A stretch of 64,000 bases of DNA, taken from Halobacterium rubrum (GTDB lineage Archaea > Halobacteriota > Halobacteria > Halobacteriales > Halobacteriaceae). The notes below the pieces were generated by a model. That model did no database searches. It worked only from the letters and a program-made list of their open reading frames with translations, and was not told where the DNA came from. The stretch is taken from positions 806,001 to 870,000 of the forward strand of contig NZ_JAJQQZ010000001.1 of NCBI RefSeq assembly GCF_021729015.1. The letters are read 5' to 3'. Below, one piece after another: positions 1 to 64,000 of the stretch (positions are counted from its first letter, which is position 1; each line of letters begins with the position of its first letter). The translations under genes were made by a program, and so were the position numbers.

Positions 1-707
1 TGGCCGGCGCCGCCGCCGTCGGCGCCCGAACCACCAGCGACCACCCCACGGCCCTCGTCTGGGGGTACGGGCTGGCGTCGGGCGCGATGGTCACCAGCGC
101 CGCCGCTTTCCTCCTCCCGCAGGCCATCGGCTACGCCGCCAAACCCGGCGGATTCGGCGTCGCCGCCGGCATCCTCACCGGGTTCGGCGCCCACACCATC
201 GGCCACCGGCTCTCCCACCTCGACCTCCCGCTGGACCGGACCACCGCCGAGCTCTCCGCGCACTCGCTGGCCGCCGGCTCCATCATCGGCGTCGTCTACA
301 CCGCCATGCCCGACCTCGGTCCGCTCCTCGGGCTCGCCATCGTCTCCCACAAGGGCCCCGCCGGCTACGCCGCCGCCCGCCGTCTCGTCCGGAACGGCCG
401 CTCCCCGGCGATGCTGCTGTTGCCCGCCGCCGGCGTCGGCATCGCCGCCCTCGCTGTCACCGTCGTCTCCTTCCCCACGGACCCGACCTTCCGCGCCGTC
501 GTCTTCGGCTTCGCCGCCGGCATCTTCCTCCACGTCGCCATGGACTTCCTGCCGCACTGCGAGACCGGCAGCGACGTCCACGACGCCGTCACGCGCTCGG
601 ACCACGACCACGACCACGGCCGCCTCGACAGCCTCCGCCAGCAGGCCGTCCTCTCGACGGCCATCGGCGCCGTCGCCGTCGCTACCGCATGGCTGCTGTT
701 GCAGTAA
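1..707 (+). CDS. ZIP-family metal permease, 5' truncated by window edge
   Basis: The reading frame is open from base 3 to the stop at 707, so the N-terminus lies outside the window; the first internal Met is at 87. The protein is hydrophobic with several membrane segments. It carries ZIP-like helices: a histidine-bearing segment AHSLAAGSIIG, a conserved SHKGPAGYAAARRL stretch and a late helix GIFLHVAMDFLPHCE with metal-ligand His and Glu. A His/Asp-rich loop (HDHDHGR) precedes the last helix. ZIP proteins move Zn2+ or other divalent cations across the cytoplasmic membrane. The substrate cannot be read from the sequence. It converges on the next gene with only 27 nt between them. Confidence 0.7.
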   Translation, partial: AGAAAVGARTTSDHPTALVWGYGLASGAMVTSAAAFLLPQAIGYAAKPGGFGVAAGILTGFGAHTIGHRLSHLDLPLDRTTAELSAHSLAAGSIIGVVYTAMPDLGPLLGLAIVSHKGPAGYAAARRLVRNGRSPAMLLLPAAGVGIAALAVTVVSFPTDPTFRAVVFGFAAGIFLHVAMDFLPHCETGSDVHDAVTRSDHDHDHGRLDSLRQQAVLSTAIGAVAVATAWLLLQ

Positions 708-734
708 CACGCTCGCTTCTGTCGTCGTCACTGT

Positions 735-1190
735 TCACGTCCGCTCGACCCAGAGCAGCGCAGCCGCCACGAGTACGTACGCGGCGCCGACCGCCAGCAG
801 CCAGCCCCGGGTCGCCGGCCGCAACAGCAGGCCCACGAGCCCGATGCCGTACCCAACCCCCAGTAGCGCGCCGGTCGCCGTCCGCCCCCAGTTCGTACCG
901 TCGTAGGCGGGCCCTCGAGCCGTTTCGGCGAGGCGTTCGACAACTGTGGCGGCCGGCAGCAGCGCGACGAGCAGCGGAGCGACGGGAACGACGCCCCAGA
1001 GCGCGCCGAGTGCGCCGGCAGCGATACCGGGGTAGACGCCGGAGCAGCGGGCACACAGCCGAACCCGGGCGTCGAACCCCGGCACTGGAACTGCGTGACA
1101 CCGGTCCCAGTCCTCGCGCTCGTGATGCGAGAGGACGTACTGGCCGGTCGCCCGCAGCCCCGCCGCGAGTTCGGACCCGAGTGCGCTCAC
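735..1190 (-). CDS. DUF2085 membrane protein
   Basis: A 151-aa protein with an N-terminal Cys/His region (RCHAVPV, then CARCSGVYPG) followed by three or four membrane helices. That arrangement is typical of DUF2085 proteins, small membrane proteins of unknown function with a conserved C-A-R-C-S-G motif. It lies 12 nt downstream of the TM2-domain gene on the same strand, so the two are probably co-transcribed. The Cys/His motif suggests metal binding, but no role is established. Confidence 0.7.
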   Translation of the reverse strand: MSALGSELAAGLRATGQYVLSHHEREDWDRCHAVPVPGFDARVRLCARCSGVYPGIAAGALGALWGVVPVAPLLVALLPAATVVERLAETARGPAYDGTNWGRTATGALLGVGYGIGLVGLLLRPATRGWLLAVGAAYVLVAAALLWVERT

Positions 1191-1202
1191 TGGCCGGGAC
1201 CC

Positions 1203-1652
1203 TCAGGCGTACTGGCGCTGGAACTCCTCCTCGGACTTCACGAGGTAGACGATGCCCTCGACGAACCCGACGATTGCGGGGATGAACGTCCAGAAGAAAC
1301 AGAGGTACAGCAGCCCCAGTTTCGTCTGCCCGAGGTAGAACTTGTGCGCGCCGAAGCCGCCCAGCAGCAGCGCCAGCAGCGCTGCCGCCACCCGGTCGCT
1401 GTCGCCGCGTCCGGCACTCATCCCCGCTGTCTGCCGGACCCCACAGTCCGGGCAGAGCTCGGCGTCCCGGTTGAGCACCGTCCCACAGTTCGTGCAGTAC
1501 TTCTCGTCGCTTGACCGACCCGGACCGCCACTCGACGGGAGCTTCTTCTGTCCCACGCCGCACTCCGGACAGACCTCGGCGGCGGCGTCGATCTGTTCAC
1601 CGCAGGAGATGCAGTGCCCGCCGCTGCCGTCTCCGTGTCCTGTCTCGCTCAC
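1203..1652 (-). CDS. TM2-domain protein with two zinc ribbons
   Basis: A GTG start at 1652 gives 149 aa. The frame is open further upstream, but that extension is Arg/Ser-rich and is a shadow of the TFS gene. The N-terminal half has two CxxC...CxxC zinc ribbons (CISCGEQ...CPECGV and CTNCGT...CPDCGV). The C-terminal half is a TM2 domain: a first helix LLALLLGGFGAHKFYLGQ, a glycine-rich turn, and a second helix LYLCFFWTFIPAIVGFVEGI. TM2 proteins are small membrane proteins of unclear role. The two ribbons suggest a membrane-tethered zinc module. Confidence 0.8.
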   Translation of the reverse strand: MSETGHGDGSGGHCISCGEQIDAAAEVCPECGVGQKKLPSSGGPGRSSDEKYCTNCGTVLNRDAELCPDCGVRQTAGMSAGRGDSDRVAAALLALLLGGFGAHKFYLGQTKLGLLYLCFFWTFIPAIVGFVEGIVYLVKSEEEFQRQYA

Positions 1653-1716
1653 GGTGGCTGCATCGAGAATCGCCGGTAAATAACTGCCGGCACCCCTCGC
1701 CGGGTGCTGAGAGTAG

Positions 1717-2034
1717 TCAGCTGTAGTCCCGCCACCGGTTCCCGCACTCCTGGCACTTGAAGAAGCGCGTCGGCGGCTCGTCGGCGCTCCCGGTCTGCTT
1801 GATGGTGTACCACGCCTCGCCGTGGCCACACTCCGGACACGTCTCCTCGGCGGTCGGCTTCCCCTCGAAGTTCGCGTCCTCGCTGGTCTCGATGACGTCG
1901 CTGGTGTCCTGCTCGGCGGTCTGAACGAACCCCTCGTCGCTCTCGCTGTCGGCGCTCGCGCCGCAGGACGCACACACCATCTCGCCGTCGTCCTGCTTGT
2001 GCATCATCGAGCCGCACTCGTCGCAGAACTGCAT
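1717..2034 (-). CDS. tfs: Transcription factor S (TFIIS/RPB9-like cleavage factor)
   Basis: At 105 aa this has the usual archaeal TFS size. An N-terminal zinc ribbon (CDECGSMM...CASCG) is followed by an acidic linker and a C-terminal zinc ribbon (CPECGH...CQECGNRW). The tip of the second ribbon reads QTGSADEPPTRFFKC and keeps the Asp-Glu pair that enters the RNA polymerase secondary channel and stimulates cleavage of backtracked RNA. The residue before SADE is Gly, where many TFIIS proteins have Arg. It lies 8 nt downstream of an acidic Cys-cluster gene on the same strand. Confidence 0.93.
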   Translation of the reverse strand: MQFCDECGSMMHKQDDGEMVCASCGASADSESDEGFVQTAEQDTSDVIETSEDANFEGKPTAEETCPECGHGEAWYTIKQTGSADEPPTRFFKCQECGNRWRDYS

Positions 2035-2042
2035 ACCTCCCG

Positions 2043-2627
2043 CTACTCGTGGTCGCCGGAAAAGTCACTCGGGTCGTCTCGGGCCTCACGCTCCGCCACA
2101 ATCGGGCAGTCCACGACCCGGAAGTGGCCGGTGTCGACCTCCGCCGCGATGGTCGTGCCGTCGTGCGTGCACGCCGTCTCCGGCGGGTCAGCGAAGTGCG
2201 GGCAGCCGTGACAGAGACTCTTCTCCACGACGGTCACGTCGCCGTCGGCGTCCTCGGCCACCCCGGTGTCGGCCGAGACCGCGTCGGCGTCCACGACCGG
2301 TTCGTCGGCCGACTCCTCCAGCTCCGCCCAGACGGCGTCCTCGTCGACGTCCCCGACCTCCATCTCCGCGAACAGCTCCTCGAAGTCGTCGCTCTCGCCG
2401 GCGTCGTCGCGCTCGCGTCGCTCGTCGACGTCCCGCCGCAAGTCGGACAGCGGCGCGTCCGGCCCGGACTCCCGGTCGTCGCTCACCCGCTCGCCTCCGT
2501 GGTCTGCACCGTCGTCGTGGGTGGGGCTGCTGTCGCGTTCGTCGTCCCGGTCGTCCGCCTCGTCGGTTCCACTGCCGGCGCCGCCCCCGAGTGACCGGTT
2601 CCGCCGCGGGTCGTCGTCGCCGCTCAC
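2043..2627 (-). CDS. Acidic conserved protein with C-terminal Cys/His cluster
   Basis: A 194-aa protein, not recognised. The first ~100 residues are very acidic and low in complexity. The C-terminal ~60 residues hold CHGCPHF, then ACTHDG and a late DCPIV, giving four Cys plus His that could bind zinc or an Fe-S centre. Its ATG overlaps the stop of the upstream coiled-coil gene (ATGA), so the two are translationally coupled, and TFS follows 8 nt downstream. The context suggests a role linked to DNA or RNA transactions, which is inference only. Confidence 0.75.
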   Translation of the reverse strand: MSGDDDPRRNRSLGGGAGSGTDEADDRDDERDSSPTHDDGADHGGERVSDDRESGPDAPLSDLRRDVDERRERDDAGESDDFEELFAEMEVGDVDEDAVWAELEESADEPVVDADAVSADTGVAEDADGDVTVVEKSLCHGCPHFADPPETACTHDGTTIAAEVDTGHFRVVDCPIVAEREARDDPSDFSGDHE

Positions 2628-3703
2628 GGCTCACCACCACCCGGACCGCCGTCGGGGCGACCGCCTCCGTCGTCGGTCGCGTCCAGCACCTCTGCCGGCT
2701 CTACCGCCTCGTCGCCGTCCTCGCCGTCGGCCCCGGCGCTGCCGCCGGACCGGTCACCAGAGCCGGCGCCCGACGCCATCTCCTCCAGCGTCTCCGTCTC
2801 CGCGCCGAGCCACGACCCCTCGCCGTCCTCGCCGGCCGGCCCACCGGTCCCGTCGTCGTCGTCCAGCCACGGCCGCCCGGCGGCGAGCGCGGGTGTCGCA
2901 CCCGTCTCCAGCGTGTGGCTGCTGAACCAGCCCGCGTCCGGCGACACGTCCTCGAACGGCGCCCCGCAGAACGGACACTCCGGCGCCGTCAGCAGCGCCA
3001 CGTCCACGGACTGCCCGCAGTCCTCGCAGTCCGCCTCCCGCACGTCGGCGACGTTCGCCGCGCGCTTCAGCGCGTCCGTGCGGGCCCGCCGGGCCTCCGC
3101 GGCGCCGACGGTTCGCACCGCCTCCCGCATCGACACCACCGCCCGCGCGAGCGTCGTCACCTTCCCCGAGAGCGCCTCAACCTCCTCGTCGAGGAACTCC
3201 AGGACCTCCTCGAAGTTCTCGAACCCCGCGTCCACGCGGTCGGTCAGGTCCGCAACGTCCCCAGTGAGCGCCGCCGCCTCCTCGTCGACGCGCTCGGCGG
3301 CAGCCAGCGCCTCCCGCACGTCCGCCGCCAGCTCCGGGTGGTCGTGGTCTGCCTCGGCCTTCCCGTCGGCCTCCCGCTTGACCTGGACCACGCGCTCCCG
3401 GACGTCCTGGAGCTTCTCGTCGAAGTCGGCCTCCGCGTCGGCCACCCGTGACTCCGCGTCGTCGAGTCTGGTCTCCGTTGCCGCGATGCGCTCGGCGAGG
3501 TCGTCGAGGCGGTCGGCGTACTCGTCGCTCGTCGCGAGGTCCGCCGTCATCTCGCCGTCCTCCACACTGCGGTAGGCGGCGACGACGCGCTTCAGGAACG
3601 CCTCCTCGTCCATCCCCAGTTCCTCCGCTCGGTCGGCCAGCCACGCGGCGGCCGGCCCCTCCAGCGTCGCGCTCTCGACGCCGTCCGACGTGCCGTCGGC
3701 CAT
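2624..3703 (-). CDS. Coiled-coil protein with CxxC zinc ribbon
   Basis: A 359-aa protein. Residues ~1-50 form a helical segment that looks like a small DNA-binding or dimerisation module. Residues ~60-215 are a long heptad-rich coiled coil. A zinc ribbon follows (CEDCGQ...CPFCGAPF), then a disordered acidic Gly/Asp tail. It begins a minus-strand run that continues into the Cys-cluster gene, TFS, TM2 and DUF2085 genes. A TATA-like stretch (TTAAGGATA on the minus strand, about 3726-3734) lies ~27 nt before the ATG, and a GGTGA Shine-Dalgarno-like motif sits just before the start. Function unknown. Confidence 0.75.
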   Translation of the reverse strand: MADGTSDGVESATLEGPAAAWLADRAEELGMDEEAFLKRVVAAYRSVEDGEMTADLATSDEYADRLDDLAERIAATETRLDDAESRVADAEADFDEKLQDVRERVVQVKREADGKAEADHDHPELAADVREALAAAERVDEEAAALTGDVADLTDRVDAGFENFEEVLEFLDEEVEALSGKVTTLARAVVSMREAVRTVGAAEARRARTDALKRAANVADVREADCEDCGQSVDVALLTAPECPFCGAPFEDVSPDAGWFSSHTLETGATPALAAGRPWLDDDDGTGGPAGEDGEGSWLGAETETLEEMASGAGSGDRSGGSAGADGEDGDEAVEPAEVLDATDDGGGRPDGGPGGGEP

Positions 3704-3747
3704 TCACCCGACCTTACCGGCCAGTATCCTTAACCGTTCGGGGGCGC

Positions 3748-4587
3748 CTACCGGATCTTCCGCACGTCGCTGACGTCGAACCCGGCGTCGTGGATCTCCG
3801 TCTCGAACTGCACGATGTCCTCCTCCTCGAGGCGTCCGAGCACGCCCCGGAACTCCCGCACGAACATCGTCCGCACGCGCTCGTTGCCCCCGCTCTCCCA
3901 CGCGAAGTCCACCGTGCCGTCGACGGACGTCATCAGGCTCCCGAGCTCCTCGCTGGTCACCGCGTCCCGCGTCAGATGCAGCAGAATCAGCCCACCCCAC
4001 TCCCGGGCCGCCTTCCGCAGGCCCTTCAGGGTCATCACCACGTCGCCGAAGTCCATGTCCGACGACCGCGTCCCGATGAGGTCGTTCAGTGAGTCCACCA
4101 TCACCAGACTGCCGCTGGCGTGCTCGTCGAGGTAGTCGGCGAACCGCTCCAGCACGTCCCGGGTGTCCTCGCCCGTGTGTCCGAGGTCCTGCACCGACCG
4201 GTGTTCGCCGGCGTACCACGCCCGCGGCACCGGACTCAACTGGAAGTACTCCGGCGACAGGTCCGTGAACGTCACTGCGTCCGCACCCGCTCGGACGATC
4301 TCCTCGTCCATCGTGAACGCGATCTCGCGCTGCAACTCCGACTCGTCGGCCGTGAACGACACGTAGTGGATGTCCTCCGGCGGCCTCGCGTTCGCGTGCA
4401 GGTCGCCGTAGTGGAGGTCGAACAGCTCCCGGTCGGCGGACTCCACCGCGTTCATCATCGCCGCCGTGTACAGGAACTCCCGCGCCCCCGCACCGGCCTC
4501 CCCCGACAGGAGCACCACGCTCCCCTCCGGCGCCCCACCCCCGATGCGGCTGTCCAGCCGCGAAATGCCGAACGGAATCGTCGCCAT
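3748..4587 (-). CDS. RecA/KaiC-superfamily ATPase-like protein with degenerate P-loop
   Basis: A 279-aa single-domain protein of the KaiC/RadA/GvpD fold, the type often annotated in haloarchaea as HTR-like. The P-loop position reads GEAGAGAREF (residues ~29-38), so the GK(T/S) that contacts the phosphates is replaced by A-R-E. The Walker B-like strand SLVMVDSLNDL is intact, as is a late strand GGLILLHLTRDAV. It may bind nucleotide weakly or not at all and act as a structural or signalling protein. A promoter-like AAAAGACGTAAG stretch (minus strand, ~4611-4622) sits ~27 nt upstream. Confidence 0.75.
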   Translation of the reverse strand: MATIPFGISRLDSRIGGGAPEGSVVLLSGEAGAGAREFLYTAAMMNAVESADRELFDLHYGDLHANARPPEDIHYVSFTADESELQREIAFTMDEEIVRAGADAVTFTDLSPEYFQLSPVPRAWYAGEHRSVQDLGHTGEDTRDVLERFADYLDEHASGSLVMVDSLNDLIGTRSSDMDFGDVVMTLKGLRKAAREWGGLILLHLTRDAVTSEELGSLMTSVDGTVDFAWESGGNERVRTMFVREFRGVLGRLEEEDIVQFETEIHDAGFDVSDVRKIR

Positions 4588-4716
4588 GTCTCCCCGGTAG
4601 CGGGGTTCCGGCTTACGTCTTTTGCCGCCCGGCGCCGTGCGTGATTTCGCTTCGCTACTCGCTCGGGACAGGGTCCGGAAACCCCCGGCTGTGTCGCGGG
4701 CTGCCTCTGGTGGGAG

Positions 4717-5700
4717 TCAGTCGTCGCGGATTCGGGCGCCGACGTTGCGGGGCTCGGCGACGCGGACTTCGCCGTCGACGCCCGCTTCGGCGAGCGCGCG
4801 ACGGCCGGCGTCCCGGGCGGCGTCGGCGCGCTCGCGGTCGGTGACGCCGTAGACGGCCGGCCCCCACGAGGACTGGCCGGCGCCAGTGACTGCCGGTGTG
4901 TCCTCGAGGACGTCGACGAGGTCGCCGGCGGGCGGGCGGTAGACGCCGCCCTGCTCGCCGGCGTACCACGCGCCGTTCAGCCGCCCGACCTCGGCGACAC
5001 CCGCGCCGAAGGTGTCCACGTCGCCCGTCGCGACAGCCGGGAGCACGCGGTCGGTCACCACCGACGAGATGCGGTCGGCGAGTCCCGGGTCGGCGTTCTC
5101 CACCACCGCACGCATGCTGTCGTCCTCCTCGCTGCCCGCCTTGCCCGGTTCGGCGTCTGGGAGCACGAGCAGGAACCGCCAGTCTCCGGGAATCTCGTGG
5201 CGCGCCGCCACCGGTGGCACCGTCCACTCGCCACGCTCGGGACGCTCGGGCGTGAACTGGCTCGCCGGGTGGCCGGCGTCGAAGACGAACCCGCCCGCCT
5301 CGAACGCTGCGACGCCGACGCCGCTGCGACCGCCCCGACCGAGCGACGGGGCGTGCGCTCGGACTCCCGGCTCCCGACCGTGGACGCGCGCGACCGCCGC
5401 GAGCACCGCGAGCGCGAGCTGGGTGCCGGAGCCGAGGCCGACGTGCGCCGGCAACTCCGATTCCACGGTGACGGCGGCGCCCGGGACGTCGAGCAGGTGA
5501 CAGGCGCGCTCGACGTGTTCGCGAGCGCGGTCGTGACTGCACACGACCGACTCGGCGCGCTCGGCGGACACCGCCACCTGGGGCTCGTCGAGGGCGACGC
5601 CGAGGCTCCCGTAGAGGCGCTGGCGCGCCAGCGAGAGGTTCAGGAAGCCGAAGTGCAGCCGGGGCCCGGCCGCCACCCGCACGGACATACACACAGACAC
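4717..5700 (-). CDS. mptG: Beta-ribofuranosylaminobenzene 5'-phosphate synthase
   Basis: A 327-aa GHMP-superfamily protein. The substrate-binding glycine loop is LPAHVGLGSGTQLALA (residues ~104-119), and the N-terminal RLHFGFLNL and C-terminal GQSSWGPAVYG motifs fit the beta-RFAP synthase family. The enzyme condenses p-hydroxybenzoate or p-aminobenzoate with PRPP, losing CO2 and PPi, as the first committed step of methanopterin-type cofactor synthesis. A second in-frame Met lies at 5688 and could be the true start. Methenyl-H4MPT cyclohydrolase, an enzyme that uses this cofactor, is encoded at 54886-55821. Confidence 0.85.
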   Translation of the reverse strand: MSVCMSVRVAAGPRLHFGFLNLSLARQRLYGSLGVALDEPQVAVSAERAESVVCSHDRAREHVERACHLLDVPGAAVTVESELPAHVGLGSGTQLALAVLAAVARVHGREPGVRAHAPSLGRGGRSGVGVAAFEAGGFVFDAGHPASQFTPERPERGEWTVPPVAARHEIPGDWRFLLVLPDAEPGKAGSEEDDSMRAVVENADPGLADRISSVVTDRVLPAVATGDVDTFGAGVAEVGRLNGAWYAGEQGGVYRPPAGDLVDVLEDTPAVTGAGQSSWGPAVYGVTDRERADAARDAGRRALAEAGVDGEVRVAEPRNVGARIRDD

Positions 5701-5744
5701 GGCTCCCGACTCGAAGGGGGTTGTGGCGGTGGCAAACGTTCCCG

Positions 5745-6707
5745 CTACTCGAAGGCGGCCGCGATGCGCTGTGCGACGACGGGTGCGCCGTTCTCGAAGT
5801 CCGGGTCGTCCGGGGGGTCCTCGACCGCCCGAACTGCGGACTCGGGGGATTCGGCGACGGCGAACCCTGGCTCGCCGCCCGCCTCGACGAACCGCGCGAC
5901 GCCCCGCTGCTCGCTCGTGAACGGGTAGACGACGCAGGGCGTGCCGGCGACGGCCGCCTCCATCACCGTGGAGTAGCCCGGGCAGACGACGGCGTTTGCC
6001 TCGCGCAGCACGGGCAGCATCGACCGGACGGTCGTCCAGCCGTCGCCCCCGACGACCGTCACGTCACGCCCGTGCTCGCGCAGGCGACTGGCGACCTCGT
6101 CGAGGTCGTCGGAGTACGTGCTCGGCGAGACGAGCACGTCGACGTCCGGCACGTCGCCCTCGAGGGGGACGTCGAGGGCGAGCGGCGGTACTCGCTCGAC
6201 GCCTCGCGGGTCCCCGGTGAGCGCCGGCCAGACGGCCGGGTAGAAGAACGACCGGCTGGCGGCGACCTGCTGGCGGGTGAGCAGCTTCGCGCCGACGCGC
6301 TCCGCGAGGTCGTCGTAGTAGCCGGGCGTGTTGTGCGTGCAGACGTACTGGCGGACACGAGCGAGCACCGCAGCCACCGATGCGAACATGTCGTCGGTGA
6401 TCACGCAGTCGGCGTCCACCCGCCGCAGCCAGCGGGCGACGTCGCGCACGCGACGGACGGCGTCCGGAACGCTCCCGGTCACCACGTCCAGCAGGGAGCC
6501 GCCGTCGCCCTGGTAGTCGCCGATGAAGTCCACCACGGTGGGCACGTACTCCTCGTACCCGAGCAACTCGACGAACTGTTCGCCCGGCCCACCACCCGCC
6601 AGCTCCACCGTCGCGCCGCGCGCCTCCAGCTCCCGGGCGACCGCCAGCATTCGGGTGGCGTGCCCGGCTCCCTCCGGGTAGTGCACGACGGCGACGGTGG
6701 CGTCCAT
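5745..6707 (-). CDS. GT-B family glycosyltransferase (MurG-like)
   Basis: The ATG at 6707 gives 320 aa and puts the strand MDATVAVVHYPEGAGHATRM at the N-terminus; nine further open codons upstream look spurious. The N-terminal Rossmann half carries a GAGHATR glycine loop. The C-terminal half has the donor-binding sequence VVCPGYSTVMEAAVAGTPCVVYPFTSEQ, as in MurG and related UDP-sugar transferases. The acceptor is unknown; cell-surface glycan or glycolipid synthesis is plausible. It is on the same strand as mptG, 44 nt away. Confidence 0.8.
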   Translation of the reverse strand: MDATVAVVHYPEGAGHATRMLAVARELEARGATVELAGGGPGEQFVELLGYEEYVPTVVDFIGDYQGDGGSLLDVVTGSVPDAVRRVRDVARWLRRVDADCVITDDMFASVAAVLARVRQYVCTHNTPGYYDDLAERVGAKLLTRQQVAASRSFFYPAVWPALTGDPRGVERVPPLALDVPLEGDVPDVDVLVSPSTYSDDLDEVASRLREHGRDVTVVGGDGWTTVRSMLPVLREANAVVCPGYSTVMEAAVAGTPCVVYPFTSEQRGVARFVEAGGEPGFAVAESPESAVRAVEDPPDDPDFENGAPVVAQRIAAAFE

Positions 6708-6761
6708 GCCCGGCAGTGCTCGCGGCCCACGCAAGCCGGTTTCGGTGGCGGCCCGCCACCA

Positions 6762-7202
6762 CTACTTCTTCGAGAGGAACTCGGGGAGCCGCAGCCGGTC
6801 GAGGTCGTCGCGCTTCAGACTGTCGAGGTCGATGCGCCGCAGGAAGTCCGGGAGGTCGTCGCGGTCCCGGCCACCGCGGTCGACGGCGATCTCGTCGCCC
6901 TCCTCCTCGCGGTACGTGATGAGCTTCGACCAGACGGCCGTCTCGCGGTCGGGGAAGTCCAGGTCGTCGTCGTCGCCGGCGCCCGACGCGAGTTCGCTGT
7001 CGAGGTTCGCGGCGTCGGTCTTCCCCTCGTCGTAGGCCATCTCCACGAGCGACCGGCCCGTCGCGGAGACGAGTTTGCGGTACTCGCCGGGGTAGGTGTC
7101 GCCGAGCGCGGCCGCTGCACCGAGGGCGTACGCCCGCCACACTGCCTCTTCGCGGCCGACGTCCTCGGGGTCCCAGTCAGTGTCGAAGCTCTGTTCGTAC
7201 AT
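6762..7202 (-). CDS. Conserved haloarchaeal protein of unknown function, paired with a KaiC-like ATPase
   Basis: A 146-aa soluble acidic protein with no recognised domain. Residues ~15-60 are Ala-rich and predicted helical. The C-terminus is a charged Leu/Asp/Arg repeat (DLPDFLRRIDLDSLKRDDLDRLRLPEF) that looks amphipathic and could be a protein-interaction segment. The start codon follows the stop of the upstream KaiC-like gene by one nucleotide, so co-translation with that ATPase is likely. A shared process is inference from the arrangement. Confidence 0.7.
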   Translation of the reverse strand: MYEQSFDTDWDPEDVGREEAVWRAYALGAAAALGDTYPGEYRKLVSATGRSLVEMAYDEGKTDAANLDSELASGAGDDDDLDFPDRETAVWSKLITYREEEGDEIAVDRGGRDRDDLPDFLRRIDLDSLKRDDLDRLRLPEFLSKK

Positions 7203-7203
7203 C

Positions 7204-7893
7204 CTACTCGGGCCTGACTTTCCGGCTCGGGTCGACGTTCAGCCCGCTGCCGGTGAACGCCACGTCCCGGATGTCGCAGTCGATGTTCGTCCCCCGCATC
7301 TTCACCACCTGCACGCCCCGGGTCATCCCGCCCTCCTCGAGGAAGTTGTGCAGGAAGATGACGCCGTGCGCGAGGTAGTGCTCCTCGCTGTACGCCGTCG
7401 GGTCCGTCATCTCCGACACGAGGAGGACGGTGGCGTCGGTCTGCTTGAGGTTCGTCGCGAAGTCCGTCACCTCCGTGTCCGGGTCGTCGGTGAAGTGGTC
7501 GAGCAGCATCGTCGAGTCGACGACCACCCGGTCGTAGTCCTCCTGGCGGATCATCGCCGCGAGCCGCGCCGAGAGCCCGGACTCGCGGCCGTAGCCCGAC
7601 AGCGACCGGCGCGCGCGTTCCATCGTGAGGTTCAGGAACTCGAAGCGGTCGGTGCTGGCGGCCTTGTCGAACCCGAACTCGTAGTTCGCCATGTCCTCGA
7701 CGAGTTCGTTGCGGGTCTCGTGCATCGTGACGTACAGCACGCTGTCGCCGTTCCGGATGCCCTCGGTGACGTACTGGGCGGCGAGTGTCGTCTTCCCGCT
7801 GCCGGGCGGCCCGCTCAGCGTGTAGAGCCGGCGCGCGGGCAGCCCGCCGTCGAGCAGGCGGTCGAGCCCGGTGGCGCCAGTCGAAATCCTCAT
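7204..7893 (-). CDS. KaiC-like RecA-superfamily ATPase, single domain
   Basis: A 229-aa protein. Walker A is GPPGSGKTT at residues ~28-36 and Walker B is YDRVVVDSTMLL at ~118-129. After a β-strand, YVTMHETRNEL carries a candidate catalytic Glu, and VLLVSEMTDPTAYSEEHYLAHGVIFL matches the KaiC core. With only one ATPase domain and no CheY-like partner nearby, it is a KaiC-like signalling or regulatory ATPase rather than a clock KaiC. A TATA-like GGTTTTAGC (minus strand, ~7916-7925) lies ~27 nt before the ATG, indicating a leaderless promoter. Confidence 0.85.
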   Translation of the reverse strand: MRISTGATGLDRLLDGGLPARRLYTLSGPPGSGKTTLAAQYVTEGIRNGDSVLYVTMHETRNELVEDMANYEFGFDKAASTDRFEFLNLTMERARRSLSGYGRESGLSARLAAMIRQEDYDRVVVDSTMLLDHFTDDPDTEVTDFATNLKQTDATVLLVSEMTDPTAYSEEHYLAHGVIFLHNFLEEGGMTRGVQVVKMRGTNIDCDIRDVAFTGSGLNVDPSRKVRPE

Positions 7894-7945
7894 CGGGCAC
7901 AGAGAGACGGTCGAGGGCTAAAACCTTCGGGGATGCCGGGGGCGG

Positions 7946-8341
7946 TCACGCGACCTCCTCCGGGGGCTCGACGTGGACGAGCACGTCCCCGCGTACCCGA
8001 CCGAGGACGGTGAGGTCGTCCCGGGTGGCCAGCTGGCTGTCGTCGACCTCGTGGTCCTTCCGCCGGAACACGCTCCCGTCGCCTGTCGCCCGGATCTCCC
8101 CGACCTTCACGAGACTGTGCGGTTTCACGTAGGCGTAGACGTCTCGCAGCGCCTCCGGGGAGTCGACGGTGGCCGTCCCGACGACCGCTTCGGTGAGCCG
8201 GTCGCCGGGGTCGAGGTCGGTGGCGTGCAGGTCTGCCCGGGACCCGAACTGCTGGGACATCGCCGGCATGACGCTGTCCTGGGTCTCCTGGGATGGCCGC
8301 GTCTCCGTCGACCGGAGCACGAGCCGGAAGCGCACGCCCAT
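7946..8341 (-). CDS. Conserved hypothetical protein upstream of the KaiC-like gene
   Basis: A 131-aa acidic soluble protein, not recognised. The middle (residues ~45-105) is β-strand rich, with EAVVGTATVDSPEAL and SVFRRKDHEV, and looks like a small β-barrel or sandwich. The first ~25 residues are polar. It has its own promoter region with an inverted repeat (8386-8399) and precedes the KaiC-like gene by 52 nt, which also has its own TATA-like box. The start ATG at 8341 is supported by a TATA-like stretch ~25-30 nt upstream. Confidence 0.65.
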   Translation of the reverse strand: MGVRFRLVLRSTETRPSQETQDSVMPAMSQQFGSRADLHATDLDPGDRLTEAVVGTATVDSPEALRDVYAYVKPHSLVKVGEIRATGDGSVFRRKDHEVDDSQLATRDDLTVLGRVRGDVLVHVEPPEEVA

Positions 8342-8385
8342 GCTGGTCTCCCTCTATCACCGATACTTGAATCTGTGTGTGCAAA

Positions 8386-8399
8386 TATCACACGTGATA
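8386..8399. promoter_or_regulatory. Inverted repeat TATCAC-AC-GTGATA, candidate operator
   Basis: Two perfect 6-bp arms separated by AC lie 45-58 nt upstream of the gene starting at 8341, behind its TATA-like box (~8363-8371). A further TATCAC half-site occurs at 8355-8360 near the expected transcript start. Position and symmetry fit a dimeric repressor or activator site. The regulator is unknown. Confidence 0.4.
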
Positions 8400-8459
8400 G
8401 TTGCTGTACGTTCACTGCCGGAAACTTCTGGTAGCGGCCCTGGAACACTCCATCGGAAT

Positions 8460-9242
8460 CTACTCGGTCGCGGTGGTCACGTCGTCGCCGACGGCGAGCG
8501 TCTCGCCGCCGGTCACCTCGGGCGCCCGCGCGAGAATCATCGCGGCGTAGTAGTGGTCGAAGGCGTCCCAGTCGGCCCACTCGGGGAAGCTACGCTCACG
8601 TTCAGCGAGGAACGTCTCCCGGAACGCCGGCAGCGGGTCGCCGGTGTCGGGGTCCCGCGACGGGACCACGCAGCGGTTGCAGGGCGTGGCGCCCTCGAAG
8701 CGGACCCCGCCGGCCGTGAAGTCGGGGGCGTCCGCGCCGACGAAGCGGTCCTCCCAGAACGCCGGCACGCCCCCGACCTCGACGTTCGCTCGCAGCCGCC
8801 GTCGCGCGCCCTCGACGGTCAGGTCCTCGAACCACGACGCCACCGCCTCCAGTGTTGCAGTGCTGACGACGGACGGCCCCATGCTCGGGCGGTCCACGAA
8901 CCCCGTGTCGTCGTCCCGTTCGAGCGCGACGGCGGCATCGAGGCGCTCTCCGAACCAGTCGCCGGCCGCTGCGCGGTCGTCGTCGTCCCCGAGGTCGAAC
9001 TCGCGCCGGTCGCCGTCCGGCGCCGCCACGGTCAGCGTCCGGGTCGCCCGGTCGTACGCCGTCGCGAACTCGTGCAGCGCCGGGAGGTCTTTGGCGTTCA
9101 GGGAGTCGCCGGTGTCGGGGTCGACGAGTGCGAACGCGCGGTCGTGGGCGAGCGTGCCGCCCGGACGGAGCGCCGCCTCGTCGGCCGACTCGCCGTCCAG
9201 TCCCTTCACCGGATACACCCGGAGCGCCGCGACGTGTGCCAT
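8460..9242 (-). CDS. MOSC-domain protein (molybdenum cofactor sulfurase C-terminal family)
   Basis: The start at 9242 gives 260 aa beginning MAHVAALRVYPVKGLDGESAD, the standard start of the MOSC N-terminal β-barrel. The MOSC domain proper follows, with RLRANVEVGGVPAFWEDRFVG and the Cys-bearing ATPCNRCVVPSRDPDTG. In the family this region binds molybdenum cofactor or transfers sulfur; mARC-type amidoxime reductases share the same two-domain layout. A TATA-like GCTATACACC (minus strand, ~9264-9273) sits ~27 nt upstream. The gene is divergent from the Bat-type regulator, with 92 nt between starts. Confidence 0.85.
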   Translation of the reverse strand: MAHVAALRVYPVKGLDGESADEAALRPGGTLAHDRAFALVDPDTGDSLNAKDLPALHEFATAYDRATRTLTVAAPDGDRREFDLGDDDDRAAAGDWFGERLDAAVALERDDDTGFVDRPSMGPSVVSTATLEAVASWFEDLTVEGARRRLRANVEVGGVPAFWEDRFVGADAPDFTAGGVRFEGATPCNRCVVPSRDPDTGDPLPAFRETFLAERERSFPEWADWDAFDHYYAAMILARAPEVTGGETLAVGDDVTTATE

Positions 9243-9334
9243 TACGGGGACGGTGTGTCGGCTGGTGTATAGCTGTTCGCAACGGGTGTGTGACAACGGT
9301 TAACATAAGTTGTCTGGGTGTGCTACCCTCCAAC

Positions 9335-10048
9335 ATGAGCCTGGAGACGGACGCTCAGGGGACGCGGCTCACCCTCGACCTCTGGCACCCGAACTGCTGG
9401 GCGATACAGGCGACGGCCGACAACCCCGGCGGCATCCTCGCCCACGCCGTCTACGACTCGCCGGCCAGCGGCGACTCCGGCGTGAACAGCCTGTTCACGG
9501 CCTACGGCGACAGCGAGACCGAGGTGGAGGCACTGCTGGAGGCCGTCGACGACTCGCCGCTCACGGACACGATGCGAGAGCTCCACACCCAGGTCGACAC
9601 CCGGCGCGGGCGAACGACACCGGGGCGGGTGTCCCGGGAGTTCTTCCTGGAACACGACCCCAGCGACATGATCTGTCCGCTGTTGCTGGAGCACGGCTTC
9701 GTGCACAGCTCACCCGGTCGCATCGAGGGCGGCCGCGAGTACTGGAACGTCCGGTACGCGGGCGAGCGCAGCGACATCGAGGGGGCGCTGGAGGCCATCC
9801 GCGAGGAGGGCGACGCCGAGGTGCGGGTCGAACGCATCGGCACCGTCGCGGCGGAACGGGGGGCCCCGGAGAACGTCGACCCGCTCACGCCCGCCCAGCG
9901 GGAGGCCTTCGAGCTGGCTCGCGAGCGCGGCTACTACGAGTGGCCCCGGGAGTCGTCGACGCGCGAACTCGCCGCGGCACTCGACGTCTCGAAGACGACG
10001 CTGCTGGAGCACCTCCGGACGGCCGAATCGAAGCTCCTCGACCCGTGA
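9335..10048 (+). CDS. Bat-type helix-turn-helix regulator (HTH_10)
   Basis: The ATG at 9335 gives 237 aa; the open frame upstream belongs to the divergent gene's shadow. Residues ~1-155 form the conserved N-terminal region of haloarchaeal bacterio-opsin-activator-like regulators. The C-terminus is an HTH_10 domain: LTPAQREAFELARERGYYEWPRE, then STRELAAALDVSKTTLLEHLRTAESKLL. No GAF or PAS sensor is present. A TATA-like TTAACATAAG (9300-9309) fits a leaderless start. The Liv-type transporter operon begins ~90 nt downstream on the same strand, so it is the best candidate target. Confidence 0.85.
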   Translation: MSLETDAQGTRLTLDLWHPNCWAIQATADNPGGILAHAVYDSPASGDSGVNSLFTAYGDSETEVEALLEAVDDSPLTDTMRELHTQVDTRRGRTTPGRVSREFFLEHDPSDMICPLLLEHGFVHSSPGRIEGGREYWNVRYAGERSDIEGALEAIREEGDAEVRVERIGTVAAERGAPENVDPLTPAQREAFELARERGYYEWPRESSTRELAAALDVSKTTLLEHLRTAESKLLDP

Positions 10049-10135
10049 GTCACCGCGGGCAGCTCCGTTCGCGGTACTGTACCTACCATGGTCGGGTGGT
10101 GGTATTTGTCCCAGAAGTATGACGCGTCTAGTGCT

Positions 10136-11422
10136 ATGGTATCACGTGACACGAACGTCGTCGACCGGCGGACCTTCCTCAAACTGACTGGCGGCAGCGG
10201 CCTCGCGGCGACTGCCGGCTGCCTCGGCTTCGGCGGGGACGGCGGCGGCGGCCCCATCGTCATCGGTCAGCCGGCCGCACTCACCGGCCAGTGGGACTTC
10301 CTCCAGCCGGGGGTCTCCGCCGCGACGGACGCCGCGATTCAACACATCAACGACGCTGGCGGTCCGCTCGACCGCGAGGTCGAACTCCAGCGCCGCGACA
10401 CCGCGGTCGCTCCCCAGGAAGCGCGCACGGTCGTCACCCAGCTCGTCGAGAACGACGACGCCGTCGCGCTCCTCGGGCTGTTCTCCAGCGAACTCAACCC
10501 CCTCTTCGACTTCATCCAGGAGCAGGAGACGCCTGTGGTCACGCCCTGGCCGGGATCGAACTTCCTCGACACTCGCGGCGGCGACAAGGGCACGCCCGAC
10601 GACCTCTCCGACGACGGCTGGATCTGGCGCACCGTCATCAGCGACACCGTCCACACGGCGGGCGCGGCGCTCCGCGCGCTCGACGATGGCCACGAGACGG
10701 TCGGCGTCATCAACGGCAACACCGAGGGCGCGAAAAGCTGGGCGGACGGCTTCGTCAACGCCTACGAGGCAAACGGCGGCACGGTCGCCGAACGCGTCGA
10801 AGTGAGCCAGGGGTCCTCGAGCTACCAGTCCGCGCTCGACCGCCTGTTCGGCACCGACTTCTCGGCGTTCGCCGTGAGTCTGCCGCTGGAGGACGCTATC
10901 ACGCTGATGAGCGACTGGGCGGACGGCAACTACGGCCGCCAGCCCATCCTCTCTGACCCGCTCGCCCAGCAGGACCTCGTCGACCAGGTCGGCGACCCGC
11001 TGAGCGGTGCGTGGGCGGCCAGCCCGGGTGAATCCGGCCCGAACTACGACGCCTTCGAGAGCGCCTACGAGGCGGACGCCGACATCAACGCCTGGACGCC
11101 GCCCGCGTGGGACGCCACGATGGTGACCGCGCTCGCAATCGAGCGCGCCGGCGAAGCCACCCCCGAAGCTATCGAGCAGAACCTCGGTCCGGTGAGCCGC
11201 GGCGACGGCACCGAGGTCGCGACGTTCCAGGAGGGCAAGGAAGCCCTGAACAACGACGAGGAAATCAACTACCAGGGTGCCGCGACGGACGTGACGTTCA
11301 CCGACTTCGGGAACGTCATCGGGTCTGTCGTCATCAACGAGGTCCAGGACGGCGAGTTCACGCAGGTCGAGACGATCTCGGCCGACGACCTCCGCGAGTT
11401 CGTGCCAGAGGGCGAGTACTAG
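10136..11422 (+). CDS. Branched-chain amino acid-type ABC transporter substrate-binding lipoprotein
   Basis: The start at 10136 gives 428 aa. The N-terminus has a Tat signal (DRRTFLKLTGGSGLAATAG) ending in a lipobox with Cys, so the protein is exported folded and lipid-anchored outside the membrane. After a Gly-rich linker the mature protein begins PIVIGQPAALTGQW, typical of the LivJ/LivK type I solute-binding fold, and continues with ATDAAIQHINDAGG. It is the first gene of the livHMGF-like operon, 3 nt before the permease. The substrate is not determined by sequence: branched-chain amino acids, other amino acids, amides and urea are all carried by this family. Confidence 0.92.
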   Translation: MVSRDTNVVDRRTFLKLTGGSGLAATAGCLGFGGDGGGGPIVIGQPAALTGQWDFLQPGVSAATDAAIQHINDAGGPLDREVELQRRDTAVAPQEARTVVTQLVENDDAVALLGLFSSELNPLFDFIQEQETPVVTPWPGSNFLDTRGGDKGTPDDLSDDGWIWRTVISDTVHTAGAALRALDDGHETVGVINGNTEGAKSWADGFVNAYEANGGTVAERVEVSQGSSSYQSALDRLFGTDFSAFAVSLPLEDAITLMSDWADGNYGRQPILSDPLAQQDLVDQVGDPLSGAWAASPGESGPNYDAFESAYEADADINAWTPPAWDATMVTALAIERAGEATPEAIEQNLGPVSRGDGTEVATFQEGKEALNNDEEINYQGAATDVTFTDFGNVIGSVVINEVQDGEFTQVETISADDLREFVPEGEY

Positions 11423-11425
11423 GCA

Positions 11426-12334
11426 ATGGGTCTGGTACAGAACGTCGTCTTCGGGCTGGTACAGGGGTCGTACATCGCCATCGCCGCCATCGGGTTCACG
11501 ATGATCTACGGCATCGTGAACATGATCAACTTCGCGTACGGCGAGTACCTCACCATCGGCGCGTTCGTCGGCGTGCTCGCGGCCGGCGTCCTCCCGCTTC
11601 CGGTCGCCGCACTCGTCGCGATGGTGGGCGCGGGCGCCGCCAGCATCGCGCTCGCGAAGCTGTTTTTCACGCCCATCAACGAGACCGGGCCGGTGCCGAT
11701 GCTGCTGACGTCCATCGGCCTCGGGCTCGTGTTGCGGAACGTCATCCGCCTCGGCGCCGGGCGGAGCGCGCGGTACTACGACACGGAGTCCGCGACCTAC
11801 GAGTTCGCCGGCGTCCCGGAAGTGCCAGTCGGCTCCGTGGACCTGCTCGGGAACTTCTTCGTGACCTCCCGGATGCTCGTCGTCGTGGGCTGTGCCGTCG
11901 CCGTGTTCGCCATCCTGCACGCGCTGTTGACGCGCACCGACGTCGGCATCGCGATGCGGGCGATGAGCGACAGCGAGGACCTCGCGCGCGTCCGCGGCAT
12001 CGACACCCAGATGATCCGGAACAGCGTCTGGGTTCTCGCGGGCGTGCTCGCCGGCCTCGCCGGTGTCCTCCTCGGCATCCAGACGAACGTCAGCGTCACT
12101 ACGGGGTTCAGCCAGATTCTCCAGATACTCGCCGCCGCGATTCTCGGCGGCGCGGGGAGTCCGTACGGCGCCATCGCCGGGTCGTACGTCATCGGCCTCG
12201 TGGTTGCACTCTCGACGGCGTTCCTCCCGGCGGACATGACGGGGCTGTCGTCGGCGGTGGCGTTCCTCGTGCTCGTCGTGGTGTTGCTCGTGAAACCCAG
12301 CGGCATCGCCGGCGAGGAGGTGCGTGAAGCGTGA
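11426..12334 (+). CDS. livH: Branched-chain amino acid-type ABC permease LivH
   Basis: A 302-aa integral membrane protein with about eight helices. The N-terminus GLVQGSYIAIAAIGFTMIYGIVNMINFAYGEYLTIGAF is the classic LivH signature. GIAMRAMSDSEDLARVRGID, in the cytoplasmic loop, is the coupling region that contacts the ATPases. It pairs with LivM to form the membrane channel. Its last codons overlap the LivM start by 4 nt (GTGA), implying coupled translation. Confidence 0.95.
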   Translation: MGLVQNVVFGLVQGSYIAIAAIGFTMIYGIVNMINFAYGEYLTIGAFVGVLAAGVLPLPVAALVAMVGAGAASIALAKLFFTPINETGPVPMLLTSIGLGLVLRNVIRLGAGRSARYYDTESATYEFAGVPEVPVGSVDLLGNFFVTSRMLVVVGCAVAVFAILHALLTRTDVGIAMRAMSDSEDLARVRGIDTQMIRNSVWVLAGVLAGLAGVLLGIQTNVSVTTGFSQILQILAAAILGGAGSPYGAIAGSYVIGLVVALSTAFLPADMTGLSSAVAFLVLVVVLLVKPSGIAGEEVREA

Positions 12335-13374
12335 GCGTCGCCGACCGCATTCGGGACGGCGACGGCACGCTCGCAGCTGTCGCAGGCGTCGCCGCCGTCG
12401 TGCTCGCGTTGCTGTTCGCGGTGTCGCCGTTCACCGTCGGCCTCCCCGGCGAACTCAGCGTGTTCGTGGAGGTCGGTGTCCTCTTCGGCCTGTACGTCAT
12501 CCTCGTGCTGGGACTGGACCTCCAGTACGGCCACACGGGACTGGTAAACTTCGGGCACGTCGTGTTCTTCGCGGTGGGCGCGTACACCGCCGCCATCCTC
12601 GCCGCACAGGACTCCTTTGCCGGCACGAGTCTCGGCTACCCGTGGCCGCTCGCGCTCGTCGCCGGCGTCCTCGTCGCTGCGGTCGTCGGCGCCGTCGTCG
12701 GCGCCACGTCGCTGCGCCTGCGCGACGACTTCCTCGCCATCGCGACGCTCGCCACCGCCGAAATCTTCCACACGGTGACGGTGAACTTCTCCGGCACCTT
12801 CGGGGGGAGCACCGGCATCTTCGGCGTCCCGCAGCCGGTCGCGGCGGTCGCCGGCGACTTCGGGAAGACGATGCTCGCAACGCTCGTGCTGTTCCTCGGA
12901 CTCGCTGCACTCACGTACGCCATCGTCACCCGCCTCACGACGGCGCCGTACGGTCGCGTGCTGCGCGCGATTCGCGCCGACGAACTCGTGACGCGGTCGG
13001 TCGGCAAGTCGACGTTCCGGTACAAGATGCAGGCGTTCGTCTACGGCGCCGCGCTCGCCGGGTTCGCCGGCGGCCTGTTCGCGCTCTACAACGGCGCCGT
13101 CGCCCCGAGCTTCTTCACGATCCAGGTCACGGTGACCGTCTGGATCGGGATGCTGCTGGGCGGCGCGTCGAACCACCGGGCGGTCATCGGCGGGCTCGCG
13201 GTCATCATGGGCCTCCGCCTGTTCTCCCGGTTCGCGAACGACCTGGCGCCCGTCACCTCGGGCGAGTTCGCGTCCCTCCGGCTCATCGTGGTCGGGATGA
13301 TTCTCGTGCTCGTCATCCGGTACCGGCCGGCGGGCATCTGGGGCGACGCGGAGGAACTGGGGGTGGATTCGTGA
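12331..13374 (+). CDS. livM: Branched-chain amino acid-type ABC permease LivM
   Basis: A GTG start at 12331 overlaps the livH stop; the product is 347 aa with about ten hydrophobic helices. LVLGLDLQYGHTGLVNFGHVVFFAVGAYTAAIL is the LivM signature, and APYGRVLRAIRADELVTRSVGKSTFRYK is the ATPase-coupling loop. It is the second subunit of the Liv-type channel. The stop overlaps the GTG of the next gene by 4 nt. Confidence 0.95.
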   Translation: MSVADRIRDGDGTLAAVAGVAAVVLALLFAVSPFTVGLPGELSVFVEVGVLFGLYVILVLGLDLQYGHTGLVNFGHVVFFAVGAYTAAILAAQDSFAGTSLGYPWPLALVAGVLVAAVVGAVVGATSLRLRDDFLAIATLATAEIFHTVTVNFSGTFGGSTGIFGVPQPVAAVAGDFGKTMLATLVLFLGLAALTYAIVTRLTTAPYGRVLRAIRADELVTRSVGKSTFRYKMQAFVYGAALAGFAGGLFALYNGAVAPSFFTIQVTVTVWIGMLLGGASNHRAVIGGLAVIMGLRLFSRFANDLAPVTSGEFASLRLIVVGMILVLVIRYRPAGIWGDAEELGVDS

Positions 13375-14126
13375 CGCTCCTCGACATCGTCGACCTCGAG
13401 AAGGAGTTCGGTGGGCTGCTCGCCGTCGACGACCTCTCGCTGTCCGTCGACCGCGGCGAACTGGTCGGCGTGATGGGGCCGAACGGCGCCGGGAAGTCGA
13501 CGCTGTTCAACTGCGTCAGCGGCGTCGTGGAGCCGACCGACGGCACCGTCGCCTTCGACGGCGAGGACGTCACCGGCGAGCAGCCGGAGGTGCTGGCCCG
13601 GCGCGGCCTCGTCCGCACCTTCCAGCACACCCGCCAGCTCGGCACGATGACCGTCCGGGAGAACGTCAGGCTCGCCGCACCCGACCAGGCCGGCGAGCGC
13701 ACACTCCCCGCACTCACGCGCTCGCAGGGAATGCAGGAGACCGAACGCCGGGTGGTCGAGCGCGCCGACGAACTCGTCGAGGCGTTCGAACTCGACCACC
13801 TCGCCGACGAGTACGCGAGCAACCTCTCCGGCGGCCAGCGGAAGCTCCTGGAGCTGGCTCGCGTACTGATGCTCGACCCCGACCTCCTGTTGCTCGACGA
13901 GCCGTTCGCGGGCGTGAACCCCACGCTCACGAACGACATCGCGGACCGCATCCGAGCGCTGAACGACGAGGGGATGACCGTCGTCGTCATCGAGCACGAA
14001 CTGGAGACGCTGACCGCGCTCGTCGACCGGCTGGTCGTCCTCACGCAGGGCAGCGTGCTCGTGGACGGCGACCCGGAGACCGTGCTGGAAGACGAACGCG
14101 TCGTCGAAGCCTATCTCGGTGAGTGA
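13371..14126 (+). CDS. livG: Liv-type ABC transporter ATPase LivG
   Basis: A GTG at 13371 inside the livM stop gives 251 aa. Walker A is GPNGAGKST, the signature motif LSGGQRKLLELARVL and Walker B LLLLDEPFAGVNP. The LivG-specific insert is present (FQHTRQLGTMTVRENV and the variable stretch after it), and the C-terminus ends in the H-loop region VVVIEHELETL. It hydrolyses ATP on the cytoplasmic face to drive uptake. A 34-codon frame begins 2 nt after its stop. Confidence 0.95.
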   Translation: MTLLDIVDLEKEFGGLLAVDDLSLSVDRGELVGVMGPNGAGKSTLFNCVSGVVEPTDGTVAFDGEDVTGEQPEVLARRGLVRTFQHTRQLGTMTVRENVRLAAPDQAGERTLPALTRSQGMQETERRVVERADELVEAFELDHLADEYASNLSGGQRKLLELARVLMLDPDLLLLDEPFAGVNPTLTNDIADRIRALNDEGMTVVVIEHELETLTALVDRLVVLTQGSVLVDGDPETVLEDERVVEAYLGE

Positions 14127-14128
14127 CC

Positions 14129-14233
14129 ATGCAGGACCCCCAACACACTGACGAGACCGCGGACGCCGTTACTGTCGGCGGAGACGAGGAGCTGACGGAC
14201 GCCGACCCGCTGCTGGCGGAGGTGGAGCAGTGA
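14129..14233 (+). CDS. Small acidic 34-aa protein candidate between livG and livF
   Basis: The frame starts with ATG 2 nt after the livG stop, runs 34 codons and ends with a TGA that overlaps the GTG of livF by 4 nt (GTGA). The product is strongly acidic with no membrane segment and no recognised motif. The tight spacing matches that of its neighbours, so ribosomes can pass from livG through this frame into livF. Either it is a real small protein, or the translated stretch keeps ribosomes moving to livF. No family is known to me. Confidence 0.5.
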   Translation: MQDPQHTDETADAVTVGGDEELTDADPLLAEVEQ

Positions 14234-14934
14234 CGCTGCTCGACGTCGCCGGCCTCGACGCGGGGTACGGCGACCTCCAGGTGCTGACGGACGTCGACCT
14301 GCACGTCGACGACGGCGAGTACGTCACCGTCGTCGGCCCGAACGGGGCCGGGAAGTCGACGGCGATGAAGTCCGTCTTCGGGCTCGCCGACCGCTTCGAC
14401 GGCACCATCACGCTCGCCGGCGACGACATCACGAGCCTGCCGCCCGAGGACGTCATCCACGAGGGAATCAGCTACGTGCCCCAGACGGACAACGTCTTCC
14501 CATCGCTGACCGTCGAGGAGAACCTCCGGCTGGGTGCGTACATCCTCGACGAGGTCCCCCAGGACCGCCTGAACGCCGTCTTCGAGCGCTTCCCGGTGCT
14601 CGAAGACCGTCTCGGCGAGACGGCCGGCGCGCTGTCCGGCGGCCAGCAGCAGATGCTCGGCATGGGGTGTGCGCTGATGCTCGACCCCGACCTGCTGCTG
14701 CTGGACGAACCGTCTGCGGGCCTCGCGCCAGATCTCGTCGACGACATGTTCGACCGCATCGACGACGTGAACGACGCCGGTACGTCCATCCTGATGGTCG
14801 AGCAGAACGCCAGGGAGGCGCTGCGGCGCTGCGACCGCGGTTACGTGCTCGCGCAGGGCGAGAACCGCTACGAGGGCCCGGGCGAGCAACTCCTCCACGA
14901 CGAGGAGGTCCGCCAGCAGTTCCTCGGCGGCTAA
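14230..14934 (+). CDS. livF: Liv-type ABC transporter ATPase LivF
   Basis: A 234-aa protein with a GTG start. Walker A is GPNGAGKST, the signature is LSGGQQQMLGMGCALM and Walker B LLLLDEPSAGLAP. DVIHEGISYVPQTDNVFPSLTVEENL is the usual Q-loop region of LivF proteins. It forms the ATPase heterodimer with LivG. It is the last gene of the operon and is followed by a hairpin with a T-run. Confidence 0.95.
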   Translation: MTLLDVAGLDAGYGDLQVLTDVDLHVDDGEYVTVVGPNGAGKSTAMKSVFGLADRFDGTITLAGDDITSLPPEDVIHEGISYVPQTDNVFPSLTVEENLRLGAYILDEVPQDRLNAVFERFPVLEDRLGETAGALSGGQQQMLGMGCALMLDPDLLLLDEPSAGLAPDLVDDMFDRIDDVNDAGTSILMVEQNAREALRRCDRGYVLAQGENRYEGPGEQLLHDEEVRQQFLGG

Positions 14935-14959
14935 ACGATTAGCTCGGTTACAAAAATCT

Positions 14960-14977
14960 CGCTCCGGGAGCGCTTTT
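14960..14977 (+). terminator. Hairpin plus T-run after livF
   Basis: CGCTCC and GGAGCG form a 6-bp GC stem around a single G (14960-14972), followed by C and TTTT (14974-14977). It sits 25 nt after the livF stop. The T-run could equally serve the TATA region of the next gene at 15003. Confidence 0.5.
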
Positions 14978-15002
14978 GTCCGGGGCGCGCGTCACCCCGC
15001 GT

Positions 15003-15977
15003 ATGCTACTCGTCGGCAGCGACGACGGCGTCCACGCCGCGACCGGCGTCCCCGACGCTGGTCCGGTGGACGCCACGCACGTACTCGACGCGGGACAGGC
15101 GATGCGAGTGGAGACGTTCGACGCCGTCGACGGCGTCTTCGCGGCGACTACGAACGGCCTCTACCACTCCGGCGACGGCACCGAGTGGACGGACCTCGGC
15201 GTACCCGACGGAGCGGTGTACTGCGTCGGCGCGGACGACGGTCGCCTCTATGCCGGGACGCGGCCGGCGCGCCTCTTCGCGGCAGCCATTCCGGCCGACC
15301 ACATCGAGGAAGGGCTGGCGTGGCGGGAACTGGACGCCTTCGATGCGCTCGCCGACCGCGAGGCCTGGGGCATCGACCGCCACGACGGCGTGTCGCAGGT
15401 GCGGGACGTCCGCAGCCCCGCCGGTGCCTCCGGCCGCCTCGTCGTCGGCGTCGAAGTCGGCGGCGTCTTCGTGAGCGAGGACGGCGGCGAGACGTGGACC
15501 GACCGGCGCGTCACCGGCTTCGATGCACCCCACCTCGACGACGTCCACCACGTCGAGGTCGAGTCCCCGGACACCTGGGTCGCGGCGACGGGCAGCGGCC
15601 TTTGCCGGACGACCGACGCCGGCCGGTCCTGGGCACGGCTCGACAACGGCCACCGCCAGACGTACTTCCGGGAGTCGCTCGCGCACGACGGTCGCATCTA
15701 CGCCGGCGGGTCGCCGTCGCCGCCGGGCGGCTGGCGGGACGACCGCGATCACGCGCTCTTCGAATCGACGGGCGGCGAATCGCTGACCGCGGTCGAGTCG
15801 CCGGTCCCCGAGGAAGTCGCGGTCGGCTGGACCGTCGTCGACGGCGACGTCTACGCCGTCACGAACCGAGGGACGCTCATCCGACGGTCCGTCGACGGCT
15901 GGCGACGGACTGGAACGGTGCCCCACGCCGAGAGCGTCCACGGCCGGACGCAGCCACTCGCCTGGGTCAAGCGCTGA
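15003..15977 (+). CDS. Beta-propeller (BNR/Asp-box) protein
   Basis: The start at 15003 (MLLVGSDDGVHAAT) gives 324 aa with no signal peptide, so it is probably cytoplasmic. Several propeller blades are visible, each with hydrophobic strands ending in Asp-box-like turns: SGDGTEWTDLG, SEDGGETWTDRRV and TDAGRSWARLDNG. Such folds are seen in sialidases, photosynthesis assembly factors and many haloarchaeal proteins of unknown job. No catalytic residues can be named. It follows the Liv operon on the same strand. Confidence 0.75.
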   Translation: MLLVGSDDGVHAATGVPDAGPVDATHVLDAGQAMRVETFDAVDGVFAATTNGLYHSGDGTEWTDLGVPDGAVYCVGADDGRLYAGTRPARLFAAAIPADHIEEGLAWRELDAFDALADREAWGIDRHDGVSQVRDVRSPAGASGRLVVGVEVGGVFVSEDGGETWTDRRVTGFDAPHLDDVHHVEVESPDTWVAATGSGLCRTTDAGRSWARLDNGHRQTYFRESLAHDGRIYAGGSPSPPGGWRDDRDHALFESTGGESLTAVESPVPEEVAVGWTVVDGDVYAVTNRGTLIRRSVDGWRRTGTVPHAESVHGRTQPLAWVKR

Positions 15978-15978
15978 G

Positions 15979-16956
15979 TCAGAGCGACTGCTCGCTGCCC
16001 CTCCCCTGCTCCCGCGCCGTCTCGTACACTTCGGTGGCGGCGGCCACGTCCATGACCGCGGAGCCGACGCTCTCGACGACCAGTATCTCGTCGTCGCGCT
16101 CGCGGCCCCGCTCGCCGCTCAGCACGGCGGAGAACGGTATCAGGTCGGACTCGTCGAGGTCCGTCGCGGTCAGGTCGCCGGTCGCCGCCACCTCCTCGGG
16201 CACGTCCGCGAACACGCGGCTGGCGCGGTCGAACACCGCGGGTTCGAGTTCCTGCATCTCGGCGGTGTACGCGCCGACGGCGACGACGAGCGCGCCGTCC
16301 GCGAGGGCGTCCGCGGGGAACACGGGCTCGGTGCTGGTCGTCGCCGTCACGACGACGTTCGCGCCCGAGACGGCCTCTCGCGGCGAGTCGACGGCCGTCG
16401 CGTCGACGCCGTCCTCGCGGAGGTCGCTCGCACAGGCCTCCTTCGAGTCGCTCGGCGAGTAGATACGGGCTTCGTCGAGGTCGGTGAGCGCGTCGACGGC
16501 GCGGGTCTGCCAGCGCGCCTGCGCGCCCGCCCCGAGCACGCCCAGGGTGACGCCGTCGCCGGCCGCCAGCTCGCGGGCGGCCAGCCCGCCGACGCAGCCC
16601 GTGCGGGCGTTCGTGACGTGCGAACCGTCGAGGACCGACACCGGCTCGCCCGTGCGGGCGTCGGCCAGCACGATCTGGGCGTGGATGGTTGGGAGTCCGC
16701 GATTGGGGTTGTCCTCGTGGACGCCCACCAGTTTCGTCGCGAAGTACGGTTCGCCGTGGACGTACGCCGGCATCGCGAGCCCAGTCCCCAGGGGTTCGTC
16801 GTCCTCTCCGAGCCCCTCGCCGACGGGGTAGTGTGGGCGCTCGGGGCGTTCGACCTCGCCGGCGCCCTGCTTGACGAGCGCGTGCTCCACGACCGGCGCC
16901 AGCGTCGCGAGGTCGAGGACGTCGGCCACGTCCTCGTTGCCGAGTACCAGAACCAT
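15979..16956 (-). CDS. Ornithine cyclodeaminase / alanine dehydrogenase family (mu-crystallin) protein
   Basis: An ATG at 16956 gives 325 aa; the frame is open further upstream only as a shadow of the divergent gene. The NAD(P)-binding Rossmann motif GVLGAGAQARWQTRAV and the catalytic-side sequence KLVGVHEDNP...LPTIHAQIVLAD match the family. Members deaminate ornithine to proline, oxidise alanine or reduce cyclic imines such as pyrroline-2-carboxylate. In haloarchaea this family also includes archaeal-type alanine dehydrogenase. The substrate cannot be settled here. It is divergent from a DAO-family oxidoreductase, 87 nt away. Confidence 0.88.
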   Translation of the reverse strand: MVLVLGNEDVADVLDLATLAPVVEHALVKQGAGEVERPERPHYPVGEGLGEDDEPLGTGLAMPAYVHGEPYFATKLVGVHEDNPNRGLPTIHAQIVLADARTGEPVSVLDGSHVTNARTGCVGGLAARELAAGDGVTLGVLGAGAQARWQTRAVDALTDLDEARIYSPSDSKEACASDLREDGVDATAVDSPREAVSGANVVVTATTSTEPVFPADALADGALVVAVGAYTAEMQELEPAVFDRASRVFADVPEEVAATGDLTATDLDESDLIPFSAVLSGERGRERDDEILVVESVGSAVMDVAAATEVYETAREQGRGSEQSL

Positions 16957-17043
16957 GCTCGAGTCGTGGCGGGCCACCGAGTTAGCTGTTCGGCCCCTGG
17001 CGAACCGTACACTTATCTCCGATGGGGAGTGTGAACTACGCAC

Positions 17044-18195
17044 ATGAACGTGGTCGTCGTCGGCGGCGGCATCGTCGGGCTCGCGTCCGCGTACTCGCTC
17101 GCCGACCGGGGCGCCGACGTGACACTCTGCGAGAAGGGGGCACTGGGCAACGCCAGCACCGCACGAGCCGCCGGCGGCATCCGCTGCCAGTTCTCCACGG
17201 CCGTCAACGTCGACCTCTCGGTGGCGAGCCGCGAGGTCTGGGACGACTTCGAGGGCCGCTTCGGCGTCGACATCGCGTACCGCAAACCGGGCTACCTCTT
17301 CCTCGCGCGCGACGACGCCACGGTCGACCAGTTCCGCGCGAACGTCGAACTGCAGCAGGCCCGCGGCGTCGACAGCGTCTTTCTCGACCCCCGAGACGCC
17401 ACCGAGTACTGTCCCGGCCTCGAGCCCGAGCAGTTCGCCGCAGCGACCTACCACGCCGAGGACGGCTTCGCCGACCCCAACCTCGCCGTCCAGGGGTACG
17501 CCAGCGCCGCTCGGGAGGCGGGCGTCGACGTCCGCACGAACACCGCTGTGACCGACGTGCTCCGGGACGGCGACCGGGTTGTCGGCGTCGACACCGAAGA
17601 CGGCCGCCTCGAAGCTGACTACGTCGTGAACGCCGCCGGCGCCTGGGCCGGCCGACTCGCCGACCTCGCGGACGCCGCGCTGCCCATCGAACCGCGCCGC
17701 CGCCAGATTGCGGTCGTCGACCCGACCGAACCCGTCCCCGAGGACGTCCCGCTCACCATCGACCTCGACACGGGGTCGTACTTCCGGCCCGAGCGCGACG
17801 GCGCCGCGCTCGTCGGCGGCCACTTCGGCGGCGACGACCCGGCTGTCGACCCGGACCACTACTCGCAGTCGATGGACCTCGACTGGGCCGCCGACGCCGT
17901 CGAACGCGCCGCCGCCTACACCACGTACTTCGACGCGGAATCCGGTATCAAGCGCGGCTGGGCGGGCCTCTACGCGGTCACCCCCGACCACCATCCAGTC
18001 GTCGAGGAGACCGTCCCCGGCCTCGTGACGGCCGCCGGGTTCTCCGGCCACGGCTTCCAGCACGCACCCGCGACCGGCCGAATCGTCGCCGACCTCTGCC
18101 TCGACGGCGACACCTCGGTCGTCGACGTCGACGTCCTCGCCAGCGACCGCTTCGCCGACGGCGGTGACGACCTCGTCGAGCGTAACGTCGCCTGA
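17044..18195 (+). CDS. DAO-family FAD-dependent oxidoreductase (amino acid/sarcosine dehydrogenase-like)
   Basis: A 383-aa protein. The N-terminal FAD-binding strand reads VVVVGGGIVGLASAYSLADRG, followed by KGALGNASTARAAGGI, where FAD phosphates are bound. The C-terminus has GWAGLYAVTPDHHPVVEETVPGLVTAAGFSGHGFQHAPATGR, which closes over the flavin in D-amino acid dehydrogenase, sarcosine oxidase and glycine oxidase relatives. No membrane anchor is seen. A TATA-like ACTTATC lies ~27 nt before the ATG. With the divergent deaminase and the Liv transporter it suggests catabolism of imported amino acids. Confidence 0.88.
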   Translation: MNVVVVGGGIVGLASAYSLADRGADVTLCEKGALGNASTARAAGGIRCQFSTAVNVDLSVASREVWDDFEGRFGVDIAYRKPGYLFLARDDATVDQFRANVELQQARGVDSVFLDPRDATEYCPGLEPEQFAAATYHAEDGFADPNLAVQGYASAAREAGVDVRTNTAVTDVLRDGDRVVGVDTEDGRLEADYVVNAAGAWAGRLADLADAALPIEPRRRQIAVVDPTEPVPEDVPLTIDLDTGSYFRPERDGAALVGGHFGGDDPAVDPDHYSQSMDLDWAADAVERAAAYTTYFDAESGIKRGWAGLYAVTPDHHPVVEETVPGLVTAAGFSGHGFQHAPATGRIVADLCLDGDTSVVDVDVLASDRFADGGDDLVERNVA

Positions 18196-18501
18196 CTACT
18201 CCTCCTCGGGCAGCGACTCCTTGACCGGCACGAGCCGGATGTGCCCGTTCTGGTCTACGTTCACCCGGTAGCCCGCGTAGGAGAACGACAGCTCCACGTG
18301 TGCCGTCGCCGACGGCGGTTCGCCGAACAGCTCCTCGACGAACCGGTTCACGGCCGTGTACAGCGACGGCAGCTCGTCCATGTCGACGCCCTCCACTTCG
18401 GCGATACCCGCAAGGAGGTCGAACTCCGCCGTGTCCGGGTGGGGGTCGATGGCGTACCGCACGGTTCCATCGTCGTCGACCGAGATGTCGGGAGGGTCCA
18501 T
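18196..18501 (-). CDS. Solo HalOD1 output-domain protein
   Basis: A 101-aa protein matching the halobacterial output domain HalOD1: AEFDLLAGIAEVEGVDMDELPSLYTAVN, then an acidic loop and the strands VELSFSYAGYRVNVDQNGHIRLV. In larger proteins HalOD1 follows receiver or PAS domains; here it stands alone. It may act as an adaptor in signalling, but no partner is proven. Its stop abuts the end of the DAO gene in convergent orientation. Confidence 0.75.
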   Translation of the reverse strand: MDPPDISVDDDGTVRYAIDPHPDTAEFDLLAGIAEVEGVDMDELPSLYTAVNRFVEELFGEPPSATAHVELSFSYAGYRVNVDQNGHIRLVPVKESLPEEE

Positions 18502-18593
18502 GTCCCGGGGTTGGGCAATCCGATACGTACCACTGCTGGCAGGGTCGTTTCAGCCTTGTACCCGGCTGGTACGGCAGACACTGCGGCGTAGTG

Positions 18594-19130
18594 TCACGGC
18601 TCCCGTCGCGACGCCTCGAGCGTTCCCTCCTCGAGCGCGTAGCGGACCTCGGGGTGCGTCTCCCCGCCGATTGTCGTCTCCGCCTCGTCGACCTGCTCGA
18701 ACCCCAGCGACTCGTAGAACGCTCGCCCCTGCTCGTTGGCCGCCAGCACCGTCGCGTTCACCTCGTCGACGCCGCGCTCCCGCAGCGCCGCCACGGTCGC
18801 CGACAGCAACTGCTCGCCCGCACCCGCCCGGCGCTCCGCCGGGTGGACGTACAGCCGCAACACGTGCCCGACGTCCACGTCCGCGTACCCGTGCGCGAAC
18901 CCCACGACGCCGCGACGAACGTCGTCCTGCTCGGCCTCACTCTCCGCCACCAGGACGGGGGTTCGCTCGCCCGCAATCTGGTCCCGGAGCGTCTCCTCGT
19001 CGTACCAGTCGTTGACCCCCGACGTGACCGTGTCCCGTGTCAAGAGGTCGGTGTAGTCCCGCTCCCAGGACGCCTCGGCGACCGCACGAATCCCCTCGAG
19101 GTCCTCCCTCGCCGCCTCACGTACTCGCAT
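18594..19130 (-). CDS. GNAT-family N-acetyltransferase
   Basis: A 178-aa protein of the usual GNAT size. The acetyl-CoA pyrophosphate loop is LRLYVHPAERRAGAGEQLLSATVAAL, and the C-terminal strand and helix NEQGRAFYESLGFEQVDEAE form motif B. It begins MRVREAAREDLEGIRAVAEASW, the standard GNAT opening. The substrate may be an amine of a protein, amino acid or small molecule. It stands alone, with 92 nt on one side and the tRNA-Pro region on the other. Confidence 0.88.
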   Translation of the reverse strand: MRVREAAREDLEGIRAVAEASWERDYTDLLTRDTVTSGVNDWYDEETLRDQIAGERTPVLVAESEAEQDDVRRGVVGFAHGYADVDVGHVLRLYVHPAERRAGAGEQLLSATVAALRERGVDEVNATVLAANEQGRAFYESLGFEQVDEAETTIGGETHPEVRYALEEGTLEASRREP

Positions 19131-19327
19131 GCGTGTGTACGACTAGCACGGCAACCGTGATTAGCGTTTCCGCGCGCCCGACACGCCAGAACGGAACCGC
19201 TCCCGACGACACTGGTCTCCGGTCTACTCGACGTCGCCACTCGGAATCGAAGACAGAACCGCCAGAAGTGGGACTGCTAGAGGCTCGCTGCACTCGCCTC
19301 TATACTTTCATTTCGCTCCGCGAAAAG

Positions 19328-19398
19328 TGGGACCGTCGAGATTCGAACTCGAGTCCGACGCACCCCATGCGCCGAGGATACCGCTACCCCACGGTCCC
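19328..19398 (-). tRNA. tRNA-Pro (anticodon GGG)
   Basis: The minus strand folds into a full cloverleaf. The acceptor is GGGACCG/CGGTCCC with discriminator A. The D arm starts GGGTAGCGGTA. The anticodon stem is GGCGC/GCGTC around loop ATGGGGT with anticodon GGG. The variable region has 4 nt, and the T arm is TCGAG-TTCGAAT-CTCGA. CCA is not encoded. There is no intron. A TATA-like CCTTAATG (plus strand 19423-19431) lies ~27 nt upstream, and a CTTTT run follows the 3' end. Confidence 0.95.
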
Positions 19399-19422
19399 GC
19401 ACTCGGGAGGACGCGCGGTCCG

Positions 19423-19431
19423 GCATTAAGG
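19423..19431 (-). promoter_or_regulatory. TATA-like box of tRNA-Pro
   Basis: On the minus strand this AT-rich island reads CTTAATG and is centred ~28 nt before the mature 5' end at 19398, the expected archaeal TBP site. Confidence 0.55.
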
Positions 19432-19458
19432 CCTTCGCTTCGACGGCGGCGTGGTTCG

Positions 19459-20358
19459 TCAGACGAGGACGCGTTCGAGGTCCACGACGGTGCCGGTGTC
19501 GCCGTCGGGGTCGCCGACCAGCCGACCGAGGCAGACGGCGGAGCCGTCCTCGGTGTAGCAGCCGACGAGCCCGTCCGTGTCGACGGCGTCGTCGTCGGCC
19601 CGGAGGACGCCGGGCGCGTAGACGGGGGCGCCGTTAGCGACTTCGCGGGCCGCCGAGTCAGCGATAGTGATGCTGGGCAGGTGCGTGAGTGCGCGCTCGG
19701 CGGGCTGGACGACGGCGCGGAGCGCTTCCTCGGGCGTCCCCGGCGGCTCGGTGTCGTCCTCGTCGCGCAGCCACGCGAGCGCGTCCGCGAGGTCGTGGAG
19801 GGTAGCGAGGTCGGTGTCGTCGAACGGCGTGGTGGCGGTCCGCCGGAGGTGGCCCATGTGGGCGTTCGTGCCGAGCGCGCGCCCGATGTCGTGGCAGAGC
19901 TTCCGGATGTACGTCCCGGACTCGCAGCGAATCCGCAGGAGCGCCTGCCGGCCGTCGACGTCGAGCACGTCGAGGTCGTAGACCTCCCGGCTGCGCAGCC
20001 GGCGGGCGACCGCCGACTTCTTCGGCGGCTTCTGGTAGACGTCGCCCTCGAACTCCGCGACGACCGATTCGAAGTTCCGCGGCGGGTCGTCGTGGAGCTC
20101 GAGCACGGTGACGTACTCCTTGAACCCCTCCAGCATCGCGGGCGCCAGCCGGGTCGCAGCGCCAGTCAACACGGGCAGGCAGCCGGTGACTTTCGGGTCG
20201 AGGGTGCCGGCGTGCGCGGCCTTCTCGACGCCGACCATGTCCCGAATCCACGCCGACACCTGGTGAGCCGACGGTCCCGGCGGTTTGTCGAGGTTCACGA
20301 CGCCGAACTCGAGGACGGCGTCGGGGTCGCGGTCGGCGGGCGGGGCTCGGAGTGGCAT
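19459..20358 (-). CDS. truB: tRNA pseudouridine-55 synthase / H/ACA RNP subunit Cbf5
   Basis: A 299-aa protein. The catalytic Asp lies in KAAHAGTLDPKVTGCLPVLTG. SGTYIRKLCHDIGRALG is the second TruB signature, and a C-terminal PUA domain (SITIADSAAREVANGAPVYAPGVL) binds RNA. In archaea Cbf5 modifies rRNA guided by H/ACA RNAs with Nop10, Gar1 and L7Ae, and U55 of tRNA. It follows cmk by 6 nt, the order common in haloarchaea beside adk and a DUF106 gene. Confidence 0.95.
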   Translation of the reverse strand: MPLRAPPADRDPDAVLEFGVVNLDKPPGPSAHQVSAWIRDMVGVEKAAHAGTLDPKVTGCLPVLTGAATRLAPAMLEGFKEYVTVLELHDDPPRNFESVVAEFEGDVYQKPPKKSAVARRLRSREVYDLDVLDVDGRQALLRIRCESGTYIRKLCHDIGRALGTNAHMGHLRRTATTPFDDTDLATLHDLADALAWLRDEDDTEPPGTPEEALRAVVQPAERALTHLPSITIADSAAREVANGAPVYAPGVLRADDDAVDTDGLVGCYTEDGSAVCLGRLVGDPDGDTGTVVDLERVLV

Positions 20359-20364
20359 GGTGTG

Positions 20365-20943
20365 TTAGAACTGGTAGCGGACGTTCTCGATGGGCGTCGG
20401 GCCCTCGTCGCGCTCGGCCTGGTAGGCGTCGACGGCGTCCAGCACGATGTCCGTGACGGCGTCGGGCCCCCAGCGCGCGGTGTTCACCGAGAGGTCGTAG
20501 ATGGTGATGTCGTCGAAGTCGATGGCGTAGTACTCCTCGTAGCGCTGGGTCTCGGACTGCTCGCGCTTCTCGGTCTCCGCGCGCGCCGCCGCCGGCGTCT
20601 TGTCCTCGCGCTCGGCGATGCGTCGCGCCCGCACGCTCATCGGGGCGTCCAGCCAGATCTTGATGTCGGCGTACTCGCCGGCCATCCAGCCCGCCAGCCG
20701 CGACTCGAGGACGACGTCGTCGCGGTCGCGTGCGGTCTCCCGCAGCCGCCGGTCGAGGTCTTTGTCGATCTGGGGGTCCTCCTCGGCGAGCTCGTTGAAC
20801 TCCTCGAGAGTCAGCCCGCGGTCCTCCGCGAGCCCGCGGAAGATGTCGCCCCCCGAGACGTGGTCGTAGTCGAGGTGGTCCGCGAGTGTCGACGCGACCG
20901 TGCTCTTCCCGCTCCCCGGCGGTCCGGAGATCGTGACTAACAT
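20365..20943 (-). CDS. cmk: Cytidylate kinase
   Basis: The start at 20943 gives 192 aa ([22 protein letters not shown]); the 23 open codons upstream are not conserved-looking. The P-loop is [43 protein letters not shown] contains the LID and substrate region of archaeal CMP kinases. It phosphorylates CMP and dCMP with ATP. A TATA-like TTCAAAACC (minus strand) is ~27 nt upstream. truB follows after 6 nt. Confidence 0.95.
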
Positions 20944-21043
20944 ATCCGTGCTGGGAGCGGCCGGGACAAAGAGGTTTTGAACCGCGGACAGCACCGCACC
21001 GCCGGCACGCACACAACCCGGAGTGCGCTCGCAGCGGGCCGGG

Positions 21044-21919
21044 TTACGTCGGCGTCGTCTGGATGTTCAGCGACTTCCGGATGACGTTCGAGAAGCTGAA
21101 CGAGCACAGCATGTACCAGACAATCCACGCCGGGAACACGAGGACCTGCCCGGAGTTGAGGTTGACCTCGCCCATGAGCGGCAGGACCATCGTGAGCTCG
21201 CTGGTGGGGACGCGGCCGGTGCCGAGCTTCCAGTACATCCAGAGGAACACCGGGATGGTGAGCAGCATGATCCACACCATCGGCCGGAACTGCTCTTTGA
21301 GCATGCTGGCCTGGTCGCCGAACGCCTCCATCTGCTCCTCGCGCAGGCGCTCGACCTCGGCCTCGTCGCCGCGCTCTTTCGCGGCGGACATCTTGTCCTG
21401 GAGCTCCTGTGCTTGCTCCTGATACTCCGACATCTTGTCCATGTCGGTGAGGTTCGCCTGCAGGAGCGTGGAGTACAGGCCCGTGAGCACCGCCAACACG
21501 AGGATGACGACGTAGAACGGCAGTATCGCGTCCAGCGGTCCGAGCAGGACGTCGATGCCGCCACCGATGCCGTTCCGGATCGGTGGGTAGCTGTACCCGA
21601 TCATCGCGCCGACGGCGCCGACGCCGGCGAGTTTGTCGTACGTCGACCACGAGGAGCTCTCGGGGGCGTCGTCGTCGCCGTCGTCGTCGTCGGGCGCGAG
21701 ACCGTCTTCGACGCCCTCGGGGTCGGCGAACCGGAACCCGTCCTCGCCCTCGACGAGGATGTCTTTCTCCAGGAGGCGGCCCCACTGGCCGGTGGAGACG
21801 TCGTCGCTGACGTCCTGCCACTGGAGGTCGCCGTCGTGGTCGAGGAGGTCCTCGAGGATGGTCGCCATCTCGGGGTCCTCCCGCACCAGCGACCGCACTT
21901 TCTCCGCGGTTCGTGCCAT
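21044..21919 (-). CDS. DUF106 membrane protein (Oxa1/EMC3/TMCO1 superfamily insertase-like)
   Basis: A 291-aa protein. Residues ~1-70 are soluble and acidic. Then come a weak helix and a strong one ([25 protein letters not shown]), a cytoplasmic coiled coil ([26 protein letters not shown] and after) and two more helices ([40 protein letters not shown]). This is the archaeal YidC-like layout, in which the coiled coil binds ribosomes and the three helices insert membrane proteins. The cmk/truB/adk neighbourhood is conserved for this family. Confidence 0.9.
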
Positions 21920-22015
21920 CTCGTCCGCGCTTTGGTGTTGACCGCTTGAATCGCTTACGGAACCCCGCCCGGTCGGACTGTCGCACTCTGGCGTGCGCTC
22001 GCGGCTGTGAGACCG

Positions 22016-22399
22016 CTAGTCGACGACGACTTCGACGGTTCCCTCGGCCGTGGCGTCGGCCGCTACGAGCCACGCCCGGACCAGGTAGTCGCCGGGGTCG
22101 GGGTCCGGCCACGTCGCGTCGAAGGAGAGCTCGCCGCCGCCCGCCACCGTCTCGGTCCCGGTCGCCATCGAGAACATGCGGCCGTCGCTGTACCGCCAGC
22201 GCTCGGTGCCATCGGTGTTGCGTTCGGCGACGACCTCGATTCGCTGGCCGTCCCGGAACGAACACTCGACGGAGTGGTCTGTCGGGTTCTCGACCGCGAG
22301 CGTCACCGTGAGGGCGCCGTCGTCGCTCACTGTCGCCGTTGCTGTCGCCTCCAGTACGCCGTCGTCGTCGTCGGCGTCGCTGTGGTCGGATTCCGTCAT
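22016..22399 (-). CDS. BsuPI-type intracellular proteinase inhibitor domain protein
   Basis: The start is taken at Met 22399 (127 aa); a second Met at 22414 is possible. The β-sandwich carries the BsuPI landmarks in order: VENPTDHSVECSFRDGQRIEVV, then ERWRYSDGRMFSMA, GGGELSFDATWPD and GDYLVRAWL. This family is named for the inhibitor of the Bacillus intracellular serine protease, but many members are structural β-sandwiches without shown inhibition. There is no signal peptide. It sits 117 nt downstream of a secreted subtilisin gene on the same strand and lacks a clear TATA box, which fits co-transcription. Confidence 0.78.
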   Translation of the reverse strand: MTESDHSDADDDDGVLEATATATVSDDGALTVTLAVENPTDHSVECSFRDGQRIEVVAERNTDGTERWRYSDGRMFSMATGTETVAGGGELSFDATWPDPDPGDYLVRAWLVAADATAEGTVEVVVD

Positions 22400-22516
22400 T
22401 GGTGGTGGAGACACTCGGAGTGGTGGTAGGTGTGGCGGTGGTGGTGGTGGCGCACGCCGGCGTGCGGAGCCGTGTGGCTCACCGCAGGGAAGCCGGGGGC
22501 CAGTCGGCGGTCGGCG

Positions 22517-23665
22517 TCAGTCGTCCGAGGAGTCGAGGCCGAGGGCCGCTGCAGCGTCGAGCAGGCCGCTGCCCTGCTCGTTGCTGGCGAGCCCGATGTC
22601 CTCGGCCGTGCTCTTCAGCTGGCTGCGGGCGTCGCTGTTCGTGTCGCCGTTGGCCACCAGGAGGCCGGCGGCCCCCGCCACGTGCGGGGTCGCCATCGAC
22701 GTGCCGGAGAACGTGTCGTAGCCGCCGGGCACTGTCGAGTAGACGTCGGTACCGGGCGCGACGAGTTCGACCTCTGGACCGGTCGAGGAGAAGTCGGACA
22801 GCGAGTCGTCCTGCGCGGACGAGGAGACCGCGAGACACTCCTCGTAGGCGGCCGGGTAGCCGACGCAGTCGCCACACGGGCCGTCGTTGCCGGCCGCGGC
22901 GATGAGGAACACGCCCTTGTCCTGCGCGTACGAGCAGGCGTCCTTCAGCGTCTGGGAGCCGGAGGAGCCGCCGAGGCTCAGCGACCCGACGTCCCAGCCC
23001 TGGTCGGCGGTGTACTCGATACCCGCCGCGATGTCGGAGTACGACCCCGAGCCGCGCTTGCCCAGAACTTTCACGGCGTGCAGCGTGGCCTCGGTGGAGA
23101 CGCCGCGGACGCCCTGCCCGTTGTCGACGGCGCCCGCGATGCCCGCGCAGTGCGTGCCGTGGTCGTTGTCGTCGTCCCAGTTCTCGGCGTAGTTCCCCTT
23201 CGCCTTCACGAACGCCTTGCCGGCGCCGAGGTTGTCGACGAGGTCGGGGTGGTCGGAGTCGATACCGGTGTCGATGATGGCGACGTCGGCGCCCGCACCA
23301 GTCTCGCCGTTCGCGGACGTGACGTCGGCGTCCACGCGGTCGACGCCCCACGTGAGTTGCTGGCCGAGCGCGTGCATCGTGCCGTTGCGCTCGACGTACC
23401 GGACGTCCGGGCGCTTCGAGAGCCCCTGGATGGCGTTCTCGTCGACGCGAATCGTGAGCGCGTCGAAGTTGAACTCGCGGACGACGCCCGCCGCCTCGGC
23501 TTTCGCCGCGCGCTTCCCGCTGGCGTCGCTGTAGCCGACGTTCACTTCGACGGTGCTGTCGTTCCCGCGCGCCGACGCCAGCCCGGTGAGGCCGACGCTG
23601 GCGAGTGTGCCGCCGGCGAGTTTGAGTACGTCTCGACGCGTCTGGTCCCTGTCGTTGCCCAACAT
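22517..23665 (-). CDS. Secreted subtilisin-like serine protease (halolysin-type), Tat signal
   Basis: The start at 23665 gives 382 aa. A Tat signal (QTRRDVLKLAGGTLASVGLTGLASA) is followed by an I9-like prodomain (~residues 40-95) and an S8 domain. The catalytic triad is Asp132 (VAIIDTGID), His169 (NDHGTHCAG) and Ser323 (SGTSMATPHVAG), with oxyanion Asn260 (AAAGNDGP). A Cys pair in PCGDC may form a disulfide. The C-terminal extension of classical halolysins is missing. Proteins of this kind are exported folded and often self-activate outside the cell. A TATA-like AAAAGTATC (minus, ~23690-23703) sits ~27 nt upstream. Confidence 0.95.
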   Translation of the reverse strand: MLGNDRDQTRRDVLKLAGGTLASVGLTGLASARGNDSTVEVNVGYSDASGKRAAKAEAAGVVREFNFDALTIRVDENAIQGLSKRPDVRYVERNGTMHALGQQLTWGVDRVDADVTSANGETGAGADVAIIDTGIDSDHPDLVDNLGAGKAFVKAKGNYAENWDDDNDHGTHCAGIAGAVDNGQGVRGVSTEATLHAVKVLGKRGSGSYSDIAAGIEYTADQGWDVGSLSLGGSSGSQTLKDACSYAQDKGVFLIAAAGNDGPCGDCVGYPAAYEECLAVSSSAQDDSLSDFSSTGPEVELVAPGTDVYSTVPGGYDTFSGTSMATPHVAGAAGLLVANGDTNSDARSQLKSTAEDIGLASNEQGSGLLDAAAALGLDSSDD

Positions 23666-23712
23666 GGCACTCGAATCCACGACCTCACCCGTCTTGATAC
23701 TTTTCTAGCTAC

Positions 23713-23734
23713 AGTTTAGATTAATTAATAAACT
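23713..23734. promoter_or_regulatory. AT-rich palindrome upstream of the subtilisin promoter
   Basis: AGTTTA and TAAACT form 6-bp arms around GATTAATTAA, in an otherwise GC-rich region. It starts ~10 nt upstream of the subtilisin TATA-like box and ~85 nt after the adk stop. It may be an operator or upstream activating element of the protease gene, or part of the adk terminator. Confidence 0.4.
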
Positions 23735-23818
23735 AGTTGGGGAGAGAAAAACTGGCTATCGCCGTGGCGCTGTCGCTGGTGGACAGCGAAATCGCGGCGA
23801 AAAAGACGGTTGCGGTCG

Positions 23819-24454
23819 TCAGTCGGCGCGCTCGGCGACGGCGTCACGGACGTCCGTCCAGACCTCGTCGGGCGTGCGCTCGCCGTCGACCTCGACGAGC
23901 ACGCCCTGGTCGCGGAAGTACTCCACGACGGGAGTCGTGTTCTCCTCGTAGACCGAGATGCGCTCTCGGGCGGTCTCCTCCGTGTCGTCCTCCCGCTGGT
24001 AGAGGTCGCCGCCGCACTCGTCGCAGACGCCCTCCTCCTCGGGCTGGTCGAACTCCACGTGGAACGTCGCCCCGCAGTCGTCGCAGACCCGGCGGCCCGT
24101 CAGCCGTCGCACGAGTTCGTCCTCGGCGACGTCGAGGTACAGCACCACGTCGAGGTCCGTGATGGAGTCGAGGTACTCCGTCTGGCTCTCGTTGCGGGGG
24201 TAGCCGTCGAGGACGTAGCCGTCGGCCTCCTCCAGCGCGACCTTCACAATCTCGTTGACGACCGGGTCCGGCACGAGCTCGCCGGCGTCCATGTACTCGG
24301 CGGGCGTCCCGTACTCCGTCTCCATCTGTTTGTTCTCGCGGAGCGCGTCGCCCGTCGTCACGTGCTCGATGCCGAACTCGTCGACCAGTCGGCGGCTCTG
24401 CGTTCCCTTCCCGGCGCCCGGTGCGCCCAGCAGCAGTACGTGCGGGTTGCTCAT
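23819..24454 (-). CDS. adk: Adenylate kinase
   Basis: A 211-aa long-form adenylate kinase. The P-loop is [14 protein letters not shown], followed by [11 protein letters not shown], and [18 protein letters not shown] contacts AMP. The LID holds four Cys ([26 protein letters not shown]), which in this family bind zinc. It converts AMP and ATP to two ADP. In haloarchaea it usually sits near secY or beside DUF106-cmk-truB. Here it is separated from that group by the protease/inhibitor pair. Confidence 0.96.
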
Positions 24455-24534
24455 ACGCTCCCTTCACTGGCCCCGTTCAAGGGCGTGTCGTTCCCGGCCG
24501 AATCGTCAAGTGCCCTCCGGCCGCAGGGGTGGGC

Positions 24535-25128
24535 GTGGACGAAGCCCTCCAGACGGCGACGACGTACGAGTCGAACGCCCGCGCGTACACGGAGAAATAC
24601 TCCCGCGGTAGCGTCGCCGACGACTTCGGCGACCCGTTCTTCGACGCATTGTCTGGCGACCGGGTGCTCGACCTGGGCTGTGGCCCCGGGAGCGACGCGG
24701 CCGTCTTCGCCGACCGCGGCCTCGACGTCGTCGGCGTCGACGTCACCGCGTCGTTTCTCGACGCCGCCCGCCGAGACGTCGAAGACGGCCACTTCGCCCG
24801 CGGCGACGCACGCCGACTTCCGCTGGCCGACGACACCGTCGCCGGCGTCTGGGCGTGCGCGAGCCTCCACCACGTCCCGCCCGCAGACCTCCCCGCCGCG
24901 CTCGCGGAGTGCCGTCGCGTCCTCCGCTCCGACGGTACGTTCTTCTGTTCGGTGAAGCGCGGCGACGGCGATGGCTTCGAACCCGACGACGACCACGCCG
25001 ACGGCGACGACCGCTACTTCGCGTACTACGACGCCGGCCAGTTCGAGCGCTTGCTCGCCCACGCCGGACTCGCCGGCGACGTGGACGCCGACGGCCGCTG
25101 GGTGAGCGCGCTCGCACACCCCGCCTGA
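24535..25128 (+). CDS. SAM-dependent class I methyltransferase
   Basis: A GTG at 24535 gives 197 aa; an alternative GTG lies two codons earlier at 24529. Motif I is VLDLGCGPGSDAAVF, motif II DVVGVDVTASFLDAA, and the strand VAGVWACASLHHVPPADLPAAL plus RVLRSDGTFFCSVKRG are post-I and motif III. It belongs to the broad methyltransferase type 11 group; the substrate is unknown. The start region is divergent from adk, with ~80 nt between them. Confidence 0.85.
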   Translation: MDEALQTATTYESNARAYTEKYSRGSVADDFGDPFFDALSGDRVLDLGCGPGSDAAVFADRGLDVVGVDVTASFLDAARRDVEDGHFARGDARRLPLADDTVAGVWACASLHHVPPADLPAALAECRRVLRSDGTFFCSVKRGDGDGFEPDDDHADGDDRYFAYYDAGQFERLLAHAGLAGDVDADGRWVSALAHPA

Positions 25129-25155
25129 TTTGTGGGTGCGCCGCCAAGCACCGCC

Positions 25156-25566
25156 ATGACCCGATTCGACGCCGACACCGAGGCCGACCGCATCGACCTC
25201 GTCGCCGACACGGTCGCCGCCCACCGCGAGCGCGACAGCCAGTTCTGCACTCTCGAGGCCGCCACCGACCCCAGCGGCGACCCCGAGTTCCTCCCGCCGT
25301 GGGTGCAGTTCGCCGAGGGCACGCTGAACCTCGACTGCACCACCGAGGAACTCGACTCCCTGAACTCCGTCCTCGGCCGGTACGGGGCGTTCACCGTCGC
25401 CGACCGGACGGACGTCGAGCCGGACACCGCCGAGGAGTCTCCCGGGACGAACGTCCGCATCGACGCGCGCGCCGACGACGAGCGCGTCGGCCAGTTCGTC
25501 GACGCCGTCTTCCGGGAGGTCTACGGGCTCCCCGGGGACTTCCGCCTTTGGGCGGTCGAAGTCTGA
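25156..25566 (+). CDS. Conserved haloarchaeal hypothetical protein
   Basis: The start at 25156 (MTRFDADTEADRIDLV) gives 136 aa; eight open codons upstream are probably not used. It is acidic and soluble, with two α/β halves: an opening helix with EFLPPWVQFAEGTLNLD, then VRIDARADDERVGQFVDAVFREVYGL and the closing strand FRLWAVEV. No family is recognised and no catalytic residue is evident. It follows the methyltransferase by 27 nt on the same strand and may be co-transcribed. Confidence 0.7.
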   Translation: MTRFDADTEADRIDLVADTVAAHRERDSQFCTLEAATDPSGDPEFLPPWVQFAEGTLNLDCTTEELDSLNSVLGRYGAFTVADRTDVEPDTAEESPGTNVRIDARADDERVGQFVDAVFREVYGLPGDFRLWAVEV

Positions 25567-25586
25567 GCAGCGGTGGCTCTGCTCGG

Positions 25587-25808
25587 CTACTGTCGCTGCC
25601 ACGCCGAGTTGAGGACGTACCCGAGGATGACGCCGGCGTACAGCAGAAGCGCGCCGCCGTCGATTCGCCCCTCGTAGACGAGGTACGCGAGACCGGCGAA
25701 CGTGACGAGGACGACCAGCGCCGCGAGCGCCCGCAGCGCCACGGCGTACACGCGCTCGCTGGCCTCCCGCGCGCGACCGCCCCGTGAGGACTGCTTTCCC
25801 TCCGACAT
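25587..25808 (-). CDS. Small two-helix membrane protein
   Basis: The start at 25808 gives 73 aa. A charged N-terminus (~20 residues) is followed by two hydrophobic helices, ALAALVVLVTFAGLAYLVYEG and GGALLLYAGVILGYVLNSAW, and a three-residue tail. The length of frame upstream of 25808 is shadow of the UspA region. Positive charges ahead of helix 1 suggest the N-terminus stays inside. Function unknown; such proteins are common in haloarchaea. Confidence 0.65.
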   Translation of the reverse strand: MSEGKQSSRGGRAREASERVYAVALRALAALVVLVTFAGLAYLVYEGRIDGGALLLYAGVILGYVLNSAWQRQ

Positions 25809-25923
25809 ACCTACAGGCCCCCGCCGGCAGCGGTTAGTTACTCGCAGCGTACCCGACACGGCGCGGGAACGGCGAACGGTCCCGCCCCCTCCCTGTCCCC
25901 GAAGCCGCCGCCGAAATTCGAAG

Positions 25924-25930
25924 CTATAAG
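25924..25930 (+). promoter_or_regulatory. TATA box of the uspA/APC operon
   Basis: CTATAAG lies in a GC-rich region. Its centre is ~27 nt before the ATG at 25955, so the transcript is predicted to start at or next to that codon, not at the uspA ATG 64 nt further on. Confidence 0.6.
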
Positions 25931-25954
25931 TTCTTGCGCGTCCACCCTCCAGGT

Positions 25955-26026
25955 ATGATTTCTCAGTACGAAACGCCGCTAGCCGGCGGTCTGCCGCCAG
26001 CGACCCCGGGTGGTCCGAATGGGTGA
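25955..26026 (+). CDS. 23-aa leader peptide candidate overlapping uspA
   Basis: An ATG at the predicted transcript start opens a 23-codon frame whose TGA lies inside the first codons of uspA, an 8-nt overlap (ATGGGTGA). The peptide is Gly/Pro-rich toward its end. The distance from the TATA box suits a leaderless start. Two uses are possible: translation here may feed ribosomes to uspA, or its codons may control uspA expression. It could also be a chance frame. Confidence 0.4.
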   Translation: MISQYETPLAGGLPPATPGGPNG

Positions 26027-26549
26027 CCTGCTCGAACGGGTCGTCCTCCCGGTCGCCAGCGAGGGCGACGCTCGTGACACGTGCGAGGCAGTGCTCCCGT
26101 ACGTCGCCGACGCCGGCGGCGAAGTCGTCGCCGTCCACGTCGTCGAGAAGGCCGGCGGCGCTATCGACAAGGCCGGGGTCGAGCAGCGCGAGGAGTACGC
26201 CGCGGACGTCTTCGCCGTCGTCACGGACGCGTGTGACGACGCCGGCGTCCCCTGCGAGACCGAGGTCGTGTTCGCGACGGACATCGCCGACGGCGTCTTC
26301 GACGCGGCCCGCGACCACGACGCCTCGGCGGTCGCGTTCACCCCCCGCGAGAGCAGCCGCTGGCTCGACCTGCTCACCGGAGACGACACTCGTAACCTCG
26401 TGAAGCGCGCCGACCGTCCCGTCCTCGCGTTCCCAGCCGGCGACGAACCAGGAGACGACGACGACGACGACGAAGACGGAGCCGACCCGACCGCCAGCGC
26501 TGTGGCTGCCGACGACCCGCCGACGGTGGAGGACGACGACGATGAGTGA
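26019..26549 (+). CDS. Universal stress protein (UspA) domain protein
   Basis: The ATG at 26019 gives 176 aa; a GTG at 26010 is an alternative. One Usp domain covers residues ~1-140: RVVLPVASEGDARDT, then EVVAVHVVEKAG and VAFTPRE. The G-2x-G-9x-G(S/T) ATP-binding motif is not clear, so it may be of the non-ATP-binding type. The last ~40 residues are an acidic tail. It overlaps the APC-UspA permease by 8 nt (ATGAGTGA). The pair is probably a permease and a soluble Usp partner. Confidence 0.85.
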   Translation: MGDLLERVVLPVASEGDARDTCEAVLPYVADAGGEVVAVHVVEKAGGAIDKAGVEQREEYAADVFAVVTDACDDAGVPCETEVVFATDIADGVFDAARDHDASAVAFTPRESSRWLDLLTGDDTRNLVKRADRPVLAFPAGDEPGDDDDDDEDGADPTASAVAADDPPTVEDDDDE

Positions 26550-28776
26550 GGACGACCTCGCGAAAGACCTCGGCCCACTCGCCGCGCTGACCATCGGTGT
26601 CGGGACGATGATCGGCGCCGGTATCTTCGTGCTCCCTCGGCAGGCGATCACGGAGGCGGGCTCGTTCGCCGTCGTCTCCTTCCTGCTGGGGGGCGGTATT
26701 GCCCTGCTGACGGCGCTGTCCGCGAGCGAACTCGGGACCGCGATGCCGCGCTCGGGGGGCGCCTACTACTACGTCAACCACGCGCTCGGCCCGCTGTTCG
26801 GTTCCATCGCCGGCTGGGCGAACTGGCTCGGCCTCGCGTTCGCGTCCGCGTTCTACATGTTCGGGTTCGGCCAGTACATCGGGAACATCGTCGGTATGCC
26901 GGACGCGTTCGTGTTCGGTCCCGTCGTCGTCTCCTCGGTGAAACTCGTCGCGCTCGCCGGCGCGGCGCTGTTCGTCGCCGTGAACTACGTCGGCGCGAAG
27001 GAGACAGGGCGGCTCCAGAACGTCATCGTCGTGCTGTTGGTCGCTATCCTCGCCGTATTCACGACGTTCGGCGCACTGAACGCCGAGACCGCGAACCTCC
27101 CGGCCAGCAAGGGCTTCGGGCCGATGCTCACGACGACCGGCATCATCTTCGTCTCCTATCTCGGATTCGTCCAGATCACGAGCGTCGCCGAGGAGATCAA
27201 AGACCCCGGACGGAACCTCCCGCGGGCGGTCATCGGCAGCGTCCTCCTCGTCACAGTCATCTACGCGTTCGTCCTCGTCGCGATGAGCGCCGCCGTCGAC
27301 CCCGGCTTCATCGCGTCGCTCGGTGACGACCAGATCGCCGTCGTGGAAGTCGCCGCCCTCCTGATGGGGCCGATCGGTGCCGCCGCACTGCTGTTCGGGG
27401 GGCTACTCGCTACGGCGTCGTCCGCGAACGCGTCCATCCTCGCGTCCTCCCGCATCAACTTCGCGATGGGACGGGACAACATCGTCACGCCGTCGCTGAA
27501 CGAGATCCACCCCCGGTTCTCGACCCCGTACCGGTCCATCGCCGTCACCGGTCTCCTCATCCTCGCGTTCATCGCCGCGGGAACGGTCGAGGCGCTGGCG
27601 ACGATGGGCAGCGTGCTCCACCTCATCATCTACGGCCTGCTGAACGTCGCGCTCATCGTCATGCGGGAGGCGGACCCCGCGGACTACGACCCCGACTTCG
27701 AGGTGCCGCTGTACCCGTTCACGCCGATTCTCGGGATGCTCACCTCGTTCGCGCTCATCGCGTTCATCAGCGAGACCATCATCGCGTTGAGCGTCGCGCT
27801 CGTCGCCGGCGCCGTACTCTGGTACTTCCTGTACGCCCGGAGCCGTACGGGCAAACAGGGCATCCTCGGACAGTACGTGCTCTCGCGTGCCGACGAGATG
27901 CCGGACGCGGCCGTCTCCGCTGCGAGCGGGGTCCAGCCCGACGGCGGCGACTACCGGGTAGTGGTCCCGCTCGCGAACCCCGAAACCGAGAAAGACCTCA
28001 TCTCGCTCGGTGCGGCCGCCGCGAAAGCCAACGGCGGCCGCGTGGTCGCGCTCCACATCGTCCAGGTGCCCGACCAGACGAGCCTGGCGTACGCCCGCGA
28101 CCACCTCGAACAGTTCACTGACGCCGCCGAGAGCGAGCAGCTGTTGACGGACGCGAAGGCCGACGCCGAAGACTTCGGCGTCCCCGTCGAGACGCACACC
28201 GTTCTCTCACACCGCTCGTTCGAGGAGGTGTTCGACGCCGCCGAGTCCCACGACGCCGACGTGCTCGTGATGGGGTGGGGCGAAGACAGCCACGGCTCGC
28301 CGGGTCGCGCCGAGTCTGCGGTCGACGAAGTTGCCGGCGACCTGCCGTACGACGTGCTCGTGATGAAAGACCGGGGCTTCGACCCGTCGAGGGTCGTGCT
28401 CCCGACTGCTGGTGGCCCCGACACCGACCTGGGCGCCGCCGTCGCGCGCTACCTCCGCGACCAGTTCGGCAGCGAGGTGACCCTGCTGCACGTCGCGGAC
28501 GACCCCGACGAGGGCGAGGCGTTCCTCGAGGAGTGGGCGGCCGCTCGAGACCTCGAGGACGCAGAGACCCGCGTCGAGACGGGCGACGTCGAGGCCGCCA
28601 TCGCTGCGGCAGCCGAAGACGCCACGATGCTGGTCGTCGGCGCGACCGAGCGCGGCCTGCTCCGCCGACTCGTCACGGGGTCGCTCGTCCTCGACGTCGT
28701 CGACAAGGTCGACTGCTCGGTCGTCCTCGCAGAGAAAGAGCGGTCGAAGTCGGTTCTCGAACGGCTGTTCGGCTGA
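26542..28776 (+). CDS. APC-family amino acid permease fused to two UspA domains
   Basis: A 744-aa protein. Residues ~1-430 are a twelve-helix APC permease (LAALTIGVGTMIGAGIFVLPRQA is the helix 1 signature; the later helices and VSYLGFVQITSVAEEIKDPGRNLPRA also fit). Two Usp domains follow, near 470-610 (VVVPLANPETEKD...DVLVMGWGED) and 620-740 (RVVLPTAGGPDTD...MLVVGATERGLLRRLVTGSLV). Only the second domain retains the glycine motif well. The fusion suggests nucleotide-sensitive control of amino acid or cation uptake from the cytoplasmic side. Confidence 0.93.
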   Translation: MSEDDLAKDLGPLAALTIGVGTMIGAGIFVLPRQAITEAGSFAVVSFLLGGGIALLTALSASELGTAMPRSGGAYYYVNHALGPLFGSIAGWANWLGLAFASAFYMFGFGQYIGNIVGMPDAFVFGPVVVSSVKLVALAGAALFVAVNYVGAKETGRLQNVIVVLLVAILAVFTTFGALNAETANLPASKGFGPMLTTTGIIFVSYLGFVQITSVAEEIKDPGRNLPRAVIGSVLLVTVIYAFVLVAMSAAVDPGFIASLGDDQIAVVEVAALLMGPIGAAALLFGGLLATASSANASILASSRINFAMGRDNIVTPSLNEIHPRFSTPYRSIAVTGLLILAFIAAGTVEALATMGSVLHLIIYGLLNVALIVMREADPADYDPDFEVPLYPFTPILGMLTSFALIAFISETIIALSVALVAGAVLWYFLYARSRTGKQGILGQYVLSRADEMPDAAVSAASGVQPDGGDYRVVVPLANPETEKDLISLGAAAAKANGGRVVALHIVQVPDQTSLAYARDHLEQFTDAAESEQLLTDAKADAEDFGVPVETHTVLSHRSFEEVFDAAESHDADVLVMGWGEDSHGSPGRAESAVDEVAGDLPYDVLVMKDRGFDPSRVVLPTAGGPDTDLGAAVARYLRDQFGSEVTLLHVADDPDEGEAFLEEWAAARDLEDAETRVETGDVEAAIAAAAEDATMLVVGATERGLLRRLVTGSLVLDVVDKVDCSVVLAEKERSKSVLERLFG

Positions 28777-28869
28777 CCGAGCGAGCGATTCACTTTTCAC
28801 ACTCCGCGAGCCAGTACCGCACCCCACCAGATCGGTCGCCGTCACCCACGCGGCCGACTGCACACAGCC

Positions 28870-29538
28870 ATGTACATCATCATCGTCGGCGCCGGTGACA
28901 CCGGCACGCCGCTCATCGAGACGGCGACCGAAGACGGCAACGAGGTCGCAGTCGTGGAGCGCGACCCGGAGCGGGCCGAGCGCGCCGCTCAGGACTACGA
29001 CTGTCTGGTCGTCAACGACGACGCCACGAGCAAGGACACCCTCGAGGACGCGGGCGCGGACCGCGCAGACGCCATCATCGCCACGACCGACGACGACGCG
29101 ACGAACGTGATGGTCTGCCTGCTCGCCGAGGAACTGGAGGTGCCGACGGTCGTCTCCGTCGTGAACGACACCGAGCACATGAACCTCTACCGGCAGGCGG
29201 GGGTCCACGTCGTCGAGAACCCCCAGCGGCTCATCGCCGACTACCTCTACCGGGCCATCGTCAGGCCGTCTATCGTGGACTTCATGCGCGTCGGCGACGA
29301 GGCGGAAGTGTTCGAGGTCGAGGTCGCCGAGGGCGCCCCCATCGCTGGGCTGACACTCGCCGAGGAGGACGTGCTCCCGGCGGACTCACTCGTCGTCGCC
29401 ATCGAGCGAAACGGCAACGGCGACCCCATCACGCCGCGCGGCGGGACGAGAATCGAGGCCGGCGACGTCGTCACGGTGTACTCTGCGAGCGGCGCGACCC
29501 CGGACATCCTCGACCTCTTCGAGCGCGCCGACCCCTGA
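28870..29538 (+). CDS. trkA: Trk potassium uptake regulatory subunit TrkA, single RCK
   Basis: A 222-aa protein. The N-terminal NAD-binding RCK_N domain has MYIIIVGAGDTGTPLIE, and DAIIATTDDDATNVMVCLLA lines the pocket. The RCK_C domain is at ~145-220 (EAEVFEVEVAEGAPIAGLTLAEEDVL). It binds the cytoplasmic face of TrkH and gates K+ flow according to nucleotides. The TrkH gene follows 6 nt downstream on the same strand. Confidence 0.92.
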   Translation: MYIIIVGAGDTGTPLIETATEDGNEVAVVERDPERAERAAQDYDCLVVNDDATSKDTLEDAGADRADAIIATTDDDATNVMVCLLAEELEVPTVVSVVNDTEHMNLYRQAGVHVVENPQRLIADYLYRAIVRPSIVDFMRVGDEAEVFEVEVAEGAPIAGLTLAEEDVLPADSLVVAIERNGNGDPITPRGGTRIEAGDVVTVYSASGATPDILDLFERADP

Positions 29539-29544
29539 CCGACG

Positions 29545-31215
29545 ATGTCCAGGGCCAGCTACCGGCGGGACCTCGCGACGATCGCCAGAGACGTCGGCGG
29601 ACTCGTGCTCATCGCCGCGGCCCTCATGTCGGTGAGCGTCCTCGTCGCCGTCGTCTTCCGGGAGTGGCACGCAGCGCTGGGATTCCTGCTCGCCGGCGGT
29701 GCGAGTGCTGCCGTCGGCGGCGCCGCCCGCCGCCGCTTCGCCGACGCGCCGGACCCGAAGATGAAACACGGGATGGTCATCGCCGCCGGCGGCTGGTTCT
29801 CCGTCGCGGTCGTCGGCGCGCTCCCGTTCCTGTTCACAGCGTGGCTGACACCACCGGCTGTCATGGAGAGCTTCGTGCCCGCCGGCGCGGACTGGACACG
29901 CGTCGCAGTCGCAGACACCACGACGCTGTCCAGTCTCGCGTACTTCCGCAACCCCCTGCACGCGCTCTTCGAGAGCATGAGCGGCTGGACGGGCAGCGGG
30001 CTGACGATGGCCATCCACGAGCCGTCGCTGCCCCGCACCATCCAGTGGTGGCGGTCGCTCACGCAGTGGGTGGGCGGCGTCGGCGTCGTCGTCCTCACGG
30101 TGTCCATCCTCGCCCGCCCGGGCTCCGGGAGCTACGCACTCTACCGCAGCGAGGCCCGCGAGGAGAAGATTCACCCGAGCGTCGTCTCCACGGTCCGGAC
30201 CGTCTGGAAGCTCGTGCTCGGGTACACCGCGGTGGCGGTGGTCCTGCTGTTCGCCGCCATCCGAACGAGCGACTACGGCGCCGCGCTGCCGCTGTGGGAG
30301 GCCGGCTGGCAGGCGCTCAACCACGCCATGACCGGCCTCACCACCGGCGGGTTCAGCGTCACCGACAACTCCATCGCGACCTACGACTCGGCGGTCGTCG
30401 AGGCCACACTCCTGCCCATCATGGTGCTGGGCGCCATCGCGTTCCCGGTCCACTACCTCCTGCTGTCCGAACGCGACCTCGGTGTGCTCCGCGACGACCT
30501 CCAGACCCGCTGGCTGTTCGCGCTCCTCGGGCTGGGCATCGTCGTACTCGCGGCACAGAACGCCACGACCGTGCCGGCGACGACGGGCGCGTTCACGCCG
30601 TGGACGCCGGTCGTCGTCGAGCTCCCGTGGCTCTCCCCCCAGCAGGCCGACGCCGTGCGGGACGCCACCTTCCAGTGGGTGAGCGCGCTCACCTGCACGG
30701 GCTTCCAGTCCGCGCCTATCGGCCGCTGGGTCGCCGGCGCGAAGGTGCTTGTCGTCGGCGCGATGGTCGTCGGCGGCGCCGCCGGGTCGACCGTCGGCGG
30801 CATCAAGATCGTCCGCGCCTACACCGCCGTCCGGGGGTTCGTCTGGCAGTTCTCCCGGGTGTTCCTGCCCGCGAACGCCGTCGTCACCGCGCGCATCGAC
30901 GGCCGCACGCTCGACCGGGAATCGATGGAGCGGGAGTTCAGCGAGGCCGCCATCGTCACGCTGCTGTGGCTCGTCCTGCTGGTCGCGGCGAGTCTCGTCC
31001 TCGTGAACGTCGCCGGCCCCGAGTTCGGGTACGCCGACGCCCTGTTCGAGGTCGCCAGCGCACAGGGCAACGTCGGCCTCTCGTCGGGCATCACCGGCCC
31101 GAGCATGCCGCCGGTCGCAGAGGCGATGTTCCTGCTGAACATGTGGATCGGTCGCCTCGAAATCATCCCCGTGCTGGTGTTCGCGCGCGCCGCCATCTAC
31201 GGGCTCGACCCCTGA
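29545..31215 (+). CDS. trkH: Trk potassium uptake channel subunit TrkH (first copy)
   Basis: A 556-aa protein with about ten helices. The four half-repeats that line the selectivity filter are visible: SGWTGSGLTM, MTGLTTGGFSV, CTGFQSAPIGRW and QGNVGLSSGIT. K+ passes through the pore made by these loops, driven by the large potassium gradient that haloarchaea keep. It is coupled with the single-RCK TrkA upstream and faces a second TrkH gene across a shared hairpin. Confidence 0.94.
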   Translation: MSRASYRRDLATIARDVGGLVLIAAALMSVSVLVAVVFREWHAALGFLLAGGASAAVGGAARRRFADAPDPKMKHGMVIAAGGWFSVAVVGALPFLFTAWLTPPAVMESFVPAGADWTRVAVADTTTLSSLAYFRNPLHALFESMSGWTGSGLTMAIHEPSLPRTIQWWRSLTQWVGGVGVVVLTVSILARPGSGSYALYRSEAREEKIHPSVVSTVRTVWKLVLGYTAVAVVLLFAAIRTSDYGAALPLWEAGWQALNHAMTGLTTGGFSVTDNSIATYDSAVVEATLLPIMVLGAIAFPVHYLLLSERDLGVLRDDLQTRWLFALLGLGIVVLAAQNATTVPATTGAFTPWTPVVVELPWLSPQQADAVRDATFQWVSALTCTGFQSAPIGRWVAGAKVLVVGAMVVGGAAGSTVGGIKIVRAYTAVRGFVWQFSRVFLPANAVVTARIDGRTLDRESMEREFSEAAIVTLLWLVLLVAASLVLVNVAGPEFGYADALFEVASAQGNVGLSSGITGPSMPPVAEAMFLLNMWIGRLEIIPVLVFARAAIYGLDP

Positions 31216-31220
31216 CGGCC

Positions 31221-31246
31221 GGACGGGGGAGTCACCTCTCCCGTCC
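31221..31246. terminator. Bidirectional hairpin between the convergent trkH genes
   Basis: GGACGGGGGAG and CTCTCCCGTCC pair in 10 of 11 positions around a 4-nt loop TCAC. It sits in the 40-nt gap between two convergent stop codons and can serve both directions. No T-run follows. Confidence 0.55.
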
Positions 31247-31255
31247 GTCCTGCCG

Positions 31256-32818
31256 TCAGCCCTGCCAGTACGACCGCGTGAACAGGACGAGCACGGGAAT
31301 GACCTCCAGTCGCCCAACCCACATCAGCACGACCATCACGAGTTTCGTCGCGTTGGTGAGCGGAAGGTAGCTCCCCATCGGACCGACCATCCCGAAGCCC
31401 GGACCGACGTTCCCGAGCGTCGCGGCGACGGCGCTCATCACCTCGATGGCCGACAGCGTCTCCTCGATGCGTGATGAGTCGATGGCGACGAACACCGTGC
31501 CGAACGCGAACAGTGCGACGTAGACGGCGGTGAACGCGTAGATGCCGCGGACGCCGGCCTCGTCGAGCGCCCGGCCGCCCAGCCGGACCGGCCGTACGGC
31601 CTCCGGGTGGACGGTCGTGAACAGCTCTCGCTTGAGGCTCTTGATGATGACCAGCCACCGCACCATCTTCACCGCGCCGCCGGTGCTGCCAGCGCTCCCG
31701 CCGACGAAGATGGCGAGGAACAGGACGTACTTCGCGGGCTCGCTCCACTGCGCGAAGTCCATGCTCGCGTATCCGGTCGTCGTCACGATGGAGGCCGCCT
31801 GGAAGGCCGCGTGTCGCAGCGACACCTCGGCCTCGCCGGCGACCGGCCCGACGACGACCTCGAGGGTCGGCCCCGCGAACAGCAGGCCGGCGAGCAGCGC
31901 CGTGACCGTCCCGACGACGCCGGCGTAGAACTTGAACTCGGCGTCCCCGAACAGCGCGTCGAGGTCGCCGGTCAGCGCCTGCCAGATGAGCGCGAAGTTC
32001 GTCCCCGCCGCGAACATGAATGGGACGATGACCCACTGGACGACGCCCGTGAACGCCTCGATGGAGCGCGCTTCGGGGCTGAAGCCGCCGGTCGCCATCG
32101 TCGTGAAGCCGTGGGCGACGGCGTTGTACAGCCCCATGTTGGGCGCGTACCCGCCGATGTGGAGGCCGTACAGGAGCAGTACCTCGAACGCCGTGATGCC
32201 GGCGTACGCCAGCCAGAGTGCGCGCGCCGTCTCCGCGATGCGCGGCGTGAGCTTCTGGATGCCCGGCCCGGGCGCCTCGGCGTCCATCAGCTGTGCGCCC
32301 CCGACCGACAGCTCCGGGAGAATCGCGACCGCGAGCACCACGATGCCCATGCCACCGAGCCACTGGGTGAGCTGGCGCCACAGCAGGATACCGTGGGAGT
32401 GCGTGTCGAAGGAGATGTCGCCGAGCACGGTCGCTCCGGTGGTCGTGAAGCCGCTCATCGTCTCGAACAGCGCGTTCGCGGGGTTCGCGAGCGTCGACGC
32501 GGGCGCGCTCGCCGCGGCGACCCCCGGGATGCCGTGGGCCGCCACGAGATACGGCAGCGCGCCGACGAGACTCGCCGCGAGCCACGTCCCCGCCACCATC
32601 AGGAACCCCTCCCGACTGCCGATGTTCTCGACGTCGCCCAGCCGCTCCATCGCCGACCCGACGACCAGCGCGACGGCGATTGTCACGACGAACGCCGCCA
32701 GGCCGCCGTCGCCGTAGTAGAGGCTCACCCCCAGTGGCACCAGCAGCGGCACAGACAGCCACTTCACGACGGTGCCGACCAGCGCGGCGCTCGCCCGCCA
32801 GTCCACACGCAGACTCAT
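31256..32818 (-). CDS. trkH: Trk potassium uptake channel subunit TrkH (second copy)
   Basis: A 520-aa multi-helix protein with four filter half-repeats: SGFTTTGATVL, ATGGFSPEARS, TTGYASMDFAQW and LGNVGPGFGMVG. It differs from the 29545-31215 copy in the first and third filter segments and in length, so it is not a recent duplicate. Its start overlaps the stop of the two-RCK TrkA gene by 4 nt (ATGA). The pair forms a second potassium uptake system. Confidence 0.94.
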   Translation of the reverse strand: MSLRVDWRASAALVGTVVKWLSVPLLVPLGVSLYYGDGGLAAFVVTIAVALVVGSAMERLGDVENIGSREGFLMVAGTWLAASLVGALPYLVAAHGIPGVAAASAPASTLANPANALFETMSGFTTTGATVLGDISFDTHSHGILLWRQLTQWLGGMGIVVLAVAILPELSVGGAQLMDAEAPGPGIQKLTPRIAETARALWLAYAGITAFEVLLLYGLHIGGYAPNMGLYNAVAHGFTTMATGGFSPEARSIEAFTGVVQWVIVPFMFAAGTNFALIWQALTGDLDALFGDAEFKFYAGVVGTVTALLAGLLFAGPTLEVVVGPVAGEAEVSLRHAAFQAASIVTTTGYASMDFAQWSEPAKYVLFLAIFVGGSAGSTGGAVKMVRWLVIIKSLKRELFTTVHPEAVRPVRLGGRALDEAGVRGIYAFTAVYVALFAFGTVFVAIDSSRIEETLSAIEVMSAVAATLGNVGPGFGMVGPMGSYLPLTNATKLVMVVLMWVGRLEVIPVLVLFTRSYWQG

Positions 32819-34158
32819 AGCTTCGACGTGACTTCCGTCATAGCGTCGGCCTGCACGAACGCCACGACGTGGTCGCCGACCTCCACGACCGTGTCGCCGC
32901 GCGGCGTCACCAGTTCGTCACCGCGCGTGATGGCGCCGACCACGACGCCGCTGGGCAGGTCGGCAGCGCCGTCCTGAATCGTGCGGCCCGCCAGCACGCT
33001 CTCGTCGTCGATCTCGACCTCCAGCACTTCGGCGCCGCCGGACCCGATGATGGCGACGTTTTCGGCGCGGCGCTCGCGCGTGAACCGCGTGATCTCCTCG
33101 GCCGTCACCTCGCGGGGATTGACGGCGACGTCCACGCCGACCGCCTCGAACAGCTCCACGTACCGGGGTTGTTCGACGACGGCGATGGCTCGCTCGGCGC
33201 CCACGCGCTTCGCCAGCAGCGCCGCGAGCAGCGACCGCTCGTCGGTCCCCAGCGACGCCACCACGACGTCGGCGTCCTGGACGTGTTCCCGAGTCAGGAA
33301 CTCGGGGTCGGTCCCGTCGTGGGACAGCACCGTCGCCGACGGGACGCCCTCTGCGAGTTCGCGGGCGCGCTCCGGGTCGACCTCCACGATGCGCGGCGAC
33401 AGGCCGCGGTCGCCCAGCAGTTCGGCGGTCAGCTCGCCGGTCTTCGACCCGCCGATGACGACCACGTCTTCGGCCTCGTTCAGCCGGTCGCCGTTGCAGA
33501 GCGCGCGAGCGAACGCCCGCACCGTCGATGGCACCCCCACGACAACCACCCGAGCCCCCGGCTCGATGACGGTGTCCCCGCCCGCAATCTCGGGCGTGTC
33601 GGTGCCCGTGGGAATCACCGCCACGAACGTCAGGTCGTCGAACCGGTCGGCCTCGGCGACCGTCTGCCCCGCGACCGGGCTGTCCTCGGGGACGTCGAAC
33701 TCCGCCATCTCCACGCGGCCGTCCGCGAACGGATTTACGTCGTGCGCAGTGGGCAGCCCGACGATTCGTACGATGGTCTCGGCCGCCAGCAGGTCCGTGC
33801 AGACGAGGAAGTCCACGCCGAACGCGCCCTCGTGGGCCTGCCAGGTGTCGAGGTAGTTGGTCTGTTCGACGCGCGCGATGGTGAACGCGTCGCTGGTCGT
33901 CTTCACCGTCGCGCAGATGGTGAGGTTCGTCTCCTCGTCGTCCGTCACCGCGATGACCACGTCGGCGGCCTCGACGCCCGCTTCGTCCAGCACCGCCAGG
34001 TCGGTTCCGTCCCCGGTCACGCCGAGGATATCCTGGTCGTACTGCAGCGACTCCACGCGGCTGCCGTCCCTGTCGACGACGACGACCTCGTGGGAGTCCG
34101 CGAGACTGCCCGCGATACTCGACCCTACCTCCCCGGCGCCGACGATGAGTACGCGCAT
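32815..34158 (-). CDS. trkA: Trk potassium uptake regulatory subunit TrkA, two RCK domains
   Basis: A 447-aa full-length TrkA. The first RCK_N is MRVLIVGAGEVGSSIAGSLAD; its RCK_C is near 140-220. The second RCK_N begins around 225 (VVVIGGSKTGELTAELLGDRG) and the second RCK_C ends at residue 447. The full-length form has two nucleotide-binding units per chain. It precedes its TrkH partner with a 4-nt overlap and is divergent from the sensor kinase gene (107 nt gap). Confidence 0.94.
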   Translation of the reverse strand: MRVLIVGAGEVGSSIAGSLADSHEVVVVDRDGSRVESLQYDQDILGVTGDGTDLAVLDEAGVEAADVVIAVTDDEETNLTICATVKTTSDAFTIARVEQTNYLDTWQAHEGAFGVDFLVCTDLLAAETIVRIVGLPTAHDVNPFADGRVEMAEFDVPEDSPVAGQTVAEADRFDDLTFVAVIPTGTDTPEIAGGDTVIEPGARVVVVGVPSTVRAFARALCNGDRLNEAEDVVVIGGSKTGELTAELLGDRGLSPRIVEVDPERARELAEGVPSATVLSHDGTDPEFLTREHVQDADVVVASLGTDERSLLAALLAKRVGAERAIAVVEQPRYVELFEAVGVDVAVNPREVTAEEITRFTRERRAENVAIIGSGGAEVLEVEIDDESVLAGRTIQDGAADLPSGVVVGAITRGDELVTPRGDTVVEVGDHVVAFVQADAMTEVTSKL

Positions 34159-34233
34159 CTTACGTCTCGCACCCGCTTTCCATAGGGGGATGCTGGAGGG
34201 CCGGGGTCAAGTGGGTGTCGGAGCGACTGCAAC

Positions 34234-34240
34234 GTTTATT
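34234..34240 (+). promoter_or_regulatory. TATA-like box of the sensor kinase gene
   Basis: GTTTATT lies 26-32 nt before the ATG at 34266 in a GC-rich gap, fitting a leaderless transcript. Confidence 0.55.
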
Positions 34241-34265
34241 GGGGACCGGCATACATTGAGGGCAA

Positions 34266-36926
34266 ATGACGAACGGCTCAGGCGACTCCATCGCCGTGCT
34301 CCTCGCCGAGGACGACGACGCCCTCGCGGACCTCACCGCGACGTACCTCCAGCGGGAGTCCGACGCGTTCTCGGTGACGACCCGCGGCGACGCCGAGTCC
34401 GCCCTCGAGTACCTCGCGACGGAGGGGCCCGTCGACTGCATCGTCTCCGACCACGACATGCCGGGGATGGACGGCCTCGAGTTCCTCGAAGCCGTCCGGG
34501 AGGACCACCCCGACCTGCCGTTCGTCCTGTTCACCGGGAAGGGCAACGAGGAGATCGCCAGCGAAGCCATCTCGGCGGGCGTCACCGACTACCTCCAGAA
34601 AGACACCGGCACCGACCAGTACGCCGTGCTCGCCAACCGTGTGCACAACGCCGTCGAGCGCCAGCGCTCGCAGACCGCGCTCCGCGAGGAGAAACACCTC
34701 CTCGAGCAGGTGCTGGCCACGACCCCGGGGTCGGTGGTCTTCGACACGGACGGCCGGGTGGCGTCAGCGACCGACCGCGCGGCGGCGACGCTCGGGCTCA
34801 CCGACGCCGAGTTCCCCGTCGACCCGGACTGGACGCTCGCCGACCTCGACGGCGACCCGCTGTCCGAGGGCGACCACCCGGCCCGCCGCGTCGCCAGAAC
34901 CGGCGAGCCGGTTCACGGCGAACGCCTCGCCGTCGTCTTCCCGGACGGCTGGGAGAAGAACCTCGTGATGCACTGCGCGCCCATCTTCGACAGCGACGGC
35001 GGTGTTCGGAAGACGCCGCAGGAGTCTTCCGCAGCCCAGCAAAACGCGGAGCGTTTTGAGGACGTCGACCGCGTCGTCGCCTCGTTCACGGACATCACCG
35101 ACCGGGTGCGTCGCGAGCGCGAACTCAAGCGCGTCCAGACCATCGTGCAGGCGGTCGGCGACTCCGTCTACACGCTCGACGAGGACGGCGTGTTCACGTT
35201 CGTCAACGACGCGTTCGTCGAGCTCAGCGGCCGGAACCGCGAGGACCTGCTCGGCAGCCACGTCTCCGAACTGCTCACGCCCGACGACCTCGCTGCCGGC
35301 GACCAGGCCATTGTGGACCTCATCGAGGACGACGACGACACGGCAGTCGTCGAGATGAGCGGGGACCACTGGGCCGACGGCGTCGAGCACCTCGACGTCC
35401 ACATCGCGTTGCTGCCCGGCGACGGCGGCTACGAGGGGACCGCGGGCGTCGTCCGGGACGTCACAGAACGCCGGCGGCGCGAACGCCGCCTGCGGGAGAG
35501 CGAGGAGAAGTACGCCACCGTCGTCGAGGAGGCCAGCGACGGCGTGTTCGTCGCACAGGACGGCGTCCTGAAGTTCGCGAACCCGCAGGGCGCCGACATC
35601 CTGAACGCCGACGCGGAGACCGTCGAGGGGACGCCTGTCGGCGACGTCATCGCGCCGGAGTATCAGGACAAAGTGCTCAGCCGACTCCAGCGGCGGCTGG
35701 AGGGCGACGACCCCGAGCGACGCTACGAGTTCGAGGCGGTGACCGTCGACGGCGACCGCGTCCCCATCGAGTTCACGGCCTCCACCATCACCTACGGCAG
35801 CGACCCCGCCGTGCTCGCCATCTGCCGGGACATCTCCGACCGCCGCGAGGAGGAACGCCAGCGCCGCCGCGCCGAGACCATCGTCGAGACCGCGCCCGAC
35901 GCCGTCTTCATCGTCGACGAGGACGCCGGCTACGTCGACGGCAACCGACGCGCCGCCGACCTCGTCGGGCTGTCCCGCGAGGAACTCGCCGAGCACAGCG
36001 TCCCCGACCTCGTCGACGCCGGCGTCTTCGACCCCGAGGTCGTCCCCCGGTACCGGGAGACCATCGCCGCCCTGCTGTCGTCGGACAACGACACCGAGAA
36101 GGGAAAATTCGAGTTCCGCGTCCACCCCGCCGGCACCGACGATACTCGGGTGGTCGAGTGCCACCTCGCGCTCCGGCCGCACGGCGACGAGTTCCGCGGC
36201 ACCATCGGCGTCCTCCGCGACGTCACCGACCGCAACCGCCGCCGCCGCGAGCTCGAAGCCCAGAACGAGCGCCTCGACGAGTTCGCGAGCGTCGTCAGCC
36301 ACGACCTCCGCAGTCCGCTGAACGTCGCGACGGGGTGGCTCGAACAGTACCGGGAGACCGGCGACGAGGACGCCCTCGACACGGTCGCGGACTCCCTGGA
36401 CCGCGTCGACGAGATTCTGGACGAACTGCTGACGCTGGCCCGCGACGGCACCGACGACCGCGAGACCGAGCCGGTGTCGCTGCAGGTCGCCGCCATCTCG
36501 GCGTGGGACGCCGTCGACACCGGTGACGCGCACATCGGCATCGACGCCGAGAACTGCGACGTCGAGGCGGTCTCCGGCCGGCTCCAGGAGCTCCTCGAGA
36601 ACCTCTTCCGGAACGCCGTCGAGCACGCCGCCACGCCCGAACAGCCCGCGCAGCTCGAGGGGTCGTCCTTCCGGGACTCGACCTCGCTGACCGTCCGCGT
36701 CGGTGAACTCGAGGGCGACCGGGAGGGGTTCTACGTGGCCGACGACGGCCCCGGGATTCCCGACGAGAAGCGCGAGGAGGTCTTCGAGATGGGGTTCACG
36801 ACCAGCGACGACGGCACCGGGTTCGGGCTCGCCATCGTCGACAGCGTGGCCGAGAACCACGGCTGGCGGGTCTCCGTCACGGACGACGAGGAAGACGGCG
36901 GCGCGCGCTTCGAGTTCGATACCTGA
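34266..36926 (+). CDS. Receiver/multi-PAS hybrid histidine kinase
   Basis: An 886-aa soluble protein. The receiver domain is at ~8-125, with phospho-acceptor Asp62 in IVSDHDMPGMDG. Four PAS-like segments follow up to ~665, then HisKA with the phosphorylated His679 (EFASVVSHDLRSPLN). The ATPase has an N box LLENLFRNAVEHA and G boxes DDGPGIPDEK and DGTGFGLAIVDS. No transmembrane segment is seen, so it senses inside the cell through PAS ligands. The first PAS carries a ~20-residue insert around residues 248-267 that encodes two hairpins. Its targets are unknown. Confidence 0.92.
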   Translation: MTNGSGDSIAVLLAEDDDALADLTATYLQRESDAFSVTTRGDAESALEYLATEGPVDCIVSDHDMPGMDGLEFLEAVREDHPDLPFVLFTGKGNEEIASEAISAGVTDYLQKDTGTDQYAVLANRVHNAVERQRSQTALREEKHLLEQVLATTPGSVVFDTDGRVASATDRAAATLGLTDAEFPVDPDWTLADLDGDPLSEGDHPARRVARTGEPVHGERLAVVFPDGWEKNLVMHCAPIFDSDGGVRKTPQESSAAQQNAERFEDVDRVVASFTDITDRVRRERELKRVQTIVQAVGDSVYTLDEDGVFTFVNDAFVELSGRNREDLLGSHVSELLTPDDLAAGDQAIVDLIEDDDDTAVVEMSGDHWADGVEHLDVHIALLPGDGGYEGTAGVVRDVTERRRRERRLRESEEKYATVVEEASDGVFVAQDGVLKFANPQGADILNADAETVEGTPVGDVIAPEYQDKVLSRLQRRLEGDDPERRYEFEAVTVDGDRVPIEFTASTITYGSDPAVLAICRDISDRREEERQRRRAETIVETAPDAVFIVDEDAGYVDGNRRAADLVGLSREELAEHSVPDLVDAGVFDPEVVPRYRETIAALLSSDNDTEKGKFEFRVHPAGTDDTRVVECHLALRPHGDEFRGTIGVLRDVTDRNRRRRELEAQNERLDEFASVVSHDLRSPLNVATGWLEQYRETGDEDALDTVADSLDRVDEILDELLTLARDGTDDRETEPVSLQVAAISAWDAVDTGDAHIGIDAENCDVEAVSGRLQELLENLFRNAVEHAATPEQPAQLEGSSFRDSTSLTVRVGELEGDREGFYVADDGPGIPDEKREEVFEMGFTTSDDGTGFGLAIVDSVAENHGWRVSVTDDEEDGGARFEFDT
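35007..35058. repeat. Two tandem perfect hairpins inside the kinase gene
   Basis: Hairpin 1 is CGGAAGAC (35007-35014) and GTCTTCCG (35024-35031) with a 9-nt loop. Hairpin 2 is CAAAACGC (35040-35047) and GCGTTTTG (35051-35058) with a 3-nt loop. Both are 8-bp perfect stems, in frame, and fall where PAS proteins of this type usually run straight from DGGV to DRVVASFTDIT. This looks like a small palindromic element inserted in frame. Confidence 0.65.
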
Positions 36927-36956
36927 ATCGCTCTCCGGACGGGACGGCCGGGTGGG

Positions 36957-38138
36957 TCAGGCGCCGTCGGTCACGATGCCGGCGACCCGCTTGCGGTCGA
37001 ACAGACGCTCGCCGTCCGGAATCTCCGGGTAGGACGCGCCAGCCTCGTACCCCGGCCACGAGCCGAAGACGTCGGGGTAGAGCTGCTTGGCGGTCATCTC
37101 CAGCTGGAAGAGGTTCATGATCGGGCCCTGGTAGCGCATCCCGGACGCGTACACGCGGTCGTCGGCCAGGGCCGAGAGCCGGCCGCCGACCTCGCTGTCA
37201 CGGAGCCGCTCGCGGACGTCCGCCATGTCGTAGGTCGGCGTCGTCCCCCAGAGGTGCAGAATTACGTCCGGGTCCGCCTCCAGCATCGTCTCGTAGCCGA
37301 CCGTCCCCCAGAGGTTCGCCCAGTTCTCGTCGGCGAACGCGTCCTTCGCGCCAAGCGGCCGGGTGTCCGCCAGCCAGTACCCCGGCTTGTTGAGGTGGTA
37401 CGTGTAAAACGACCCCTCGCTGTACGTCACGCGGACGGCCGTCGGGCGTTCGTCTTCCGGCGGCAGGTCCTCCTCGATGGTGGCGAGCAGGTCGTCGTGC
37501 ACTGACCGCAGCGCCTCGAAGCGCTGGCGCTCCTGGAACACGTCGGCGACGCGGCCGAACAGCTCCCAGAGCGTGTAGTACTCGTAGTCGTCGCGGTAGG
37601 CCTCGTGGGGCTGGGCGCGTGTGCCGCTGTAGAAGTTTCCGAACCATGGGCCGACGCTCGACGCGACGTCCTCGACGTCGGCGGCGTCCCAGTTGTCCTG
37701 CGTGCGGACGTACGCCGGGTCGAGGAAGTGGACGTCGCTGTCGAGGTCGTAGAACTCCTCGGGGTCGAGGGCGTCGGCGAGTGGGTCCGGCAGCCCCTCG
37801 TAGTCGAAGCTGACGCCGTCGAGGCGGTCGTAGTAGTTGTGCATCGCCGGGCCGCTCATCCCGGGGACGTAGATGGAGTTGACGGCGTCCCCGTGGCCGA
37901 GCGCGACGGCCATGTCCGCGTACTGCGGGAACAGCACGAAGGCGCTCTCCGGCGGCTCGTCGAAGGAGACGTCGCCGACCGGCGCCAGCGACGCCTCGTA
38001 GCCACTCGAGTCGGCCGCAGTCGTCGGACCGTCGTCGCCCTGTGCGTCCTCCGAGCCGGGGCTCGTGCAGCCCGCGAGCAGTGCCGTGCCGGCCGCCGCG
38101 CTCTGGAGGTACTGTCGTCGCGTGAATCTCCCGACCAT
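36957..38138 (-). CDS. Tat-exported lipoprotein solute-binding protein (iron/cobalamin family)
   Basis: A 393-aa protein. The Tat signal TRRQYLQSAAAGTALLAG ends in a lipobox Cys, followed by a Ser/Asp-rich linker. The mature part follows the BtuF/FecB-type (class III) binding fold: SVHDDLLATIEEDLPPEDE in the connecting helix and VILHLWGTTPTYD near the end. The family carries ferric siderophores, cobalamin or heme. The gene has no permease or ATPase neighbour here. A perfect 16-bp TTTAGGCC/GGCCTAAA palindrome lies directly before the start, pointing to iron-dependent repression. Confidence 0.88.
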   Translation of the reverse strand: MVGRFTRRQYLQSAAAGTALLAGCTSPGSEDAQGDDGPTTAADSSGYEASLAPVGDVSFDEPPESAFVLFPQYADMAVALGHGDAVNSIYVPGMSGPAMHNYYDRLDGVSFDYEGLPDPLADALDPEEFYDLDSDVHFLDPAYVRTQDNWDAADVEDVASSVGPWFGNFYSGTRAQPHEAYRDDYEYYTLWELFGRVADVFQERQRFEALRSVHDDLLATIEEDLPPEDERPTAVRVTYSEGSFYTYHLNKPGYWLADTRPLGAKDAFADENWANLWGTVGYETMLEADPDVILHLWGTTPTYDMADVRERLRDSEVGGRLSALADDRVYASGMRYQGPIMNLFQLEMTAKQLYPDVFGSWPGYEAGASYPEIPDGERLFDRKRVAGIVTDGA

Positions 38139-38141
38139 GTA

Positions 38142-38157
38142 TTTAGGCCGGCCTAAA
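38142..38157 (-). promoter_or_regulatory. DtxR/IdeR-type operator palindrome
   Basis: TTTAGGCCGGCCTAAA is a perfect 16-bp palindrome located 4-19 nt upstream of the ATG at 38138. A TATA-like TTATCAA (minus strand, 38160-38167) lies just behind it, ~25 nt before the start. The outer arms TTAGG and CCTAA match those of DtxR/IdeR-family sites (haloarchaeal members include SirR and Idr proteins). A repressor bound here would cover the transcript start. Confidence 0.75.
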
Positions 38158-38249
38158 AATTGATAAGCGTTCGGATTCGCGACCGCCAGCCAGCCCGGAC
38201 GCGGCAGCGGCTGCGCAGCCAGCGAACGGGGAGAAGGTGTGTTCCGCGG

Positions 38250-39725
38250 TTAGTCGTCGCCGCCGCCGAACATCTCCCGCATCATCGGATGCATCTCCAT
38301 CATCTGCTCTTCGGCGATCTCCTCGTAGAGCTTGTACGTGATGGAGATCGTCAGCAGCAAGCCGGTGCCAGTGACGTCCCCGATGGTTCCGAGCATGTTC
38401 GCCATCACGGCGAGCAGCCCGACCAGCGCCCCACCGATGACGGTGACCTGCGGGATGTACCGCTCCATCACCTTCTCGATGACGCCCTGGTTCTTCCGGA
38501 ACCCGGGAATCTGCATCCCCGAGTTCTGGATCTGTCGCGCGGTCGCGTCCGGCCCCATGTCCGCGGTCTCGACCCAGAACACCGCGAAGATGGCGCCGCC
38601 GACGATCATGAACGTCAGGTCCACCGCGATACGGATGAGGACCTGCCACGGCTCGGCGCTCGTGCCCGCTGTCCACCACATCCACGCGTTCGGATTGTAG
38701 ATGGGTGCCAGGTAGTAGAACAGCCCGCCCACGACCTGCCCGTCCGCGTACACGCCGAGCCACGACGGCATCGACGCCAGCGACGAGTTCAGAATCTGGC
38801 CGAGGAACTGGATGTTCGCCTGCAGCGCACGCACGAGAATCATCGGCAGGACGCTCGCGTAGATGAGCTTCACCGGGAACCGGCCCCGGGCGCCCTTCAC
38901 GCGAGCGTGACTCAGGGGAATCTCGACGCGCACGCTCTCCGCGTACACGACCACGACGTAGATGAACAGCGTCGTGAGCAGCCCCAGGATGCCGGCCTGC
39001 ATCAGCAGGAACGCCACCCCGTCCATCGACAGTAACGGCGGGATGTTCGAGACGTTCCCGGCGATGATGTCGAACCACGTCGGAATCAGGCCCTGGTTGC
39101 CGACGCCGCCCTCCCAGAAGACGAGCCCGCCGACCAGGCTCTGGCTCACGCCGGCGACAATGAACAGCCCGATGCCGGACCCGACGCCCCACTTCGAGAT
39201 GACCTCGTCCATGAACAGGAGGAGGATGCCGCCGGCCGCAATCTGGGCGAACACCAGGAACTGGACGCCGAGCACGCCGCCCGGCATCGACTGCGCGAGC
39301 TGCTGGCTCGGCTGCAGGAAGTTCCCGAGGAACACCATCGGTGCGCCCGTCAGGACGACCATCACGACCACCAGGAACTTCTGGAGGCCCTGGTAGATGG
39401 CCTGGTCTCTTGGGTCGTTGTCAGTGTCCAGGCCCAGGAGGTTCGCGCCACCGAGCAACTGCAGCACGATACTCGCCGTGACGATGGGGCCGATACCCAG
39501 CTGGAGCACGGTGCCCTGACCGCCAGCGAGCAGGCTACGGAACTGCCCGAAGAAGTCGTTTCCGGCGGTCTCGATCCCGAACAGTGGCACGTTCGTCAGG
39601 AAGAAGTACAGCACGAGGATTCCCCCCGTCCAGTACATCTTCCGGCGGAACGGCACGTGCCCTTCCGGTCGCTGGACCGCGGGCATCCGCGTGAGGACCG
39701 GCGCAGCAGCCTCCTTCCAGCCCAT
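38250..39725 (-). CDS. secY: Preprotein translocase subunit SecY
   Basis: A 491-aa membrane protein with ten helices and the Sec61-alpha landmarks: PEGHVPFRRKMYWTGGILVLYFFLTNVPLFG at the start and the pore-plug region after it, and conserved cytoplasmic loops (QTAD... GPDATARQIQNSGMQIPGFRKNQGVIEKVM). It forms the protein-conducting channel with SecE and Sec61-beta. It is the last gene of the ribosomal superoperon, 3 nt after L15. Confidence 0.97.
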   Translation of the reverse strand: MGWKEAAAPVLTRMPAVQRPEGHVPFRRKMYWTGGILVLYFFLTNVPLFGIETAGNDFFGQFRSLLAGGQGTVLQLGIGPIVTASIVLQLLGGANLLGLDTDNDPRDQAIYQGLQKFLVVVMVVLTGAPMVFLGNFLQPSQQLAQSMPGGVLGVQFLVFAQIAAGGILLLFMDEVISKWGVGSGIGLFIVAGVSQSLVGGLVFWEGGVGNQGLIPTWFDIIAGNVSNIPPLLSMDGVAFLLMQAGILGLLTTLFIYVVVVYAESVRVEIPLSHARVKGARGRFPVKLIYASVLPMILVRALQANIQFLGQILNSSLASMPSWLGVYADGQVVGGLFYYLAPIYNPNAWMWWTAGTSAEPWQVLIRIAVDLTFMIVGGAIFAVFWVETADMGPDATARQIQNSGMQIPGFRKNQGVIEKVMERYIPQVTVIGGALVGLLAVMANMLGTIGDVTGTGLLLTISITYKLYEEIAEEQMMEMHPMMREMFGGGDD

Positions 39726-39728
39726 GGG

Positions 39729-40190
39729 TTACTCCTCGTCGTCCTCGCTCGCGCGCTCGGAGACGACGGCGTCGCCGCCCTCGCCCTCGATGAGTTCGAC
39801 GGCCGCGTCACTGAACGCGTCCGCGGTCACTTCGAGCTGCTCGTAGAGCTGGCCGCCACCGAGGACCTTCACGACGTCGGCGTCCCAGCCGTCGTCGGCC
39901 ACGTCCCGGGCGTCGACCTGGTAGCCGAACTCGGTCTCCTCGGCTACACCGTCCTCGGCGAGCAGGGCGATGTCCTCGTCGAGCTCCTGCACGGAGACCA
40001 CGGCGACGTCACGGTCGGTCTTCTCCGGCCGCTTGAAGCCGCTCTTCCCGACGTCCTCGTAGTTGTGTTGCTCGTGTTTCTTGCGGCCCGCGCGGCCACG
40101 GCCGCCACGGTTACCGGCGCCGCGGCGGTTCTTGTGCGTACCGCCGCCGTGCGTGCGGGAGCCGCGTTGTCGTCGTTTCTTGTCGGTCAT
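39729..40190 (-). CDS. rpl15: Ribosomal protein L15 (uL15)
   Basis: The ATG at 40190 gives 153 aa (MTDKKRRQRGSRTHGGGTHKNRRGAGN), the Arg/Gly-rich N-terminus that runs into the 50S core; a longer open frame upstream is a shadow of L30. The C-terminal half is acidic and globular (QVDARDVADDGWDADVVKVLGGG). It is translated between L30 and SecY. Confidence 0.96.
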   Translation of the reverse strand: MTDKKRRQRGSRTHGGGTHKNRRGAGNRGGRGRAGRKKHEQHNYEDVGKSGFKRPEKTDRDVAVVSVQELDEDIALLAEDGVAEETEFGYQVDARDVADDGWDADVVKVLGGGQLYEQLEVTADAFSDAAVELIEGEGGDAVVSERASEDDEE

Positions 40191-40195
40191 GGTTT

Positions 40196-40660
40196 CTATC
40201 GCATGTCGGTGAGGAGACTGTCGATCTCCTCGGTCGTGTGTTTCCCGAGCTGGCCGCCCTCGCTGGCCGGCTGCTTGATGCCCTCGTGTCCACCACGCGG
40301 CGGATGCAGGCGCAGCACCGGCGACAGACCGGCCTCGCGCAGCGTCGTCTCCTCGTCGAGCAGCGCGCCCGCGAGGTCGGCGACGTCGTCGTACTCGGTG
40401 TGTTCGGCGACCCACTCGTCGTCGACGTCGGCGTCGCCCTCCGCGGGCTCCGCGCGACTCTCGACGAGTTCGACGAGGACGTCCTCGCTGGGCTCACCGA
40501 ACGCCACGTAGTCGTTCACCTTGGCGACCATCCCCGAGTACGTTTCGGTCTCGGGGACCAGCGCGCAGTGGTTCACGCTGTGGATGTTCAGCATCTCCAG
40601 CGTGTCCTGCACGTCGCCGCTCATGTCCACTTCACCGCGGACCTGCACGAGTGCCTGCAT
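40196..40660 (-). CDS. rpl30: Ribosomal protein L30 (uL30)
   Basis: The ATG at 40660 gives 154 aa and overlaps the S5 stop by one base (TGATG); a GTG at 40663 is the alternative. It opens [57 protein letters not shown], the long archaeal/eukaryotic L7/L30 form, and has the C-terminal extension RLHPPRGGHEGIKQPASEGGQLG. Confidence 0.96.
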   Translation of the reverse strand: MQALVQVRGEVDMSGDVQDTLEMLNIHSVNHCALVPETETYSGMVAKVNDYVAFGEPSEDVLVELVESRAEPAEGDADVDDEWVAEHTEYDDVADLAGALLDEETTLREAGLSPVLRLHPPRGGHEGIKQPASEGGQLGKHTTEEIDSLLTDMR

Positions 40661-41298
40661 CACTCGATCACCTCACGCTCCTCTCGAGCGTGCTGGGGGA
40701 CGCGAGCCTCCGAGGTCGCGCGGAGCGCGTTGAACGTCGCCTTCGCGAAGTTCACCGTCGTCCGCGTCTTCCCCGAGGACCGCGTCCAGATGTCCTCGAT
40801 GCCGGCGAGGTCCAGCACGTGCCGGACCGTCTCCCCGCCCGCGAGACCGAGGCCTCGCGGCGCGGGAATCAGCTCGACTTCGACGCTGCCCGCCTTGCCG
40901 GTCGACTTGAGCGCGACGGTGTGGGGACGCCCACAGCCACACTCCCACGACCCGCAGCCACGGGAGACGTCGATGATGTTCAGCTTCGCTACCTCGATGG
41001 CCTTCTGGATGGCGCCGCCGACCTGATCGTCGCGGCCCTCCGCGTAGCCGACGTAGCCGTCGCGGTTCCCGATCGCAACGACGCATCGGAACTTCACGCG
41101 GCGACCGGAGTCGGTCATCCGCTGCACCATGTTGATGTCCAGCACTTCGTCGTCCAGCCCCGGCAGGAGCTGGTCGACGATCTCTGGCTCCTTCAGGGGC
41201 AGCCCGGTGTCGAGGGCCTCCGACATGTCCTCGATCTCCCCGTCCTGCACGAGGCGACCGAGGCGGGTCTTCGGTTGCCAGGTGTCGTTGTAACTCAT
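40660..41298 (-). CDS. rps5: Ribosomal protein S5 (uS5)
   Basis: A 212-aa protein. The N-terminal double-stranded-RNA-like fold contains [40 protein letters not shown]. The C-terminal domain follows with [40 protein letters not shown]. It helps control decoding accuracy in the 30S subunit. It is 3 nt from L18 and overlaps L30 by one base. Confidence 0.97.
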
Positions 41299-41301
41299 GT
41301 G

Positions 41302-41853
41302 TTAGTCCTCCGTGATGGCTTCCCGCGTCTCGTCGAAGTGCTCGGGAAGCTCCGTTGCGTCGAAGTCGCCGCTGTACAGCGGCTCGTCGAGACTCTCAGC
41401 GTACTCTGCGATGTGTTCGCCCCGGGTGCGACTCCAGTCCGCGAGGACCGAGTCGTTGTGCGGGACGTCCAGGCCGGCGTCGATGGCGCCCTCCTGGATC
41501 GCGAACACCTTCGAACCCGGGGTGGCCGTGTTCAGGCCGATGTCGAGGACCGCGTCCTCGACGCCCGCGTCCACTGCGCGCTGCCCAGCGAGCAGCCCCG
41601 TCAGGTACGCCGCTGGCAGGTTCCCGGTGGGAGCCTCCCAGCCGTACTCCGCGAGGTCACTGGAGTGCGCGCTCGCAATCGTTTCGTCGCCGTCGGATCC
41701 GGTCGCGACCAGCTGCGCCGTAACGTGCTTGTTGCTCTTGCGAGCGACAAGCCGGGGTTTCCCCGACTTCAGGAGGCGCAACCTCTGATGGTAGTCCGTC
41801 CGGACCTCGCGGCGGCGCCGCATCGGCACCTTGTATCTAGGTCCTGTCGCCAT
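41302..41853 (-). CDS. rpl18: Ribosomal protein L18 (uL18)
   Basis: A 183-aa protein starting [48 protein letters not shown], the 5S rRNA-binding N-terminus. Its ATG shares one base with the L19e stop. The C-terminal region is acidic, as usual for salt-adapted archaea. It binds 5S rRNA with L5. Confidence 0.97.
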   Translation of the reverse strand: MATGPRYKVPMRRRREVRTDYHQRLRLLKSGKPRLVARKSNKHVTAQLVATGSDGDETIASAHSSDLAEYGWEAPTGNLPAAYLTGLLAGQRAVDAGVEDAVLDIGLNTATPGSKVFAIQEGAIDAGLDVPHNDSVLADWSRTRGEHIAEYAESLDEPLYSGDFDATELPEHFDETREAITED

Positions 41854-42302
41854 TAGCTATCACCGTAGTTCTCTTCAATGTAGTTCGTGAGGCGACGGAC
41901 GCTGTCGAACTCGCCGCCGTTCGCCATGTTGTACAGCTTCCGGTACTCCGCCGGGGACAGCGTCCCGTCGTCGCGGAGCTCGCGGAGCTTCTGTCGCTGC
42001 GCTCGGATGCCGGCAGCGTAGGCTTCCTTCTCGTTCTGCCGTGCGCCGGACTTCCCCTTCCGGGAGCCGGCGCCCTTCTTGTGACCGTAGGACCGCTTCG
42101 CGGCGCGCTCGCGTGCGCGACCGCGAGAGTTGCCCTGTGTCTCCTCTGCGTCGATGGTGCCCTCCGCGACCAGCTCGCGGATGTCCTCTCGCGTGATCGC
42201 GTCAGCGATCTCGGACTGGGCCTCGGGATCGAACCAGACGCGGTTCTCGCCGACGTCGAGGACGTCTGCGGCGAGCCGCTTCTGTGCGCTCAGGTCACTC
42301 AT
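41853..42302 (-). CDS. rpl19e: Ribosomal protein L19e (eL19)
   Basis: A 149-aa protein ([42 protein letters not shown], then a basic linker [23 protein letters not shown]). It is found only in archaea and eukaryotes. The start codon overlaps the L32e stop by 8 nt (ATGAGTGA), the same overlap type seen in two other gene pairs of the window. Confidence 0.96.
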
Positions 42303-43020
42303 TGGTGTCTTCGACCTCCACTTCCACGTACGTGGGGTTCAGGACGCGGATGCCCTGTTCTTCGGCCTGTTCTTCGATGCGTTCGCGCTTGCGAGCACCG
42401 ACCTTCGAGGCGATGCGGGCCGCCTCCGTGTCGGGGTCGACGCCCTCGAGGTCGTCCGTGTTGTGCACGCGGACCTCCTCGAAGCCGCTCGGGTGCTTGC
42501 CGCGAACCGCTTTCGGCGTGCGGAAGCCGGCTTCGACGGTGTCGCCCTTGCCCTTGATGCTGCGGCGCTGCTTGGACAGCTGGCCGCGCGGGCGGCGCCA
42601 CGACGTCGGCGTCCGCTTCTTCTTGTGGTAGTCCTGGCGGTTGAACTGCGGTTTGCCGACGCGGCGACGCTTCTGGAGGAGTCGCTCCTCCTCGTCGCTC
42701 AGGTCGGGGGTCTTCTCGGTGAGGCCGCGAGCCTGGAGTTCCGTCTCCACGTCTTCCTCTTCTTCGGCCGCTTCCTCGGGCTCGGCCTCTTCGACCTCGG
42801 CCTCGGTGTCCTCTTCGACCTCGAGACCGCCCACGTCCGCCTTGATGCGGGCCGCGAGGGCGTTCCCGATGCCGTCGACGTCGGCGAGCTCGCTCTGGCT
42901 GGCCGCCTGCACGTCCTCGACGGACTCGAAGCCGGCCTCCTCGAGCGCCTCGGCCTTCGACGGGCCGACACCGGAGACGTCGGAGAGTTCCTCGGGTGTG
43001 TCTTCTGCTTCGTCGCTCAT
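42295..43020 (-). CDS. rpl32e: Ribosomal protein L32e (eL32) with N-terminal HhH extension
   Basis: A 241-aa protein, much longer than the ~130 residues usual in other archaea, but of haloarchaeal length. Residues ~1-60 carry a helix-hairpin-helix-like segment ([31 protein letters not shown]). An acidic linker follows, then the L32e core at ~125-241 ([28 protein letters not shown]...[13 protein letters not shown]). It lies between L6 and L19e. Confidence 0.96.
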
Positions 43021-43023
43021 CTA

Positions 43024-43560
43024 TCAGGCACCTCCCTTCGCGGGCTTCTCGACGATGTAGACGCCGTCCTGGAAGACGCGCGTGTCCTTGTCGGTAACCC
43101 GGGTCAGCTGTTCGATGTCGGCCGCCGTCTGGCCGACGTCCTCGATACTCGGGCCGCTCAGCGTGACGTCCTCGCCGTCGACTTCCACGTCCGTGTCGCC
43201 ACGGATCTGGGTGCGGCGGGGCGCCTTCTCGCCGAGGAAGTTCTGGATGACGACCTCGTCGCCCTCCACGTCGACCTGCATCGGGAAGTGGGAGTAGTGC
43301 ACTTCGAGTTTGTACTCCCAGCCCTCGGTGACCCCGTGGAACATGTTCTCCACGTGGCTCTCGAAGGTCCCGACCGTCGAGTTCGTCTTCGCGTCGTTGG
43401 CCTCGCTGGCAACGACGACGACATCGCCCTCGACGGACACGTCCACGTCGGGGTACCAGAGGCGTCGCGTCACGGAGCCCTCGGGGCCCTCGACGGCGAG
43501 GTCGAGGTGGTCGACCTCAGCCGTCACGTCGTCCGGAATTTCGATTTCGACTCGTGCCAT
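43024..43560 (-). CDS. rpl6: Ribosomal protein L6 (uL6)
   Basis: A 178-aa protein with two repeated α/β domains (VEIEIPDDVTAEVDHLDLAVEGPEGSVTRRLWYPDVDVSVEGD and the C-terminal FLGEKAPRRTQIRGDTDVEVDGEDVTLSGPSIEDVGQTAADIEQ). The second domain binds 23S rRNA near the sarcin-ricin region. It follows S8 by 3 nt. Confidence 0.97.
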   Translation of the reverse strand: MARVEIEIPDDVTAEVDHLDLAVEGPEGSVTRRLWYPDVDVSVEGDVVVVASEANDAKTNSTVGTFESHVENMFHGVTEGWEYKLEVHYSHFPMQVDVEGDEVVIQNFLGEKAPRRTQIRGDTDVEVDGEDVTLSGPSIEDVGQTAADIEQLTRVTDKDTRVFQDGVYIVEKPAKGGA

Positions 43561-43563
43561 GGT

Positions 43564-43956
43564 TCAGTATACGTACGCGATGACCTGGCCACCGATGCCC
43601 TCCTCGCGGGCCTCGTAGTGGCTCATGATGCCGTGGCTGGTCGTCACAACGAGTGCGCCGTAGTCTCGAGCGGGGAGGTATCGTTTCTCCCACTGCTCGA
43701 AGCCGTCCGCGCCCACGGAGTACCGCGGGTTCACCGGACCGCACTCGTTGATGGCACCTTTCAGTTCGACCTCGAAGCGACCGGCCTTCCCGTCGTCGAC
43801 GAACTCGAAGCCGTCGATGTACCCGCGGTCGTAGAAGACCTCGAGGACGGAGCCGACCATGTTCGAGGCGGGCTCTACCGTGTGTGTGAGATGCCCGACG
43901 CTCTCGGCGTTGTCGATGCCGGAGAGTGCGTCGGACAGTGGATCGTTTGCCGTCAT
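43564..43956 (-). CDS. rps8: Ribosomal protein S8 (uS8)
   Basis: The ATG at 43956 gives 130 aa (MTANDPLSDALSGIDNAE); a longer open frame upstream is a shadow of S14. The C-terminal motif LPARDYGALVVTTSHGIMSHYEARE is the rRNA-binding S8 signature. It is a primary 16S rRNA binder that nucleates the 30S central domain. It lies 2 nt after S14. Confidence 0.97.
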   Translation of the reverse strand: MTANDPLSDALSGIDNAESVGHLTHTVEPASNMVGSVLEVFYDRGYIDGFEFVDDGKAGRFEVELKGAINECGPVNPRYSVGADGFEQWEKRYLPARDYGALVVTTSHGIMSHYEAREEGIGGQVIAYVY

Positions 43957-43958
43957 TG

Positions 43959-44117
43959 TTAGCTGTACTTCTTGAAGCCCATCGAGCGGGCGATCTCGCG
44001 GAAGCACTGTCGACACAGCCAGATGTCGTACTTGCCGACGAGGCCCTGTTCGCGGCCACAGCGCCGGCACTCGTGTGTCTGGCCCGTCTCCTCGGCTTCG
44101 CCTTCCGTCTCGCTCAT
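43959..44117 (-). CDS. rps14: Ribosomal protein S14 (uS14), zinc-binding short form
   Basis: A 52-codon gene easily missed because of its size. The product has a short acidic N-terminus, then [11 protein letters not shown] and [19 protein letters not shown], giving two CxxC pairs for one zinc. The ATG overlaps the L5 stop by 4 nt (ATGA) and S8 begins 2 nt after its TAA. S14 sits in the 30S head. Position between L5 and S8 is the conserved archaeal spc order. Confidence 0.97.
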
Positions 44118-44638
44118 TCGTTGACCTCCACGTCGAAGTTGGATTCGAGGTACGCGACTGCGTCCTCGGGGTCGAGTCGGTGGTTCGAGGGAATCTGGCG
44201 GGTGACCTGGTCGCGCTTCGCGACGCGGTACCCGGGACGGGTCATGTTGACCGTGACGTCCATCCCGTAGATTCCGATGTTCGGGTCGTACTCTTGGCTC
44301 GGGAAGTCCGTGTGCTCCTCGATACCGAAGCTCACGTTCCCGGTGTCGTCGAACTGTCGACGGTCGATGTCGGCAGCGGGGAGCGCGCGCTCGAGGAAGT
44401 CCTCGGCGTCGTCGCCCCGCAGCGTGACCTTCGCGCCGATCGGGTCGCCGCGGCGGAGCCCGAACTCGGGCTCCGGCTGCTTCGCCTGGGTGCGGACCGT
44501 GTTCTGGCCGGTGATCTCCTGGAGGATGTCCTCCCCGTTCTGGAGTTCGACACCGCCCTGACCGACGCCCATGTGGACGACAACCTTCTCGATACGGGGC
44601 TCCCGCATCTCGTGGAAGTCCGCCTCGGCTTCACTCAT
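44114..44638 (-). CDS. rpl5: Ribosomal protein L5 (uL5)
   Basis: A 174-aa protein ([19 protein letters not shown], then [42 protein letters not shown]). It binds 5S rRNA and the P-site tRNA. It overlaps S4e upstream and S14 downstream by 4 nt each. Confidence 0.97.
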
Positions 44639-45339
44639 TCGTCATCCTCCTCCACGAAGTTCTCGTCGATGACCACGACGTAGTCTTCGATGGTCTCGAA
44701 GCCGCCGTCCTCGTCGTCCACGCGGACGGTGTTGTCCGCGCTGCCGGGCTGCACGTCGATCTCGTCGATCTCGCCGATGTCGCCGGCGTGCTGGCCCGCG
44801 ACGGCGGTGACGAGCGCGCCCTCCTCGTACTCGAAGTGCGCGACGATCTCGCTGGTGTCGTTGTCGACGACGACGGAGTCGCCGCCGGCGTAGTCGTCGC
44901 CGTCCTCGACGACGAGGTTCGTGCCGTCGTGGAAGTTCAACTGCGTGCGACCGCCAGAGACGGTCGTCTTGTCAGTGACTTTGTTCAGCTTGCTGCCGGC
45001 CGCGTCCGCGTCGACACCGGTGAGGCCGAGTCGGCCGCCCTCGTCCGGGAACACGCGGTAGTACTCGTCGCGGTCCGGGAACGCCAGGATGTCGAACATC
45101 CCGATGGGGCGGTTGACGTCGCCGACCGAGCCGCCGTTGACGAGCACGCCATCGGTGTTGATGGCGTACTGCGCCTCGCTCGTGTCGTCGACGTACCCGA
45201 GCACGTCCCGGAGCACGACGACCAGCGGCACGCCCGCTTCGCCGTGCGGGCCGGCCCCAGCCTTCGCGGTGAACGTCTCCGTCTTCCGCTCGACGGGCCA
45301 GGACTTCGGTACCGAGAGTCGCTTCTGGTGATTCGTCAT
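44635..45339 (-). CDS. rps4e: Ribosomal protein S4e (eS4)
   Basis: A 234-aa archaeal/eukaryotic protein, with an S4-like N-terminal region ([66 protein letters not shown]) and a C-terminal KOW segment ([27 protein letters not shown]). Its position between L24 and L5 is specific to archaea. Confidence 0.97.
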
Positions 45340-45692
45340 TCGTTGTCACCCTCCAGTCGCTCGGCGCGCACGTCGTCATCGAGGTCGAGGTCGGTCACGC
45401 GGAGGTTGCTGGAATCGACGGGACGAGGCGTCTCCTCGCCGTCGGCAGCCTCCACGGTCACGCCCTCGACGAAGACCTCGGCGTCCCGCAGGTCGACGTC
45501 GACGACCTCGCCGGTCTCCCCGGCGTCGTCGCCACGCATGACCTCGACGGTGTCGCCGACGTTGACGCGGACGTTCCGCTGGTCGTACTCCTCGCGGAGG
45601 TCGCCAGCCAGTGTCGCCCGCACCTGGTCTTGCTTCTCGTGCAGCGACGCGCGTTCCGTGCGAGTTCGCTGTTTGTGTGGTTGTTCGCTCAT
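45336..45692 (-). CDS. rpl24: Ribosomal protein L24 (uL24)
   Basis: A 118-aa protein with the N-terminal basic segment ([44 protein letters not shown]) and the KOW motif [31 protein letters not shown]. It binds the 5' part of 23S rRNA early in 50S assembly. It overlaps S4e by 4 nt. Confidence 0.97.
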
Positions 45693-45696
45693 TGTG

Positions 45697-46095
45697 CTAT
45701 ACGATCATCGTCGCGGTACTCGCGATGGTACCGTACCGTTCGGCTACTTCGCGCGAAATCGGGCCCTTGATCTCGGTCCCGCGAGGCTCGCCGAGGTCGT
45801 CGATGATGACGGCGGCGTTGTCCTCGAACTTGACGCGCGTCCCGTCCGGCCGACGAATGGGCTTGCGCTGACGCACGACGACGGCCTCCAGCACCTGGCG
45901 GCGCATCTCCGGCGTCCCCTTCGTCACCGAGACGGTGATGGTGTCGCCCAGCCCGGCCTTCGGGTGGCGGTTCTTCGTTCCCTGGTAGCCCATCACGCTC
46001 GTGATCTTGAGCTCGCGTGCGCCAGTGTTGTCGGCGCACTTGATGAGCGACCCCTTCTCGAGGCCCTGCGTGACGTCTGCCTTGATGGCTTCCAT
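45697..46095 (-). CDS. rpl14: Ribosomal protein L14 (uL14)
   Basis: A 132-aa protein ([71 protein letters not shown]...). It forms an intersubunit bridge with 16S rRNA. The ATG shares one base with the S17 stop. Confidence 0.97.
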
Positions 46096-46424
46096 CAGGC
46101 GTCACCTCCGTCGGTGACTTCGACGACCACGTGGGACTTGGTCTTCGAGAGCGGTCGGGTCTCTGCGATGCTAACCGTGTCGCCGACACTGATGTCGAAA
46201 CACTCGGGTGCGTGTGCCGGAACGCGCGACCGCCGCTTCATGTAGCGGTCGTACTTCGGCACGAACACGTCGTACTCGCGTTCGACGACGACGGTTTTCT
46301 CCATGTCTGTGGAAGCCACTTCACCCTCGAGGACCTGTCCGCGCACGGAAAGATTCCCGTGGAACGGACAGTCCTCGTCGGAGCACGTGCCCTCCGGTTC
46401 TGTTACGTTCAGTCCTATCGCCAT
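46095..46424 (-). CDS. rps17: Ribosomal protein S17 (uS17)
   Basis: A 109-aa OB-fold protein with the archaeal N-terminal [17 protein letters not shown], then [57 protein letters not shown]. It binds the 5' domain of 16S rRNA. Its start lies 10 nt inside the end of the RNase P subunit gene. Confidence 0.97.
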
Positions 46425-46783
46425 TTCGAATCAACTCCGTTCTCGGAGCGTCGCTCGGGTCGTGAGAGCAGTTTGACTCCATCCACCGTAACGTAGGCCA
46501 CGCTCTCGCCAGTGGTTTGGCGACCGTCGCCACCTGCAGGTTTGAACGCAGTCCCGGCCCCGTTGTCCGGGGCCGCAGCTTCATCTGTGAGTCGGAACTC
46601 GAAGGTGGCCCCCGCCTTGGGGACCTGCCTGACACCCGAATCGCACTCTAGGACGAGTGTCTGCATCGTCTCGCGGACGACACAGCCCTCGATGCCTACC
46701 CGCGACTGGTCGGTGTCCTCGACGACCCGCGCGTGCAGGCCGACGAGCTCGTGTCGCGGTAGTGTTTCGGGTGTCAGACTCAT
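46415..46783 (-). CDS. rnp1: Ribonuclease P protein component 1 (Rpp29/Pop4)
   Basis: A 122-aa protein. The Rpp29 barrel reads [62 protein letters not shown], followed by [28 protein letters not shown]. It is one of the protein subunits that help archaeal RNase P RNA mature tRNA 5' ends. Its place between L29 and S17 is conserved in archaea. It overlaps S17 by 10 nt. Confidence 0.95.
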
Positions 46784-46789
46784 CTGTCG

Positions 46790-47008
46790 TTACTCGTCGT
46801 CGGTCTCGAGGTCGCCTTCTTCCCGCTGAATCGTCTTGATGCGGGCGATGGTCTTCCGGAGCTCACCGATGCGGCCCGGGTTGTCCGGGGCGCCACCGGC
46901 GGCCTTCACTGCCTTCGAGTTCAGGAGCTCGGTCTCGAGCTCCTCCAGTTCGGCCTGCCGCTCCGCGGGGGTCATGTCGCGAATCTCCTGCGTGTGGAGA
47001 ATCGCCAT
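46790..47008 (-). CDS. rpl29: Ribosomal protein L29 (uL29)
   Basis: A 72-aa two-helix protein ([63 protein letters not shown]). It lines the peptide exit-tunnel rim. The ATG shares one base with the S3 stop; rnp1 follows after 6 nt. Confidence 0.97.
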
Positions 47009-47940
47009 TACTCCTCACCCCCCTCTTCGTCGTCGTCTTCCTCCTCCATCTCGTCGAGGAGGTCTTCGGCCGTCTCGGCCGCTTCGTCGTCGACGTCGCT
47101 GAACTCGTCGTCCTCGCCCTCGACCTCGTCGGCGAGCTCGTCGAGCTCTTCCTCGACGTCGTCGTCGGCCTCGATGGCCTCCTCGATGACTTCCTCCTCG
47201 TCGTCGTCGAACTCCGCGGGCTCCGCAGCGGCCTCGACGTCGGCCTCCTCGGCCTCGTCTGCCGCCTCGTCGCCTTCGCCCTCGAGGAGCTCTTCGAGTT
47301 CCTCGTCGGCTTCCGTCTCGTCCACGACGAGGTCCTCGATGTTCGCGTCCTCCTGGATCTCGAAGTCGTCGGGGAGTTCGGCGTTCGGCGGGATGATCTT
47401 CACGTTCACGCCGATGGTGCCGAGCTTCATCACCGCGACGCCCTTGCCGTGGTCGACGATCTCCTCGGCGGGTTCGCCGTTGTGCTTGATGTAGCCGCGG
47501 TTGAACTTCTCGACGCGGCCACGGTTGCCGGTGACCTTCCCGCTCAGGACGATCTCGGCGCCCAGCGCGCCGGCCTCCATGATGCGGTCGATGGTCGTGT
47601 GACCGGCCTTCCGGAAGTACCAGCCGCGCTCGAGCGCGTTCGCGAGGCGGTCCGCGACGATCTGTGCGTTCAGGTCGGGTTCGTCGACCTCCTGCACGTC
47701 GATCTGCGGGTCCTCGAGGTCGAATCGCTCCTCGAGCTGCGTCGTGATCTTCCGGATGTTCTTTCCGCCCTTGCCGATGACCATCCCGGGCTTCTCGGCC
47801 TTCAGGACGATCTGCATGCCCATCGGCGTCGGCGCGAGCTCCATGCCACCGTAGCCGGCTCGCGCCAGCTCTTCGGCGAAGAACTCGTCGATCTGGCTGC
47901 GCTGGAGGCCCTGCTCGATGAACTCGAGTTCGTCCGCCAT
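47008..47940 (-). CDS. rps3: Ribosomal protein S3 (uS3) with long acidic tail
   Basis: A 310-aa protein. The KH domain carries [46 protein letters not shown], and the C-terminal domain has [56 protein letters not shown]. The last ~100 residues are Glu/Asp-rich and disordered, a haloarchaeal extension. It binds the mRNA entry side of the 30S. Confidence 0.97.
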
Positions 47941-48419
47941 CAGGCGGTCACCTCCTCTTCGGCGTCGGGCTCGGTCACGACGATCTCCACGTCACAGAGC
48001 GTCGAGTTCCAGGCAGTCGCCCGCCCCATCGCGCGGGGCTTGCGGCCCTGGCTCTCGCCGACCTTGTGCGGAGCGACGTGCTCGATGACCATCTCCTCGG
48101 GAGAGAACCCCTGCTGTTCGGCGTTGTTCGACACGTTCGAGAGGAGCTTCAGGAAGTCCTTCGAGGCCTTCTCCGGGTAGCGTCCCGCGTCCCAGCCGTC
48201 GATGTCGTTCCGGTGGCCGACGCCGCTGTTGTGCTGCTTGAACGGCACGGACTGCTCCTCGTCGATGACCGCATGGAGGTAGTCCTCCGCGTCGGCGACC
48301 GTCTCGCCGCGAATCTCGCGGGCGATGGCCTTGCTGTGCTTCAGGCTGATGGACCGTTCTCGGAGCATGGCTTTCGCCGACTCCTCGGAGTCCACGTCCA
48401 CGCTGTAGCTGATTCCCAT
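47940..48419 (-). CDS. rpl22: Ribosomal protein L22 (uL22)
   Basis: A 159-aa protein (MGISYSVDVDSEESAKAMLRERSISLKHSKAIAREIRGETVADAEDYLHAVIDEEQSVPFKQHNSGVGHRND; the β-hairpin part includes APHKVGESQGRKPRAMGRATAWNSTLCDVEIVVTE). It reaches into the exit tunnel. It shares one base with the S3 start. Confidence 0.97.
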   Translation of the reverse strand: MGISYSVDVDSEESAKAMLRERSISLKHSKAIAREIRGETVADAEDYLHAVIDEEQSVPFKQHNSGVGHRNDIDGWDAGRYPEKASKDFLKLLSNVSNNAEQQGFSPEEMVIEHVAPHKVGESQGRKPRAMGRATAWNSTLCDVEIVVTEPDAEEEVTA

Positions 48420-48427
48420 GGGTGGTG

Positions 48428-48850
48428 TTATTTGAGCGGCACGAACTTCGAGGAGCGGGTCGCGCCGATGCCCGCCTGCCCGTGTTCGACCGACGACCGG
48501 GTGAGCTGGAACTCGCCGAGGTAGTGCCCGATCATCTCGGGCTGGACCTCCACGCGCTCGAACTCCTGGCCGGTGTACACCGCAAACGTCAGGCCGACGA
48601 ACTCCGGCAGCACCGGCATGTCGCGCAGGTGTGTCCGGATCGGGTTGTTCGCCGTCTCGTCGGCCGTCGCGTCGCGCGCCTCCTCCAGCACCTTCTGGTG
48701 CTGGTCGGAGAGGCCACGGGTGATGGTTCGCCGCTGGCGAGCGGGGAGCAGTTCCGCGACGTCCTCCAGGCTCATGTCCTGCAGCTCGTCGAGGTCGTGG
48801 CCGCGGTAGGTGAACTCACCCTCGCGGCCGGTTCGGTATTCCGTACTCAT
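48428..48850 (-). CDS. rps19: Ribosomal protein S19 (uS19)
   Basis: A 140-aa protein. [25 protein letters not shown] precedes the S19 core [71 protein letters not shown]. It binds the 30S head near S13. It lies 8 nt before L22. Confidence 0.97.
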
Positions 48851-48852
48851 GA

Positions 48853-49575
48853 TTACTCCTTGCCTCCGCGGCCAGTCCGCTTGGAGGCGATGTCACCGAC
48901 CTTCCGGCCGGGCGCCGCGTCCCGGGAGACCGACTTCGGTCGGCCCGGGTGCTGGCGGCCACCGCCACCGAACGGGTGGTCGACGGCGTTCATCGCGACA
49001 CCACGCACGCGCGGCCACTTCGTGCCACGCGACTTCATCTTGTGGTGCTTGTTGCCGGCCTTCACGAACGGCTTCTCCGTCCGGCCACCGCCCGCGACCA
49101 CGCCGACGGTCGCGCGGCAGTCGGGGGAGAGCCGCTTCATCTCGCCGGACGGCAGCTGGACGACCGTGGCGTCCCGCTCGTGCGTGACGAGGTCGGCGTT
49201 GACCCCGCTGGCGCGAGCGAACTTGCCACCGTCGCCCGGCTGACTCTCGACGTTACAGACCGGGACGCCCTCGGGGATCTCCGCGAGCGGGAGCGTGTTG
49301 CCCGGCTCGATGTTGGCGGAGATACCGATCTCGAGGGTGTCGCCGACACCGACGCCCTCGCTGGCGAGCACGAGGCGCTGGTCGCCGTCCTCGAACTCGA
49401 CGCGAGCGACCGGCGCGCTGCGCGCCGGGTCGTGCTCGACGTCGACGACTTCGCCGGCGAGCACGTCTGCGTCCTCGGTGCGTTTGTGCGACAGTTCGCC
49501 CTTGTATCGGTGCGACGGCGCACGGAACGTCGACGTCCCGCGCCCGCGTCGCTGACCCTGGATTCTGCGTCCCAT
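48853..49575 (-). CDS. rpl2: Ribosomal protein L2 (uL2)
   Basis: A 240-aa protein. The C-terminal [57 protein letters not shown] carries the conserved His-bearing loop near the peptidyl transferase centre. The N-terminus is [29 protein letters not shown]. It follows L23 by 2 nt. Confidence 0.97.
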
Positions 49576-49577
49576 TG

Positions 49578-49832
49578 TCAGAACACCCCGATGCGGGAGG
49601 CGACGTCCTGCGCGTCGTCCTCCTCGGAGAGTTTCACCGTCGCCTTCTTCTCGGCGTCGGGGGTGATCTGCGTGTTGATGTCGACGACCTCGACGTCGTA
49701 CTCCGCCTGGACGACGTCCCGGATCTCGGGCTTCGCCGCGTCGATGTCGACGATGAACTGGAGCTTGTTCTGGAAGTCCATCTCGTCCATCGCCTTCTCC
49801 GTCACGAGGGGGTAGTCGATGATGGAGCTCAT
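49578..49832 (-). CDS. rpl23: Ribosomal protein L23 (uL23)
   Basis: The ATG at 49832 gives 84 aa ([68 protein letters not shown]). A longer open frame upstream is a shadow of L4. It sits at the exit tunnel and binds SRP. Its ATG overlaps the L4 stop by 4 nt. Confidence 0.96.
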
Positions 49833-50581
49833 CGCTGTGCCACCTCCTCGACGGCGCTCTCGGTCCAGACCGTCAGTCGGCCCGGCTCCGCGCCCGGTGC
49901 GAGGTCTTCGGCGTTCACTTCCCGGCCGGTCGCCACGTCGACGCCCGCGAGGTTGCGGGCGGCCTTCGACGGCCCGCTCTCGCTGGACGTGACGAACAGA
50001 ATCGCGGTCGGCTCCGTGTACTTGCGGCCACGGAGCTTCCCCTGCCCGGCTCGGACGGTGCGACCCTCGTCGGCGCGCTCGACGTCCTCGTGGACGCCCA
50101 GCGCCTCGAGGAGGGAGACGACCTCCTGGGTCTTCACGAGGTCCTCGAAGTCGTCGCTCACGACGAGCGGGAGCTCGAGGTCCTCGTCGAAGTTGTGGCC
50201 GCGCTCGGCCACCAGCTCGCTGTCGGTCGTCGCCGCGACGGCGGACCGAACTGCGGCCTTTCGCTCCTTGTCGTTGAGGTCGAGGCCGTGGTCTTTCTCG
50301 GCTTTCGGCGGGTGTGCGCGTCGGCCACCGACGGTCTGCGGGACGCGGGCGCCCTGCCCGTTCGCCCGCGGGACGTGGGCCATACCGCGGCCACTCCCCT
50401 GTGACTCGGCGGTAGTGCGCAGGCCCGCGTACTCGTCGGAGCCGTACTCCTGTGTTCGGTTGGCCTGAGCGGCGAGCACGGCTCGCTTCACGAGGTCCGG
50501 GCGGACCGGCTCCTCGAAGACCCGCGGCAGGTCGAGCGTGCCAGCGTCGTCGCCGTCCAGGTCGCGTACGGTTACCTGCAT
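49829..50581 (-). CDS. rpl4: Ribosomal protein L4 (uL4, L1e-type)
   Basis: A 250-aa protein. The N-terminus [79 protein letters not shown] contains the tunnel-lining loop. The C-terminal domain ends [41 protein letters not shown]. In bacteria L4 is an operon autoregulator; that role is untested here. Confidence 0.97.
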
Positions 50582-50584
50582 AGA

Positions 50585-51592
50585 TTATCCCTGGTTGGAT
50601 GCGGTGCTCACGTACCGCACCTCCGGATCGAGGCGCGGCGATTCGTTCGGCCGGACGGCCGGCCGGAAGCGCACGAGGCGCTGCTCCGGACCGGGCACCG
50701 AGCCCTTCACGAGCGTGTACGGACCGTCGACTTCGCCGTAGTTCGGGAAGCCGCCGTCCGGCGTCGGCTCGTCCCCATCGTTGATGTCGATGAGGCGCTT
50801 GTTCAGTTCGGTGCGCTGGTGGTAGCCGGTCTGGCCCTGCTGGGGAACCGTCGAGCGAACGCGGCTCGGGTTCCACGGGCCGAGGTTACCGATGCGGCGC
50901 CGCCAGCCCTGGCGGGCGTGCTTGCCCTTCCGCTTCTGGACGCCCCAGCGCTTGACGGGGCCCTGGGTGCCCTTGCCCTTCGTGACGCCCGCGACGTCCG
51001 TGAACTCGCCGGCGCGGAACACGTCACCGAAGTCGTGGGCGCCGCCGTCCTCGAGGAGGTCGGCAGCGAACTCGAGTCGGTCAGCGAGGCTGCCGCCGCC
51101 GACGCGAGTCTCCATGACGTCCGGTTTCTTCTTCGGGACGCCCGGGGCGTCGCCGGGTGCCGTGTGCGTGATGACACGGACGTCGGCGACGTCCTCGGTG
51201 TCGAGCGCCTCGTTCAATTCCTCAATGTCTCCGCCCTCGTCGGGAACGGAGAGCGTGCGGTCGAGCGCCTCGTGCGTGTCGTCCGCCCAGACTTCCGTCA
51301 GCGGCTTCTTGCCGTACGGCGTGTCTTCGTAGAGGCGGACGGCCGCCGCCCGCATGGGCGGCGTCTCGACGACCGTCACGGGGACGGTCGTCTCCATGCC
51401 CTCGGTCGGTGCGTTGGCCTTGTCGTCGACGAGGACGACGTGGGTCATGCCGGCCTTGTAGCCAGCGAAGCCCTGCAGGCCGACTTCACCGTCGTCGGCG
51501 GGCCACGAGTTGAAGCGCGGTACTTCGCTCTCCGCGCGCTTGCGGGGACTGAACCCCATCGAGCCTTTGCGTGGTCGGTTTGGCTGTGGCAT
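50585..51592 (-). CDS. rpl3: Ribosomal protein L3 (uL3)
   Basis: A 335-aa archaeal/eukaryotic-length L3. The N-terminus is MPQPNRPRKGSMGFSPRKRAESEVPRF and the central tunnel-facing part includes GVQKRKGKHARQGWRRRIGNLGPWNPSRVRSTVPQQGQTGYHQRTELNKRLIDIND. It is the first ribosomal protein of the cluster, 4 nt after the SPOUT gene. Confidence 0.97.
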   Translation of the reverse strand: MPQPNRPRKGSMGFSPRKRAESEVPRFNSWPADDGEVGLQGFAGYKAGMTHVVLVDDKANAPTEGMETTVPVTVVETPPMRAAAVRLYEDTPYGKKPLTEVWADDTHEALDRTLSVPDEGGDIEELNEALDTEDVADVRVITHTAPGDAPGVPKKKPDVMETRVGGGSLADRLEFAADLLEDGGAHDFGDVFRAGEFTDVAGVTKGKGTQGPVKRWGVQKRKGKHARQGWRRRIGNLGPWNPSRVRSTVPQQGQTGYHQRTELNKRLIDINDGDEPTPDGGFPNYGEVDGPYTLVKGSVPGPEQRLVRFRPAVRPNESPRLDPEVRYVSTASNQG

Positions 51593-51596
51593 CGTA

Positions 51597-52448
51597 TCAC
51601 TCCGTGAGCGTCAGGGAGCCGAGTGTCGCGAACACCGCTTCTTCGGTGCGTACGACCTCGCTCCCCTGATCGGGGATGGTGTTGAGCCAGGCGTCGAATC
51701 GCGCGGGTGCGTCGGCGGATGAGTCGGTGACCGACTCCCTGACCGCGTCTTCGGAGACTCCGAGCATGGGCGGAAGCCCACGTTCCGGTGCCCCGAAGGC
51801 GACGGTCAGTCCGTCCCGGGCGGCGCGTTCGACGTACCCCCCGAGGGAAGCCACCGAAAGCGGCTCCCCGTGCCGGGAGGTCGCGATGCGAACGCCCGCG
51901 TCGGAACGGTCGAGAGCGTCACCGAGGGCCGTGCGTTCGACCGAGAACCCCGGGAGGGGTTCGTCGACCAGTTTCGCACGGACCGGTCGTCGCGAAGAGA
52001 CCCTGATGGTCACGCGCTCCCCCTCCACGAGCTCCATACCGGGAGGCTCGTGGAGCGAGATCGGGTGTTGCATGCCGCAATTGACCCGAACGCGCCCTTC
52101 AGATCCGACCTGGGTCACGATTCCCTGTCGTAACGACCCAGACCCGCTCGAGTCTGAGCCGGTCCATGACGAGAGACGGAGCGGGGGCAGGACACCGGCG
52201 TACTCCAGTTCGCCGCGAGTGTCGAATGCCTCCTTTCGGAGGTAGGGTGGCGTCGCGGCGTACCGCAACACCGTTTCGACGAACCCGCCGCCCCACTGCC
52301 GCTCGCCGTCTTCGTCGGGGAAGACGACGACGCGGTCGATCCGGAACACCGCCGCCGCGCGGGCGACGTAACCGAGCTTGCGAGTTGCCTCGCGTTTGTC
52401 CTCGGCTTCCCGGACGAGGGACGACGGCACGAGTACGCTGCGTGTCAT
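51597..52448 (-). CDS. SPOUT-type putative RNA methyltransferase
   Basis: The start at 52448 gives 283 aa (MTRSVLVPSSLVREAEDKREATRKLGYVARAAAVFRIDRVVVFPDE). An inserted OB-like barrel (IVTQVGSEGRVRVNCGMQHPISL) and a C-terminal knot-forming part (GLTVAFGAPERGLPPMLG) follow. The layout fits the DUF171/SPOUT family annotated as putative RNA uridine-N3 methyltransferase. It is the first gene of the ribosomal superoperon, 4 nt before L3. Haloarchaea and other archaea place this gene at the head of the L3 cluster. Confidence 0.85.
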   Translation of the reverse strand: MTRSVLVPSSLVREAEDKREATRKLGYVARAAAVFRIDRVVVFPDEDGERQWGGGFVETVLRYAATPPYLRKEAFDTRGELEYAGVLPPLRLSSWTGSDSSGSGSLRQGIVTQVGSEGRVRVNCGMQHPISLHEPPGMELVEGERVTIRVSSRRPVRAKLVDEPLPGFSVERTALGDALDRSDAGVRIATSRHGEPLSVASLGGYVERAARDGLTVAFGAPERGLPPMLGVSEDAVRESVTDSSADAPARFDAWLNTIPDQGSEVVRTEEAVFATLGSLTLTE

Positions 52449-52464
52449 GCCGTGTCGCGTCCGT

Positions 52465-52479
52465 GTCTCGTCACGAGAC
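52465..52479 (-). promoter_or_regulatory. Perfect dyad in the leader of the ribosomal superoperon
   Basis: GTCTCGT and ACGAGAC are perfect 7-bp arms around one base. The site lies 17-31 nt before the ATG at 52448, in the predicted 5' leader. It may form an RNA hairpin for feedback by a ribosomal protein, or be a DNA operator. Neither is proven. Confidence 0.5.
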
Positions 52480-52499
52480 TGTAGCGTACGTACAGAGCT

Positions 52500-52513
52500 C
52501 TCCCTAAAAAGGG
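52500..52513 (-). promoter_or_regulatory. TATA-like box of the ribosomal superoperon
   Basis: The minus strand reads CCCTTTTTAGGG around 52502-52513, an AT-rich core in GC-rich DNA. A transcript starting ~27 nt downstream, near 52480, would carry a ~31-nt leader beginning with the dyad at 52465-52479. Confidence 0.5.
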
Positions 52514-52676
52514 TGGCGTTTCCGAGCCGGTCGTGTGCCGCCCTCACACCCCGCGAGCCGGCCGATTTGTGTGCGATTGGTTGTCAGTCGGCGACCCGGC
52601 CGCCGAGCCGCCGGCCCGGTTCGTCGGGTCGGGCCGACACTGTCGTCCGTTCCCACAGTCGGTGGCAAAGAATGGA

Positions 52677-52686
52677 TTTATATACT
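52677..52686 (+). promoter_or_regulatory. TATA box of tRNA-Gly
   Basis: TTTATATACT is the strongest TATA-like sequence in the window. It is centred ~32 nt before the mature 5' end at 52714, the expected spacing for a tRNA promoter with a short precursor leader. Confidence 0.75.
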
Positions 52687-52713
52687 ACCGCGTCGTTGTT
52701 CGGAATGCGAAGG

Positions 52714-52784
52714 GCGCTGGTAGTGTAGTGGTATCACGTGACCTTGCCATGGTCACAACCGGGGTTCAAATCCCCGCCAGCGCA
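52714..52784 (+). tRNA. tRNA-Gly (anticodon GCC)
   Basis: A full cloverleaf. The acceptor is GCGCTGG/CCAGCGC with discriminator A. The D arm is GTAGTGTAGTGGTATCAC-like. The anticodon stem is TGACC/GGTCA around loop TTGCCAT with anticodon GCC. The T arm is GGGG-TTCAAAT-CCCC. CCA is not encoded and there is no intron. A 28-nt stretch from its T arm to 6 nt past its end is repeated imperfectly at 52915-52942. Confidence 0.96.
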
Positions 52785-52790
52785 CTCCTC
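52763..52790 (+). repeat. tRNA-Gly 3'-end direct repeat, copy 1 (intact)
   Basis: This 28-nt copy spans the T loop, acceptor 3' strand and six following bases. It matches 52915-52942 in 26 of 28 positions. Integrases of archaeal viruses and plasmids often recombine at tRNA 3' ends, leaving such a copy at the far end. Confidence 0.6.
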
Positions 52791-53101
52791 TGATTTCTGA
52801 GCTCCGAAGCGATGTCTCTGTCGCCCGGGCGAGTTGCTGTGGTGCAGGACTTGAACCCTGGAAGTCGCAACCGCGCAGCCGGACGTACTGCGACGAGCGG
52901 GACCGTCTTCCTCCGGTTCAAATGCCGGCCAGCGCACTCCTCCCGCTCTCACGACGCCGAGTGGCGGCTCAGTCTCGGGTCGTGTTCTCGAGTAGGGGCG
53001 TTGCGCCGTACGTCTGGTCGCTCCAGTGCCGGCCCGGGGCGGCGTCGTAACTATTGTCTGGCAGCGCCGCTCCGGGGAGCACGCCCCCGGAATCGGCTCT
53101 G
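52785..53101. other. Gene-poor gap after tRNA-Gly
   Basis: This 317-nt stretch has no supported gene. It holds the second copy of the tRNA-Gly 3' end at 52915-52942. An open frame at 52812-53120 crosses that repeat and has no recognisable protein character, so it is not called. A minus-strand stretch at 52842-52860 looks faintly like a T arm but does not complete a tRNA. Nothing else is evident. Confidence 0.6.
52915..52942 (+). repeat. tRNA-Gly 3'-end direct repeat, copy 2 (degenerate)
   Basis: It matches the tRNA 3' end with two C-to-G changes at 52924 and 52928, one of which breaks the G53-C61 pair of the T arm. Upstream sequence does not complete a cloverleaf, so it is not a second tRNA gene. 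It may be an attachment-site remnant or a decayed partial duplication. Confidence 0.6.
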
Positions 53102-53275
53102 TCACGCGTCCCGGAAGTGACTGGCCACTGCCAGCACGACGGCGAGGGTAGCGAGTGCGAACGGAACCGGGCCCGTGTCGCCGCCGAACTGCCAGTCGAA
53201 CGCGACGGTCCCGACGACCGCGACGACTGCGAAGACGATGCCGACGACCTGAAGGCGGCCTGCGTCTCGGAACAC
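53102..53275 (-). CDS. Small two-helix membrane protein
   Basis: A GTG at 53275 gives 57 aa: a short polar start, then VVGIVFAVVAVVGTVAFDW and PVPFALATLAVVLAVAS, two membrane helices. A TATA-like ACTATTAC (minus strand, 53300-53308) is ~27 nt before that GTG and supports a leaderless start; the frame remains open to an ATG at 53344, which has no such box. Function unknown. It lies just past the tRNA-Gly repeat. Confidence 0.6.
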   Translation of the reverse strand: MFRDAGRLQVVGIVFAVVAVVGTVAFDWQFGGDTGPVPFALATLAVVLAVASHFRDA

Positions 53276-53491
53276 GAGTGTACGTACCCGGTGACTCGTC
53301 GTAATAGTTCGGGTGCGATCTCGACCGAACTGCAGAACTATCACATTCTAGACTGTAAATTGTTTCACCAACTGCGCGGGGTAGGGGTGCGTTCACGGCC
53401 GACTGACGGCTTTTACCTCCGGTACAGTATTTTGAGTGCGTGTCGTTCGCACTCCCTCGAAGGTTATTTGTCGGACGAACATAATTGCTAG

Positions 53492-54799
53492 GTGTCCCCC
53501 GACATGAGCCGCCTCTCCAAGTCACAGGTCATCCGCCGGTACTACCTCTACCGGGCCACAGCACGGCCCGGGTTCCACTACCCCATCTACACGTTCTTCC
53601 TGCTGTTCAACGGGCTCTCGTTCACCCAGATCGGCCTCATTGCCTCGATTCAGTCCATCGTCGTCGTCACGTCCGAGATTCCCACGGGCTACGTCGGCGA
53701 CCGTATCGGCCGCCGGAACAGTCTCGCCGTCGGTGCGGCCATCATGCTCGTGTCGAACGCCAGCTACCTCGTCGCCACGGACTTCATCGGATTCACGTTC
53801 ACGTTCGTCACGCTCTCCTTCGGCGGCACCTTCATCTCTGGTTCCGGTAGCGCGTGGCTCTACGACACGCTCCAGGAACACGACATCGAGGACGAGTTCA
53901 CGCGCATCAGCGGGCGCGGCCGCGCAATCGGTCTCTACGTCGGTGCCGTCGGGGTCGTCCTCGGCGCCGTCCTCTACACGGTGAACCGCTCGTACCCGTT
54001 CATCGCCGGCATCGTGACCGCCGCACTCGCCATCGTGTTCGTCCTCCGGCTCCCCCAGAACGAGGCGTACGACGACGACGCCGAGCTCGAACAGGACCGG
54101 ATGTCGGTCGCCGACGCCATCCCCGTCATCCGGGACCAGCTGACGAACTCGCGGCTGCGGTGGTTCGTCGTCTACGTCTCGCTCATCAGCGGCGCCATCT
54201 GGACGATGGACATGTGGATTCAGCCCATCGCCCGGGACGCCATCGAGGCGACGTTCCTCCCGACGCTGCAGTCACTGGACCTCCCCCGTCCGGACATCCT
54301 CTTCATCGGCCTCCTCTACGGCGCGTTCCGGCTGCTGTCGGCGGTCACCAGCGACTACGCCAGCGACCTCGAAGGCCTGCTGGGCGTCCGGAAGGCCGTG
54401 ATGCTCGTCCCCGCGGCCATCGCCGTGACGTACGTCCTCGCGGGGCTGTTCCCCTGGGTCGTCTTCCCGATGTTCTTCGCGCTGAAGGGCGGCGGGTCGC
54501 TGTTGCGCCCCATCCAGAACCGCTACCTGAACGACAACGTCGCGTCGGTCGGTCGCGCGACGCTGCTGTCCTCGGTGGCGATGCTGCGACAGGTCGCCGG
54601 CGTCCCGTTCCGCGTCGGCAGCGGCGTGCTCGCGGACGCGTTCTCGGCCGTGGAAGCCGTCGCCATCCTCGGCGGCCTGTTCCTCGTCGGGTCGACGCTC
54701 CTGTGGGCGTTCCGGCCGCCGGTCAGTACCGACTACGAGCCGCCGGAGGAGTCGGATGCAGCGTCGACGGCTGCCGACGGCGGCACGGCCGAGGACTGA
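53492..54799 (+). CDS. MFS transporter
   Basis: The GTG at 53492 gives 435 aa; an ATG at 53504 is the alternative. A TATA-like TTATTTG (53463-53469) lies ~26 nt before the GTG. Twelve helices are seen, with the MFS motif GYVGDRIGRRNSL between helices 2 and 3 and an acidic C-terminal tail. The substrate is unknown. Drug export or sugar/organic-acid transport are all possible. Confidence 0.9.
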   Translation: MSPDMSRLSKSQVIRRYYLYRATARPGFHYPIYTFFLLFNGLSFTQIGLIASIQSIVVVTSEIPTGYVGDRIGRRNSLAVGAAIMLVSNASYLVATDFIGFTFTFVTLSFGGTFISGSGSAWLYDTLQEHDIEDEFTRISGRGRAIGLYVGAVGVVLGAVLYTVNRSYPFIAGIVTAALAIVFVLRLPQNEAYDDDAELEQDRMSVADAIPVIRDQLTNSRLRWFVVYVSLISGAIWTMDMWIQPIARDAIEATFLPTLQSLDLPRPDILFIGLLYGAFRLLSAVTSDYASDLEGLLGVRKAVMLVPAAIAVTYVLAGLFPWVVFPMFFALKGGGSLLRPIQNRYLNDNVASVGRATLLSSVAMLRQVAGVPFRVGSGVLADAFSAVEAVAILGGLFLVGSTLLWAFRPPVSTDYEPPEESDAASTAADGGTAED

Positions 54800-54885
54800 C
54801 TGCTGCCGGCCGGAGCGGACGCCCGGCCGACCACTGCCGTCCGCTACTGAGAAACCTCTTGTGTGGGGGCGCCGAATCCCGGCGC

Positions 54886-55821
54886 ATGGACAGTCTCAAT
54901 CGGATGGCGCTGGAGCTCGCCGACGAGGCCCTCGAGTTCACCGAGGAGCTCGACATCGGCGCGTTCGAGCTGGACAGCGGCGCGACGGTCATCGACTTCG
55001 GCGTGGAACACGAGGGCGGTCTGGAGGCGGGCCTGCTGCTGGCCGAACTGCAGACGGCGGGGCTGGCGACGGTCCAGACCCGGGTCGACGAGGTCGCGGG
55101 CGCGACGTTCCCGCACGTCGAGCTGGCCTGCGACCAGCCCGACGTGGCGATGCTGGGCGCGCAGAAGGCCGGCTGGGAGCTCACCGCCGAGGACTACGAG
55201 GGCCTGGGCAGCGGGCCGGCCCGCGCGCTGGTCGCCCGCGAGGGCGAGTTCCAGGCCATCGACTACGTGGACGCCTTCGAGTTCGCGGTGCTCGCGCTGG
55301 AGGGCGACGAGCTCCCGACCGAGGCCGCGGCCCGGGAGGTCGCCGACCTCGCGGGCGTGGAGCCGGGCAGCGTGTTCCTGCCGGCGTACCGCACGGCGAG
55401 TGTCGCCGGCAGCGTGTCCGCGGCCGCTCGTGCCGTCGAGCTCGCCGTCTTCCGGCTGTACGAGCTGGGCTACGACCCGACGAACGTGCTCTCGGCGTCG
55501 GGGAGCGCGCCGGTCGCACCGGTCGCCGCCGACGAACAGACCGCCATCGGTCGGACGAACGACGCGCTGGCGTACGGCGGCCGCGTCCACCTCACCGTCG
55601 CCGAGGACTTCGACGCCTTCGAGGCCGTCCCGTCGTCGGCCGCCGAGCTCTACGGCGACCCGTTCGCCGATGTGTTCGGCAGCGAGGACTGGGACCACGA
55701 CGAGATCGACGAGGGTGCGTTCGGGCCCGCCCAGCTCACCGTCGACGTCGTCGGCGGCCCGACGTACGCGATCGGCGAGGTCCGGGAGGGCTTGCTGGCC
55801 GACGGCTTCGGGCTGGCGTAA
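54886..55821 (+). CDS. mch: Methenyltetrahydromethanopterin cyclohydrolase
   Basis: The ATG at 54886 gives 311 aa, usual for Mch. Signature stretches include VIDFGVEHEGGLEAGLLLAELQTAGLATVQ, ELACDQPDVAMLGAQKAGWEL, EVADLAGVEPGSVFLPAYRTASVAGSVSAAARAVELAVFRLYELGYD, and GRTNDALAYGGRVHLTVAED. The enzyme interconverts methenyl- and formyl-tetrahydromethanopterin. Haloarchaea have no methanogenesis, so a role in C1 transfer with a methanopterin-like cofactor is inferred. mptG at 4717-5700 would supply part of that cofactor. Confidence 0.93.
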   Translation: MDSLNRMALELADEALEFTEELDIGAFELDSGATVIDFGVEHEGGLEAGLLLAELQTAGLATVQTRVDEVAGATFPHVELACDQPDVAMLGAQKAGWELTAEDYEGLGSGPARALVAREGEFQAIDYVDAFEFAVLALEGDELPTEAAAREVADLAGVEPGSVFLPAYRTASVAGSVSAAARAVELAVFRLYELGYDPTNVLSASGSAPVAPVAADEQTAIGRTNDALAYGGRVHLTVAEDFDAFEAVPSSAAELYGDPFADVFGSEDWDHDEIDEGAFGPAQLTVDVVGGPTYAIGEVREGLLADGFGLA

Positions 55822-55836
55822 CGCCGGAAGGCGTCG

Positions 55837-55843
55837 TTTTATC
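55837..55843 (+). promoter_or_regulatory. TATA-like box of crtD
   Basis: TTTTATC is centred ~28 nt before the crtD ATG at 55868, predicting a leaderless transcript for the carotenoid genes crtD-lyeJ-cruF. Confidence 0.55.
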
Positions 55844-55867
55844 TGGTGTCCGGCCTACGTGGCGGGC

Positions 55868-57409
55868 ATGGACGAACTCGCGGGGACGTCGGTCGCCGTC
55901 ATCGGCGCGGGCTTCGGCGGGCTGTCGACGGCCTGCTACCTCGCCGACGCGGGCGCCGACGTGACCGTCGTGGAGAAGAACGGCCAGCTCGGGGGCCGCG
56001 CCAGCACCCTCGAGCGCGACGGCTTCCGGTTCGACATGGGGCCGTCGTGGTACCTGATGCCGGACGTCTTCGAGGAGTTCTTCGCCGACTTCGGGAAACA
56101 GCCGTCGGACTACTACGGGCTGACACAGCTCGACCCCCACTACCGCATCTTCTTCAAGGACAACGAGGGACGGCGGCCCGGCCGGGACGCACCCGGCCTG
56201 GACGTCGACACGGACGGCGACACAATCGACGTGACGCCGGACCGCGAGCAGGTCAAGCAGGTGTTCGACGCCTACGAGCCCGGCGCGGGCGACGTGCTCG
56301 ACGACTACCTCGCGCAGGCGAAAGAGAACTACGAGGTCGGCATGGAGCACTTCGTGAAAGAGGACCGGCCCCGGGTCCGGGACTGGATGGACCCGAAGCT
56401 CGCGGAGTACGCTCGCGGCCTGACCCTGCTTGGGTCGATGCAGGACCACGTGGAGAACTACTTCGACCACCCGAAGCTCCAGCAGGTGATGCAGTACACG
56501 CTCGTGTTCCTCGGTGGATCGCCGGACACGACGCCGGCGCTGTACAACCTCATGAGCCACGTGGACTTCGGGCTCGGCGTCTACTACCCCGAGGGCGGGA
56601 TGGCCGGCGTCGTCGACGGGATGGCGGACCTCGCGCGAGAACTCGGCGTCGAATTCCTGACTGACCACCCGGTCTCCGAGATCAAGGGCCGCCGGGGCGG
56701 GTTCAAACTGGAGACCGACGGCGAGACCGGCGCCGTACTCGCCGACGTCGTGGTCTCCGACGCCGACTACGCCCACACCGAGCAGGAGCTCCTCCCCCCG
56801 CAGAAACGCCAGTACGACGCCGACTACTGGGAGTCCCGGACGTACGCCCCGTCGGCGTTCCTGCTGTACCTCGGCGTCGAGGGCGACGTCGACGACCTCG
56901 CCCACCACTCGCTCGTGTTGCCGTCGAACTGGGACACGCACTTCGAGCAGATCTTCGACGAGCCGGCGTGGCCCGACGACCCCGCCTACTACCTCTGCGT
57001 GCCGTCGAAGACCGACGACACCGTCGCGCCCGACGGCCACAGCAACCTCTTCGCGCTCGTCCCCGTCGCACCCGGGCTCGACGACACGCCCGCCGTGCGA
57101 GAGTCTTACCGCGACCTCGTGCTCGACGACATCGCCGAGAACACGGGCGTCGACGTCCGCGACCGAATCGTCGTCGAGGAGACGTTCTCCGTCTCCGAGT
57201 TCACGGAGCGCTACAACAGCTACCAGGGGACGGCGCTGGGGCTGGCCCACACGCTCCGGCAGACCGCGCTGTTCAGGCCGCCGCACCGGTCGTCGGCGCT
57301 CGACGGGCTCTACTTCACCGGCGCGAACACCACGCCCGGCATCGGCGTCCCGATGTGTCTCATCAGCGGCGAGGTGACCGCCGACTACGTGATCGACGAC
57401 GCGCGCTGA
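55868..57409 (+). CDS. crtD: Carotenoid 3,4-desaturase (CrtI/CrtD family)
   Basis: The ATG at 55868 gives 513 aa. The FAD-binding N-terminus is SVAVIGAGFGGLSTACYLADAG, followed by EKNGQLGGRASTLERDGFRFDMGPSWYLMP. The C-terminus DGLYFTGANTTPGIGVPMCLISGEVTADYV is the CrtI signature. In Haloarcula japonica the neighbouring set crtD-lyeJ-cruF makes bacterioruberin from lycopene; the same order here supports CrtD over a phytoene desaturase role. Sequence alone cannot exclude the latter. Confidence 0.85.
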   Translation: MDELAGTSVAVIGAGFGGLSTACYLADAGADVTVVEKNGQLGGRASTLERDGFRFDMGPSWYLMPDVFEEFFADFGKQPSDYYGLTQLDPHYRIFFKDNEGRRPGRDAPGLDVDTDGDTIDVTPDREQVKQVFDAYEPGAGDVLDDYLAQAKENYEVGMEHFVKEDRPRVRDWMDPKLAEYARGLTLLGSMQDHVENYFDHPKLQQVMQYTLVFLGGSPDTTPALYNLMSHVDFGLGVYYPEGGMAGVVDGMADLARELGVEFLTDHPVSEIKGRRGGFKLETDGETGAVLADVVVSDADYAHTEQELLPPQKRQYDADYWESRTYAPSAFLLYLGVEGDVDDLAHHSLVLPSNWDTHFEQIFDEPAWPDDPAYYLCVPSKTDDTVAPDGHSNLFALVPVAPGLDDTPAVRESYRDLVLDDIAENTGVDVRDRIVVEETFSVSEFTERYNSYQGTALGLAHTLRQTALFRPPHRSSALDGLYFTGANTTPGIGVPMCLISGEVTADYVIDDAR

Positions 57410-57418
57410 CACCACACC

Positions 57419-58246
57419 ATGTTCCGCTACCTGTTCGTCCTCTCTCGGCCGCGGTTCTGGCTGTACCTCGCCGGCCCGGTGCTGGTCGGCGTCTCCTACG
57501 GCGCCGACAGCGTGAGCGAACTGTTCGCGGCACCCGCCGTCGTCCTGTTCGGGTACTTCCTGCTGCCGGCGAACGTCTACCTCTACGGCATCAACGACGT
57601 CTTCGACAGGGACGTCGACGAGACCAACCCCAAGAAGGACGACCGTGAAGCCCGCTATCAGGGCGGCGCCGCCATCGCCGTCGTCGTCGCCATCTGCGGG
57701 CTGTTCCTGGCGTTCGTCGCCACGCCGCTGCCCCAGCAGTCGTGGCCGTACCTCGCGGCGTGGTTCCTCCTCGGCACAGAGTACAGCGCGCCGCCGCTGC
57801 GGTTCAAGACCACGCCGTTTCTCGACTCGCTGTCGAACGGCCTCTACGTCCTCCCGGGCGCGGCCGCGTACGCGGCGGTCGCGGGCGCCCACCCGCCACT
57901 GCTGGCCGTCGCTGGCGGCTGGCTGTGGGCGATGGGGATGCACACGTTCTCCGCTATCCCGGACATCGAGCCCGACCGCCGAGCCGGCATCACCACCACC
58001 GCGACCTACCTCGGGAAGGACGGCGCGTTCGCGTACTGCGCAGCCACCTGGCTGGCGTCGGCGGCCGTGTTCGCGCTCGTCGACTACCGGTTCGGGCTGC
58101 TGTTGCTCGCCTACCCGGTGCTCGTGTTCGGCATCCGCCGGCTCCGCGTGGACGTCGACCGCGCGTACTGGTGGTACCCAGCGGTGAACACCGTCGTCGG
58201 CATGGTGTTCACGCTCGGCGGCCTCTGGGGTGTCGTGTATGGGTGA
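57419..58246 (+). CDS. lyeJ: Lycopene elongase / 1,2-hydratase (UbiA-family prenyltransferase)
   Basis: A 275-aa multi-helix UbiA protein. The first Asp-rich motif is NDVFDRDVDETNPKK and the second IPDIEPDRRAGI. It adds C5 units to lycopene in making dihydrobisanhydrobacterioruberin, a C50 carotenoid. It is 9 nt after crtD and overlaps cruF by 8 nt (ATGGGTGA). Confidence 0.9.
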   Translation: MFRYLFVLSRPRFWLYLAGPVLVGVSYGADSVSELFAAPAVVLFGYFLLPANVYLYGINDVFDRDVDETNPKKDDREARYQGGAAIAVVVAICGLFLAFVATPLPQQSWPYLAAWFLLGTEYSAPPLRFKTTPFLDSLSNGLYVLPGAAAYAAVAGAHPPLLAVAGGWLWAMGMHTFSAIPDIEPDRRAGITTTATYLGKDGAFAYCAATWLASAAVFALVDYRFGLLLLAYPVLVFGIRRLRVDVDRAYWWYPAVNTVVGMVFTLGGLWGVVYG

Positions 58247-59081
58247 CGACCACCGCCGCGCCCGCCTCGAACGCCGGCTGCACGACCTCGTCGCCGGCCA
58301 CCGCTTCGAGATTGCCGTCGTCTTCCCGGTCGTCGGCGCGGTGACGCTGCTCGCGTCGGCGTGGGGGCTGCTGCCGCCGGTGCTCTCGTTCAACCCCTAC
58401 TTCATCCTGTTCGGGACGGTCGTGATGCGGCTGCCGCTGGTCGCCGGGCTGGCGCCGCTGGTCGACCGGCGGGCCGCCGTCGCGCTCGCCGCGCTCACCG
58501 TCTACGCGTTCGGCATCGAGCTCGTCGGCGTCGCCACGGGGTGGCCGTACGGCGAGTTCGCGTACCTGATCGAACTCGGCCCGATGCTCGCCGGCGAGGT
58601 GCCGCTGGGCCTCCCCGTGTTCTTCTTCCCCATCGTCGTCAACAGCTACCTGTTGGTCGTGTTGCTGCTCGGGCCGCGTGCCCGCAGCCGGCTGCTGCGG
58701 CTGGTCGCCGTCGCCGCCACCGTCGTCTGGATGGACGTCGTCCTCGACCCCGCGGCCGTCGCACTCGGCTTCTGGGAGTACTACCCCGGCGGCGCGTACC
58801 ACGGCGTCCCGCTGTCGAACTACGCCGGCTGGGTGCTCTCGGCCGTCGTCTCCGTCGGCATCCTCGACTGGGGGTTCTCGCGGGCCGGCCTGCAGGCGCG
58901 GGTCGCCGACTGCGAGTACCTCCTCGACGACCTCGTGAGCTTCGTCATTCTCTGGGGGACCGTGAACCTCGCGTTCGGCCAGCTCGTCCCCGCGTTCGCC
59001 GCCGGCGTGCTCGGCGTCGCCCTCCTGAGAACAGACCGCTTCGACTTCGCTGTGCTCCGCGACCGCATCCCCTCCACCTAG
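58239..59081 (+). CDS. cruF: Bisanhydrobacterioruberin hydratase CruF
   Basis: An ATG at 58239 inside the lyeJ end gives 280 aa, with about seven membrane helices and the DUF422 pattern (YAFGIELVGVATGWPYGEFAY, VWMDVVLDPAAVALGFWEYYPGGAYHGVPLSNYAGW). CruF hydrates the terminal double bonds to give bacterioruberin, the red membrane pigment. Its end overlaps the crtB end by 4 nt in convergent orientation. Confidence 0.9.
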   Translation: MGDDHRRARLERRLHDLVAGHRFEIAVVFPVVGAVTLLASAWGLLPPVLSFNPYFILFGTVVMRLPLVAGLAPLVDRRAAVALAALTVYAFGIELVGVATGWPYGEFAYLIELGPMLAGEVPLGLPVFFFPIVVNSYLLVVLLLGPRARSRLLRLVAVAATVVWMDVVLDPAAVALGFWEYYPGGAYHGVPLSNYAGWVLSAVVSVGILDWGFSRAGLQARVADCEYLLDDLVSFVILWGTVNLAFGQLVPAFAAGVLGVALLRTDRFDFAVLRDRIPST

Positions 59082-60040
59082 GGCGTCGGCCGCGGGTCGC
59101 CGTGGTGGCGCCGGCTGTCTCCGGTCTCCGCCAGCCCGGTCGCCCTGTAGAACACCGCTTCCGGGCTGGAGTTCAGCGCCCACAGGGCCCGCGTCTTCGC
59201 CACCAGCCAGAGCTTCCGCGGCGTCGACAGCGACGGCGTCTCGGTGAGTACGTCGCAGTCGCGGCGCCGAATCAGCCGGTGGTGGTCGGCGTACAGCACC
59301 GCCGCCACCAGCACCGCGAACTGGCAGTCCTCGGGCAAGTACTCGATGCCGGCGACGCCCTCCCGGTACTTCCGCTCGGTGTACGCCAGCTCCGACCGCA
59401 TCGCCTCCCGGAACGCCGGCGTCACGTCGGCCTCGCGGAGCTGGTCGACGGTCACGCCGTACTCCTCGCGGGTCTCCCCCGGGAGGTAGACGCGGTCGTA
59501 CTGGTGGACGTCCTCCGCGACGTCCCGCAGGAAGTTCGACAGCTGGAAGGCTTCCGCCAGCGCCGCGGCGTGGGGCGCCGCCGTCTCCTGGTCGTCGACC
59601 TCCATCACGTCCATCATCATGTAGCCGACGGCGACAGCCGACCCCCGCATGTACTCCTCGAGTTCCTCGTGGCTGTCGTAGCGGGTCTTCTCCAGGTCGG
59701 CCTGCATCGCGTCCACGAACGTGTTCACGTCGTCGTCGCTGATGCCGTGGCGGTCGGCGAGCTCCCGGAACGCTGCCAGCACCTCGCCGTCGGCGTCGAC
59801 CGACCCGGGGCCGCGCTCCCCGAGCGCCACCGCTCGAATCCCCTCCAGTTCCCGTCGCTGGGCGTCCGGGTCGCGGTCTTCGGTCGTGTCGACCACGTCG
59901 TCGGCCACGCGGAAGAACGCGTAGAGGACGTACGTAGCGTGGCGCACGCGCTCCGGTAGTAGTCGCGTGGCAAGGTGGAACGTCTTCCCGGTGCGGCGCT
60001 GTATCGCCTTGCTCGTCGTAATCTGTGTTTCCTGGACCAT
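59078..60040 (-). CDS. crtB: Phytoene synthase CrtB
   Basis: The start at 60040 gives 320 aa (MVQETQITTSKAIQRRTGKTFHLATRLLPERVRHATYVLYAFFRVADDVVD). Asp-rich motif 1 is ADDVVDTTED and motif 2 NFLRDVAEDVHQYDRVYLP. It joins two geranylgeranyl diphosphates into phytoene, the first step of carotenoid synthesis. It converges on cruF. A second in-frame Met at 60061 is less likely to be the start. Confidence 0.93.
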   Translation of the reverse strand: MVQETQITTSKAIQRRTGKTFHLATRLLPERVRHATYVLYAFFRVADDVVDTTEDRDPDAQRRELEGIRAVALGERGPGSVDADGEVLAAFRELADRHGISDDDVNTFVDAMQADLEKTRYDSHEELEEYMRGSAVAVGYMMMDVMEVDDQETAAPHAAALAEAFQLSNFLRDVAEDVHQYDRVYLPGETREEYGVTVDQLREADVTPAFREAMRSELAYTERKYREGVAGIEYLPEDCQFAVLVAAVLYADHHRLIRRRDCDVLTETPSLSTPRKLWLVAKTRALWALNSSPEAVFYRATGLAETGDSRRHHGDPRPTP

Positions 60041-60214
60041 GTGGCGGACTCCTCGCGGCACGCAACTGCGGGCACGCGCCCCGTCGTCGTTGCACGTCTG
60101 TATGCATCGAGAGAAGAAAAAACACGGTGGCTGTCGCGTCCCCCGCCGGCTCTCGTCGGTCCCTGCTGTTCGCCCTCCAAACGACTGAAGGCCGCGGGGA
60201 CCCGACCACGGGGC

Positions 60215-60709
60215 ATGCAGCGAAAGCCCGTGCCGCCGGCACCGTCGTCGCTGGCCGCCGTCGCCGACGTCCGCGACGCCGCACCGCTGGTTCCGAAGCC
60301 CGAGGACGACTGCTGTCGCCGGCTCGTCGACCGGGCGGGTGTCGCGGACCGCGGCCGGGCGTCCTCGTGGCTCGTGTTCCTGTCTGCGCTCGGCGTGCTG
60401 ACCGAAGCAGACGCCGGCTACACCCGCGAGGGCGAGGTCTCGCTCGACGACACGGCGGCGCTCGCGTCACGATTCCGGGAGCACGTCTTCCTCGCGGCCG
60501 AAACCGTCGACGCCCTCGACCCCGACGAACCCCGGTCGCCGGCCGAGGTGTTCGGGGCCGTCCGAGAGCGGGTGCCGCGCTGGGAGCGCGCGAAGCGCGA
60601 CGACTGGGAGGCATTCTGGACTGGGCGGGTCGAGCGCCGCCTCGACTGGGCGGTCCTGTTCGGCCTCGCCGCCCGGACGGACAGCGGCGGCGGCTACGTC
60701 CGCGCGTAG
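60215..60709 (+). CDS. Conserved haloarchaeal protein, winged-helix-like
   Basis: The ATG at 60215 gives 164 aa. Residues ~20-75 (DDCCRRLVDRAGVADRGRASSWLVFLSALGVLTEADAGYTRE) look like a winged helix: helices, then a turn and wing. An all-helical charged C-terminus follows (SPAEVFGAVRERVPRWERAKRDDWEAFWTGRVERRLDW). No known DNA target. It is convergent with the next membrane gene. Confidence 0.65.
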   Translation: MQRKPVPPAPSSLAAVADVRDAAPLVPKPEDDCCRRLVDRAGVADRGRASSWLVFLSALGVLTEADAGYTREGEVSLDDTAALASRFREHVFLAAETVDALDPDEPRSPAEVFGAVRERVPRWERAKRDDWEAFWTGRVERRLDWAVLFGLAARTDSGGGYVRA

Positions 60710-60713
60710 CCCG

Positions 60714-61082
60714 TCACCCGACGTACTCGCCGTTCCGCACGTAGAACACCGTCTGGCCGGCGAACACGCCCGTCCCGGCCGCCACGGCGACCGCGACTGG
60801 TCCGGCGTAGCCGTTCGTGACGGCGACGTAGCCGCCCGCGAGCCCGACGACCGCGGTGCTCACCGAGGCGAGCACGCCGTCGACGACCTGCTCGGTGCCG
60901 GTCTTCGCAGCGTCGTAGGCGTCCCGGTCGAGGCGGGCGCTCGTGCGAACCAGCGACGGCGTCGCCGCCGCGAGCCCGATGGCGAGCGCGTACGCCGTCT
61001 CCATCGACAGCGACAGCCCGCCGGCGACGAGCCCCGCGACGACGAGTCCGGCGACGAACTCCAGCGTGTTCCGGCTGACCAT
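60714..61082 (-). CDS. Small membrane protein of unknown function
   Basis: A 122-aa protein. Helices LEFVAGLVVAGLVAGGLSLSM, AYALAIGLAAATPSLV, VVDGVLASVSTAVVGLAGGYVAV and VAVAVAAGTGVFAGQTVFYV give about four spans linked by short loops. A TATA-like GGCTTTTGCC (minus, ~61106-61114) is ~27 nt before the ATG. Not recognised; not obviously linked to its neighbours. Confidence 0.65.
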   Translation of the reverse strand: MVSRNTLEFVAGLVVAGLVAGGLSLSMETAYALAIGLAAATPSLVRTSARLDRDAYDAAKTGTEQVVDGVLASVSTAVVGLAGGYVAVTNGYAGPVAVAVAAGTGVFAGQTVFYVRNGEYVG

Positions 61083-61166
61083 GCGCGGCGTTTCGACCGC
61101 GCCGGCAAAAGCCTACCCGACGACTCCGGCGTTCGCGAAGCGAAACCGGGCGCACGGGGACACCTA

Positions 61167-62798
61167 TCAGGCGTCCTCGACGATGCCGGTGACGGTGCCG
61201 ACGCCCTTGCTGGACCCCTCGCGGAAGACGAACCGCTGGCCCTCCTCGACGAGGTACGGCCGGAACTTGAACCGGACCGTCGTCCGGCCGGTGTCGCCGG
61301 GGAGGAGCTGGCCGTCCTCGGGCTCGAAGCGCGCCGCCTCGCCGACGGTCTCGAGGTGGACCACGGGCTCGTAGCCGGCGTCGATGCGGGTCGGGTGGTT
61401 CAGCACCATCACCTCCGCCTCGAACTCCCTGACGGGGTCCGGGTCGGCGTCACCCGGCAGCAACACCATCCCGCGCTCGATGGCCTCCTCGCGGACGCCC
61501 TTCAGTGCGATGCCGACGATGCGGCCGGCCTGCGCCCTGTCGACGCGGTGGTAGTGCATCTCGATGGACCGCACCTCGACCTCGCGGAAGCCGCCGTCCG
61601 GGAACGGCCCCAGCAGCAGGTCGTCGCCGGCCTCGACGGTGCCGGACTTCACGGTGCCGGAGGCGACGGCCCCCACGCCCGTGACGTTGTACGTGCGGTC
61701 GACGTACATCCGGAACGGCCCGCTGGCGGCCGTCGTCTTCGGCAGCCGCTCGAACAGCTCGTCGAGGACGCCGAGGCCGTCACGGGTCACGGCGCTCGTG
61801 CGCACGATGGGCACCACGCCGTCGCCGAGTTCGTCGACGGCGGCGTCGACGCCGTGGCGGGCGACCGGCAGCGGCGCGCGCTCCGTCCGCCGGAGCAGCG
61901 CCTCGACCTCGCGCTCGACCTCGGCGACCCGGTCGTCGGTCACGAGGTCGGTCTTCGTGATGGCGACGATGGTCGGCAGCTCGGTCGCGAACAGCACCCC
62001 CATGTGCTCGCGGGTGGTCTTCGTCGGGCCGTCGTCGGCGGCCACCGTCAGCAGCCCGTAGTCGAGCTTCTGGCCGACCAGCCCCCGGATGGTCGTCGAC
62101 AGCCACGGCTCGTGGCCGACCGTGTCCACGAACGACACCACGCGGTCGGCGGCCTCCACGACCGCCGCCCGCTCGTCCTTGCGGTCCGGATTCCGCACGC
62201 GCAGCGGCCCGTCGCCGTCGAAGCCGTAGACCCCGTACGAGAGGTCCGCCGACAGCCCGCGCTCGACCTCGTGGGGCTGCACGTCGAGGAAGCCCCGGGT
62301 ACTGCCGTCGCCGTCGTCGGCGTCGCCGGTGACGAGGCTGCCGACGAGCGTCGACTTCCCGTGGTCGACGTGGCCCGCCGTCCCCACGATGATGTGGTCG
62401 TCGTCGGGCGTCAGCGACCCGCCCTCGTGAATCGTCGCGACGCCGACGATGCCCTCCTCCGCGTCGTCGCCGTTCTCGCTGACGCTGTCGACGCCCCACG
62501 TCTGGACGTCCGCGATGTGCGCGCCCGCCTCCTCGGCCAGCAGGCTCAGGACGTCCATCGACTCCGAGAACGTCTCCGGGCTGACCCCGGCGAGCCCGCC
62601 GTCGTCGGTGACGCCGAGCACGTACTCCGCCTCGCCGTCCCCGGAGAGCACGCGGTGCCGGAGCTGCGCGGCGAGGCTCTCGAGCCGGCCGTCCGAGAGG
62701 TGGACATCCCGGCTGAACCGCTCCTTGAACTCGACGCTTCCGCCCTCCCGCTCGCCGCGCTCGAGCGCGGCGGACAGTCGGGCGCGGTCGCGTCCCAT
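61167..62798 (-). CDS. GTPBP1/2-like translational GTPase
   Basis: A 543-aa protein. The N-terminal ~130 residues are a family-specific domain (GSVEFKERFSRDVHLSDGRLESLAAQLRHRV). The GTPase has G1 GHVDHGKST (residues 142-150), G3 DTVGHEPW and G4 TKTD. The switch region after G1 carries QPHEVERGLSADLSYGVYG. EF-Tu-like β-barrel domains 2 and 3 finish the chain (VASGTVKSGTVEAGDDLLLGPF and FRPYLVEEGQRFVFREGSSKGVGTVTGI). It resembles GTPBP1/GTPBP2, linked to tRNA delivery or ribosome rescue in eukaryotes. The archaeal role is not settled. Confidence 0.88.
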   Translation of the reverse strand: MGRDRARLSAALERGEREGGSVEFKERFSRDVHLSDGRLESLAAQLRHRVLSGDGEAEYVLGVTDDGGLAGVSPETFSESMDVLSLLAEEAGAHIADVQTWGVDSVSENGDDAEEGIVGVATIHEGGSLTPDDDHIIVGTAGHVDHGKSTLVGSLVTGDADDGDGSTRGFLDVQPHEVERGLSADLSYGVYGFDGDGPLRVRNPDRKDERAAVVEAADRVVSFVDTVGHEPWLSTTIRGLVGQKLDYGLLTVAADDGPTKTTREHMGVLFATELPTIVAITKTDLVTDDRVAEVEREVEALLRRTERAPLPVARHGVDAAVDELGDGVVPIVRTSAVTRDGLGVLDELFERLPKTTAASGPFRMYVDRTYNVTGVGAVASGTVKSGTVEAGDDLLLGPFPDGGFREVEVRSIEMHYHRVDRAQAGRIVGIALKGVREEAIERGMVLLPGDADPDPVREFEAEVMVLNHPTRIDAGYEPVVHLETVGEAARFEPEDGQLLPGDTGRTTVRFKFRPYLVEEGQRFVFREGSSKGVGTVTGIVEDA

Positions 62799-62875
62799 GC
62801 TGCCGCGTTAGGGACTACCAGACAAAAGCCTTCCCCGGGTTGTGCTCCGGAGCCCTCCGGAGACGCCCGAATCCG

Positions 62876-63490
62876 CTACGGCCAGTCGAGGTCGTCGACC
62901 GCGTCGGCGAGCTGTCCGCCGTCGTATCTCGCTCGCGCCCAGCCCGCGTCTGCCGCACCGTCCACGTCGGCGTCGGCATCCCCCACGAGGGCGTACGCGT
63001 CGGCGGGCAGCCGGCGTTCGGCGAGGTCGAACGGCGCCGGGTCGGGCTTGTGTGCGCCCGCCTCGTACGCCGTCACGACCGCGTCGACGTGCTCGGTGAG
63101 TCCTGCGGCCGCGAGCTTCGCGCGCTGCCACTCGGGAACGCCGTTCGTCAGTACGCCGACCGCGTTGTCGTCGTCGTCGCCGAGCCGTTCGAGCGTCGCC
63201 GCTGCGTCCGGCGTCGGCGCTGTCGCTGCCACCTCGGCGTCCAGCAGCGCCCCGACGGTCTCCTCGACGCCGTACCCGAAGTCGGTCTCGGCGCGCAAGT
63301 GCTCGACCCCGCCCCGGTAGGGCGCCGGCCGGCAGGCCCGGAACTGCTCGACGAACCCCTCGCTGTACGTCTCCAGCCACTCGTCGGGGCTCTCGCCGGC
63401 CACTCGCTGGAAGGCGTCGGCCAGCGCCGCCTCGATGGAGGGCCGGGTGTGGACGAGCGTCCCGTCGAGGTCGAAGTAGATAGCGCGCAC
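62876..63490 (-). CDS. HAD-superfamily phosphatase
   Basis: A GTG at 63490 gives 204 aa (VRAIYFDLDGTLVHTRPSIEAAL). Motif I is FDLDGT with nucleophile Asp, motif II VLTNG, motif III Lys in HKPDPAPF and motif IV LVGDADADVDGA. The cap domain lies between motifs I and II. It hydrolyses phosphomonoesters; the substrate is unknown, and phosphoglycolate or nucleotides are possible. Two upstream in-frame starts exist (63496, 63514). Confidence 0.88.
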   Translation of the reverse strand: MRAIYFDLDGTLVHTRPSIEAALADAFQRVAGESPDEWLETYSEGFVEQFRACRPAPYRGGVEHLRAETDFGYGVEETVGALLDAEVAATAPTPDAAATLERLGDDDDNAVGVLTNGVPEWQRAKLAAAGLTEHVDAVVTAYEAGAHKPDPAPFDLAERRLPADAYALVGDADADVDGAADAGWARARYDGGQLADAVDDLDWP

Positions 63491-63521
63491 GCACACACCT
63501 CGCGCCGCAGCCACCGTAAAG

Positions 63522-64000
63522 CTACGCGTCGCGCTTCAGGCGCTCGTAGGCCTCGTTCACGCGGGAGAACGCCTCTGCGTCCCCGCCGCGGTCGGGGTGT
63601 AGCTCCCGGGCCTTCTCCCGGTAGGCCTGCTTGACGGCGTCGCCGCTCGCGCCCGGCTCCAGGTCCAGCACCCGGTAGTCCTCGGGGCGCGGCCGGTCGT
63701 CGGCCACGCCGTCGGCGAACTGGCCGCTCTCCGTCGAACGCTGGTCGCCCCGCGCCCGTCCCTGCCGGCCGCGCTCCCCGCGCGGCCCCGTGCCGGCCGT
63801 CCGGCCGTCCCGGAACGACTCCCGGCTCGCCCGCTTCCGGGCGGCCTGTCGCTGAAACACGGCCCGCCCCAGCCGCCCCGACGCGTGGTAGTAGAAGATG
63901 GCCGCCACGCCCCCGAACGGCACCGCCACCGAGAGCGCGACGGGGCTGTACACGACCGAGAGCACGCCGAAGACGACGCTACACACGCCGAAGACGCCAG
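63522..64000 (-). CDS. J-domain membrane protein, 5' truncated by window edge
   Basis: The frame is open to the last base, so the start lies outside the window; a GTG at 63986 is internal or alternative. Two hydrophobic helices come first ([28 protein letters not shown]), followed by an Arg/Gly-rich disordered linker. The C-terminal J domain ([50 protein letters not shown]) keeps the HPD motif. J domains stimulate DnaK ATPase; here it would act at the membrane. Confidence 0.82.

Follow-up and report, generated by a model that had tools for sequence, protein, structure and literature searches.

Locus and hairpins in the kinase gene

The window analysed here is a 64,000-nucleotide stretch of the Halobacterium rubrum genome (contig NZ_JAJQQZ010000001.1). 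It contains a histidine kinase gene in which two adjacent hairpins are found in frame (Table 1). The sequence-only reading had placed two in-frame hairpins, 8 nt apart, at 35007-35058 of such a gene, and both were confirmed there within an 886-aa ORF. Its assignment of the insert to the first PAS region holds insofar as that region is PAS-like, but the region is not recognised by Pfam, whose first PAS match begins at residue 289, past the insert. The arms of hairpin 1 in the kinase copy are CGGAAGAC/GTCTTCCG, the full stem of 11 bp with one mismatch being reached upon extension, and those of hairpin 2 are CAAAACGC/GCGTTTTG; both hairpins have triloops in the register of the family described below. 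Rfam covariance models gave no matches up to E = 1 in the region 34800-35300, which ruled out a known RNA family as the identity of the element. A further perfect hairpin pair (8 and 10 bp, 4 nt apart) is present at 51344-51392 of the window, and falls outside the element family by the finder used.

Table 1. Features of the kinase gene and of the element within it (window coordinates)
Feature	Position	Strand	Basis
Histidine kinase host gene: response regulator, PAS repeats, HisKA, HATPase; 886 aa	34266..36926	+	ORF and Pfam
Target tetranucleotide GGTG, directly 5' of the insertion (family consensus G(A/G)CG)	35001..35004	+	
Complete palindromic element, inferred to be mobile; 60 nt, codon phase 1, encodes VRKTPQESSAAQQNAERFED	35005..35064	+	Empty sites; family boundaries
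Hairpin 1: 11-bp stem with one mismatch, 3-nt loop	35007..35031	+	
Unpaired spacer CAGCCCAG (family consensus CAGCCCAT)	35032..35039	+	
Hairpin 2: perfect 8-bp stem, 3-nt loop	35040..35058	+	
Right end AGGACG, its final four bases similar to the target	35059..35064	+	

When the 60-nt unit was folded as single-stranded DNA, a z-score of -4.0 was obtained, and none of 200 shuffles folded as well. A shuffled window is expected to hold 0.08 pairs of such hairpins lying no more than 12 nt apart, and two pairs were seen in the window. The hairpin pair in the window alone is only weak evidence, and because of this the case for an element has to rest on comparison; its strength comes from the repeats found elsewhere and from the empty sites.

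Empty and filled sites

Precisely 60 nt are missing from the kinase orthologues of four Halobacterium genomes, whose overall identity is 67-78%. The most similar of them has GGCGTCGACCGG where the window reads GGTG-TTC...GAGGACG-TCGACCGC, and the empty kinase site in orthologue L131 is GGCG-TCGACC. This exact absence delimits the unit as 35005-35064, places it 3' of a G(A/G)CG target and corrects the 52 nt proposed earlier. It encodes 20 residues, as had been estimated approximately, and the orthologues pass from D-G directly to VDRVVASFTDIT, the uninterrupted run that had been predicted for PAS proteins of this type.

A second copy in the same genome lies on contig C2 (177017-177092, minus strand) in a DUF84 NTPase gene, where it is in frame and is read in the same frame as the kinase copy; all DUF84 orthologues aligned from other genomes are without the element. 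These two are the strong copies of the source genome, and many more were found in genomes G005, G008 and G010. In G008 an IS605 tnpB is present once empty and twice with a 60-nt copy, with flanks about 90-93% identical. Intact tnpB reads GGCG-TCAAC, and the filled gene reads GGCG-TTC...GACG-TCAAC. The left flank is either GGCG or GACG, and because the right end stays GACG whatever the left flank reads, the target is not duplicated. The comparison shows that the element went in directly 3' of G(A/G)CG, into sequence that had been intact and with no duplication of the target; it does not demonstrate current activity. The criteria for a MITE (terminal inverted repeats plus target-site duplication) are not met, as the ends are not mutual inverted repeats. 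Those for a PATE-type element (a short target, subterminal palindromes and no target duplication) are met.

Extent of the family

The genome-wide search that the sequence-only reading had proposed yielded the second copy described above and repeats throughout the haloarchaea. A covariance model built from 16 copies had matches in every one of the 13 Halobacterium genomes at E<=0.1; at E<=1e-3 it matched 265 of 293 Halobacteriales genomes, representing 79 of 87 genera. In a set of 148 genomes of the phylum, only six from outside Halobacteriales reached E<=1e-3, with weaker matches (best 1.2e-9). Judging from these scores, the weak matches may be due to chance, and the strong ones appear to be haloarchaeal. 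A 32-base full pattern, GACGTTC-N-GCAGCCCATCAGAA-N-TTCTGAGGACG, was also searched for in 257 Gb of sequence from 84,980 species genomes (GTDB). It occurred in 46 stretches, confined to haloarchaea (Haloferax, Haloarcula, Natrialba, Halococcus, Natronomonas, Halorubrum and other genera) and one soda-lake MAG contig. This contig (L106, PUKR01000267.1) is labelled Syntrophomonadaceae, carries a haloarchaeal-type tnpB with the element, and is probably misbinned. Copies are carried by haloarchaeal plasmids, whereas none was found in the viral and phage sets IMG/VR and INPHARED, and a viral or phage vector was rejected on these grounds.

The collection used below comprises 152 copies from Halobacterium and across Halobacteriales, located in intergenic DNA, transposase genes and cellular genes. 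Six intergenic copies from several genomes (L066, L070, L103, L109, L114, L254) share the context CAT(C/G)(A/G)ACG-element-TTTTTGCC, and another intergenic group has GACGACGCAAGCACCGCAG in common on the right side. Such context-sharing copies may be ancient, or may be parts of larger repeats.

Anatomy and covariation

The order of parts is fixed in the family as TTC-hairpin 1-CAGCCCAT-hairpin 2-AGGACG, with TTC forming the first three bases in 135 of the 152 copies and AGGACG the last six in 137. Copy lengths were 56 nt (51 copies), 60 nt (44), 58 nt (22), 54 nt (16), 57 nt (14) and 62 nt (4). Against one dominant spacer, GCAGCCCATCA, present in 108 of 152 copies, the stem arms are variable, with 44 different forms of stem 1 and 26 of stem 2. 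The unpaired parts are thus nearly invariant, and the stems differ yet keep their pairing by compensatory changes; double compensatory changes were seen in 7 of 19 pairs, a result matched by none of 500 shuffles. The simple reading of this covariation is selection on the folded form, although template-switch correction of quasi-palindromes is an untested alternative source. A sub-family has the spacer CGCA and stems starting AACGAG.

The idea first put forward from the window alone, of a miniature palindromic element that is mobile, is tolerated within genes and is comparable with those of Rickettsia, is supported by the empty sites, the repeats and the conserved hairpins. It would have been refuted had all orthologues carried the inserted residues without hairpin conservation, or had the unit been repeated in no genome; neither is the case, since the four kinase orthologues lack the residues and the unit recurs with its hairpins conserved.

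Three further observations concern the form of such elements. One copy in a coding gene (L011/L031, G007:C1:1757494-1757623) is itself split in frame by a second palindromic element (VARESLCVSRDDERAKPSRT) between its hairpins. A different two-hairpin family recurs in Halobacterium (L043, L054, L055, L056), with the form CGAAAGACGGC..GCCGTCTTTCG-TGATGAC-GAAAGGCGC..GCGCCTTTCGAACCACTCC. At one site shared by two species (L216 and L218) the sole difference is the second loop, which reads ACA in one and TGT in the other, as if inverted.

Reading frame in cellular and transposase genes

Of the copies flanked on either side by coding sequence in a single frame, all 28 had a length divisible by three, and 27 scored best in + phase 1. 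The exception, L064, scored best on the minus strand; read on the plus strand, it yields the family peptide within an open frame of 539 codons. In 21 cellular hosts named by Pfam, every copy was 54, 57 or 60 nt long, in one orientation and in + phase 1. The named hosts include SufB, a class I W/Y-type tRNA synthetase (TrpRS), fibrillarin, NAD kinase, a PLP enzyme (TrpB by its motifs), lipoate ligase, ParA/MinD (two sites), PEBP, a UvrD-like helicase and a P-type ATPase. Were the target the only determinant, 36% of insertions would fall in + phase 1, and the probability of finding all 21 there would be 0.364^21 = 6e-10. These hosts were chosen from + phase 1 frames; six-frame scans revealed no named cellular host in any other phase.

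Independent sites were counted by hand, partly on the basis of codon composition, giving 31 cellular and 10 transposase sites. Multiples of three were found at 28 of the cellular sites versus 4 of the transposase sites (Fisher p 0.003), and + phase 1 at all 31 versus 4 (Fisher p 5e-5). Between genes and within transposase genes, most copies measure 56 or 58 nt, and other phases occur as well. We infer that the transposase genes act as a natural control: the element can insert in forms that are not compatible with coding, and selection does the rest. The encoded patch is hydrophilic and 18-20 residues long, with the pattern V-R/H-K-T-x-S-S-A-A-H-Q-N-x-x-S-E-D, and some of the proteins that gain it are essential. 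The open frame is retained in SufB, TrpRS and fibrillarin, and for fibrillarin and a P-type ATPase the deposited annotation continues across the element.

Proposed mechanism and origin

On the sequence evidence alone, the 60 nt very probably belong to a family of small mobile elements, non-autonomous and built of two hairpins, that extends over the haloarchaeal order and for which the following course of selection, translation and movement is proposed. Insertions would arise in all orientations and lengths, and selection would purge those that cause a frameshift, introduce a stop or add arginine-rich alternative frames. The inserted peptide would be translated and tolerated as a surface loop, an inference for which there are no expression or proteomic data. 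Movement would take place in trans, by an enzyme recognising the two hairpins as folded single strands and resembling the HUH/Y1 enzymes (IS200/IS605, RAYT); this is the least certain step, possible but on balance doubtful. Movement of a folded single strand by an HUH enzyme is established for IS200/IS605, and HUH-type movement is suggested here because of the subterminal hairpins, the position 3' of four bases that are similar to the right end, and the lack of duplication. A search for Y1_Tnp (PF01797) gave no match in the source genome. We also propose, tentatively and with a little less than even confidence, that a coding form (54, 57 or 60 nt, with an open hydrophilic frame) exists beside a non-coding form (56, 58 or 62 nt), that an undescribed structure-recognising enzyme is involved, and that the family repeatedly supplies essential archaeal proteins with insertions of 18-20 residues.

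It is possible that the element is instead a REP-like repeat of the CGTC-tagged superfamily, served by a RAYT-type enzyme and perhaps a head-to-head REP dimer. Its complementary strand starts CGTCC-hairpin, so that the AGGACG right end provides a CGTC tag adjoining an 8-9 bp stem, and its left end is CGTTC-hairpin. REPs characteristically have CGTC tags, stems of 8-9 bp (compare hairpin 2), dimers and copies inside genes, CGTC REPs are likewise without a known transposase, and two Rickettsia elements, RPE-4 and RPE-6 of R. conorii, belong to the CGTC REPs (PMC3733652). We nevertheless consider this origin unlikely, since REP loops have 4-5 bases and most loops of either hairpin here have three, the REPs reported so far come from bacteria, a 4-nt tag is weak evidence, and the source genome has no PF01797 protein.

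The short size, the two palindromes, the absence of target duplication and the 4-nt target also fit the description of a terminal-only PATE, in which the two ends of an IS200/IS605 transposon, left and right, are joined and are mobilised by the TnpA of that transposon; in Haloquadratum, terminal-only PATEs of 52 bp appear to be mobile (PMC3119063). The left ends of 20 IS605 (TnpA) loci in Halobacterium are unlike the element, and a stem of at least 6 bp lies directly upstream in 25 of 31 right-half matches (30 loci), found with a pattern that does not require hairpin 1; most of the remaining six look like degraded copies. No ends shared with an IS605-type transposon were found among the Halobacterium TnpA loci and the 30 right-end loci examined, which leaves an IS605 origin unsupported. 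The stems vary freely, but the fused ends of one transposon should share stems, and the missing PF01797 match in the source genome again counts against this origin, which we regard as quite improbable.

Frame-breaking copies and the tnpB hot spot

Copies of 56-59 nt were found inside otherwise intact tnpB, IS6-like and other transposase genes, the families besides TnpB being named from sequence motifs rather than by Pfam. Three cellular genes also hold frame-breaking copies, encoding a macro domain, a 4HBT thioesterase and a lipoprotein-like product. In some pairs of frame-broken tnpB genes dN/dS was near 0.1 on both sides of the element; for the thioesterase pair it was 0.3-0.4, and the downstream frame is shorter in one copy. 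In the tnpB tree, the four interrupted copies are interspersed with intact relatives that have the empty site, and three changes are needed to explain them. The better reading of this tree is repeated recent insertion at one tnpB hot spot in the RuvC motif, although one origin is not strictly excluded. Elements of 56 nt in L226, L284 and L291, from genomes of different families, lie at the identical RuvC-I nucleotide position of tnpB (GIDLG-VNS), and L287 is nearby.

The combination of 56-59 nt copies in otherwise intact tnpB, macro-domain and thioesterase genes with low tnpB dN/dS on both sides might suggest that the element is skipped in expression, by RNA excision or translational bypass, so that its frame is irrelevant. 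Skipping would make the preference of cellular genes for multiples of three and for one open phase pointless, however, and the scatter of broken tnpB copies among intact ones implies that the constraint is probably older than the insertions. With the higher dN/dS and shortened frame of the thioesterase pair, this makes skipping very unlikely; recent frame-breaking insertion is simpler according to the tree. Chance palindromes in a lineage-specific kinase insertion, which the expectation of about 0.08 adjacent hairpins per shuffled window might allow, are hardly conceivable given 152 copies, covariation and exact empty sites, and were ruled out by the empty/filled pairs.

Relation to known elements and significance

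Rickettsia palindromic elements (RPE) were reportedly described by Ogata et al. in 2000 and 2002, and their Wolbachia counterpart is said to be the WPE. Like these, the haloarchaeal elements are dispersed palindromes that lie in frame in many unrelated protein genes, are absent from orthologues and also occur between genes; the criteria of an RPE-type element (repetition in unrelated genes of one genome, in frame, with orthologues lacking it) are met. Unlike RPE, they have two independent hairpins, a fixed unpaired spacer, a length of 54-62 nt and a G(A/G)CG target, and they span an archaeal order and its plasmids. Homology to RPE families was not found, in that the full pattern occurs only in haloarchaea and one MAG contig among the 84,980 species genomes; the RPE sequences themselves were not aligned. 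With that reservation, the element works like the Rickettsia RPEs and is unrelated to them in sequence.

Among archaea, palindromic repeats with coding potential fused into genes are known from Methanocaldococcus jannaschii, according to papers citing Suyama et al. 2005 (PMC2229807, PMC2996958); M. jannaschii is a distant methanogen, unlike the haloarchaeal hosts. The PATEs and small mobile repeats (SMR) of Haloquadratum walsbyi resemble the element in being haloarchaeal, transposase-free and without target duplication, PATEs also in their short target and SMR-A in its insertions into IS605 elements (Dyall-Smith et al. 2011, PMC3119063). Unlike them, the element has no match to the IS605 ends examined and no terminal inverted repeats, and in-frame coding copies are a main habitat. 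With CGTC-tagged REPs it shares the complementary-strand CGTC tag, short hairpins, paired units, intragenic copies and the lack of a known transposase; it differs in its mostly three-base loops and in its stems and spacer, and such REPs have not been reported in archaea (PMC3733652).

No description of the haloarchaeal family was found in the open literature, most subscription papers and preprints being outside the search. The statement in the sequence-only reading that no archaeal family had been described stands to this extent for the haloarchaea, but not for archaea in general, in view of the coding palindromes reported in M. jannaschii.

Palindromic insertions that keep the reading frame are familiar chiefly from bacteria with an obligate intracellular life, and relaxed selection is a common explanation for them. 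Here the phenomenon extends over an entire order of free-living archaea; the target is defined, the empty sites are exact and genetically tractable hosts (Haloferax) are among the carriers, because of which mobility, the mobilising enzyme and the effect of the peptide become testable. For the annotation of haloarchaeal proteins there is also a warning, since patches of 18-20 residues in them may be mobile DNA.
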